Source: an uncultured Ignavibacteriota bacterium
GTDB taxonomy: Bacteria; Bacteroidota; Ignavibacteria; UBA10030; UBA8401
Reading direction: 5' to 3'
Assembly: GCA_903884005.1 (NCBI GenBank)
Contig: CAISDA010000060.1
Span: 1 to 39,168, forward strand
Length of the DNA stretch: 39,168 bases
Shown: positions 1 through 39,168 of the stretch, in pieces
Numbering within the stretch: position 1 is the first letter of the stretch
Layout of the letters: each line of letters opens with the position of its first letter
The notes under the pieces: model-generated
Database searches by the model: none
What the model was told of the DNA's origin: nothing
What the model saw: only the letters and a program-made list of their open reading frames with translations
Position numbers and translations under genes: made by a program

Positions 1-32
1 ATATTTATTTTGTAAATATTGCACCTTAAGAC

Positions 33-61
33 TTGAGCTTGTAGGCAACACTTCATATATT
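33..61 (+). promoter_or_regulatory. Predicted sigma70-type promoter of the first sugar operon
   Basis: A -35 box TTGAGC (33-38) and a -10 box TATATT (56-61) are separated by exactly 17 bp. Transcription would begin near 68, just ahead of the cupin-like gene. The same -10 hexamer and 17-bp spacing recur upstream of three other transcription units here. Prediction is from sequence only. Confidence 0.5.
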
Positions 62-134
62 TTGTTCAATGTAATCGGTGGACCATAGACAGCAAAACAG
101 TACTTTCATTCCATTCTATCAGAGCATTCACGCC

Positions 135-563
135 ATGCAGCCTATACAGAAAATTTGCGACCACAACGGGATATGCCTCGCCATCGTCATACGAGCCGAT
201 TTTTCCGTCGATAAAACGGAATTTTTGTCCGATCCCGAATATTCACAGCAAGTCGGTATCATCAAATACCCTCAGGGCGGAAAAATCAAGCCGCATATTC
301 ATAACGAACTCACGCGGCAGGTAATTTTCACGCAAGAGGTCCTGGTGATCAGAAAAGGCTCGGTGAAGGTTGATCTCTACGACGCGGCGTTGGAGTGGGT
401 TTCAGACGTCGTCTTGAATACAAGCGATGTTATTTTCCTGATCACGGGCGGCCACGGTTTTGAAATGATGGAGGACTGCGAAATGTTGGAGATCAAGCAG
501 GGCCCGTACAGCGGTGTGAATAACGACAAGACGCATTTCGAGGGGAAGGGAAAAAAGGAATGA
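135..563 (+). CDS. Cupin-like sugar-cluster protein
   Basis: A 142-residue protein resembling the small cupin-fold proteins found in O-antigen and nucleotide-sugar gene clusters. Visible signs are a KPHIHNE segment (a typical cupin metal-site type His motif), the central VIRKGSVKVDLYD strand, GHGFEMME and a C-terminal KQGPYSG. No catalytic activity can be assigned; it may be a sugar-nucleotide isomerase-like or binding protein. I chose the ATG at 135 because homologues as I recall them begin near the QKI segment. A GTG at 78 in frame would add 19 residues that look unconserved, and neither start has a good ribosome site. Its TGA overlaps the next gene's ATG by 4 bp, so the two are translationally coupled, and the promoter at 33-61 would drive both. 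Confidence 0.75.
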   Translation: MQPIQKICDHNGICLAIVIRADFSVDKTEFLSDPEYSQQVGIIKYPQGGKIKPHIHNELTRQVIFTQEVLVIRKGSVKVDLYDAALEWVSDVVLNTSDVIFLITGGHGFEMMEDCEMLEIKQGPYSGVNNDKTHFEGKGKKE

Positions 564-1669
564 TCCCTGTCAATGAGCCATTGCTTGACGGCAACGAGAA
601 AAAATATCTGAATGAATGCATCGATACGGGATGGATCTCCTCCGAAGGGCCCTTCGTTAAGCGATTTGAAGACGGTTTTTCCGCACGAGTTGACCGAAAG
701 CACGGCATTGCAGTTGCCAACGGCACCGTTGCGTTGGAAGTTGCCGTGGCCGCGCTCGGCCTCGGCAAAGGCGATGAGGTTATTCTTCCAACGTTCACGA
801 TCATTTCGTGTGCCTCCGCGATACTTCGAGCCGGAGCCGTTCCGGTTGTTGTGGATTCGGACCCCGTCACGTGGAATATGTCCGTCGAACAAATCGAACC
901 GAAGATCACTCCCAGAACAAAAGCGATCATGGTCGTGCACATCTACGGCCTTCCTGTAGACATGGATCCGATCCTCGCATTGGCGGCGCGCTATCATCTT
1001 ACGATCATCGAAGATGCGGCAGAGGTGATCGGACAAACCTATAAGGGGAAGCCGTGCGGAAGCTTCGGCGATATATCCGCGTTCAGTTTTTATCCGAACA
1101 AGCACATCACCACGGGTGAAGGCGGAATGGTGCTCACGAATGATGACGCATTGGCGGCGAAGAGCCGTGAACTGCGGAATCTGTGCTTCACCCCTCCCCG
1201 CCGGTTCATCCATAAAGAATTGGGATGGAACTTCAGAATGACAAACCTGCAGGCTGCCCTCGGCGTGGCGCAGTTGGAACGGTTGGATGAATTCATCGCC
1301 AGGAAAAGACGAATCGGCGCGATCTATAACGAGTTGTTTTCCGGATTGCAATCACTCCAGCTGCCGGCGAAGGAAACCAATGGCGCGTCCAATATCTATT
1401 GGGTATATGGCATTGTGATGGACGACAGCATACCGTATGATGCCTTCGAAGCGATGAAACGGCTTGCAGAGCTCGGCGTAGGCACTCGTCCATTCTTTTA
1501 TCCAATGCACAGTCAGCCTGTCTTCCATGATGCGGGTTTGTTCCGTGGAGAGCATTACCCTGTCGCAGAACGGCTTGGCGAACGCGGATTTTATTTGCCA
1601 AGCGGCCTGGCCATTACCGAAGAACAGCAAATCACCGTCTCACAAGCAGTCAAACAACTCTTTACGTGA
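560..1669 (+). CDS. DegT/DnrJ/EryC1/StrS aminotransferase, perosamine-synthase-like
   Basis: A 369-residue PLP-dependent sugar aminotransferase of fold type I that would aminate a keto-sugar nucleotide. The PLP-binding lysine is K181 in the SFYPNKHITTGEGG motif, and the pyridine-contacting Asp is D152 in IIEDAAEV. The start (IPVNEPLLDGNEKKY) and the GWISSEGPFV segment match GDP-perosamine synthases (RfbE/Per), which convert GDP-4-keto-6-deoxymannose to GDP-perosamine with glutamate as donor. Substrate identity is inference, because no GDP-mannose dehydratase gene is in view. It overlaps the upstream gene by ATGA and the downstream methyltransferase starts within 10 bp of its stop, giving a compact three-gene operon. 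Confidence 0.9.
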   Translation: MIPVNEPLLDGNEKKYLNECIDTGWISSEGPFVKRFEDGFSARVDRKHGIAVANGTVALEVAVAALGLGKGDEVILPTFTIISCASAILRAGAVPVVVDSDPVTWNMSVEQIEPKITPRTKAIMVVHIYGLPVDMDPILALAARYHLTIIEDAAEVIGQTYKGKPCGSFGDISAFSFYPNKHITTGEGGMVLTNDDALAAKSRELRNLCFTPPRRFIHKELGWNFRMTNLQAALGVAQLERLDEFIARKRRIGAIYNELFSGLQSLQLPAKETNGASNIYWVYGIVMDDSIPYDAFEAMKRLAELGVGTRPFFYPMHSQPVFHDAGLFRGEHYPVAERLGERGFYLPSGLAITEEQQITVSQAVKQLFT

Positions 1670-1677
1670 AAGATACT

Positions 1678-2454
1678 ATGAGCGAAGTTTTTGGCGACTA
1701 TTCATTGTATTACGACCTTCTCTACAAAGATAAAGACTATGAGGGCGAGGCCGATTACATCAGGGCATTAATGCAGACGTATTCTCCCGCCGGTACGACA
1801 GTACTGGATCTCGGCTGCGGCACGGGAGCCCACGACGTTCTTCTCTGCAGGCACGGATATTCAATTGACGGCGTCGATCTCTCTCACGACATGCTCTCGA
1901 AAGCGCACGAAAAAATTGCGGCGTCGCCCGAACTTGCATCAACGCTGAGGCTTCACCACGGCGATATTCGAACGGTTCGATTAGGCAAAACCGTCGATGT
2001 CGTGCTTTCATTGTTTCATGTGATGAGCTATCAGACAAGCAACGACGATGTACAGGCCGCCGTCGCAACGGCGAAGCAGCATCTTGCCCCTCACGGCTTG
2101 TTTATTTTCGATTGCTGGTACGGACCCGCGGTTCTCACCGACCGTCCGACTGTGCGCGTGAAACGACTTGAAAATGATGCCATCACAATCACGCGCATCG
2201 CCGAACCGACTCTGTATCCCGACAAGAACTTAGTGGACGTCAATTATACTGTGTTTATCACGAAGAAAAATACCGGCGCCATCCAGGAGATACACGAAAC
2301 GCATACAATGCGGTATCTGTTCTCGCCTGAAGTTGAAATGCTGTTGGCACAGGCCGGATTTAAAATTCTACTGAGCGAAGGGTGGATGACCAAACAACCG
2401 GTCGGGTTCGATACGTGGGGTGCCACATTTGTCTGTCAATTGGCGGATGCGTAA
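1678..2454 (+). CDS. Class I SAM-dependent methyltransferase
   Basis: A 258-residue Rossmann-fold methyltransferase. Motif I is VLDLGCGTG (residues 42-50), the acidic end of strand beta2 is GVDLS (D67), and GDIR lies at 95-98, all expected for SAM binding. The N-terminal SEVFGDYSLYYDLLYKDKDY is typical of sugar-cluster methyltransferases that act on nucleotide sugars or glycan ends. The acceptor is unknown. A GTG at 1666 in frame overlaps the previous stop as GTGA, a coupling style used elsewhere here, and would add four residues (MKDT). I prefer the ATG because homologues begin near it. It is last in the plus-strand operon and is followed by a hairpin at 2463-2508. Confidence 0.85.
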   Translation: MSEVFGDYSLYYDLLYKDKDYEGEADYIRALMQTYSPAGTTVLDLGCGTGAHDVLLCRHGYSIDGVDLSHDMLSKAHEKIAASPELASTLRLHHGDIRTVRLGKTVDVVLSLFHVMSYQTSNDDVQAAVATAKQHLAPHGLFIFDCWYGPAVLTDRPTVRVKRLENDAITITRIAEPTLYPDKNLVDVNYTVFITKKNTGAIQEIHETHTMRYLFSPEVEMLLAQAGFKILLSEGWMTKQPVGFDTWGATFVCQLADA

Positions 2455-2462
2455 TAAAATAC

Positions 2463-2508
2463 AATGCTTCCATCTCCATTCGTGAACACGAGGGGAAATG
2501 GAAGCATT
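2463..2508 (+). terminator. Stem-loop after the methyltransferase gene
   Basis: Arms AATGCTTCCAT (2463-2473) and ATGGAAGCATT (2498-2508) pair perfectly over 11 bp, and the stem can continue after one mismatch. It starts 8 bp after the stop codon. There is no clean T-run after it, so it may stabilise the 3' end rather than terminate strongly. Confidence 0.5.
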
Positions 2509-2519
2509 ATCGTTTAATG

Positions 2520-2720
2520 GTAGCTGCTCAGCGTAATCTATAGTCCCTGTCATTCTGAAGGAGCGAAGCGACTGAAGAATCTCGCCGACTACTCGCACGA
2601 CGCAAGATTCTTCGCTTGCGCTCAGAATGACAGAGTACTAATGTCATATGCATGACGATTTTTGGCGCAACCAAGATTAAAACCTCAGGATGACAATGAT
2701 TTTGGTGCACACTGAGTTAC
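2520..2720 (+). mobile_element. Non-autonomous IS66-like miniature element, copy A
   Basis: A 201-bp noncoding element between the two converging sugar operons. It begins GTAGCTGCTCAG and ends CACTGAGTTAC, forming degenerate terminal inverted repeats. It is closely similar along its whole length to the copy at 19492-19693. The flanking octamers GTTTAATG (2512-2519) and GCTTAAAG (2721-2728) agree at 6 of 8 positions, consistent with a decayed target-site duplication. Internally it holds the palindrome-prone TCATTCTGAAGGAG...CTCAGAATGAC arms. No transposase is encoded. Confidence 0.7.
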
Positions 2721-2738
2721 GCTTAAAGATGTGATGCG

Positions 2739-3908
2739 CTATTTTTTGTTGATGAACTGCGCGATCGTATTGACAACATAACCGATCTGTTCCGGAGTCA
2801 ACTCGGGATAGATGGGAACGGCGATCGTGTCCGCCGCAGCGGCATTCGAAATCGGGAACTCCGCATCGACCGAATGCAGGTATGCGAAACATTCCTGACG
2901 ATGGAACGGGACGGGATAATAAATTTCATTGCCGATGCCGCTATCGGATAAGAATTTTCTGAGTTCATCGCGCTGTTGAACACGTATCACATACTGGTTG
3001 AAGATGTGATAATTTGTGACTCCCGAATCCTGATAGACGGCCTTCGGAAGCAGCACCGCGTTGTTGAGGTCGAACGCGCATCGGCCCGTGTCTTCGGCCA
3101 ATCCCTTTTCGCAGAACAGTTTCGTATAGAGGGCCGCATTTTCCCGCCGCTTCGCCGACCAGCCGTCCAGATGCGGAAGCTTCACATTGAGCACCGCCGC
3201 CTGTAAGGCATCGATGCGGAAATTGCCTCCGATGATCTTGTGATAGTATTTCGGCTTGCCGCCGTGCACACGCATGATGTGGAGACGCTCCGCCAGCACG
3301 TCGTCGTTCGTCACGACGAGCCCGCCGTCGCCGAAGCATCCGAGATTCTTACTGGGGAAGAACGAATAACAGCCGATCGTGCCGATCGTACCGACCTTCC
3401 GTCCGTCCTTGTATTGCACGCCGATTGCCTGCGCCCCGTCTTCAATGACCGCAAGCGAGTGCTTCTGTGCGATCGCCATGATCTCATCCATTGCGGCGCT
3501 CTGTCCATAGAGGTGCACGGGCACGATCGCCTTCGTTCTGGATGTGATCTTTTTTTCAATATCCGCCGGATCGATATTGAACGTGACCGGATCGACATCC
3601 ACGAACACCGGCACCGCGTTCAGACGCGCCACAACACCCGCCGTAGCGAAGAATGAGAATGTCGGAACGATCACTTCATCGCCCGGCTGAATGTCTATCG
3701 CCATGAGCGCGATCAGCAGCGCATCGGTGCCCGAGGACACGCCGCAGGCATGCTTCACGCCGAGGTATTCGGCGAGACTTTTTTCGAGTTTTTCAACTTC
3801 GGGTCCGAGGATAAAATACTGGGACTCCATGACGCTCATCACCGCCGCATCGATCTCAGGTTTTATCGTTGCGTACTGGGCTTTCAGATCCAACAGAGGT
3901 ACTTTCAT
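2739..3908 (-). CDS. wlbC: UDP-3-oxo-GlcNAcA-type sugar aminotransferase
   Basis: A 389-residue DegT/DnrJ/EryC1/StrS aminotransferase. The PLP lysine is K187 in SFFPSKNLGCFGDGG and the pyridine-contacting Asp is D157 in VIEDGAQA. This motif set and its length match WlbC/WbpE, which transfers an amino group from glutamate to C3 of UDP-2-acetamido-2-deoxy-3-oxo-D-glucuronate. The identification rests mainly on the two upstream genes, an oxidoreductase and a left-handed beta-helix acetyltransferase, which supply the reactions before and after it. Its ATG overlaps the preceding stop as ATGA, with GGAGATC upstream as ribosome site. It is the last gene of its operon. Confidence 0.88.
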   Translation of the reverse strand: MKVPLLDLKAQYATIKPEIDAAVMSVMESQYFILGPEVEKLEKSLAEYLGVKHACGVSSGTDALLIALMAIDIQPGDEVIVPTFSFFATAGVVARLNAVPVFVDVDPVTFNIDPADIEKKITSRTKAIVPVHLYGQSAAMDEIMAIAQKHSLAVIEDGAQAIGVQYKDGRKVGTIGTIGCYSFFPSKNLGCFGDGGLVVTNDDVLAERLHIMRVHGGKPKYYHKIIGGNFRIDALQAAVLNVKLPHLDGWSAKRRENAALYTKLFCEKGLAEDTGRCAFDLNNAVLLPKAVYQDSGVTNYHIFNQYVIRVQQRDELRKFLSDSGIGNEIYYPVPFHRQECFAYLHSVDAEFPISNAAAADTIAVPIYPELTPEQIGYVVNTIAQFINKK

Positions 3909-4507
3909 TCGCCGATCTCCTTCACGATGCCGTTAATGAATTGATATTTTTTCTTCGATTTTTCGCAGTAGGCAAAACCGTCAGCATCGAAGACGAGTTT
4001 CTTGCCTGCTTCGCTGACCCACCCTATCACGCGCGCCGGGTTGCCGACGACGAGCGCGAAATCCGGCACGTCCTTCGTCACTACCGACCCTGCTCCCACA
4101 AATGCGGCGCGGCCGATCGTGTGGCCGCAGACGATCGTCGAATTCGCACCGAGCGACGCGCCTTCTTTCACGAGCGTCCTGATATAGAATTCGGCGCCGA
4201 CCTGCGGATACTTGCAGCGCGGATCGAGAATATTGGTGAAGACCATTGACGGGCCGCAGAACACATAGTCTTCGAGCTCCACGCCTTCATAGACCGACAC
4301 ATTGTTCTGAATTTTAACATAATTGCCGATCGTCACATTGTTCGCCACATTGACGTTCTGTCCGATCACGCAATGATGGCCGATCTTTGCGCCGCTCTGC
4401 ACGTGCGCGAAGTGCCAGATCTTCGTTCCGTCGCCGATCTCGACATTGGCGTCGACGACTGCATACTGATTGACATGATATTTTTTTCCCGCGGCCTGAT
4501 CAGTCAT
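3905..4507 (-). CDS. wlbB: Sugar N-acetyltransferase, left-handed beta-helix, WlbB/WbpD-like
   Basis: A 200-residue hexapeptide-repeat acetyltransferase. Repeated hexads (VVDANVEIGDGTKI, IGQNVNVANNVTIGNYVKI, LGANSTIVCGHTIGRAAFVGAGSVVT) build the coil, and the FTNILDPRCKYPQ segment lies where WbpD-type enzymes have their FTN(V/I) loop. It would acetylate the 3-amino group of UDP-2-acetamido-3-amino-glucuronate with acetyl-CoA. I chose the ATG at 4507 rather than an upstream in-frame ATG at 4558 because AAAGGAG lies just before it and the extra 17 residues are not family-like. It overlaps the oxidoreductase by 8 bp (ATGACTGA) and the aminotransferase by 4 bp. Confidence 0.88.
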   Translation of the reverse strand: MTDQAAGKKYHVNQYAVVDANVEIGDGTKIWHFAHVQSGAKIGHHCVIGQNVNVANNVTIGNYVKIQNNVSVYEGVELEDYVFCGPSMVFTNILDPRCKYPQVGAEFYIRTLVKEGASLGANSTIVCGHTIGRAAFVGAGSVVTKDVPDFALVVGNPARVIGWVSEAGKKLVFDADGFAYCEKSKKKYQFINGIVKEIGE

Positions 4508-5480
4508 GGCGCAATCTCCTTTGTGCAAGTTCCAACACTTCGAGTACCGACAGGGCATGCGCGCCGTCGGTCAATGGTTTGGTATTGTTAAGAGCCGATT
4601 CATAAAAATGCTTATGCTCTTCGGCAAGAGGCTGGGCTGTATCGAAGGGAACTACTTCATACTCGCTCTCGAATTTCTGCAGCACCCCTTCGACGCGTTG
4701 AAATCCCTTGTGATACAATTTCAGTTTCTCGTCCTTCGCGCTGTCTTCAAAAACAACCATCCCCTTGTCGCCGATGACGACCAGACGCTGTTCCTTGAAC
4801 GGATGCAGCCAGCTCACATAGATGTGCGCGTGGACATTGCCTGGATATTCAAGCACGGTGAGCGTGGTGTCTTCGATATTGTTTTGAAGAAATGCGGCCC
4901 CCGTCGCTTCAACACGCACGGGATCGGTCTCCGTCAAATGCTGGATCACGGAGATGTCGTGCGGGGCAAAGCTCCACAGGATATTTTCTTCGCTCCGAAT
5001 GGTGCCGAGATTCAGCCGGTTGCTGTAGATGTACTGCAGCCGGCCGATCACGCCATCGCTCACCATCGCCTTCAGCTTCACGATGGCCGGATGATACAGC
5101 AGCACATGCCCGACCATGAGCTGGCGGCCATGACGGGCGGCGATGGCAATGAGATCCTTTGCCTCGGAGGTCACAAGTGTGATGGGCTTTTCAACAAGCA
5201 CATGCTTTCCGCGTTCCAGGCATTGCTTTGCCACGGCGTAGTGCGTTTCGGCAGGTGTGGCAATGATCACCGCGGCGATGGCGGCATCGGCAAGCACCGA
5301 TTCGAGGTCGGTCGTGAACCGAATGGCCGGCGATATCGCTGCGACTTTTGCCCGCGCGGACTCGCTTGAATCGCAGACGATCAGGTGATCGCTGCCCAAG
5401 AGCTGCAGTGCGGTCCGAACGTGATTGATCCCCCATCGTCCCGATCCGATCACCGCTATCGTTAAGTTCGTATACTCCAT
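4500..5480 (-). CDS. wlbA: Gfo/Idh/MocA oxidoreductase, WlbA/WbpB-like
   Basis: A 326-residue NAD-dependent sugar oxidoreductase. The Rossmann motif is GSGRWG (12-17), the EKP motif with the catalytic-region lysine is at 97-99 (K98), and FAPHDIS (171-177) carries the conserved His-Asp seen in this family. With the following acetyltransferase and aminotransferase it fits the enzyme that oxidises C3 of UDP-GlcNAcA. The UDP-GlcNAc 6-dehydrogenase that would make this substrate is not in the window. The ATG at 5480 is preceded by a run of nine G residues (5486-5494) that doubles as its ribosome-binding site. A TTG at 5504 in frame is an alternative start through that tract. Confidence 0.85.
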   Translation of the reverse strand: MEYTNLTIAVIGSGRWGINHVRTALQLLGSDHLIVCDSSESARAKVAAISPAIRFTTDLESVLADAAIAAVIIATPAETHYAVAKQCLERGKHVLVEKPITLVTSEAKDLIAIAARHGRQLMVGHVLLYHPAIVKLKAMVSDGVIGRLQYIYSNRLNLGTIRSEENILWSFAPHDISVIQHLTETDPVRVEATGAAFLQNNIEDTTLTVLEYPGNVHAHIYVSWLHPFKEQRLVVIGDKGMVVFEDSAKDEKLKLYHKGFQRVEGVLQKFESEYEVVPFDTAQPLAEEHKHFYESALNNTKPLTDGAHALSVLEVLELAQRRLRHD

Positions 5481-5508
5481 AATGTCCCCCCCCCTTGAGA
5501 TCAAACAA

Positions 5509-8034
5509 TTATTTTTTCTTCATGTATTTTTTCCCGATCAGCAGGGCGAGCGCACCGAGGATCAGAATATTGATTCCCAGGCTCAGATTTTTGCCGAGAG
5601 CGAATCCGCGCGGTTCGAATGTCATCGTGATCGAATGCGTTCCCGCAGGCACAACCACTGCGCGGAAGAGATAATTTGCGCGGTAGATCGGCGTTTCCTT
5701 CCCGTCCACAAATGCCTTCCATCCGTTGGGATAGTAGGCTTCGCTGACGAAGAGAAGATTATCGCCGGTGGCGGTGGCCTGAATGGCCAGGTCATTGATG
5801 CCAAGTTTGGTGTATTTGGCCGAGGCTCCGGCGCCGGGTGGAACCACGGATAGTTTCGGATCGTCCATGAGATACATCACTTCAGTGGGATTGAATGAGC
5901 CACCAGCGATCTTCTTGAGTATCTCCATTCCCGTGGCGGTCTCGTAGCGAGACACAAAGAATGCGCGGGGAAGTTCGGCCCTATTGTACAACACTGCCCG
6001 CTCCCTGCCCTTGAACACAGGCATCAGCACCTGATTCGAATCGAGCCGGTCGGACAAGATGTATTTTACATTCATCAATCCCCAGACAAGCGGGTTGCCG
6101 ATACCGCCGACATCGACCATGTCCTGCCAGGCACGCATTTTTGCGCCCTGATACCCGTACGCACTCTGGATGCGCCAGAAGGCAAGACGGTTGTCATACG
6201 GCGGCTGCCCGCCGACGAATTCGAGTGTCCGGAACTTGGTAGTATCCTGCTGAAGGAACGTGACATAATCGGGCGCGGTGGCGAACTGTGCGGCGACAGC
6301 GCTGCGTTCATGAAACTCCATCGGCTTGACGGCAACGCGCCAGAGGTCGCCGGTGGCGATGACGATGATGATGAACGAAAAAACGAACGATGATATGTTC
6401 TTTTGTTTATAGAAATACACGGCTGTCAGCGTAACGGCGATGAGCAACAATGCGATCGTGATATCGGCCGAGACCATGCTTTGGATGAACTTGTAGAGCT
6501 CGTTCACCATTTCCTGCTTGCCTCCGACCATGCGCCCGAGTACAGCCGCGGCGTCCGCTTTGGGAACAAGGGTTTCATAGATGCCGAGAAAAACGTCCTT
6601 CGCCGCAGCCGAAAGGATCGCCAGGACAAGAAAGCCGCCGGCAGCGATGCTCCATTTTTTTGCCGCGGCCGGTGCGAGCGCGCGTTCGGCCATCAGCGCG
6701 ACAAGGCCGTATCCCGCGAGCAGCGGCACGGCGATCTGCACCAACACGAGGATCATAGAGGGAATGCGGAACTTGTCGAAGATCGGAAAATATTTAAACA
6801 TCAGATCGTACACGAGCGGGAATTCGCGTCCGAATGAAACGAGCAGAGACACGGCAGTCAGAATGGCAAGATATTGAACGAACGGATCTTTCCGCTTCAG
6901 CACGACGCCCATGAGCGCGAGCAGCAGAATGACGACGCCCATATATTGAGGCGCATCGGTGAACGTCTGCTGTCCGAAATACATATTCACACGCGTCGGT
7001 TGGTTCTGCGTCAGGACCCCATCGTATGTCACCGACCCGAAACCGAATGCAGAAGGGATGACGAATGTCATCATTTCACCGGGCGAGAACGACCAGTTCG
7101 TGGCATAATCGTAATCCAGGCCGCCGTTCGAATGTTTTTCCTTCCCTGCTGCCGGAGGCGCCTGTGACTGTTGGATCGAGTTTGCCCCCCGGATGGAGAA
7201 GGGATTATATTCGAGCGTCGACAGGTACTGGTCGGCGTTCATGGCGAATGCAAATCCGGTCGCTGCTGCGAGCACAAGCCCGGCAACGATAAGATTTTTC
7301 ACCGATTCTTTCACGATCAGCGAACGGATGAGGAAGAAGAGGAAATAGACGCCGAGAGCAAAATACAGGTAGAAGAGCATCTGTATGTGAGACGGCCCGA
7401 ATGCAAAATGCAGGATGATCGCAAGCACGAGCCCCAGCTTCAGATCGAAGCGCTCGCGCAGTTGTTCGATGATCAGAAATATCCACGGTATCCACGCCAC
7501 CACGCCGACCTTCGTGATATGTCCGACCATCGCCCAGATGATGATGAACATGGAGAACGTTGCGCCCAATGCGACCACAAGCGACGCGAGCCAATGCTTG
7601 AGTTTCGAGTATGCAAAGAAATACATCCCCACGCTGAAAATGAGATAATAGAAGAGCGTCGGCCCCATGTCGGCCTTCAGGAACATGTATTGCGTAACCT
7701 GGCGGGCTTTCTGAAAAATGAAATCGGATAGATCATACATCCGCTCGAAGCCGACCGAAAGGCTGGCCACACCCGGCATGCCGCAAAAGATGTACGGGTT
7801 CCAGAGAGGATAAACGCCCTGATCCCGCGTATCGCCCATGTAGGTTTCAAAGCTGTGCGAGGCAACAGTGTCGCCCGAAGTGACGACCTTCCCGTCGAAG
7901 ACGGCCTCGTGAAAGAAAAGAAGCAATGCGGCAAAAAGGATGCCTGCGGCTATCGCGTGCTGCACGAAGAGGGGAAGATTCTGCGGCCACTGGCCGGTAT
8001 TGGTGTTCTTTTTTTCTTTATGAGGGTTTGCCAT
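5509..8034 (-). CDS. YfhO-family polytopic membrane protein
   Basis: An 841-residue inner-membrane protein with about a dozen hydrophobic segments, a large extracytoplasmic region (about 560-815) and a last membrane helix ending IGKKYMKKK. The C-terminal block NGWKAFVDGKE...YRANYLFRAVVVPAG...FEPRGF is diagnostic of the YfhO family, relatives of GT-C glycosyltransferases. YfhO in Bacillus takes part in glycosylating teichoic acids; here a role in adding sugars to a lipid-linked or surface glycan is inference from the three sugar-nucleotide genes 28 bp downstream. It is first in its operon and a promoter is predicted at 8081-8109. The ATG at 8034 is the only good start, with a weak ribosome site. 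Confidence 0.85.
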   Translation of the reverse strand: MANPHKEKKNTNTGQWPQNLPLFVQHAIAAGILFAALLLFFHEAVFDGKVVTSGDTVASHSFETYMGDTRDQGVYPLWNPYIFCGMPGVASLSVGFERMYDLSDFIFQKARQVTQYMFLKADMGPTLFYYLIFSVGMYFFAYSKLKHWLASLVVALGATFSMFIIIWAMVGHITKVGVVAWIPWIFLIIEQLRERFDLKLGLVLAIILHFAFGPSHIQMLFYLYFALGVYFLFFLIRSLIVKESVKNLIVAGLVLAAATGFAFAMNADQYLSTLEYNPFSIRGANSIQQSQAPPAAGKEKHSNGGLDYDYATNWSFSPGEMMTFVIPSAFGFGSVTYDGVLTQNQPTRVNMYFGQQTFTDAPQYMGVVILLLALMGVVLKRKDPFVQYLAILTAVSLLVSFGREFPLVYDLMFKYFPIFDKFRIPSMILVLVQIAVPLLAGYGLVALMAERALAPAAAKKWSIAAGGFLVLAILSAAAKDVFLGIYETLVPKADAAAVLGRMVGGKQEMVNELYKFIQSMVSADITIALLLIAVTLTAVYFYKQKNISSFVFSFIIIVIATGDLWRVAVKPMEFHERSAVAAQFATAPDYVTFLQQDTTKFRTLEFVGGQPPYDNRLAFWRIQSAYGYQGAKMRAWQDMVDVGGIGNPLVWGLMNVKYILSDRLDSNQVLMPVFKGRERAVLYNRAELPRAFFVSRYETATGMEILKKIAGGSFNPTEVMYLMDDPKLSVVPPGAGASAKYTKLGINDLAIQATATGDNLLFVSEAYYPNGWKAFVDGKETPIYRANYLFRAVVVPAGTHSITMTFEPRGFALGKNLSLGINILILGALALLIGKKYMKKK

Positions 8035-8080
8035 GGCGCCTGACGGATGAGTAGATGGATCGCAGCTTTCAAAGTATCAC

Positions 8081-8109
8081 AAAATAGGATTATTTTGCGA
8101 GAGTATCAA
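8081..8109 (-). promoter_or_regulatory. Predicted promoter of the yfhO-wlbABC operon
   Basis: On the minus strand TTGATA (8109-8104) and TATTTT (8086-8081) are separated by 17 bp. Transcription would begin about 40 bp upstream of the YfhO start codon. It diverges from the YbbR promoter 22 bp away, so a regulator bound between them could control both. Confidence 0.5.
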
Positions 8110-8131
8110 TAATATTCCATTTGCGGCCGCA

Positions 8132-8160
8132 TTGATTCTGCCGTGGACGTATTGTATATT
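8132..8160 (+). promoter_or_regulatory. Predicted promoter of the ybbR-like gene
   Basis: TTGATT (8132-8137) and TATATT (8155-8160) are spaced by 17 bp, identical boxes and spacing to the predicted tRNA-Asp promoter at 37185-37213. The transcript would start near 8167, giving a leader of about 18 nt before the ATG at 8185. Confidence 0.5.
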
Positions 8161-8184
8161 GTGTCATCATATTCCCGTCCTCCT

Positions 8185-9102
8185 ATGAAAAAAGTTCACT
8201 ACTCCGTCATAATTTTTTCTTTTCTTTTCGCATTTTTTCTGTGGTTGTCTATCAATCTCTCCAACGAATTCCAGATCAACCTTGCTGTTCCGCTGCGGAT
8301 AGACAATCTGGACAGCGCCAAAGCGCTTGCCAATCATGTCCCTCCATCCCTGACGGTGAGAGTGCGCGGCACAGGATGGAAGCTCCTGAACACGCTGCTC
8401 ACCCCTTCGCTTCAATACACGCTCGATGTCGGCGCTATTCGATGGAAAAAATTATTTTCGGCGAACAACAGCCTCAACGAGCGGTTGAATCTGGCCGAGG
8501 GTGTGAAAGTGATCGAAGTCATTCCGGACAGCATTCTCGTTGTCATAGACGACAAGGTGCACAAGCAGGTACCGCTGTCGGCGCAGATCGATGTGTCGTT
8601 TCGTGAGGGATTCGATAAGGTAGGGCCCGTGGTGATGACGCCGGACAGCGTGATCATTGTCGGGGCAAAGTCGGTGCTGGCTGTGATCACTCAATGGAGC
8701 ACACAGCCATTGACGGTGAAGGATCGCATTTCGGCCGTCAATGAAACGGTCCCTCTTGGCGATCCCTTGCTCTCAGAGATCAGCGTGTATCCGTCCACGG
8801 CTGTTATGCATTTCGACGTGCAGCCGATCGCGGAAAAAAAGATCTCGAACATCTCCGTCACCGTGAATCAACTGCCTGCCAACAGACAGGTCGTGCTCAT
8901 TCCGCCCAAGATCGATATCGTGATCCGTTCGGGCGCGCAGTATGTAGCCGGTGTGAGCGACAATGATATCACGGCGTATGTGGATTACCGGTCGCTCCTC
9001 TTGGACACCAGCGGCACAGTGCAGCCGACGATCGTATGCCCGGAGAACATCAACGTTGTCCGTCGAACGCCGGACATCCTGCAGTATGTGATCCGGAAAT
9101 AA
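8185..9102 (+). CDS. YbbR-domain protein (CdaR-like)
   Basis: A 305-residue protein with a single N-terminal membrane helix (about 6-24, after MKK) followed by an extracytoplasmic part built of repeated YbbR domains, recognisable from VPLRIDNLDS, PPSLTVRVRGT, VPLSAQIDV, GPVVMTPDSVIIVG and PPKIDIVIRSG. In Firmicutes the YbbR protein CdaR regulates the cyclic-di-AMP synthase CdaA. No such cyclase is next to it here, so its partner is unknown. The ATG at 8185 is preferred over a GTG at 8143 because that GTG lies upstream of the predicted -10 box (8155-8160). A perfect 18-bp hairpin spans its stop codon. Confidence 0.82.
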   Translation: MKKVHYSVIIFSFLFAFFLWLSINLSNEFQINLAVPLRIDNLDSAKALANHVPPSLTVRVRGTGWKLLNTLLTPSLQYTLDVGAIRWKKLFSANNSLNERLNLAEGVKVIEVIPDSILVVIDDKVHKQVPLSAQIDVSFREGFDKVGPVVMTPDSVIIVGAKSVLAVITQWSTQPLTVKDRISAVNETVPLGDPLLSEISVYPSTAVMHFDVQPIAEKKISNISVTVNQLPANRQVVLIPPKIDIVIRSGAQYVAGVSDNDITAYVDYRSLLLDTSGTVQPTIVCPENINVVRRTPDILQYVIRK

Positions 9103-9135
9103 GAAGAGCGCCCCGAAGGGGCGCTCTTCTTATTT
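9097..9135. terminator. Bidirectional terminator hairpin
   Basis: A perfect 18-bp stem (9097-9114 with 9118-9135) and a GAA loop, GC-rich at the tip and A/T-rich at its base. It includes the TAA stop of the YbbR gene. A/T bases close the stem on both strands, as expected between the converging YbbR and peptidase genes. Confidence 0.8.
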
Positions 9136-9149
9136 CGTACCTATCCACC

Positions 9150-9202
9150 GATAACTCAAATCCATGTCACTCCGACCGTGATTTGGATGCACACTGAGAT
9201 AC
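9150..9202. repeat. Remnant of the IS66-like miniature element
   Basis: About 53 bp that keep the two ends of the element seen at 2520 and 19492 but lack the middle: GATAACTCA with TCCATGTCA on the left, and GATTTGGATGCACACTGAG plus ATAC on the right. No target duplication is visible. Probably an internally deleted relic. Confidence 0.4.
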
Positions 9203-9224
9203 ATTATTTCAGTGATGCGAACAT

Positions 9225-10835
9225 TTAATTCTGCGCCATCGGTTTACGCGGCAATTTTTGATCCCGCATGGCCGCATCGTAGACGAATGCCGCCATCACT
9301 GTCGCCGCCTGCTGGGCATCCTCTTCGAGGATGCGTTCATAGGCATCGAAGTTGGAATGATATGTCCTGCCGTATTCGATCGGGTCCACGATGAATTGGA
9401 ATCCAGGAAGGCCGATACCGTCGAACGTGAGATGGTCCGTGCCTCCGGCATTGTTCGGCGTGATCGTTTCAACGCCTATGTCGCGCAGCGATTCCATCCA
9501 CGCCCTGAAGATCGGCCGCAGCGCTTCATTACCCTGCGTGTAAATGCCGCGAATTTTTCCTGAGCCGTAATCGTTGTTGAAATACGCGCTCAATTTATCG
9601 TAGTCTTCTTTTTTCACGACGGGTCCCCTCGGATTACGGAAGTCGCCTTCGCGCGAACCGAAATTCTTAAACACATACGCCCGCGAACCAAGCAGGCCCT
9701 GTTCCTCACCGCTCCAGAGTGCGATGCGTATAGTGCGCCGCGGCTTCAGGTTGAGCGCCTTGATGATCCTCATCGCCTCCATGCTCGCCACCGCGCCGGC
9801 GCCGTTGTCGCATGCGCCGCTGCCCGCGTGCCATGAATCGAAATGTCCGCCGACCATCACGATCTCATCTTTCAGATCCGTTCCGGGAATTTCACCGATC
9901 ACATTCCAGCTGTCCTGCGCCGTACTGGTTTCAACTTCCATGTTCATATCGAGCGTGACCGGCAGTCCCTTTTGAAGAATTCTGTGGATGCGGTTATAGT
10001 GTTCGACCGTCACGCTGACCTGCGGAAGAATTGCAGGAGCGTCCGCATCGTACGGGTTCACCCGTTTCCCGTTGACCGCGTTCTCTGGCTGGGGCTCGCT
10101 TGCGCCCGCAACGTAGATCACGCCTCCGTCGCCATGATTGCAATCCAAAATGGCAAGCGCCCCTTCGTTCCTGCAGAGCTCAAGCTTGGCGGAAAGGAGT
10201 TTAGCATCCTCTCGCGCGCTGCGCCGCACTGCAGAATCTGCATGGCTCATGTCTTTCCCGCGCGGAAGCGGGACATCGGCATCGGCCAGCTTCAGCAGCA
10301 CCGAATCGGGGGTCCGCATGGCATTCGGTTTGAAGTTTGGCGCCAGTGCGCGGATCGAATCCAGCAATACGAATTTACCTTTGAGTGTTCCCTTATACGC
10401 GTCGAGCTCGCTTATCGAATTTGCATGAAGGTACACCGCCCCGCCCTTGACTGTGCCCTTGGTGCCCGGCGACCAGGCCTTCGGGTAGGCGAAGAGGGGT
10501 ATGCTCTTCGGTTCAAGCATGCAGAGTGCGAAATGTTTCAGCGTCCACCCCATGCCAAACGGTCCCCACGATTCGAGATGTACGTTCTGAATGCCCATTG
10601 CACTGAGTTCCTTCACTGCCCAGTCGGCGGCAGCCTTATGTTCCGGCGATCCGGTCAAACGCGAACCGTAGACGTTCGTGAGCCAATCCAGCATTTCCAT
10701 CGAACGGGAATGGTGCATTCCTTCGTACTTAATGCGTGTTATTGCTGCCGTGTCGACTTTTTCCGGAACCGTTTGTGTCCATGCGCTGTGCATGCACAAC
10801 ACTGCCGCTGCCATCAATTGAACAAATCGTTTCAT
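9225..10835 (-). CDS. Exported M28-family metallopeptidase
   Basis: A 536-residue zinc peptidase of the M28 family, close in layout to carboxypeptidase Q. After a signal peptide (1-20) comes a protease-associated-type region, then the catalytic domain with ligands in order H331 (GGHFDSWHAGSG), D343 (CDNGAGA), the E377/E378 pair (WSGEEQG), D422 (NNDYG) and H493 (TYHSNFD). All five zinc-site positions of the di-zinc family are present, so it should be active as an exopeptidase outside the cytoplasm. The ATG at 10835 is chosen because a signal peptide starts there and GGAAGGG lies upstream; the in-frame extension to 10889 would bury the signal. It stands alone. Confidence 0.9.
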   Translation of the reverse strand: MKRFVQLMAAAVLCMHSAWTQTVPEKVDTAAITRIKYEGMHHSRSMEMLDWLTNVYGSRLTGSPEHKAAADWAVKELSAMGIQNVHLESWGPFGMGWTLKHFALCMLEPKSIPLFAYPKAWSPGTKGTVKGGAVYLHANSISELDAYKGTLKGKFVLLDSIRALAPNFKPNAMRTPDSVLLKLADADVPLPRGKDMSHADSAVRRSAREDAKLLSAKLELCRNEGALAILDCNHGDGGVIYVAGASEPQPENAVNGKRVNPYDADAPAILPQVSVTVEHYNRIHRILQKGLPVTLDMNMEVETSTAQDSWNVIGEIPGTDLKDEIVMVGGHFDSWHAGSGACDNGAGAVASMEAMRIIKALNLKPRRTIRIALWSGEEQGLLGSRAYVFKNFGSREGDFRNPRGPVVKKEDYDKLSAYFNNDYGSGKIRGIYTQGNEALRPIFRAWMESLRDIGVETITPNNAGGTDHLTFDGIGLPGFQFIVDPIEYGRTYHSNFDAYERILEEDAQQAATVMAAFVYDAAMRDQKLPRKPMAQN

Positions 10836-11189
10836 GAGACTGGTGTTCCCTTCCGCGTTAATGAGAAGATAGTATTTCACATACGACATTTTTTTGACTA
10901 CCGTAAAATGCTGCGGCGCATCGGGCGATGCACACTCGGCCGTTAGGCGATAGAAATATGCTCAGCAGCAATCATGCACGTTTCATGGCATGCTCCCGGT
11001 GAATGTCTCCATGCACATTCCGCAACAAACGAACAGAGTAAAATAAGAAGCTATTCTCTGAGGCGCAATATGAATTTTGGTGAAGGAGGTGTTAAAGACG
11101 GGCCGCATTTTTTTATTAGTGCAGCCCTCGGTGGACGGACGTCGCAACGGCACATGCGAGCGATGCAACGCCGCAGCACAGACGCGTCG
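10836..11189. other. Intergenic region, 354 bp, no gene seen
   Basis: No credible gene. It contains a short perfect palindrome, GCATCG-GG-CGATGC (10918-10931), and a strong plus-strand AAGGAGGTG (11083-11091) with no plausible coding sequence after it. No terminator with a T-run is visible after the kinase gene that ends at 11190. Confidence 0.5.
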
Positions 11190-12689
11190 TCACAAACGGG
11201 ATTTGCGATCGTCCAAATGCGGAATACGAATTGAGAAGAGCGTGCCGGAACGGCGGTCAATGGCGAGCGTGCCATTGATCTGTTTTGTCAATATCCATAC
11301 CAGCCGCAGGCCGAGCGTCGGCGAGGATTCAATGTCGAGTTCCTCCGGAATCCCGACCCCATTGTCGCCCACAATGAGGAGAAGATCGCCCACAGATGTG
11401 TTCTCGATTTTCACCGTAATGCATTTCTTGTATCCGACAGCCACATTCGGTGCGACAAAGGCATATTTGATGGAATTGGACACCAGTTCGTTCACGATCA
11501 GTCCGCAGGGTATTGCGTTGTCGATGCTGAAATATGCGCCGGTTGCCTGGACGTCGAGAGCGATGTCCCCGCCGCCGTAGGTCCGAAGCAGCGAGGACGC
11601 CAGGGATTTCAAATAATCGCCAAAGTCCACATGCGCAAGGTCCTGGGATTGATAGAGTTTTTCATGGATCATTGCCATCGACTTTACGCGGCTCTGGCTT
11701 TCTTTCAGGAACTCCAGCATCCGAACATCGGTGACAGATATCGATTGCAGGTGGAGCAGACTGGATATCACCTGCAGATTGTTTTTCACACGGTGATGGA
11801 TCTCTTTCAGCATTACTTCTTTTTCATGCAGAGAATTCCTGACCCGGTCTTCCGATCTCCTGCGTTCTGTGATGTCTTTCACTACGGAAAGTATCATATC
11901 GGCACCGCCGACAGTAACGATTTCGGACGAGATCAGCGCGATGCCCAGTATTCCTGATTTCTTCTTGAACCAGCATTCATAATTGCGAATACTTCCTTCG
12001 GACCTTATGGTATCCCTGAGAATGACAAGATCTCTTTTATTGCATAGCAGCCCGAGCGCGTGCATCGATTGTCGCATCACTTCATCGCGGGTATAGCCGG
12101 TTGCCTGCAAAAAGCTCTCGTTGACTTCCAACAGGATGCCTTTATTCAGGGAAACAAGGATGACCGGTTCGGGATTTGCCGAAAATATCTTCGCAAATTT
12201 TTCTTCCGATTCACGCAGTTCGTCTTCAGCCTTCCGCTGTTCAGTGACGTCCGTAAAGACGCCGAATGCTCCGGTATATTTCCCTTTTTCATTCGTCCTG
12301 GGTGTTGCAAAGACGCGGATGATCCTGCGCACACCGTCCGCCCGGACGATCGAATAATCATACGATCCTTTTTCACCCTGCCGGCGCATCGATGTTTGGT
12401 TAACCACTATTTCGAAATCATCGGAGTTGGTGAATTCGCTCAGGTTATGGCCGACGAGTCCCCCGGGTCCCACGCCGAACATTGTCTCTGCAGTCTCGTT
12501 TACATAAATGAATTGTTCACGCTCATCGACCATCCCCGCTCCGGCCCCCTGCCCTTCAATAAATGTCTTGAACAGTTCCTGCCATTCACGCAGCGATTGC
12601 CGATGGTTCCTTCGTGCCGACATCGCATCAGCCGTGCGACGAGGCAGAAAAAATAGCATGGCGGCACGGATTGAGGAATGCAAACTCAT
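11190..12689 (-). CDS. PAS-PAS sensor histidine kinase, HisKA_2 type
   Basis: A 499-residue kinase without clear membrane helices. Two PAS domains (about 40-150 and 160-275) each end in a characteristic DxTE(Q/R)R linker. The dimerisation/phosphoacceptor helix reads KEIHHRVKNNLQ, with H298 or H299 as phosphoacceptor, which marks the HisKA_2 group. The ATPase domain has NELVSNSIKYAF (N box), DNGVGIP (G1) and TLGLRLV (G2). No response regulator is adjacent. It starts at the ATG 12689 behind AAGGGGGAG and lies 57 bp downstream of the respiratory locus, so it could be co-transcribed with it. Its input signal is unknown. Confidence 0.9.
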   Translation of the reverse strand: MSLHSSIRAAMLFFLPRRTADAMSARRNHRQSLREWQELFKTFIEGQGAGAGMVDEREQFIYVNETAETMFGVGPGGLVGHNLSEFTNSDDFEIVVNQTSMRRQGEKGSYDYSIVRADGVRRIIRVFATPRTNEKGKYTGAFGVFTDVTEQRKAEDELRESEEKFAKIFSANPEPVILVSLNKGILLEVNESFLQATGYTRDEVMRQSMHALGLLCNKRDLVILRDTIRSEGSIRNYECWFKKKSGILGIALISSEIVTVGGADMILSVVKDITERRRSEDRVRNSLHEKEVMLKEIHHRVKNNLQVISSLLHLQSISVTDVRMLEFLKESQSRVKSMAMIHEKLYQSQDLAHVDFGDYLKSLASSLLRTYGGGDIALDVQATGAYFSIDNAIPCGLIVNELVSNSIKYAFVAPNVAVGYKKCITVKIENTSVGDLLLIVGDNGVGIPEELDIESSPTLGLRLVWILTKQINGTLAIDRRSGTLFSIRIPHLDDRKSRL

Positions 12690-12745
12690 GGTCTCCCCCT
12701 TGAGAAGGTCTTTTGAGAGCTTTACATTACATTCAGCTGATCGTC

Positions 12746-14062
12746 TTACTTGCGTTTGTACGTGAGCATGATATATGCGGCAATGGAATCCGCCTCTGCC
12801 GGCTTGAGTCCCTGATTCGGCATTGGAGGAAACGCCGGATTCATTTTTCGGGGATTGAGAATGAACGCCCGCAATATGTCGCGGTTGTTCTCGTATTTTG
12901 GCAGCACATCCTTATAAGCGGGGCCTATTTTCTTGTCGCCAAAATTATGGCAGGCGGAGCACCTGCCGGCATAGATCTCTTCACCCGTCAGCGGCTTTGC
13001 GCCAAGCCCGAAGCGTGCGAGCAGGCCGGCGTGATCAGCATCGTACTGCGCGGAAAGCACGGCTGTTTCTTTCTGCGTCGCGTTGCCGAACGCAAGCTGA
13101 TCTTTCACGATTGCGACACCGAACACGAGTATAAGCAGAAAGAATGCATTGGCCGCCGTGCGCGCAGTGAAGTGCTGAAGCAGCGCATAGAGAAAGTGGC
13201 CGATGAAAAGCAGGAGCACAACGATGAGGGCGGACAGGCCGAAGACGGTTCCGGTCAATGCGGCCGCCGGCAGTGCTGCAAGAGACGCCAGCACAAAAAG
13301 CGGCAGGAGCATCGTTGAGGCCATTGTGAGCGAGACGGCAAATTTTTTCACGAACAGCGCGTACGGAGTGTCCTCGGAATTTTTCCCCGCGAAAAAGAAA
13401 TACAGAATCACCGCGCCTGTCACCATGCCCGATGCGGCGACGGACTGCAGGATGCGCGCCGCCGACTCAAAGGAAAACAGTGCATCGGCCAATGTTGTGA
13501 CGCTGGACGGAGACGATGCAGCGGCGGCGCCCGCGATCAACAGGGTCAACGAAATCGACAGCAGCACCACGCCCCAGAAGCCGGCCCGGTCGTGCAGACG
13601 GCTCGTCGTCGCCAGATATTCATCCAGGTCTTCCGTCTTCGAGGCTGATGAGGCGATCGAAATGATCTCTTCCAAGCGGAATGTGTAGCGATACGTGTAC
13701 AGCAGCGCCGTCGCGGCGGTAAAGAGCACAAAGGCAAAGAAGATCATGCTGACAGCGACATTATCCGTATGCTGCAGCAGCTGTGCATAGGCGAACAGCA
13801 GGGAGAGGAACGGCAGCACGCCGAAAAACAGCAGTGTGCTTTTATTCGCGATGACGGTTTCCGTCAGCTCTTTTGCAAACCGCGCCGCGACCGGATCATG
13901 CGTGCGCCTTCCCGCGCGTTCGAAATAACGGGAAAGAACGGATGCGCCGAACAATACGCCCGCATACGGAAGGAACAGCATGCAGATGAGATTGAGCACC
14001 AGGTGCAGCAAGGCGATGTGCTCCATCGATTGCGGGAATGCGATGTATTTCAAAAAATCCAT
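12746..14062 (-). CDS. Polytopic membrane protein with C-terminal heme c domain
   Basis: A 438-residue protein with roughly eight hydrophobic segments in residues 10-320 and a C-terminal monoheme cytochrome c domain: CSACH at 368-372 and likely distal Met M407 or M414. I do not recognise the membrane part. It is the last gene of the ACIII-oxidase locus, 80 bp after subunit II, which itself lacks the fused cytochrome domain of caa3 oxidases. It may therefore supply the electron entry domain for the oxidase or act as a small quinol/cytochrome module. The ATG at 14062 is used because the in-frame extension to 14104 is not hydrophobic or conserved-looking. Confidence 0.75.
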   Translation of the reverse strand: MDFLKYIAFPQSMEHIALLHLVLNLICMLFLPYAGVLFGASVLSRYFERAGRRTHDPVAARFAKELTETVIANKSTLLFFGVLPFLSLLFAYAQLLQHTDNVAVSMIFFAFVLFTAATALLYTYRYTFRLEEIISIASSASKTEDLDEYLATTSRLHDRAGFWGVVLLSISLTLLIAGAAAASSPSSVTTLADALFSFESAARILQSVAASGMVTGAVILYFFFAGKNSEDTPYALFVKKFAVSLTMASTMLLPLFVLASLAALPAAALTGTVFGLSALIVVLLLFIGHFLYALLQHFTARTAANAFFLLILVFGVAIVKDQLAFGNATQKETAVLSAQYDADHAGLLARFGLGAKPLTGEEIYAGRCSACHNFGDKKIGPAYKDVLPKYENNRDILRAFILNPRKMNPAFPPMPNQGLKPAEADSIAAYIMLTYKRK

Positions 14063-14142
14063 AGTCGATCCGTTCAAATGTATACATTCAACCGGGCGAA
14101 ACAACCGTTCATCCGGTCAATGGGAAAAATTGTGCCAACCTG

Positions 14143-14793
14143 CTACTTTGCGTCAGTGGTGTCGCGCACGGCGATCTTTCCCGCTTTTCGGGATGCGTCG
14201 GCGTACCAGTGGTCGTACTCATTCCTCGGCATCACATAGATCTTAGTGTACATATAGGAATGTTTCAATCCGCAATACTCGGCACACATGATATCATACA
14301 CGCCCACCTTGTCCGATCTGAACCAGATGTTGTTGCCTTTGTTCGAATAGACGTCTTTCTTCACGCGGAACGCCGGGATATAAAACGCATGACTCACGTC
14401 CACCGAATGCAGATCGCCGCGTATCGCCCGGCCGACAGGCACGTACAGCGTGTCCGTTTGGAGCCCGTCCGGGTATTCGAAGCTCCATTGCCACATGCGA
14501 GCCGTGACCTTGATGACCATGGCGTCCTTCGGAATGTCGCGCATCTCGCGATAGCCCTCCCATCCGAAATAAAACATGCTCATGAACAGCACCAGCGGCA
14601 CCGCGGTCCATAATATTTCGAGCGCAGTATTGCCTTCGATGTTCTTCGGCACAGGATTCTTCGCGCGGCTGTACTTGATGACGAAATAGATCATCGCCGC
14701 TATGATGCCGATGAGCACGATGGCGGACAGCGCTGCGGTGTAGAGGAACGCCGCATCGACGGCATTGGAAAAATTGGATGATGATGTGAACAT
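14143..14793 (-). CDS. ctaC: Cytochrome c oxidase subunit II
   Basis: A 216-residue subunit II with two membrane helices (about 16-40 and 58-78) and a periplasmic cupredoxin domain. The binuclear CuA ligands are intact: H135 in SVDVSHAFYIPAF, then C170, E172, C174, H178 and M181 in CAEYCGLKHSYM. It accepts electrons from cytochrome c and passes them to heme a in subunit I. It ends soon after the cupredoxin domain, without the heme c domain found in caa3-type subunit II. It starts 6 bp after subunit IV and is followed by the membrane cytochrome. The order I-III-IV-II is unusual, since subunit II generally precedes I. Confidence 0.95.
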   Translation of the reverse strand: MFTSSSNFSNAVDAAFLYTAALSAIVLIGIIAAMIYFVIKYSRAKNPVPKNIEGNTALEILWTAVPLVLFMSMFYFGWEGYREMRDIPKDAMVIKVTARMWQWSFEYPDGLQTDTLYVPVGRAIRGDLHSVDVSHAFYIPAFRVKKDVYSNKGNNIWFRSDKVGVYDIMCAEYCGLKHSYMYTKIYVMPRNEYDHWYADASRKAGKIAVRDTTDAK

Positions 14794-14799
14794 GCGTTA

Positions 14800-15096
14800 T
14801 TACCTTACGAATAAATAGTCGGCAAATGTCAATACCAGGAAAATAGCCAGCGTGATGAACGCCACGCCTGCAAATATCTTGAATATCTTGTCTTCAAATT
14901 TCAGGTGCATGAACACATTCATCACCATCAGGCCCTTGATAGAGGCGATCCCGAGGGCGACGAACACGGTCCACGCGCCGAGATTGATGCCGGCTGCAAC
15001 GACGGTGATGCCGGTGAATGCGAGCAGTCCCAGCCAAATGAACGCATAGGTGCCGTACCCGACGATGTGGCCGTGAGCGTTGTTTTCCTGTTGCAT
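14800..15096 (-). CDS. Cytochrome c oxidase subunit IV, prokaryotic
   Basis: A 98-residue protein with three membrane helices (about 14-35, 40-62 and 70-95). The segment GIASIKGLMVMNVFMHLKFED is typical of the bacterial COX4_pro family, a small structural subunit of heme-copper oxidases. It sits 10 bp downstream of subunit III and 6 bp upstream of subunit II. Confidence 0.9.
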   Translation of the reverse strand: MQQENNAHGHIVGYGTYAFIWLGLLAFTGITVVAAGINLGAWTVFVALGIASIKGLMVMNVFMHLKFEDKIFKIFAGVAFITLAIFLVLTFADYLFVR

Positions 15097-15106
15097 ACGA
15101 TAGTCT

Positions 15107-15730
15107 CTAGTGAAGTAAATAAAAAAGCGGGAACAGAAAGATCCAGATCAGATCCACAAGGTGCCAATACAATCCCGCTGTCTCCAATTTTACGGTGTTC
15201 TCACCCGTGTACACATTTCGCTTGATGAAGGACAAATTTACCGCAAGCAGCGCCATGCCGATCACGACATGCAGCGCATGCAACCCGGTCATCACAAAAT
15301 AGAGGCCGAAATACAGGACTTCCCCCTGGGGCCTGTTCATCAATTCCGGCGATCCGGGGTAAATGCCGTTTGCAAATTTTCCAGCCCACTCGAAAAATTT
15401 ATTGACCAAAAAAGCGCCGGCCAGGATCAATGTAGCCGACACAAGCGCCATCGACAGCGCCTTGTTCCCTTTTTGCAGCGCGGTGATGGACATTGCCATG
15501 GTCATACTGCTTGTCAACAGGATGATCGTATTGATGAAGCCGATAGTCGAGTGCAATTCCTGTGCGGCCAGGTGAAACTCTGCCTGGTGCGCATACCGAT
15601 AGACGGCGTAGACGATGAACAGCCCGCCAAAGAGTATCAGTTCGGTGAAGAGAAACAGCCACATTCCCATTCTAGAACCTGCATCGTCCCGGTGCAGGTG
15701 TACAGATTGTGTCTCCCATTGGCCGCTCAC
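15107..15730 (-). CDS. ctaE: Cytochrome c oxidase subunit III
   Basis: A 207-residue five-helix subunit III. Diagnostic segments are MGMWLFLFTELILFGGLF, HSTIGFINTIILLTSS, TGLHALHVVIG and ETAGLYWHLVDLIWIFLFPLFYLL. It stabilises subunit I and helps proton uptake but carries no redox centre. It begins with GTG that overlaps the TGA of subunit I (GTGA), indicating translational coupling. Confidence 0.95.
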   Translation of the reverse strand: MSGQWETQSVHLHRDDAGSRMGMWLFLFTELILFGGLFIVYAVYRYAHQAEFHLAAQELHSTIGFINTIILLTSSMTMAMSITALQKGNKALSMALVSATLILAGAFLVNKFFEWAGKFANGIYPGSPELMNRPQGEVLYFGLYFVMTGLHALHVVIGMALLAVNLSFIKRNVYTGENTVKLETAGLYWHLVDLIWIFLFPLFYLLH

Positions 15731-17367
15731 TGTGCCTCCTTTGCTGCAATTTCATAACGCGAATAATCATACGGCCCGGTCGTCACGGTGGGTATTGTCT
15801 CAAAATTTTCGAGCGGGGGCGGCGTATCGACAGTCCATTCGAGCGTTGTTCCTCCCCACGGATCCATGCCGGCCTTCTCGCCGCTCCGCATGCCTCGTAT
15901 CAGGTTCACGATCATCATGACCAATCCCGCGAACAGGATCCACGATCCGATCGTCGATGCGATGTGGTACGGCTGGAACTGGGGAAGATAATCGTAATAG
16001 CGTCTCGGCATGCCGAGATACCCCATGATGAACATCGGAAAATACGTGAGGTTGAATCCGATCGTCACATGCGCCCATGCCACGATCGCCGTTTTTTTAT
16101 TATACATGCGCCCGAACATTTTCGGGAACCAATAATGCATCGCGGCAAAAAAGCCGAACCCTGCGCCGCCGAACATCACATAATGGAAGTGGGCGACAAT
16201 GAACGACGTATCCTGCAGATGAATGTCGATGGACAGTGCGCCTATCATGAGGCCGGTGAAGCCGCCGATCGAGAACTGAATGATGAACGCGAGCGCGTAC
16301 AGCAGCGGCGCTTCGAGCGCGATCGACCCTTTATAGAGCGTGGCAACCCAGTTGAACACTTTGATCGCGCTCGGGATGGACACAAGAAATGTCAGGAAGG
16401 AAAAAATGAACATCGCCGTCGTGCTCATACCGGCGGTGAACATATGGTGTCCCCACACGAGCGAACCGAAGAAGGCGATCGCGAGGCTTGAATACGCGAT
16501 AAATTTATAGCCGAAGATCGTTTTTCGCGCAAAGACGGGTATGATCTCGGAGATGATTCCCATTGCGGGCAGGATGATGATGTACACGGCCGGGTGCGAA
16601 TACGTCCAGAAGAGATGCTGGTACAGCACCGGGTCGCCGCCCAGCGAAGGATCGAAGATGCCGACCTGAAAAACACGCTCGATCATGACGAGCAGCAGCG
16701 TGATGCCGATGATCGGGGTCGCGAGTATCTGCACCCACCCTGTCGCGTAGAGTGACCATGGGAACAGCGGCATGCGAAACCAGTCCATGCCCGGCGCGCG
16801 CATACGGTGAATAGTGGTGATGAAATTCAATCCGGTCAGGATGGACGAGAAGCCGAGAATGAACGCCGCGGTGAGCGCGGGGATCACGTTCGTCGTTGTC
16901 CGTATGCTGTACGGGATGTAGAACGTCCACCCCGTGTCCACCGGTCCGCCCGGCAGGAACAACGACGTGATCGCGAGCAGCCCGCCGATGATATAGAGAT
17001 ACCACGACAAGAGATTCAATCGGGGAAAGAACACATCCTTCGCGCCGATCTGTATCGGCAAAAAGAAATTCCCGAAGACCGCGGGCATGGCGGGAATGAC
17101 GAACAGGAAGATCATGATAATGCCGTGCAGCGTGAACAATGAATTGTACGTCTGCGGCTCCATGATCGTCTTGCCCGGCGCGATCAATTCGAGCCGCATG
17201 AGGACGCCGAAAATTGCGCCGACAAAGAAAAAGGAGACGATCGCATAGAGATACATGATCCCGATGCGCTTATGATCCTTCGTTAAGAGCCAGGCCCAGA
17301 TTCCCTTATGTTCCGTTTGCACGTTCCAAAAATCCGGTTCATGGGACGTGACGTGTGCTTTCGCCAT
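15727..17367 (-). CDS. ctaD: Cytochrome c oxidase subunit I, A2-type heme-copper oxidase
   Basis: A 546-residue catalytic subunit with about twelve membrane helices that reduces oxygen and pumps protons. Ligands are H81 (low-spin heme, FTLHGIIM), H258 with its cross-linked Y262 (YSHPAVY), H307/H308 (WGHHMFTAG), H393 (heme a3) and H395 (low-spin heme) in VAHFHYVMFG. The YSHPAVY sequence, with no Glu in the D-channel position, marks subfamily A2, as in the Rhodothermus enzyme. STTAMFIFSFLTF carries the K-channel region. AAAGGAA precedes the ATG at 17367. It lies 40 bp downstream of the SCO gene and is the first oxidase gene. Confidence 0.97.
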   Translation of the reverse strand: MAKAHVTSHEPDFWNVQTEHKGIWAWLLTKDHKRIGIMYLYAIVSFFFVGAIFGVLMRLELIAPGKTIMEPQTYNSLFTLHGIIMIFLFVIPAMPAVFGNFFLPIQIGAKDVFFPRLNLLSWYLYIIGGLLAITSLFLPGGPVDTGWTFYIPYSIRTTTNVIPALTAAFILGFSSILTGLNFITTIHRMRAPGMDWFRMPLFPWSLYATGWVQILATPIIGITLLLVMIERVFQVGIFDPSLGGDPVLYQHLFWTYSHPAVYIIILPAMGIISEIIPVFARKTIFGYKFIAYSSLAIAFFGSLVWGHHMFTAGMSTTAMFIFSFLTFLVSIPSAIKVFNWVATLYKGSIALEAPLLYALAFIIQFSIGGFTGLMIGALSIDIHLQDTSFIVAHFHYVMFGGAGFGFFAAMHYWFPKMFGRMYNKKTAIVAWAHVTIGFNLTYFPMFIMGYLGMPRRYYDYLPQFQPYHIASTIGSWILFAGLVMMIVNLIRGMRSGEKAGMDPWGGTTLEWTVDTPPPLENFETIPTVTTGPYDYSRYEIAAKEAQ

Positions 17368-17407
17368 AATGTATTCCTTTTGTAATAAAAATTCACCCGT
17401 TCCGCTA

Positions 17408-18187
17408 TCAGGCGGCCGAGTCCGGACGCTTTCGCGGCTTCATGCGCAGGAACAGGACAAACCCTGCGACGAGCACCAGCAGCACCGTGCCGGCGATACG
17501 CCGCACATTGAACGCATACGTGCGGCCTTCCGGATTGTAGCTGAAACAATATTTCAACAATTTGTTGATCGTGGGACTCGGACGGCCTTCATTGGCTTCC
17601 ACAAGCGCCATCTTCACATCGAACGGAAGATATTGCGTGCCATATAAATACCGCATGACCTTCCCCTGCGGCGAGATCACGATGATCGCGCCGGCATGAA
17701 TGAAGTTCGCCCCGTCGCGACGGAAGAGAAAGCCCGCTGCGTTCGTCACCGCCCGGATCGAGGCGCTGTCGCCAGTGAGGAATTTCCAGGAATTGTCCGG
17801 AATGCTTTTGTTGACGAGCGAGAGATAATTTTCCCGCTTTGCCTCTGCGAGCTCCGGTTTTTCCGTTTCATCGAAACTGATCGTGACGATCTGATAGTCC
17901 CTGCCGATCTCCATGTCCAAATGATTCACGATCGTCGTAAGTTCCGTGAGGATCGGACTGCAGATCCCCGGACATTTGAAATACACGAAATTGAGGATCG
18001 TCGGCTTGGTAACGATGTCCTTGAGCGCAACGAGATACCCCTTTTCATCGTAGAACTGGGTGTCGAGCGGCAGCTGTGCGCCGAGTTTGTCGTCAATGCC
18101 GATCTCCGGCTTCGTCTGCGCGGTCTCCGCTTTCGCGTGGAACGTGAAGGAGAATGCCAGCAATCCAAGAAGAAGTATTTTTTTCAT
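17408..18187 (-). CDS. SCO1/SenC-family copper chaperone
   Basis: A 259-residue thioredoxin-fold protein with a signal peptide (1-20) and a C-terminal membrane helix (about 232-247). The copper site is complete: C72 and C76 in KCPGIC, and H164 in FIHAGA. SCO proteins deliver or reduce copper for the CuA site of oxidase subunit II, matching its place just upstream of the oxidase genes. The C-terminal KYCFSYNPEGRTYAFNV before the last helix is common in SCO proteins of this phylum. The ATG at 18187 gives a proper signal peptide; an ATG at 18205 would add six polar residues. Confidence 0.92.
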   Translation of the reverse strand: MKKILLLGLLAFSFTFHAKAETAQTKPEIGIDDKLGAQLPLDTQFYDEKGYLVALKDIVTKPTILNFVYFKCPGICSPILTELTTIVNHLDMEIGRDYQIVTISFDETEKPELAEAKRENYLSLVNKSIPDNSWKFLTGDSASIRAVTNAAGFLFRRDGANFIHAGAIIVISPQGKVMRYLYGTQYLPFDVKMALVEANEGRPSPTINKLLKYCFSYNPEGRTYAFNVRRIAGTVLLVLVAGFVLFLRMKPRKRPDSAA

Positions 18188-18369
18188 AATATGTTCACTG
18201 TTCATAAGTACATCACATTCATACGGAGCATGGGCGAGCTAACAGCTCGCCCTACACGCACCACATATGCCCCCGAGTATTTTCATAGCAGGGCGAAATG
18301 TTATTTCGCCCTGGACGACCTAACAGCTCGCCCTACAATAGGCCGAGTCATGCACGTTACGTTATTTTT
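18188..18369. other. Intergenic spacer holding GC-rich palindromes
   Basis: The stretch between the SCO gene and the mobile-element copy B has no gene. It carries three closely spaced inverted repeats, listed separately. Together with copy B it puts 368 bp of noncoding DNA inside an otherwise tightly packed locus. Confidence 0.6.
18232..18333. repeat. Cluster of three REP-like palindromes
   Basis: Palindrome 1 is GGGCGAGCT-AAC-AGCTCGCCC (18232-18252), a perfect 9-bp stem. Palindrome 2 is AGGGCGAAAT-GTT-ATTTCGCCCT (18290-18312), a perfect 10-bp stem. Palindrome 3 (18313-18333) repeats the right arm of the first, AACAGCTCGCCC, with a decayed left arm. All share a GGGCGA...TCGCCC core and a three-base loop. 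These resemble REP elements and may act as an attenuator between the cytochrome and oxidase parts of the locus. Confidence 0.7.
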
Positions 18370-18546
18370 GCAACAACTCAGTCTGCACCAAAATCATCGT
18401 CATCCTGAGCGAAGCGAAGGATCTAAAACAGTGGTCGATACATGCGACATTAAATTCATGTTCCCCGTTGCTGATGTTTTTTATATTCTTCGGTCGCTCG
18501 AGCTCCCTCAGAATGACATGGACTAGAGAGTGCGGTGAGTAGTTAC
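18370..18546 (-). mobile_element. Non-autonomous IS66-like miniature element, copy B
   Basis: A 177-bp element in opposite orientation to copies A and C. It begins GCAACAACTCAG and ends GTGAGTAGTTAC. Its outer parts match the other copies (read on the minus strand it opens GTAACTACTCA then TCTCTAGTCCATGTCATTCTG) but the middle differs. The flanks TTATTTTT (18362-18369) and CTTTTTTT (18547-18554) agree at 6 of 8 but are T-rich, so weak evidence of a target duplication. It ends 9 bp beyond the cytochrome gene's stop. Confidence 0.65.
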
Positions 18547-18555
18547 CTTTTTTTA

Positions 18556-19467
18556 TCACCGCAGCGATGCATTCACTGCATTCCAATCATCCGCAGTCAG
18601 CAATGCCGCCGTAGCCTTCATGCCAAACCCGGAAGGATCGGCTGCAACGGCCCGCGCCGTTTCGCGCGGGGTCCGGCCTTGAAGCGACACTAATCCCGAG
18701 ACCGCCCGGCGGGGATTGAGGACGACGCTGCGCAAAATATCCGGTCCCCGGCCGGCGGATTTCATCGCTTCGGCAAAACGCGCTTCCATTGCCGCAAGGC
18801 CGGTGTGATGTTCTGCAATAATGTTCCGGACCGCCAGCGTCACCGGAATCTGCGCAGGCGTCACGCTTCCCTTGGAGAGTTGGTAGGTCGTTTCCAGTTC
18901 CATGAGTTCCGATGTCGAATCAACGGGAAAATCATTCGCGAACGTGCGCACATAATGGATCAGCGCAAATCTGTCCTCTGCCGGCATATAGTTATAGGAC
19001 GCCATGCCATTTTTCACGATGCCTTCCTGAAGTGTCCTGAACATCTGTGCAATTTTACGTCCATTTGTCCATCCGAGCGCGGCATGGAAGTTTCTCGGTT
19101 TCGGATTCAACGTCACGCTGGTCGAACCGTCACCCATCCCGGTTTCCCCGTGACACGAGATGCAATTCGCCCTGAATAATGAAGCGCCTTTGGCGATGGT
19201 TTCCTTCGTCGGCACTCCCGCGATCTTCACGTCGACGGGCGGGATCACGGAACTTCGGACCAACGGTACATCGGACACCAGGGACACGGAGTCTTGCACA
19301 ACGACAGGCGCCACATTGTTGCGCGTGATGACGTTCAAATTCATAACGTAATATCCGCCGAGCACGACGCCGATGAGAAGGAAATAGACATAGGAAAGTC
19401 CGAACAACCGCTTCGGGTCTTTCACCAGTTCGTTGAAATCAATTTCTTCTTTTGGTCTGTTGTTCAT
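18556..19467 (-). CDS. Membrane-anchored monoheme cytochrome c
   Basis: A 303-residue protein with one N-terminal membrane helix (about 24-43) and a periplasmic cytochrome c domain: heme motif CISCH at 102-106 and a likely distal Met M155 or M161. After the heme domain there is about 130 residues of helical, non-heme sequence of unknown role. Its place between ActF and the SCO/oxidase genes suggests that it carries electrons from ACIII to the oxidase. It starts at 19467 behind a CAGGG motif. Both its sides are bordered by miniature-element copies in opposite orientation (18370-18546 and 19492-19693). Confidence 0.85.
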   Translation of the reverse strand: MNNRPKEEIDFNELVKDPKRLFGLSYVYFLLIGVVLGGYYVMNLNVITRNNVAPVVVQDSVSLVSDVPLVRSSVIPPVDVKIAGVPTKETIAKGASLFRANCISCHGETGMGDGSTSVTLNPKPRNFHAALGWTNGRKIAQMFRTLQEGIVKNGMASYNYMPAEDRFALIHYVRTFANDFPVDSTSELMELETTYQLSKGSVTPAQIPVTLAVRNIIAEHHTGLAAMEARFAEAMKSAGRGPDILRSVVLNPRRAVSGLVSLQGRTPRETARAVAADPSGFGMKATAALLTADDWNAVNASLR

Positions 19468-19491
19468 GTAAACCCTGACTAATGTTTATTG

Positions 19492-19693
19492 GTAACAACT
19501 CAGTATAATCTATAGCCCCTGTCATTCTGAAGGAGCTCGAGCGACTGAAGAATCTCGCCGGCTGCTCACACGATGCAAGATTCCTCGCTTGCGCTCAGAA
19601 TGACAGAGTACTAATGTCATATGCATGCAGATTCTTGGCGCAGCCGAGATGATAACCTCAGGACATTGATTTTGATGCACGCCGAGTAGTTAC
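19492..19693 (+). mobile_element. Non-autonomous IS66-like miniature element, copy C, with perfect target duplication
   Basis: A 202-bp element that begins GTAACAACTCAG and ends CCGAGTAGTTAC, so its ends are inverted repeats starting GTAAC. It is flanked by identical octamers GTTTATTG at 19484-19491 and 19694-19701. GTAA-type ends and an 8-bp duplication are hallmarks of IS66-family transposition. No protein is encoded, so it must have been moved in trans. It separates ActF from the cytochrome gene and lies about 25 bp upstream of that gene's start codon. Confidence 0.82.
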
Positions 19694-19722
19694 GTTTATT
19701 GCACTAACAGAATGCCCCGGCA

Positions 19723-20904
19723 TCAGATCTTGAAATCGATGCCCCGCTGGAGTTTTGGATCGCCAATGGGCACCAGATTTTCTTTTCTCGCCTTGAACAC
19801 GAACGTCAGTGTGATCAGTCCGGCGATGAGCAGCGGGAAGCCCAATTCCTGCCATCCCAGCACGAGGCTCCTGCTGAAATTCGGCATGATGAGCCAGTAC
19901 ATATCGACCGTGTGCGCCAGAAAGATCCAGATGCCGATGAACTTTAATTTCCGTCCGTCCATTTTTGACGGCTGCGAGAGCAGCACGAAATACGGCACGA
20001 GGAATTTCATGAAGATCAGTGCGAGCGACACGTACTCCCACCCGTTCTTCCAGCGTGCGATAAACCAGTATGTTTCTTCGGGCACGTTTGCATACCAGAT
20101 GAGCATGAACTGGCTGAACGCGATGTACGCCCAAAAATTTGTGAACACGAACAGAAGCGTGCCCAGGCTGTAATAATGATCCTTGCCGAGACCGGCAACA
20201 AGGTATCCGCGCTCGTTGAGCGAAACGATGATGAACGTGGCGACGGCGAGAGCGCACAGGAATGTTCCCGAAAAATAATACACACCGAAAATGGTCGAGA
20301 ACCAATGCGGTTCGAGGCTCATGATCCAGTCGATGGCGAAGAACGTTGTTGTCAGCGCGAACACCGGCATGAACGCGGTTGAAAATCGAATATTGATGCG
20401 TGTATATTTTTGATCGCGCGTCGTATCCTGCTTCCGCGAAAACCGCGTGAGCATGGCATAGAAAAAGATCCATAGTACCGCGAATGCGATATTGCGGATG
20501 GTGAAGAACTGTATGTTCAGGTATGGCGACTTGCCGGCAAGAATCGGATCTTTCGCAACGGCCTCCATATGGGTCCAATGGAACACTTCGTGGAGGTTCG
20601 CCATCAGCGGCAGCGCCACCACGACGAGCGCGAAGACGGTTGCGGAGAGGAATTCCATGACGCGGCGGAACGGCGTGCTCCAGACGGCGCCGGCAAGGTA
20701 CTCGAGCGCCACATAGAACAATGCCCCGACGGCCACGCTTGCCAGAACGCTCAGCCCGATGATGTTGTTGTAGAGTCCGCGTGAGTGGTCGAACATGAAT
20801 GTCAATGCAACGATGGCCGCACCGGCTGCCGTGGCGCCCGCACCGAATGCGGTGACCGAAGCCGGAAGATCTTTTCTCTGATATGGAACCTGTGTCGTGC
20901 TCAT
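19723..20904 (-). CDS. actF: Alternative complex III subunit ActF (NrfD-like)
   Basis: A 393-residue membrane protein with about ten helices of the NrfD/PsrC type, shorter than ActC. Segments such as GALFYVALEYLAGAVWSTPFRR, NIAFAVLWIFFYAM and FSGTFLCALAVATFIIV fit ActF of ACIII. ActC and ActF together form the membrane core of the quinol:cytochrome c oxidoreductase, and ActF probably contributes a proton path. The ATG at 20904 overlaps the stop of ActDE as ATGA and AAGGAG lies upstream; the long in-frame extension upstream is inside that gene and not real. Copy C of the miniature element follows it. Confidence 0.92.
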   Translation of the reverse strand: MSTTQVPYQRKDLPASVTAFGAGATAAGAAIVALTFMFDHSRGLYNNIIGLSVLASVAVGALFYVALEYLAGAVWSTPFRRVMEFLSATVFALVVVALPLMANLHEVFHWTHMEAVAKDPILAGKSPYLNIQFFTIRNIAFAVLWIFFYAMLTRFSRKQDTTRDQKYTRINIRFSTAFMPVFALTTTFFAIDWIMSLEPHWFSTIFGVYYFSGTFLCALAVATFIIVSLNERGYLVAGLGKDHYYSLGTLLFVFTNFWAYIAFSQFMLIWYANVPEETYWFIARWKNGWEYVSLALIFMKFLVPYFVLLSQPSKMDGRKLKFIGIWIFLAHTVDMYWLIMPNFSRSLVLGWQELGFPLLIAGLITLTFVFKARKENLVPIGDPKLQRGIDFKI

Positions 20905-22040
20905 TGAGTATCGGACTCCTTTGCATTGAATGCCCGCTGCAGCGCCCGGACGTAGTGAACAATTGCCCAGCGTTCCTCGCGGCTGACCTGCGATGCATAG
21001 GACGGCATGATATTTTGTCCCTCGGTGATCACATGGAAAATATTTCCGTCGGGCCAATTGCGGACCTTGTCCGAATGAAGCGTCGGCGGGTTCGGGAACT
21101 GTCCGCGCAGGCGGCTGTCGCCCCTGGCGAAATTACCGTGGCAGGGGCTGCAATAGGTCAGGAACTTCGTCTTGCCCAGCGCGAGCGCCTCTGATGTCGG
21201 CTGCAGCGGATTGACGAGATATTTGCCGGCCGAATCCGGCATTCCCTTGAATGGATACGGAATGAATCCCCGCGCAACCGTGCCGTCGGGGGCCGATCGC
21301 ATCATGCGTGTGTCGTCATATTGGGCCGTCGGTGTCTGCGGCTTGAATTTGTTTTGATTGCTCATCCAGTCGAACGGCGGCAGGTACAGCAGCTTGTTCA
21401 AATGGAGATACGTGGAGCCGGATACGAAGAGCGCCACACCTACAAGCAACGCCAGGAATTTCGGATCGAACGTTGTCCACGTATGCCGCAATTCCTCTTC
21501 ATCATAGAATACCGGTGCGACCGTCAGTGGATGAAGCGAGGACAGCAGCGCGGTGACTGCGGCTTCGTCGAATTTCGGATCGTTTGCCTGAATGCTGATG
21601 CCGAATTTATCCGACGACACATTTTTCATGTACGGCGTATCGTGAAGCGGATGGCTGTTGTTAGGAAATTTAAAGAAAAAAACGATCAGCGAGCCGATGG
21701 TGAGCAGCACGGCGGAGAGCACCGTGATCTCGAATGTGACCGGAACGAACGCGGGCCAAGAGAAGTACGGCTTGCCGCCGATCACATTGGGATACGCGGC
21801 CAGGAACACCCAGGAGATGAACGCGAACACCCCCGCGCCGCCCAGGAGGCCGGCCCCGAGTGTGATGAACCCGAGTTTCGAATCCTTGAGCTCCATGGCA
21901 TCGTCCATGCCGTGCACGGGATACGGTGTATGAACATCGTACCGTTTGTAGCCTGCGTTCCTGACGGCCTCCGCGGCATGGATAATGCCGTCGGGAGTGT
22001 CGAATAGCGCAGTAACAGAGTACAGTAAATTTTTATTCAT
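20901..22040 (-). CDS. Fused alternative complex III subunits ActD and ActE
   Basis: A 379-residue protein that joins two subunits usually encoded separately. Residues 1-175 are the DUF3341/ActD membrane protein, with two helices (about 57-84 and 100-124) and the YKRYDVHTPYPVHGMDDAM segment. Residues 193-379 are an ActE-like part: a membrane helix (about 194-213) and a cytochrome c domain with CSPCH (297-301) and distal Met M345 (NIMPSYASQ). ActE carries electrons from ActB toward the terminal acceptor. There is no stop or frameshift between the halves. The ATG at 22040 follows ActC by 60 bp. Confidence 0.9.
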   Translation of the reverse strand: MNKNLLYSVTALFDTPDGIIHAAEAVRNAGYKRYDVHTPYPVHGMDDAMELKDSKLGFITLGAGLLGGAGVFAFISWVFLAAYPNVIGGKPYFSWPAFVPVTFEITVLSAVLLTIGSLIVFFFKFPNNSHPLHDTPYMKNVSSDKFGISIQANDPKFDEAAVTALLSSLHPLTVAPVFYDEEELRHTWTTFDPKFLALLVGVALFVSGSTYLHLNKLLYLPPFDWMSNQNKFKPQTPTAQYDDTRMMRSAPDGTVARGFIPYPFKGMPDSAGKYLVNPLQPTSEALALGKTKFLTYCSPCHGNFARGDSRLRGQFPNPPTLHSDKVRNWPDGNIFHVITEGQNIMPSYASQVSREERWAIVHYVRALQRAFNAKESDTQ

Positions 22041-22100
22041 TGGAAAACAGTCATATGAAAAATGAAGTGCCCGAGGTACACGAACATGTAGCACATCGCG

Positions 22101-23471
22101 TCAATGACGCGACGGCTGGGCACCGGGTAGCACCGCTTTGATTTCGGACATGGACACCACCGGAAGCACGCGAACGAATAAGAGCACGAGTGTAAAGAAC
22201 AATCCGATGCTGCCGATGAACACGCCGAAATCCACGGCAGTCGGCACGTAATGTCCCCAGCTCGACGGCAGGAAATCGCGCGACAGCGACGTGACGACGA
22301 TCACGAACCGTTCGAACCACATTCCCACATTGACGAACACACCGATGATGAACATGCCGATGATGTTCGTGCGGACTTTTTTGATCCAGAACAGCTGCGG
22401 GAAGACCACGTTGCACGTGACCATCGTCCAATATGCCCACGCATACGGGCCGAGCGCGCGGTTCAAGAAAACGAATTGTTCCAGCGGATTGCCGCTGTAC
22501 CATGCAATAAAAAATTCCATGGCGTATGCATAGCCCACAATGCTGCCCGTGAGCACGATCACCTTGTTCATGTTTTCAAGGTGGTTGATGGTAATGATAT
22601 GCTCGAGGTTGAAATACTTCCGGGTCACGATCAGCACGTTCTGCACCATCGCAAAGCCCGAGAACACCGCGCCCGCCACAAAATACGGCGGGAAGATCGT
22701 CGTATGCCATCCCGGTATCACGGACACGGCAAAGTCGAAGCTCACGATCGTGTGCACCGAGAGCACAAGAGGCGTAGAGAATCCGGCAAGGATCAGATAC
22801 GCTTTTTCATAATGCTGCCAGTGGCGGTTCGAATGGCGCCAGCCGAGGCTGAAAATCGAATACGCTATTTTTTTAAATTTGGTCGTCGCCCGATCGCGCA
22901 GCATGGCAAAGTCGGGGATGAGCCCGATATACCAGAACACGAACGACACGGTGAAATACGTGGACACCGCAAACACGTCCCACAGCAGCGGCGAAGTAAA
23001 ATTTACCCAAAGGCCGTGCTGGTTCGGATACGGGAACAAATAGACGGCCGCCAGCCATGGACGTCCTGTGTGTATGAGCGGAAAGATCAATGCGCACATG
23101 ACGGCAAAGATCGTCATCGCCTCTGCAAAACGGGCAATGCCTGTCCGCCATTTTTGCCTCAAGAGGAATAAGATCGCCGAGATCAGCGTACCCGCATGGC
23201 CGATGCCCACCCAGAAAACGAAGTTCACGATATCGAACCCCCAGCCGACCGGCTGGTTCACGCCCCAGACGCCTGTGCCTTTATAAAAAAGCCATGAGAT
23301 GGAAAGGATGCCAACACCAAGCATGCTGCCTGTAATTGCCAATCCTATCCACCATCCTTTTGACGGTTTCGAATCGATCGGCGCGGCAATGACCTCGTCG
23401 ATCGATGCTGCCGACGGGGTTCCTGCAACTGCGGGATGGTCGATGGTATAATCGATTGCACTGGTTGACAC
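22101..23471 (-). CDS. actC: Alternative complex III subunit ActC (NrfD/PsrC family)
   Basis: A 456-residue polytopic protein with about ten membrane helices. The [21 protein letters not shown] segment (around H92) and [17 protein letters not shown] are typical of ActC. It holds the periplasm-facing menaquinol-binding site next to ActB and likely one of the complex's two proton-translocation paths. It begins with GTG at 23471 with GGAGAA upstream, 30 bp after ActB. Confidence 0.94.
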
Positions 23472-23501
23472 TATACATTCTCCGTAGTTATGCCTAATTC
23501 G

Positions 23502-26500
23502 TTACACATTCTTCAATCGTGCGCGATATGTCACGTTCGGACGCACATTAAGTTCTTCAAGCACGCTATACCCGAGATCGTTGGCGATGGCCTGAGAGAC
23601 GGCCGAGTCTTTGTCGTTCATGTCTCCGAAGACGATCGCCTGAGCGGGGCATGCCTGCTGGCACGCGGTGGTGACATCGCTGCCCTTGAGCGGCCGGTTC
23701 TCCATGATGGCGGTCTGCCGCGCTTCCATGATGCGCTGAATGCAGAAGGTGCATTTTTCCATCACGCCGCGCGAGCGCACGGTGACTTCGGGATTGTGCA
23801 TCATGTTCAACGGCGCTTCCTGCTGTATACCGTCGGCGAACTGATCGCGGAAATCGTAGAAGTTGAACCGCCGCACCTTGAAGGGACAATTGTTCGAACA
23901 ATAGCGCGTGCCGACGCAGCGGTTGTATGCCATTTGGTTGAGGCCGTCGGGACTGTGGGACGTTGCGACCACGGGACAGACGTTTTCGCACGGAGCGTTA
24001 TCGCAATGCTGGCACAGCATCGGCTGCACGCTGACGGTCGGTTCTTCGGGCGTGCCCGAAAAATATCTGTCGATGCGGATCCATGCCATGTCTCGGCCGC
24101 GCCGCACCTGGTCCTTGCCCACGACGGGAATATTATTTTCCACATTGCACGACGCGGTACACACGCCGCATCCAGTACACTTGTTGAGGTCGATGGACAT
24201 CGCCCACTTCACGCCTTCGTAGACCACCGATTTCGTGATCGTCGTCGGTTTATGCCGTTCGTCCTGAATGAATCCGGGGTGCTCCTCATACTCCGCGAGT
24301 GTGCCTTCCCGTATGATCTCGCGTTTGAAGTGAAGGTCCTTCACGAACGAATCGTCGAGCGAATGCTGTTCTTGAGTCGAGACCAGTTCGTATGTGCCGT
24401 TCCCCTTGGACACGGAGAAGTCCGCATAGAGCCACGGCGACACGCCGCCGGCCTTCGTGAGCAATTTCTGCGCGTCAACGCCGACACCCGTGCCGACAGT
24501 TCCTGCAACCGTTCTGCCGTATCCGAGAGCAACCGCCACGACACGTTCGGCCATGCCCGCTTGTTCGTAGACGGGCAGCAAGCATTTCATTCCATGCCCG
24601 CTGAGTTCGATGAGATCGTAGTTCTTAACGCCGAGCGCCTTCGCGGTGGCCGGCGCAATGGCCGCGTAATTGTCCCACACGATCTTCGATGCGGGATGCG
24701 TCATTTCCTGCAGCCAGCCGTTGTTGGCAAAACGCCCGTCGCCGATATAATAATTGTCGTGCAGCATCACGATGAACGAGTCCGAAGCACCGTTCTGATT
24801 CGTCCCGATTGAGACGGCCGCGCCGGCGGCAGCGAATGATGCGGAAGGTTCGGTGAACCCGACGACACCGTTTTCGAGCGATGCATACCAGAACGCCGAA
24901 AAATCGGCCGCTGTGTTCATGGCGGGATGCACTTCCTGTTGCCACCGTGATTTCAGATACCCATGATAGATCGTGTCCGTGTAGGCATCGGTGTTCCCTG
25001 CGGTCCACACCAGCAGCGCCGCTTCCTTCTGGCGCGTATCATAGAGGGGATTGATCACCGGCTGCTGCAGGGAGAAGATTCCCGTGCGCGTGTGAAAATC
25101 GTTCCACGATTCGAACGCATGATGGATGGGCAGCACAAACGTGCACAGCGAGGAAGTTTCGTTCTGGCTTTCAACGAGCGCGACGGACGGAACCTTCTTC
25201 AACGCGTCCGCATATCCGTACTCGGGAGCAAGGTGGAATACGGGATTCGCGTCGAAGTGAATGACCGCCCCGACTGCGCCGCTGTTCAATCCGGCGATGA
25301 GCGCTTCCCATTCTTCACGGGCGGCATGTTCGATGTGCGATACGGCCGACTGGTCTTTTCGGTACAGGGCGGAATTCTCCAACGCTTCATTGAGCAGGTT
25401 CACGGCCGTATGAACGTTTTCGGGAAGTGTGCTGCCGGCGTAGACGATCGCTTCGCCTGTATGCGCGACAAGATCGTCTGCCAGACACTTGAGCGTATTT
25501 TCGGAAAGCGAGTATTTTTTTGCGAATGATCCTATCGAATAGCCGTTGACGACGGCGGCAAGCGCCGCATCATTGGCGAAGCGCGAGGTCTTCCGGTTGA
25601 CGACGATCTCGTTGATCAGGCTGAGCACCAGCTCGATCTGAGCGTCAGGGCGCACACGCAGACGATGGTCGGCGTTCATGCCCGTGAGTGTCATACCGGC
25701 TTCGGCCGCATAGAGGCGCGAGAATGACCGGGGGTTCGCCGCATCCCGGTTCTGAGCGAAGAGGCGCGTCTGTTCGATATAATTGCCGTCACTGCCGAGA
25801 ATATCGGCCTCAAGGGTGAGAATGAGTTTTGCCTTGTCCCACGCGATCAGGGGGAATGTGTCGGTGCCGGTCGAATGTTTCCAGGCCTTGCGCCGCACGT
25901 CGTTCGTGAACACTTCGTACGAATACACCTTGGCGCCGGGATACGCAGCACAAAAATCGTTCAGGACTTTTTTCGTCGTCGGCGAGCCGATCGTATGGGT
26001 GATAACGGCAATTTCTTTTTTATTGTGAACAGCCGATCGCAGCGCGGCAACGACCGCCGTATCGGCCGTCTTCCATGTTGTTTTTCCGAATCCCATGCCG
26101 CTGAATTTTTGCTGCGGTTCTTTCAGCCGTTCAGGGTCGTAGAGATTTAAAATACTCGCCTGGCCTTTTGCGCAGATCTTCCCCTGATTGACGGGGTGAT
26201 CCGGGTTGCCGTCTATCTTGATCGGCCGTCCCTCGCGCGTCTTGATCAGGATCCCGCAGGCATGTTCGCATCCTGCACAAGTGGATGCATAATAGTTCGC
26301 CTTTCCGAGCGTGACTTCTTCCGGCTTCTTATTATAGGGAACGATCTCGCCTTTGTCTCGGTAATTCGTGCAGCCGGCAGCCGCAAAGGCGGCGGAGGCG
26401 GACAGCAAAGCCAAAAATTGCTTGCGCGAGATGCCGCTCATGTCGTCGGGCGAAAAATCCTCTGTCACACCCTGCATGAACTCGCGCGCCTTTGCTTCGC

Positions 26501-26585
26501 TCGCATCGGCGTTCTGAGAGTACTGCCCCACACTTTTCCAGTACCGCGACTTGTGCCCGGCTGTATCGTTGTTCGTCTTATCCAT
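23502..26585 (-). CDS. actB: Alternative complex III iron-sulfur subunit ActB
   Basis: A 1027-residue periplasmic subunit. It has a Tat-like export signal (SRKQF at 53-57, one Arg replaced by Lys, hydrophobic stretch, then AAGC at 69-72, which could be a lipidation site). Residues about 95-700 are a molybdopterin-oxidoreductase-like domain, and about 795-985 a four-cluster ferredoxin domain with Cys at 803, 806, 809, 813, 858, 861, 866, 870, 890, 896, 900, 945, 948, 975 and 979. ActB relays electrons from menaquinol to the c-hemes. The N-terminal domain keeps a full C103-x2-C106-x3-C110-x27-C138 motif. Its start overlaps the preceding small gene by 8 bp. Confidence 0.95.
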   Translation of the reverse strand: MDKTNNDTAGHKSRYWKSVGQYSQNADASEAKAREFMQGVTEDFSPDDMSGISRKQFLALLSASAAFAAAGCTNYRDKGEIVPYNKKPEEVTLGKANYYASTCAGCEHACGILIKTREGRPIKIDGNPDHPVNQGKICAKGQASILNLYDPERLKEPQQKFSGMGFGKTTWKTADTAVVAALRSAVHNKKEIAVITHTIGSPTTKKVLNDFCAAYPGAKVYSYEVFTNDVRRKAWKHSTGTDTFPLIAWDKAKLILTLEADILGSDGNYIEQTRLFAQNRDAANPRSFSRLYAAEAGMTLTGMNADHRLRVRPDAQIELVLSLINEIVVNRKTSRFANDAALAAVVNGYSIGSFAKKYSLSENTLKCLADDLVAHTGEAIVYAGSTLPENVHTAVNLLNEALENSALYRKDQSAVSHIEHAAREEWEALIAGLNSGAVGAVIHFDANPVFHLAPEYGYADALKKVPSVALVESQNETSSLCTFVLPIHHAFESWNDFHTRTGIFSLQQPVINPLYDTRQKEAALLVWTAGNTDAYTDTIYHGYLKSRWQQEVHPAMNTAADFSAFWYASLENGVVGFTEPSASFAAAGAAVSIGTNQNGASDSFIVMLHDNYYIGDGRFANNGWLQEMTHPASKIVWDNYAAIAPATAKALGVKNYDLIELSGHGMKCLLPVYEQAGMAERVVAVALGYGRTVAGTVGTGVGVDAQKLLTKAGGVSPWLYADFSVSKGNGTYELVSTQEQHSLDDSFVKDLHFKREIIREGTLAEYEEHPGFIQDERHKPTTITKSVVYEGVKWAMSIDLNKCTGCGVCTASCNVENNIPVVGKDQVRRGRDMAWIRIDRYFSGTPEEPTVSVQPMLCQHCDNAPCENVCPVVATSHSPDGLNQMAYNRCVGTRYCSNNCPFKVRRFNFYDFRDQFADGIQQEAPLNMMHNPEVTVRSRGVMEKCTFCIQRIMEARQTAIMENRPLKGSDVTTACQQACPAQAIVFGDMNDKDSAVSQAIANDLGYSVLEELNVRPNVTYRARLKNV

Positions 26586-26790
26586 TATGCGCCGTACCTT
26601 TAAGAGTTCGTTGAACCGCCATCGGATTCGGCGTGATCGTCACGGACGATTGGGCCGTCTGGTGCTTATTGTTCTTTCCGGAAAACAATCGGAGCGGGTT
26701 GAGGGCGGCCGCCGCGACGGCAGCAGCGCCGAGCGCGAGCACGCCAAAAAATTTTCTCCGTTCGGCCGTTGACTTTTCTGTCTGTTCCAT
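26578..26790 (-). CDS. 70-residue twin-arginine signal protein between ActA and ActB
   Basis: A small protein with an ERRKFF twin-arginine motif (residues 9-14), an alanine-rich hydrophobic stretch (about 16-29) and a short polar tail of about 40 residues without cysteines or histidine pairs. It could be anchored by an uncleaved Tat signal or be an exported small subunit. The function is unknown. The ATG at 26790 has AGGTG upstream, and the stop overlaps the ActB start by 8 bp, so translation is coupled to ActB. This tight position makes it a likely structural or assembly partner of the complex. ActB's own Tat motif is imperfect. Confidence 0.7.
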   Translation of the reverse strand: MEQTEKSTAERRKFFGVLALGAAAVAAAALNPLRLFSGKNNKHQTAQSSVTITPNPMAVQRTLKGTAHNG

Positions 26791-26830
26791 GATCACACAC
26801 CTGATTTCGTGATTGATGAGTATTCCACCG

Positions 26831-27400
26831 TCATCGGTGGCAGGCGAAGCAGTTGTCCGGCCCTTTTTTCACATTCGGCACATAGGTCAGCACCGTCGGC
26901 GCATTCCTGTGGCAATCGAGGCAATTCGCCATCGTAAACGAGTTCGACTGGCGGACGACATCCATCTCCTGGACATTGCCGTGGCAGGACTGACATTCGA
27001 TGCCTTTGTTGACATGCACACTGTGATTGAAGTACGCAAAATCAGGCACCTTATGTATCCGTTTCCACATCAGGGGCTTGCCTTCGGCAAAATATTGAGT
27101 GAGTTTGATGATCTCGGGTTTATTCTTACGGGCAACACTGTGGCAATTCATACAGGTTGCAACGGGAGGCACCATGGCGTGGCGCGATTTTGTGACGTCC
27201 GCATGGCAATATTTGCAATCGATCGCCATCGTTCCGGCATGAAGCTTATGTGAAAATGCGATCGGCTGCTCGGGCTCGTACCCGACCCCGTCCCGTTCAG
27301 GCCGGGAGACGAAGTACGTCAACGCAAATGAACTGAGGGCGACAAAGAGGACGATCGGCAGGCGGATCTTCAGTACATAATCGAGAAAAGATTTCTTCAT
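26831..27400 (-). CDS. actA: Alternative complex III pentaheme cytochrome ActA
   Basis: A 189-residue membrane-anchored multiheme cytochrome. One N-terminal helix (about 10-31) is followed by five CxxCH sites: 62-66, 83-87, 136-140, 160-164 and 184-188, with extra histidines (H51, H54, H74, H126, H129) as probable sixth ligands. Five hemes match ActA, which conducts electrons from the ActB clusters. AAGGTACTGA precedes the ATG at 27400. It is the first gene of the ACIII-oxidase locus, and a promoter is predicted about 85-115 bp upstream. Confidence 0.95.
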   Translation of the reverse strand: MKKSFLDYVLKIRLPIVLFVALSSFALTYFVSRPERDGVGYEPEQPIAFSHKLHAGTMAIDCKYCHADVTKSRHAMVPPVATCMNCHSVARKNKPEIIKLTQYFAEGKPLMWKRIHKVPDFAYFNHSVHVNKGIECQSCHGNVQEMDVVRQSNSFTMANCLDCHRNAPTVLTYVPNVKKGPDNCFACHR

Positions 27401-27488
27401 TCAGTACCTTGCTTGGATGAAAAGGAGTATCTTGAACGGAAAACGCCGCTGGTAGAGTTCACGAAATATGGGACCATAACTCTCCGCA

Positions 27489-27517
27489 ATAATAAAGAGA
27501 AAAATGGATGGATGCAA
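27489..27517 (-). promoter_or_regulatory. Predicted promoter of the ACIII-oxidase locus
   Basis: On the minus strand TTGCAT (27517-27512) and TATTAT (27494-27489) are 17 bp apart. The transcript would start near 27482 and have a leader of about 80 nt before ActA. The rest of the 321-bp divergent spacer (27401-27721) toward the EamA gene shows no other gene or clear motif. Confidence 0.4.
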
Positions 27518-27721
27518 ATTAAATGATTGAGTATTGCGAAAAAGGATTTCGGAAATATCCTGTTAAAAAAAACGGGGGAACGCATGGAATAACAATTGAT
27601 GTCGGTATAAAGTTCCCGTCACCTACGTAGCGTATATGCAGGAAAATCGGGGAAAATCGTTATATTGATACACAATCGTTGTCAGCCAGTCGTTTCCGTC
27701 ATACAATCGGGATCTTTGTGT

Positions 27722-28582
27722 ATGCTGTATCTCCTGGGCGCATCGCTCATCTGGGCTTTTTCATTCGGATTGATCAAAGGGAACCTGACCGGAGTGGATC
27801 CGTGCTTCGTTTCATTCGTCCGAATGGGAATATCGTTCCTTCTTTTTGCTCCGTTCATACGAATGAAGGCCGTCTCCACGCGCCTCGCTGTCAAGTTGTT
27901 GATCGTGGGGGCAGTGCAGTACGGCTTGATGTATCTTTTTTATATCCGATCGTATCAATCTCTCCAGGCCTACCAAGTGGCGCTCTTTACGGTTCTGACG
28001 CCGATCTATGTGACGCTCATCGACGACGCGTTCGAAAGAAAATTCAATCTGCTGTACCTGGTATCGGCGGTCCTGGCTGTGATAGGGGCCGCAGTCATCT
28101 CGTACCGCGATGGATCGCTGCAGGCCATTCTGGCGGGATTCCTCATGGTTCAGGCATCGAACGTGTGCTTCGCGTTCGGACAAATTTATTATAAGAGGAT
28201 ATTACGATCGGAGAAGGCCGGGGAGTTGCATCTATTCGGCATCGTATATTTGGGCGCCGTCATCACCGCAGGAATTGCCGCCGGAGCTGCATACGGTCCC
28301 GAAACGCTGCACCTGTCGATGAAGCAGGCGCTGACATTGTTGTATCTGGGAGTGATCGCTTCGGGACTTGCATTTTTTCTGTGGAATGTCGGAGCACGGC
28401 GTACCGACAGCGGCGCACTTGCCGTCTTCAATAATCTGAAGATACCTCTTGCGATCGCTGTCTCGTTGATCGTTTTCGGCGAGCAGACCGGCATTGCGCG
28501 CCTGACGGCCGGGGGCGCAATCGTGGTGATCGCACTCATCCTCAATGAAATGCCGGCAACGAAAGGGATGCGCGGCCGTTAA
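27722..28582 (+). CDS. EamA-family (DMT superfamily) transporter
   Basis: A 286-residue inner-membrane carrier with about ten helices formed by two EamA repeats (roughly 1-135 and 145-280), each with the family pattern of GASLIWAFSFGL and VLTPIYVTLIDDAF / GVIASGLAFFLWNVGAR. Members export amino acids, purines or other metabolites by proton exchange; the substrate cannot be predicted. The ATG at 27722 places the first helix at the N-terminus; an in-frame start at 27665 would add 19 polar residues. It stands alone, converging with the YfiT-type gene. Confidence 0.88.
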   Translation: MLYLLGASLIWAFSFGLIKGNLTGVDPCFVSFVRMGISFLLFAPFIRMKAVSTRLAVKLLIVGAVQYGLMYLFYIRSYQSLQAYQVALFTVLTPIYVTLIDDAFERKFNLLYLVSAVLAVIGAAVISYRDGSLQAILAGFLMVQASNVCFAFGQIYYKRILRSEKAGELHLFGIVYLGAVITAGIAAGAAYGPETLHLSMKQALTLLYLGVIASGLAFFLWNVGARRTDSGALAVFNNLKIPLAIAVSLIVFGEQTGIARLTAGGAIVVIALILNEMPATKGMRGR

Positions 28583-28596
28583 CGCGTGCGCATCCC
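28565..28596. terminator. Hairpin at the end of the EamA gene
   Basis: GGGATGCGC (28565-28573) pairs perfectly with GCGCATCCC (28588-28596), with a 14-nt loop that contains the stop codon. The right arm runs into ten C residues (28594-28603). There is no T-run, so its strength as a terminator is uncertain, but it lies between two converging genes. Confidence 0.45.
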
Positions 28597-28611
28597 CCCC
28601 CCCGTGTGGCG

Positions 28612-29136
28612 TCACCAACCTTGCTGTTCGCGAAGTGAGGTGATATGAGCGATGTGATGCTTGCCATGCCATGCATACAGAGCGAGGATCCTGTCCACCG
28701 ACCCCTTCCCCGATTCAGGATGAATATACGACCGTAAAAATTGCTGGTCATCGAGGCTTTTGAGAAACATCACCCAGCGCTGGTGAAGAGATTTAATGAG
28801 CACAAGAGAGACTTCCACATCAGCCTTCAAGGAATCTTCGAGCCCTGCCCACGCTTTTTCATTGTATGTCTTAATGACCGGTTCGTCCTCGGTGATGGCG
28901 AGTTTGAACCGCGTATAGGCGTTCAAATGACTGTCCGCGAGATGATGCACCACCTGGCGCAGCGACCAACCGCCTTCACGGTACGGCTCGTTCAACTGCT
29001 CGTTGGATAATCCCTTGACGGCGGCGCGCAGTTGTGAGGGCATCTCGTCCAACTGCTGAATAAAACCATTTCGTGCGGCGGTGTTGTACTCCGCAGGCGG
29101 TTGAAATTTTCCAATCGGAAATCTTTGGTCGGCCAT
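28612..29136 (-). CDS. yfiT: DinB/YfiT-family putative metal-dependent hydrolase
   Basis: A 174-residue four-helix-bundle protein of the DinB superfamily. The YREGGWSLRQVVHHLADSHLNAYTRFKLA region (H64/H65) and YAWHGKHHIAHI (H157, H160, H161, H164) supply the three-His metal site typical of Bacillus YfiT/BstA. That family transfers or hydrolyses thiol or other conjugates, often in bacillithiol detoxification, but the reaction here is not known. Its ATG at 29136 has AGGAAAGGG upstream. It stands alone on the minus strand downstream of the terminator at 29228-29263. Confidence 0.85.
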   Translation of the reverse strand: MADQRFPIGKFQPPAEYNTAARNGFIQQLDEMPSQLRAAVKGLSNEQLNEPYREGGWSLRQVVHHLADSHLNAYTRFKLAITEDEPVIKTYNEKAWAGLEDSLKADVEVSLVLIKSLHQRWVMFLKSLDDQQFLRSYIHPESGKGSVDRILALYAWHGKHHIAHITSLREQQGW

Positions 29137-29227
29137 GAATGTTCCCTTTCCTGATCAAAATGAAATTACTATTGACACGTCTGTTCCGGATGATACAGTT
29201 ATTAAACGACAAAACAAAAAATAAAAA

Positions 29228-29263
29228 AGCGGGGCGTCACACCGCTTCGTGTGAAGCCCCGCT
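29228..29263 (-). terminator. Rho-independent terminator of the spy-like transcript
   Basis: Read on the minus strand: an 8-bp perfect stem AGCGGGGC (29263-29256) with GCCCCGCT (29235-29228), an inner five- to six-pair extension and a 6-nt loop, followed by a T-rich run (29228-29209). It lies after the 50-bp tandem repeats. Confidence 0.85.
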
Positions 29264-29276
29264 GTGAATCTACGCT

Positions 29277-29421
29277 TGCCGCGATCGACCGTAGGACGAC
29301 ATACCGGACGCGACAACATCCTGGCGTGCCGCGATCGACCGTAGGACGACATACCGGACGCGACAGCATCCTGGCGTGCCGCGATCGACCGTAGGACGAC
29401 ATACCGGACGCGACAGCATCC
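29277..29421. repeat. 50-bp tandem repeat, 2.9 copies
   Basis: Units start with TGCCGCGATCGACC at 29277, 29327 and 29377. Copies 1 and 2 differ at one base (A versus G at 29315/29365), and the third is cut at about 45 bp. It lies between the stop of the LTxxQ gene (29447) and its terminator, so it is transcribed as 3' untranslated RNA. The 50-bp length is not a multiple of three and no gene reads through it. Confidence 0.92.
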
Positions 29422-29446
29422 AGCCGCACTACGATCATTCAGGCGA

Positions 29447-29914
29447 TCAGGGTGTAGCCGGGGCCGTTTCGGGCGCTGGCGATGGAGCCGGAGTCTTGGA
29501 TTGCTCGGTTGCGCTCGGTGCTTTGGGTGCTTTGGGTGCTTTGGCAGCATCGGGTGCCGCATTGCCACGCTGACGATCTTGAGCCTCGCTGCGCTGCTTC
29601 TCGAATGTATCGAGCTGGTCCTTCGTCAGCACCTTCTTCAATTGATCGTCGCTTTCCTGTCGAAGTTTCTGCATTGCCGGACGCATGGCTTCACGATCGC
29701 CGTTGCTTTCGTCGCGTACTTTCTTCATGCTTTCCTGCGACTTCGTCAGGATATCGAGCACCTTCGCCTGCTGTTCTTTTGTCAACGACAGATCTTTCGC
29801 CATTTTATCGGTGCGTTCCTGAGGCGTCATACGCGCAGGCTGGGCAGCGACCATGAACGACAACAGCACTGTTGCAGCAGCCATGGCCAGAATTGCTTTT
29901 GTGAATCGGATCAT
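29447..29914 (-). CDS. Periplasmic Spy/CpxP-like LTxxQ protein
   Basis: A 155-residue exported protein with a signal peptide (1-24), a charged helical body with two LTxxQ motifs (LTKEQ at 44-48 and LTKDQ at 96-100), and a Pro/Ala-rich tail (about 119-155). Spy and CpxP relatives are periplasmic chaperones or stress sensors. The tail includes a triple KAP repeat encoded by three 9-bp units (29517-29543). GAGGAG lies before the ATG at 29914. It starts 39 bp after the outer-membrane protein gene and probably shares its transcript, so it may assist that protein in the periplasm (inference). Confidence 0.8.
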   Translation of the reverse strand: MIRFTKAILAMAAATVLLSFMVAAQPARMTPQERTDKMAKDLSLTKEQQAKVLDILTKSQESMKKVRDESNGDREAMRPAMQKLRQESDDQLKKVLTKDQLDTFEKQRSEAQDRQRGNAAPDAAKAPKAPKAPSATEQSKTPAPSPAPETAPATP

Positions 29915-29952
29915 TGGAATTCTCCTCATGTGTGGATGTGTGAATGTATGTG

Positions 29953-32820
29953 TTAGAATGGATTATTTTTCAGCGTGTATGTGACCACCAATATCAAATA
30001 TCGCCGCAGCACTTCGGGACGAGTATCTTCAATATACGATTCGGTGACAGTCCTGTTGATCTTGCTGTTCTGGTTCATCACGTCGTATGCATTCAACGCC
30101 ACCTCGAGACTCTGATCGGCCAGGAATTTTTTGGCGATTCCCATATTCCACAATGTGAAGTGCTGATCATACCCGCTGCCCGATCCCGTGTTCCACTGAT
30201 AGCTGATATCGTTCCGGAACACAAACCCGTCGAGAAAGATAAAATTCGTCTTAAGATTTGCGGTCTGTTGAGCGTATGTTGTTTTCACGTCGGGGGAGAG
30301 CGACGTCGTCGCTGTATTGTATGAATAATTATAGACCAATGTAAAATCCACATCCTCGTTAATATTGCTGGCGAGCACTGCTCCCTCGGCGAGGCCGGTA
30401 TTGTGCGTAACGTTGAACACCGAATTCACAAGGCCCGGCGCGCGCGCGTAGGTGACGCCGGAACTGAAATTAATACTGCTCTTGATGAGGTCGATCGGCA
30501 CGCCGTACGTCACAAAGGCATTGATGTTCTGGTAGCCGTTGAAATTGACGGGCTGCGTCAACTCTGTTCCCGTCTTGAGAAGCGTGGATCCGAAAAACAA
30601 CGTGTCGCGCGGCAGCAGGAACGTGGCATTGCCGATATAGTCGTTCGTGAAACTGGCGCTCACGAGCGCGAATAAATTATTCGATTTCATGGGGCCGATA
30701 TACGCATATCTCGCGGTGAATGCGTGATTGTAACTTTGCTTCAGATCGGGATTGCCGGCGGTGGGCAGGATCGGGTTCGTATTGTCGACCGTGCTCTGCA
30801 ACTGGCTCACCGAAGGCGGATTGGTCGATGCCCGGTACATGAGCCGGACATTGCTGCCGTCGCTCATACGGTACATGAATAAGGCGGTCGGAACAAAATT
30901 CACAAACGAACGGTCGATCGACCTGTCCGACGGAAACGAGTAATCGGCCTGCGGGTGCGCGTTCTGCATCGTCAGTTGAACGTTGACATTGTAATTGGAT
31001 CCTCTATTTAAGTACCCGATGCCATAGCGCTGGGTGAGGTATTTGTTGTCCAGAGAGTTCGAGAGCGTCGTATCGAGGGCATCATACACATGATCCGACG
31101 GATCCATGCTGTATAGCCGTTTATCGGACTGGTTGCGCGATTGAGACACCGAATAATTCACCTGCAGCATCCCGTCGTCCATGACCGGTTCGGTATATGC
31201 GAAATTCGAGGAAATGGAATATCCCGGGACGGATGACAGTGTTTGCTGATCGAGGGAATCGCCGGCGATGGCGGCGTCCGAATAGGTGATTTGTGATTGC
31301 ATCGTTCCGTCGGCGTGTTTCGTATTGGAACTTGAATTGATGCCGATCGATAGTGTGCGTCCCGGATACGAGAATTTGTGGCGATACGTGAGCGCACCCG
31401 AAAAATTATTTCCGCTCGTGCTCGATAAATTTCCGCTGCTCAAGCGGCTGTACACGCCGCTGAGCGGATACGATGTCGCGCCCGCAACTTTGGAATCTCC
31501 ATGGTTCACTTGAAAACTCATTCGCGGATTGAAGATCACCGCATTCGACGAATCGATTGCGTACTCCATATGCAGATTCAGCCGGTGATTCGAGTTCCGG
31601 TTATTGAGTATGTCGTTTTCATCATACTGCTGGTTATTCGTGAGAGCGGTTGTATAGGTGCGATTGAGAAGCTGATTATTGCCGTTGTTGCTCAGATTGA
31701 AAAAATAACTGCCTGAGACGGAGAGCCTCTCGGCCCAGTCATCGGTATAGTTGATGCCGAAGGAGTTGGTCGTATTGATACCGTTCTGCTGGCCGATGAA
31801 AAAATTGCCCATCCCCCCGCCCTGTCCTGATCCGCCGGACCCGCCGCCGAATCCGCCATCTCCACCCCCGCCGCCACCGCCGCCGCGCGGGCGTCCCGAC
31901 CCTCTGCCACCGCCCACTGGCCCGTTGCCGCCCATCCCCCCGCGGCTTCTCTGAGAGTTACCCATCGCTCCCAAAAAATCCTGCGCCGAAAAATTCTGCT
32001 GGTTCGTGTTGTTGCTTAAGCCGAGAATAGAGATGCGCCGACTGCCGGAGAAGAGATTCAGCGAGCCTCCCGCCTGATAGCGTTCGTCTTCGCCGTAGCC
32101 TCCGTATACTTTTCCGAACTGGCCGTTGCGCCGGTTGCCTTTGGTGATGATGTTGATGGTCTTCGTCGATTGGCCGTCGTCGAATCCTGTCAGTTCCGCC
32201 TGGTCGCTGAGCTTATCGTACACCTGCACCTTGTCGATGATGTCGGCCGGCATGTTGCGCATGGCGATGAATGGATCGTCACCGAAGAATTGTTTTCCGT
32301 CCACGAGCACCTGCTGCACCGTTTCACCCTGGGCCTTGACGCTCGTATTGTCCATGGTGATGCCCGGCATTTTTTTGATAAGATCCTCCGCGCTCGCATC
32401 GGGATTCGACTTGAAGGCTCCCGCATTAAACTGTATCGTATCCTTCTTCAGTTCTACCGGGGCAAGGACGCTCACGACTTCAACGCCGCTGAGCACGACA
32501 GGCTTTTGAATGAGGAATACCGTATCCATGCGTTCACTCGCATTGCCCACGACGATCTTCTTCTCCTGGTCCTTGTATCCGACGCAAACAACTTTGAGGA
32601 CATAGGAATCGGATGCGAGTCCTGTTAGTTCGAAACTACCGTTGGCCGCTGTGTGGGAATGGAATTGGATTTGTGTGCGGGACGAGCGCGACAGTGTGAC
32701 ATTCGCATTGACGACGGGCATTCTCGCTGTTTTGTCGAAGACGACGCCGCTGAGCGTACTCGTTTGGGCAGCGGCGCGTGAAAACACGATGACAACTAAA
32801 AAGAGTAAATATTTTTTCAT
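29953..32820 (-). CDS. TonB-receptor-like outer-membrane beta-barrel protein
   Basis: A 955-residue outer-membrane protein with a signal peptide (1-19), a CarboxypepD_reg-like domain (22-105), a plug-like region (about 125-230: DLIKKMPGI, VLVDGKQFFGDDP, GFDDGQSTKTINIITK) and a long beta-barrel (about 235-955) ending YLILVVTYTLKNNPF, an aromatic C-terminal strand. It matches the outer-membrane beta-barrel family (OMP_b-brl_3) common in Bacteroidota, whose substrates are mostly unknown. An unusual glycine-rich stretch occupies residues 293-338. I use the ATG at 32820 because it begins the signal peptide. A Spy-like periplasmic protein gene follows. Confidence 0.87.
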   Translation of the reverse strand: MKKYLLFLVVIVFSRAAAQTSTLSGVVFDKTARMPVVNANVTLSRSSRTQIQFHSHTAANGSFELTGLASDSYVLKVVCVGYKDQEKKIVVGNASERMDTVFLIQKPVVLSGVEVVSVLAPVELKKDTIQFNAGAFKSNPDASAEDLIKKMPGITMDNTSVKAQGETVQQVLVDGKQFFGDDPFIAMRNMPADIIDKVQVYDKLSDQAELTGFDDGQSTKTINIITKGNRRNGQFGKVYGGYGEDERYQAGGSLNLFSGSRRISILGLSNNTNQQNFSAQDFLGAMGNSQRSRGGMGGNGPVGGGRGSGRPRGGGGGGGGDGGFGGGSGGSGQGGGMGNFFIGQQNGINTTNSFGINYTDDWAERLSVSGSYFFNLSNNGNNQLLNRTYTTALTNNQQYDENDILNNRNSNHRLNLHMEYAIDSSNAVIFNPRMSFQVNHGDSKVAGATSYPLSGVYSRLSSGNLSSTSGNNFSGALTYRHKFSYPGRTLSIGINSSSNTKHADGTMQSQITYSDAAIAGDSLDQQTLSSVPGYSISSNFAYTEPVMDDGMLQVNYSVSQSRNQSDKRLYSMDPSDHVYDALDTTLSNSLDNKYLTQRYGIGYLNRGSNYNVNVQLTMQNAHPQADYSFPSDRSIDRSFVNFVPTALFMYRMSDGSNVRLMYRASTNPPSVSQLQSTVDNTNPILPTAGNPDLKQSYNHAFTARYAYIGPMKSNNLFALVSASFTNDYIGNATFLLPRDTLFFGSTLLKTGTELTQPVNFNGYQNINAFVTYGVPIDLIKSSINFSSGVTYARAPGLVNSVFNVTHNTGLAEGAVLASNINEDVDFTLVYNYSYNTATTSLSPDVKTTYAQQTANLKTNFIFLDGFVFRNDISYQWNTGSGSGYDQHFTLWNMGIAKKFLADQSLEVALNAYDVMNQNSKINRTVTESYIEDTRPEVLRRYLILVVTYTLKNNPF

Positions 32821-32965
32821 TGATTCCCGGAATTTGACCGCTTGTTTGACACCACAAGCGGTGTGGAAGTTTAATCCGGCTGTACCGGAGCAGCCGACAA
32901 TCACAGAGTCTGCCGACACTCACGGCACACGACAACTGAAAGGCAACGAACGAGGCGGCAAGCAT

Positions 32966-34165
32966 TCAAGCGCGGGCGATAAACACATACACTCCGACCA
33001 GGATCGGGTCATTCAAGTGATGCGCCTGTATATTGCCGATGATTTTTTCGGTCAGCGGTGTATCTTTTGCGAGCAGTTTCTTCCCCGAGCTTGTATAGAG
33101 ATCGCGGGACAATATCATGCCCGGGTCCAGATCGGCCACGGTGACCTGCGTGATGCTCTCTGCGGTAAAATCATGTTCTTTCGAGTGCAGAAAGTCCAAG
33201 GCGAGCAGGAGTATCTGCGGGTCGTAATAGATCCCTTTTTTCGCCAAGAGGCCGTCTTCCACCTGTTTAAGCGAAGCGGACGGCTGCTGAAATGCCGTTT
33301 CAATATCCGTAATGACGCGGAGAATGCGCGAACCGACGGGGATCTCGTCGCGGTGCAGCCTGTCCGGATATCCGGTGCCGTCATAATTTTCGCGCTGGTG
33401 GCGCAGCAGCAATGCCACAGGCTCCAGCACCGGGATGTCTCGCATGAGGAGCTGGCCGCGTATCGGATAGTTCGCAAGTTCCAACCGGTCCGCCTCCGTC
33501 AGTTCAGCATCACTCTTTTTGATGAGCGCATCGGGCATCGACACCTTGCCGATCTCGTGAAGGAGCGCCGCATAGTGCAGGACTTCGAGTTGATGCTCGG
33601 GCATGGACAATTTTTGGCTGATCCAAACCATGATCTCTTTCGCCCGTTGGCTGCGTATGGACGCATTAGGCACTCGTAATTCCATCAGATCGCAGAGCAG
33701 CGCGACAACACCCCGAAAACTATCCTCCAGATCGATGTTGAGTTTTTCAAGCTGGATGTTGTCGTCGTCGATCGTGTCCTGTAATTTTTTAATGCGCACA
33801 AATGCATTGACGCGCGAGCGCAGTTCCTCTTGATGATACGGCTTCGTGAGGTAGTCGTCGGCGCCGATATTCAACCCCTCGACGATCTTGTCCACGTCCT
33901 GCATGCCGGTGAGCAAAATAAAAAACGCCCTGCTATGCACTGGGTGTTTTTTAATTCTCCGGCAAAAATCGAATCCGTTTTCTCCCGGCATCGTGTAATC
34001 GCTGATGATAATATCGGGCCCGATGCGGTCGCACATATCCATGGCTTCCGCGGCATTGGATGCCTCATGAATTTCATAATCGGCGTTCTGTGCCAGGGCC
34101 TGCGAGAGCTGCAGCAGTTCCATTGGCTCATCTTCGACGAGCAGTATGACAGGCTTCTTGTTCAC
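32966..34165 (-). CDS. Response regulator with degenerate HD-GYP domain
   Basis: A 399-residue protein. Residues 5-125 are a receiver domain with acidic residues E11/D12, phosphoacceptor D56, T86 and K108. A coiled linker leads to an HD-GYP domain (about 150-320) and a C-terminal domain of the type that follows many HD-GYP proteins. HD-GYP enzymes degrade cyclic-di-GMP. The RHQRENYDGTGYPD motif is present, but the metal site is altered: HE (203-204) replaces HD, and ELRVPNASIRSQR stands where ELRDxYTxGHS is usual. It starts with GTG overlapping the MotB stop (GTGA). Confidence 0.88.
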   Translation of the reverse strand: MNKKPVILLVEDEPMELLQLSQALAQNADYEIHEASNAAEAMDMCDRIGPDIIISDYTMPGENGFDFCRRIKKHPVHSRAFFILLTGMQDVDKIVEGLNIGADDYLTKPYHQEELRSRVNAFVRIKKLQDTIDDDNIQLEKLNIDLEDSFRGVVALLCDLMELRVPNASIRSQRAKEIMVWISQKLSMPEHQLEVLHYAALLHEIGKVSMPDALIKKSDAELTEADRLELANYPIRGQLLMRDIPVLEPVALLLRHQRENYDGTGYPDRLHRDEIPVGSRILRVITDIETAFQQPSASLKQVEDGLLAKKGIYYDPQILLLALDFLHSKEHDFTAESITQVTVADLDPGMILSRDLYTSSGKKLLAKDTPLTEKIIGNIQAHHLNDPILVGVYVFIARA

Positions 34166-34932
34166 TTAGATGTCGTCCCTTCAAATTTGACGATGATACT
34201 GATGCGTCGATTGGTAACGTCGTACGGGTCGCTGCTGTTGCGCAGCATTTTGTTGGCATAGCCGCGAACTTGATCGATGTGTTCCGTATCGACGCCTTTC
34301 TTTATCAAAATGCGGCGTGCGGCATTGGCCCTGTCTGCGCTGAGTTCAAAATTCGTATACCCGTCGGTTAACGGGTACGGCCGGCTGTCCGTGTGTCCCT
34401 CTATAATGAGATGGTTTGGAAGCTGGCCGATCGCCGCACCGAGCACCGACAAAATTTCTTCCGCATCTGGTTTCAGCTTCGCGGTGCCGATATCGAAGAA
34501 GAAGGCGTCCCTTGATTCGAGGAGTTCAATGCGAAGGCCTTCCTTGACGATCTCGATAGTGATCTGGTTCTTCAATTTATCGACTTGAATTTTATTATTG
34601 AGGTCTTTTTTAATTCTCTCCGCCAGCTTTGCAAAGAGCGCTTTCTCATCATCCAAATTGAGTTTCGCTCCGGCTGACGTGTCGCTCACGACCTGCACCG
34701 GGGAGACGCCGGTTTTTACTTTTTGATTATAGCCGACCGGATCGATGAAATATTCCGAGACATGCGCTTTGATGAGCGAACTTTGTCCGTTGATCCACAG
34801 GACGATGAAGAGCGCCATCATCGCCGTTACAAAATCGGCGTATGCCACCTTCCAGGCGCCGCCGTGGTGCCTGCCGGAGGATATTTTTTTCCTGATGATC
34901 CGGAGTGGTTTTTCTTTATCGAGTGTTTTCAT
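34162..34932 (-). CDS. motB: Stator protein MotB
   Basis: A 256-residue protein with one N-terminal membrane helix (HHGGAWKVAYADFVTAMMALFIVLWI) that carries the proton-binding Asp D33, a plug/linker, and an OmpA-type peptidoglycan-binding domain (about 130-253) with the IIEGHTDSRPY core and SADRANAARRILI. It anchors the stator ring to the cell wall. It lies 70 bp downstream of MotA and overlaps the HD-GYP regulator. Confidence 0.93.
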   Translation of the reverse strand: MKTLDKEKPLRIIRKKISSGRHHGGAWKVAYADFVTAMMALFIVLWINGQSSLIKAHVSEYFIDPVGYNQKVKTGVSPVQVVSDTSAGAKLNLDDEKALFAKLAERIKKDLNNKIQVDKLKNQITIEIVKEGLRIELLESRDAFFFDIGTAKLKPDAEEILSVLGAAIGQLPNHLIIEGHTDSRPYPLTDGYTNFELSADRANAARRILIKKGVDTEHIDQVRGYANKMLRNSSDPYDVTNRRISIIVKFEGTTSK

Positions 34933-35002
34933 ACACAGCGTGCAGTGAGAGTGCGCGAGTTCGGCGGCCTGCCGATCCCGGATACTTCAAATCGTACACA
35001 TG

Positions 35003-35872
35003 TCAGGCTCTGCCCCCGGATTTTACAGCGCGGCACACGTCGTCCATTTCCTGGAAGCTCGGACGCACATGACTGTAGATGACGCGGCGTGCGACTTCAA
35101 CGGCGATGACAGGCGGATTGCCTTTCGCGAATGCAACGACCCCATTCTTGATACACGTCAAATAGCGTTCTTCGGATTGATTGATAAATTCAAGTCCGTT
35201 CGCAATCGGTCCGACGAAGCCGTACGACGCAAGCACGCCGATGAATGTGCCGACGAGCGCGGCGGCAACGTGTTCGCCGACAGCCTCCGGCGGACCTCCG
35301 ATGGATCCCATGGTAATGATGATGCCCAGGACAGCGGCAACAATGCCCAAACCCGGCAGTGCATCACCCACTTTTGAAAATGTCAGCGAAAATCCGTTCA
35401 TCTCTTCATGATGCGTCTCGCTGTCGGCATCCAGCAAAAATTCTACATCCTGTTCCGAGATACCCGCGCTGATGACGAGCCGAAGCGTGTCGCACAGATA
35501 ATGAAGCGCGTGCGGATGCGTCAACAAGAAACTGTTCTTGGTGAAAATTGCGCTGTTCTCAGGATGTTCAGCATGCGATTCGAGGTCCATGAGGCCGGTG
35601 CGCGCAGAGAGGTGGAATAATTCGAAGAGCGTCTGCAGAAGGGTCAGATATTCCTGTTTGGTGTAGGGATCGCCTTTGAGCAATTGCCGGATCTTCGACG
35701 GCATTTTTTTCAGCAGCCAGAGCGGAGTGCCGATGAGGAGCGATCCGATGGTCGCAGCGCCCATCACAATGAACTCCGGAACCTGCATGAGGACGAACAC
35801 GGGTCCCCCGGCCATGAGAAATCCGCCGAGCACGCCCACAACGACGATGATGGTTCCTATAATGAGAGCCAT
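35003..35872 (-). CDS. motA: Stator protein MotA
   Basis: A 289-residue four-helix ion-channel subunit. The conserved prolines of the channel are P173 (GDALPGLGIVAAVLGIIITMG) and P222 (YGFVGPIANGLEF), and a large cytoplasmic loop (about 55-165) contacts the rotor. Length and motifs match the proteobacterial MotA type. AGGGGA precedes the ATG at 35872. No rotor, hook or filament genes are in the window. Confidence 0.95.
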   Translation of the reverse strand: MALIIGTIIVVVGVLGGFLMAGGPVFVLMQVPEFIVMGAATIGSLLIGTPLWLLKKMPSKIRQLLKGDPYTKQEYLTLLQTLFELFHLSARTGLMDLESHAEHPENSAIFTKNSFLLTHPHALHYLCDTLRLVISAGISEQDVEFLLDADSETHHEEMNGFSLTFSKVGDALPGLGIVAAVLGIIITMGSIGGPPEAVGEHVAAALVGTFIGVLASYGFVGPIANGLEFINQSEERYLTCIKNGVVAFAKGNPPVIAVEVARRVIYSHVRPSFQEMDDVCRAVKSGGRA

Positions 35873-35970
35873 GGAAAAAGTCCCCTATGTTATTTTCTTT
35901 TTCACCGAGCCGCATCGGTTCGAAGTGATCCTGGTGCGAGTGTGCAGCCGTAGGTCAATACGGCATTCGC

Positions 35971-36849
35971 CTACAGGATCGGCGATTTTTGCAGCGCATG
36001 GATCCCCATATAAAATTGGATCGCATGCAACGAATGGTCTGTTAGTTCTTTATACCCGTTGATATCCACGAGCACATTTTCATGGATCGATCCACGCACG
36101 GTCAGCTTAGAGTCTATCTTTTCTTTCAACAGCGCTTTCAACTGTTCGACCTCGCGCCTGAACAGGTCGGCCTGGCGCGGAAATGTATCGCGCATGGTTC
36201 GTAGTTTATCGAGCATGGTTTCCTGTTCGTTGGACAAGGAAATACCATCGACCTTGATACGGTTCCACCGATAGATGCAATTTTGGATCTTGGGCAGACG
36301 AACGTTGAGGCTTGTCTCTTCGGTAGAGATCTCATTGATCCGCTGGAGGAGTTTTTTCCTATTCCCGAGATACACTTTGGTCTGCCTGCCGTCCTGACTG
36401 CCCAGATTATTGACGATAATTTCGTGGCTTGCTTCAGTTTTTCCCCCTATGATCCGGGCGGCATGCGCATCAATTCTGCTGTATGCCCGGACATCGGCAT
36501 TCAACGCCTCCTTGGCGATCGTAATACTTCCTTTTGCGACAATTGTTTGGCCATTGATGACCGAAACAAACACATCCATCCCCGACGTAATTTTTCCCTT
36601 CCCGGCGCCGATGAACGATTCCGTGACCGTCACACTGCCAGTGGCAGTAAGAGAGGCATCGAAAATCGACCCATTGACCGTCATATCGCCTTCGACGATG
36701 AGAGAAGCGCCAGACTCGATATCGCCGTTGATCGTCAACGGTTCTGTGTAAAACAGCGTTTCGGTCGTACCACTGACATTGCCCTCAAAAATAGTGAGCG
36801 GCCCATCTTTTCTGAGTTTTGACAAGAAATCTTTTTGATTCATGCTCAT
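35971..36849 (-). CDS. FapA (DUF342)-like polymer/beta-helix protein
   Basis: A 292-residue protein. Residues about 36-162 form repeated short strands of the FapA/DUF342 type (NGDIESGASLIVEGDMTVNGSI, GKGKITSGMDVFVSVINGQTIVAKGSITI, ARIIGGKTEASHEIIVNNLGS), followed by a helical, probably coiled-coil part (about 163-250). In Vibrio, FapA helps place the polar flagellum. It heads the operon with MotA, MotB and the HD-GYP regulator, so a role in positioning or regulating motility machinery is inferred. Its first ATG at 36849 lies only a few bases after the predicted -10 box, and a second ATG at 36843 is in frame. Confidence 0.8.
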   Translation of the reverse strand: MSMNQKDFLSKLRKDGPLTIFEGNVSGTTETLFYTEPLTINGDIESGASLIVEGDMTVNGSIFDASLTATGSVTVTESFIGAGKGKITSGMDVFVSVINGQTIVAKGSITIAKEALNADVRAYSRIDAHAARIIGGKTEASHEIIVNNLGSQDGRQTKVYLGNRKKLLQRINEISTEETSLNVRLPKIQNCIYRWNRIKVDGISLSNEQETMLDKLRTMRDTFPRQADLFRREVEQLKALLKEKIDSKLTVRGSIHENVLVDINGYKELTDHSLHAIQFYMGIHALQKSPIL

Positions 36850-36851
36850 TA

Positions 36852-36880
36852 AATATAATACAGCAAAAGACAGCGGTCAA
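36852..36880 (-). promoter_or_regulatory. Predicted promoter of the fapA-motAB-hdgyp operon
   Basis: Minus strand TTGACC (36880-36875) and TATATT (36857-36852), 17 bp apart. With a normal 6-8 nt discriminator the transcript would begin at about 36844-36846, inside the first or just before the second start codon. Confidence 0.55.
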
Positions 36881-37184
36881 TGAAGAATGCATCGGCGAGG
36901 AACTCATCAGCGACCTGTGCAGTTTCATCGAGCGGCGCAGTCCCTGATTGCCCCGGATAGAATACGTATATATCACCAATAATGATGAGATGCAAATACC
37001 GCACCATATTTATTCATTGAAAAAAGGTGGATACTTTGAAGAATCGCATCGCGGCAATAGTATTTTCTACAATATGTGCCAGGATTGAGGAAAACGTCGT
37101 AGGGGAAGGAGAGCAGAATATGTCCATTCACCGCAGAGGCGAACGAAAATGTGAAGAGAAAACCGTAAAAAGAAAAAATATTTC
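36881..37184. other. Intergenic region, no gene seen
   Basis: About 300 bp between the fapA-like promoter and the tRNA promoter. Nothing here codes convincingly, and I see no repeats or RNA genes. The bases become AT-rich toward the tRNA. Confidence 0.5.
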
Positions 37185-37213
37185 TTGATTCGTCGTGAAA
37201 ATATATTTATATT
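37185..37213 (+). promoter_or_regulatory. Predicted tRNA-Asp promoter
   Basis: TTGATT (37185-37190), a 17-bp spacer and TATATT (37208-37213), the same boxes as the ybbR-like promoter at 8132-8160. The transcript would start about 33 nt before the tRNA. Confidence 0.5.
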
Positions 37214-37252
37214 TATAACACTGTCAAGCAAAACGGGCAGTGCAGTCTTCAC

Positions 37253-37327
37253 GGGGTCGTAGCTCAGTTTGGTTAGAGCGTCTGCCTGTCACGCAGAAGG
37301 TCGCGGGTTCGAGCCCCGTCGACCCCG
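37253..37327 (+). tRNA. tRNA-Asp (GTC)
   Basis: A 75-nt cloverleaf. The acceptor stem GGGGTCG (37253-37259) pairs with CGACCCC (37320-37326), discriminator G37327; anticodon stem TCTGC/GCAGA (37281-37285, 37293-37297) with anticodon GTC at 37288-37290; T-loop GGTTCGAGCC. CCA is not encoded (CTT follows), so it must be added after transcription. Its 3' half is the antisense of the recombinase's last codons. Confidence 0.97.
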
Positions 37328-38935
37328 CTTAACAGGGGACTTAGAGAACTCTCTCTTGGTCCCCTTTTTTATTGGTTCTACGTAGACTCCACCATCGATT
37401 GCTATCCGTATTTCCGTATCCAAACTGATTACGTGATCGATGAGATGTTGAGCCAGTTGCTGCTGTTCTGCCGGTGATAGCAAGTTGAATACATGGTCAA
37501 AGTTTGCTAATGTCTCTCTAACCAGCTGAAAATCGACTTTCTCAGCATTTTCCTTCGCAATCTCCTCTTCTTTCATCTGCATATGCTTGTCGATTTCGCT
37601 AATTTCCCTAGCAATTGTCTCACCCTTTGATTGGAGATGCTCCTTCGCCGCAGTTGCATCTAATCCCCTAACCATATTATAGACCTGATCAAATTCGTCT
37701 GATTTCGCTTTTTTTAACAAATTCAGATCAGCTAGCTGACTCCTGAGCCGTGGCAACTCTTCAGTCACAATACGATTTGTTTCATCGGTGAGCATTTTTA
37801 ACCGTTTGTGATCTTGCGACAATTCGCCTATCTTAATTCGGACTTGTTTTTCTATCGCTTCCGCTGGTATCCTTGTTTTACACTTTTCACATAAGTAATA
37901 ATGGTGGCTCTTCCCAGTTTTTGAAGTCCCTGAACTTGCACGCATCTTAACATGAACATCCCCATTCTTTGCTGTGCATTTACCACACACAACCAACCCT
38001 GCAAGGAGAAAATTTTTCTTTTTAGAACCAACCGTATTCCCCTTCGCTAATAAATTCCTCCTCATTATATCCTGAACTTGAATAAATTTCTCTTCATCGA
38101 TGATCGGACTCCATAGACCATCAATGACTTTGTAACGCCGGGCTTCAGGAAGTCTTGTTTGGTCGACATCTTTTCTCCCTTTGCTAATTTCGAATTTCCC
38201 AATATATGCGAGGTTGGTGAGGATTCGACGTATTGTTTCATCTGCAAAATCTTGTGGTTTTCTTTCTTTACCCTTCTCTGTGATATATGAGGCGGTTTTC
38301 AACCCCTTCGTCTTTAACCTCGACAGCACCATTCCAATCGATCCAGTTTCGATGTATGTGTCATAAATGAATTCAATTGTCTTGGCATTAATTGGGTCGA
38401 CTTGGAGATACCCTCTCTTCCCCTCGACTGGCTTATAACCTAATATACGGCCAGCCGTCCAAAGGCCACGATTCGCTCGTGAGAGAATGTTATCTGATAC
38501 ACGTTCACCAGTCTGTTCAGATTCTAATTCATAGAAGACGAGCATGAATTTAAGGAGAGCTCTGCCTATTGCGGTTGATGTATCAAAATTTTCTTTCAAA
38601 GAGATTATTGCAACATCATGTTTTTCGCATATATCTTGTAACTCATAAAAATCACGTAAAGACCTATTAAGGCGACTAATGCTGATTGAAACGATTGCCC
38701 TAAGTTTTCCAGATCGGACATCATTAAGCATACGCTGATATTCAAGCCGTCTTGTAGTTGTTCCACTTTCCACATCTTCATACACTCGAAAGATGGTATA
38801 ATCGCGCCCGTAGGCCTTATTGGAAAGTTCGACCCAATCTCCAAGACGTTGGTGCTGAGACTTCAACGACCCCTCGTCAATCCTTGCTTGACGGTCAGTT
38901 GATACCCGAATATATAAACCAATATTTGTTCCCAT
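37289..38935 (-). CDS. Large serine recombinase ending inside tRNA-Asp
   Basis: A 548-residue site-specific recombinase. Residues 5-150 are the resolvase-type catalytic domain with nucleophile S12 (YIRVSTDRQ) and the SRLNRSLRD arginine motif; about 160-300 are the Recombinase domain, C317/C320 and C349/C352 form a zinc ribbon, and about 365-470 a coiled coil, the standard large serine integrase layout. AAGGGGGG precedes the ATG at 38935. Its last 12 residues (537-548) are encoded by the antisense of tRNA-Asp and the TGA stop lies across the anticodon. This places the attachment junction at the 3' end of the tRNA. Base composition looks more AT-rich than the rest of the window. Confidence 0.93.
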   Translation of the reverse strand: MGTNIGLYIRVSTDRQARIDEGSLKSQHQRLGDWVELSNKAYGRDYTIFRVYEDVESGTTTRRLEYQRMLNDVRSGKLRAIVSISISRLNRSLRDFYELQDICEKHDVAIISLKENFDTSTAIGRALLKFMLVFYELESEQTGERVSDNILSRANRGLWTAGRILGYKPVEGKRGYLQVDPINAKTIEFIYDTYIETGSIGMVLSRLKTKGLKTASYITEKGKERKPQDFADETIRRILTNLAYIGKFEISKGRKDVDQTRLPEARRYKVIDGLWSPIIDEEKFIQVQDIMRRNLLAKGNTVGSKKKNFLLAGLVVCGKCTAKNGDVHVKMRASSGTSKTGKSHHYYLCEKCKTRIPAEAIEKQVRIKIGELSQDHKRLKMLTDETNRIVTEELPRLRSQLADLNLLKKAKSDEFDQVYNMVRGLDATAAKEHLQSKGETIAREISEIDKHMQMKEEEIAKENAEKVDFQLVRETLANFDHVFNLLSPAEQQQLAQHLIDHVISLDTEIRIAIDGGVYVEPIKKGTKREFSKSPVKRGRRGSNPRPSA

Positions 38936-39168
38936 TTCCCCCCTTGAGTGGCACGACAGCTATACATTATTCCGGCCGAACCCTTGCATGCTAAATTTCC
39001 CAATACCCGGGATCAGGGTTACTTGTCTCATCGCTTTTTCGAGGATCTTCTTTGCTTCCTCCAGATTTTTTCCGTCTTCGAATCTTAGTAGTATCTTGAA
39101 GTTCGCCCTTTTCGTCTGTCCGATGTTTTTCCAAGTATTCATAAAAAGATGGACGGATGATCTCGGCA
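37328..39168. mobile_element. Left end of a probable integrated element beside tRNA-Asp
   Basis: The recombinase gene, its AT-rich composition and its position directly at a tRNA 3' end suggest an integrative element that continues past the window edge. The second attachment site is not in view, so the size and cargo are unknown. Confidence 0.5.
38960..39168 (-). CDS. Partial small protein upstream of the recombinase
   Basis: A reading frame that ends at 38960 and is open to the right edge of the window, so its start is probably outside. An ATG at 39142 would give 60 residues but has no ribosome site. The visible protein is Lys-rich and helical (EDGKNLEEAKKILEKAMRQ). I do not recognise it. 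It lies 24 bp upstream of the recombinase in the same direction, so it could be a co-transcribed accessory gene of the element. Confidence 0.45.
   Translation of the reverse strand, partial: PRSSVHLFMNTWKNIGQTKRANFKILLRFEDGKNLEEAKKILEKAMRQVTLIPGIGKFSMQGFGRNNV

Follow-up and report, generated by a model that had tools for sequence, protein, structure and literature searches.

A MITE family with an interior of covarying hairpins, in all likelihood mobilised by an ISBst12-group IS66 transposase, in an uncultured Ignavibacteriota bacterium

The 202-bp repeat considered here belongs to a MITE family, a large set of small mobile elements without genes, in the genome of an uncultured Ignavibacteriota bacterium. 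The observations as a whole are best explained by movement of this family by an IS66-family transposase of the ISBst12 group, an explanation in which we place high confidence. According to this model, a single-gene IS66 transposase of the ISBst12 group would recognise GTAAYTRCTCAG-type ends, cut or copy the element, and insert it at A/T-rich, mostly intergenic sites with duplication of 8 bp. The MITE is very probably moved in trans, either by the transposase resident in the genome or by a closely related one that had GTAAC ends and has since been lost. A pair of hairpins would have been captured between IS ends and then amplified with them. The family is ordinary as a MITE; what is new is its interior of tagged, covarying hairpins, which are mostly better conserved than the element ends.

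The window, meaning the whole stretch of DNA that was analysed (39,168 nucleotides), makes up a single contig of 39 kb (C60) in a genome of 4.53 Mb that is assembled in 89 contigs. Direct reading shows that the element starts with GTAACAACTCAG and ends with CGAGTAGTTAC (GTAAC/GTTAC), and that the octamers on its two sides are identical, forming a perfect 8-bp target duplication. A sequence-only reading of the window had claimed these ends and octamers, along with two further copies and a relic, and all of them are located where it had placed them. The features are as follows.

19484 to 19491, no strand: left copy of the 8-bp target duplication, GTTTATTG (direct reading)
19492 to 19693, forward strand: 202-bp MITE of the long subfamily (reading and genome alignment of copies)
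19492 to 19503, forward strand: left terminal inverted repeat, GTAACAACTCAG (reading and end-motif search)
19520 to 19554, forward strand: tagged hairpin unit A, TGTC-ATTCT-GA-AG-GA-GC-TCGA-GC-GA-CT-GA-AGAAT-C (copy alignment, covariation)
19579 to 19605, reverse strand: tagged hairpin unit B, facing unit A, GATTCCTCG... in the 202-bp window copy (copy alignment, covariation)
19630 to 19651, forward strand: third hairpin, of a different type (CTTGGC-GCA-GCCGAG in the window copy), with paired changes across copies
19682 to 19693, reverse strand: right terminal inverted repeat, GTAACTACTCGG on the other strand (end-motif search)
19694 to 19701, no strand: right copy of the 8-bp target duplication, GTTTATTG (direct reading)
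2520 to 2720, forward strand: related copy of 201 bp, flanks GTTTAATG and GCTTAAAG, 6/8 alike
18370 to 18546, forward strand: related copy of 177 bp, short subfamily, flanks TTATTTTT and CTTTTTTT, 6/8 alike
18398 to 18424, forward strand: tagged hairpin unit in the 177-bp copy, CGTC-ATCCT-GA-GC-GAA-GC-GA-AGGAT
18484 to 18518, reverse strand: facing tagged hairpin unit in the 177-bp copy
9150 to 9202, forward strand: relic with almost no interior, end remnants GATAACTCA and (other strand) GTATCTCAG (direct reading)

The duplication is perfect in just one of the three larger window copies, the 202-bp one, and no flanking duplication was seen by eye at the relic. The copies have no coding capacity of their own: among the window ORFs of at least 90 aa, two touch a copy (17696-18526 and 19658-20998), and both start outside it. 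Other structures lie nearby. A palindrome of another type, GGGCGAAAT-GTT-ATTTCGCCC (18291-18311), adjoins the 177-bp copy, and a terminator-like long hairpin, GAAATAAGAAGAGCGCCCC-GAA-GGGGCGCTCTTCTTATTTC (9096-9136), stands just before the relic. Close to the contig end, a 548-aa ORF (37289-38935) resembles, by eye, a large serine recombinase.

The copies of 202 and 177 bp and the conserved core served as queries in searches of the genome (the best 40 of 109 and 40 of 113 candidates). At least 86 distinct places match the family or its core, some of them the core only, with a total length of at least 13.2 kb. To place the ends of each copy, only the motif GTAACTACTCAG, or the shortened version GTAACTCAG, was used, and the flanks were ignored. 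The 77 candidate intervals yielded 41 distinct copies with both ends identified and a length of 160-215 bp; the 36 left out failed this filter or repeated a place already counted. The 41 intact copies fall into two length classes, 195-208 bp and 170-179 bp. Their end consensus, GTAACTACTCAG, starts with GTAA, and single ends vary (GCAAC, GTATC and others).

Common ends and an 8-bp duplication are indeed what the genome copies display. The facing octamers agree at 8/8 positions in nine copies, at 7/8 in eight, at 6/8 in nine and at 5/8 or fewer in 15. Duplications of at least 7/8 are therefore present in 17 of the 41 copies, whereas 10,000 shuffles gave 0.88 such copies on average and never more than 6. 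Mean identity of the facing 8-mers is 0.738, compared to 0.347 for mispaired flanks, and the peak occurs at 8 bp only, other lengths from 3 to 14 giving 0.31-0.47. It had been proposed in advance that a lack of duplications in most copies, or of shared ends, would count against mobilisation by IS66. Taken literally, the first half of that applies, since 24 of the 41 copies score below 7/8 and nine are perfect; the second does not, the ends being common to the copies. The agreement between facing octamers is nonetheless far above that of mispaired flanks and is seen at length 8 alone, as would be expected if the lower-scoring copies carried decayed duplications.

Eight copies (L003, L006, L011, L015, L022, L026, L074 and L091) have a recurrent short end, GTAACTCAG or close to it, in place of GTAACTACTCAG. 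Duplications score 7/8 at L011 and L015 and 8/8 at L074, and L022, one of the intervals left out, has a perfect AAATAATG duplication by eye. Based on these four, the shortened end may transpose too.

Alternatively, the repeat might be an intergenic element under selection, acting as a regulator or terminator, which recombination has spread, with the duplications arising by chance in A/T-rich gaps. Target positions 2-8 are A/T-rich in the 41 copies, and only 14 of 38 copies lie inside ORFs of at least 200 aa, whereas 622 of 698 random positions taken from these flanks do (shadow ORFs inflate both counts, and the 14 include the window copy, which is itself located between two genes). Two of the hairpins are also the most conserved parts of the element. 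Nevertheless, the match between facing octamers is far above that of mispaired flanks and confined to length 8, and where the left octamer holds at least three different bases, 14 of 29 copies still reach 7/8. The corresponding gene gap in relatives, which is without the element, also speaks against this explanation, and we regard it as extremely unlikely. Selection on the hairpins after insertion may be compatible with the duplication data.

The gap comparison used the neighbouring gene (19723-21057), which was found in 17 of 22 genomes. The matching gap is without the element in all eight relatives where it is readable, namely the same-genus genome G001 and seven others. It was read in G001 and in eight other printed loci, one of which (L332) did not show the gap; in six (L325-L330) it is about 20 bases or less by eye, and in L331 it is longer, again without such an element by eye. 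The G001 gap lacks the MITE and holds a different small GGGCGA...TCGCCC repeat. An exact empty site was not found in the eight relatives, whose DNA is too diverged, so that the comparison shows absence alone. A sequence similar to the palindrome beside the 177-bp copy, GGGCGAGATAAATCTCGCCC, occurs in this same gap of G001 (L324, 94-113).

A candidate source of transposase is present in the genome. The sequence-only reading had stated that no transposase is present, which holds for the listed ORFs of the window as far as these were inspected and fails for the genome, where a profile search gave five matches to the IS66 DDE domain (PF03050). One resident IS66 element is 1,552 bp long, with GTAATTACTCA at both ends and an open frame of 489 aa that carries IS66 DDE, DUF6444 and zf-IS66 domains. 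The GTAATTACTCA ends differ from the MITE consensus by one mismatch over 11 bases; the IS ends read GTAATTAC and most MITE ends GTAACTAC, and the likeness stops after about 12-14 bases. Because the complete IS stops exactly at a contig end, a duplication is readable not there but in an internally deleted copy of 1,024 bp, which is flanked by a perfect 8-bp duplication, AAACATCG. TnpB (PF05717) gave no match in the profile search of the genome, which fits the single-gene ISBst12 group rather than a canonical tnpA/tnpB/tnpC IS66. Thus the expected full IS66 element with the same ends turned out to be one with nearly the same ends and of the single-gene kind. Matches to this transposase at E<=1e-20 were confined to the window's genome (none in 59 others), as were matches spanning the whole MITE among the best candidates, at most 13 per genome, in the 60 genomes. 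The shared ends, the 8-bp duplications and this resident partner together support the earlier proposal of a non-autonomous family mobilised by IS66.

The assembly breaks at the IS66 right end on both sides of contig C40, whose opposite end carries 141 bases identical to the IS right end with different flanks; since both contig ends (L055 and L185) lie at an IS66 right end and the flanks differ, a second, recent copy is likely. Two decayed copies of this IS66 element lie within 9.5 kb at L056 (C54:9500-24500), one internally deleted and with a perfect duplication, the other without its left part. The C64 transposase copy has the right end GTAAATGCTCAG and no recognisable left end.

The idea that the MITE arose from the resident IS by internal deletion was considered and rejected: beyond the ends, only words of 8-26 bases match, at E 0.39 or worse. 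The interior as a whole shows chance-level matches to the IS only.

Several IS families make 8-bp duplications, and so a different DDE transposase, for example of the IS1595 or IS256 type, might be the one that moves the family. The transposase searches of the genome covered IS66 DDE (PF03050) and Y1 (PF01797), which leaves room for such an enzyme. Yet IS1595- and IS256-type ends start with GG, and the end motif of the MITE matches that of the resident IS66, of six perfect elements elsewhere and of ISDge4, as far as the latter is described in the portion of its report available to us (PMC12898284). This alternative is accordingly judged very unlikely.

The six perfect elements come from a wider search for related transposases, which found 44 loci, 28 of which were scanned for ends. 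In six of the 28, both ends and a perfect 8-bp duplication were found around elements of 1,528-1,707 bp, in Paenibacillus, Clostridiales, Rhodobiaceae, Pseudorhodobacter, Bradyrhizobium and Azospirillum records. The two Paenibacillus ends are the MITE consensus GTAACTACTCAG itself, and the ends of the other relatives are variants such as GTAACTGCCCAG, GTAACTATTCAG and GTAACAGCCCAG. ISDge4 of Deinococcus geothermalis, a member of the IS66 family and ISBst12 group that has been observed to transpose, is described in the portion consulted as having ends GTGACTACTCAGCA/GTAACTGCTCAGCA, an 8-bp direct repeat and a single transposase gene (PMC12898284). The MITE resembles ISDge4 in its ends and duplication length, and differs in being gene-less and only 170-208 bp long (41 intact copies). 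Bacterial MITEs are described, in the part consulted of a published study, as non-coding elements of 70-300 bp with terminal inverted repeats, often located beside genes and movable by a transposase that recognises their ends (PMC3733652). The present family shares these traits and differs by its interior of covarying hairpins, which is common to elements with other ends. An ISBst12-type MITE was not found in the literature searched, where coverage of subscription papers was poor.

Several observations weigh against mobilisation by an ISBst12-group transposase. The IS and MITE ends differ, 24 of the 41 copies score below 7/8, with 6/8 in the two other window copies, and two ends with a perfect duplication were not seen in 22 of the 28 related loci, many of which are cut by contig ends or partial. 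The complete IS, lying at a contig end, shows no readable duplication of its own, and the comparison with diverged relatives gave no exact empty site.

The units of the interior can fold as TGTC-ATTCT-GA-GC-GNA-GC-GA-AGAAT, with a twin form in which the stem is ATCCT/AGGAT. Each consists of a 5-bp stem, GA/GA mismatches, a 2-bp clamp and mostly a GNA triloop (TCGA or GCAA in some copies), a layout that the unit search patterns themselves fixed. In the IMG/VR viral contigs, 97 stretches hold the ATTCT/AGAAT form and 81 the ATCCT/AGGAT form, whereas the mixed stems occur in none (C-A form) and two (T-G form), and a reversed control of the ATTCT/AGAAT form in none. Loci were examined in 80 of the 97 stretches (101 units) and 80 of the 81 (88 units). 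With the clamp bases left free, the clamp pair is G-C in 84 of 101 units of the ATTCT form and A-T in 12, and G-C in 74 of 88 units of the ATCCT form and A-T in nine, while the loop base varies freely. The tag is likewise conserved in these contigs: TGT stands directly 5' of CATTCTGA in 90 of the 101 units (CGT in three) and of CATCCTGA in 71 of the 88 (CGT in six).

Among the copies of the genome itself, the structure outscores every one of 500 shuffles in the number of paired cells, in the number of cells changed on both sides and in covariation score. Further pair types are not above the shuffles (116/500 and 500/500 as high), and the count of pairs changed on both sides was reached by 8/500 and 187/500 shuffles; all of these counts measure sequences, not events. 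In the 177-bp subfamily, identity is 0.96 and 0.94 in the units, 0.75 and 0.70 in the ends, 0.79 and 0.69 in the linkers and 0.66 in the spacer. The contrast is weaker in the 202-bp subfamily, with 0.88 and 0.97 in the units, 0.79 in the third hairpin, 0.68 and 0.74 in the ends, 0.56 in the left linker and 0.81, 0.86 and 0.73 in the spacers. Since the copies were collected through their similarity, conserved interiors may be favoured in these values. The sequence d(GCGAAGC) is a very stable DNA mini-hairpin. Calculated DNA folding energies reveal no exceptional stability in two single units (z +0.44 and -0.68, run on the GNA-loop form and not on unit A of the window copy) or in a 107-base composite (z +1.24); the whole 202-bp window element has z -1.89. 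Because energies alone do not single out the units, the case for the hairpins rests on covariation.

The tags raise the possibility that the hairpins themselves are the mobile unit, as REP-like sequences moved by a Y1 (RAYT) transposase, with the GTAAC ends secondary. CGTC-tagged REPs, in the part of the same study consulted, have a CGTC or TGTC tag and a stem that starts with AT, a stem length of 8-9 bp and loops of 4-5 bases (PMC3733652). The MITE units share the tag and the AT-starting stem and face each other with tags outside, the layout that the same source calls head-head for GTAG repeats. In addition, 20 of 25 facing pairs in relatives have no terminal repeat above control. The resemblance does not extend to the 5-bp stem with its GA/GA mismatches, 2-bp clamp and mostly GNA triloop, which depart from the stem and loop lengths given for CGTC REPs (PMC3733652), and the 8-bp duplications flank the GTAAC ends on their outer side and do not adjoin the hairpins. 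Y1 mobilisation was set aside because the genome has no match to PF01797, although a helper could have been lost; we rate it as improbable.

Mobilisation through the GTAAC ends leaves the wider distribution of the hairpins to be considered. At least 21 of 59 other genomes have matches to the interior only (query positions 28-120, among the best candidates, at most 13 per genome). The earlier remark that the interior looks like a dispersed repeat can thereby be refined: it consists of covarying hairpins, which in relatives are found within elements whose ends are different. Several relatives' hairpin pairs sit between the terminal repeats GGCTGTCCAAAAAG, CTCGGGGTTGTCCCAAAAG, GAGGCTGACTAAAAAGTA, TAACAGGCTGTTGAAAAA and AAGCCATCTCAAAAAT. 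Repeats unrelated to GTAAC flank the pair at L151, L153, L160, L168, L205 and L173, with a possible TTAG duplication by eye at L151. The evidence is of modest strength: of 42 loci scanned, 13 had no facing pair, and merging of repeated sequences left 25, five of which have terminal repeats above the 99% level of mispaired flanks. A rerun gave seven of 45 rows, or four distinct loci, an optional letter having doubled rows, and near-identical loci inflate the control maxima in both scans. The A-rich end types may be one or two superfamilies.

Within the phylum, few genomes contain the exact long unit (six of 395, this one included). The repeat was found in no phage records and in two plasmid records, both cyanobacterial, and the right-end pattern of the MITE was not found in the viral contigs. 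A simple pattern looking up to 150 bases downstream finds a facing partner for 18 of 101 and 22 of 88 units in these contigs; most units have none, which speaks against the facing pair as an obligatory form. One IMG/VR contig (L276) has nine unit hairpins on a 9.8-kb stretch, several of them 30-50 bases apart.

In other genera, then, the hairpins sit between unrelated ends, and the hairpin interior deserves its own study. Tentatively, the dispersed hairpin (TGTC-ATTCT-GA-GC-GNA-GC-GA-AGAAT and its ATCCT twin) might be a selected cargo module in miniature elements of unrelated transposase families, a reading we consider possible but doubtful. It would travel between IS66/ISBst12-type ends in this genome and between ends such as GGCTGTCCAAAAAG or GGGGTTGTCCCAAAAG in other genera, and it may help its carriers, for example by folding as single-stranded DNA at replication forks. 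If so, this would be modular parasitism, which we did not meet in the literature searched (titles and a few passages); searches for the dispersed repeat gave nothing related among the titles listed. To our knowledge, the dispersed repeat TCATTCTGAG...GAAGAATC is common and usually left unexplained. The present family gives it a definite carrier, for which a transposase group can be named, and so makes its spread testable, and the cargo reading, if true, would explain one common unexplained repeat of bacterial genomes.
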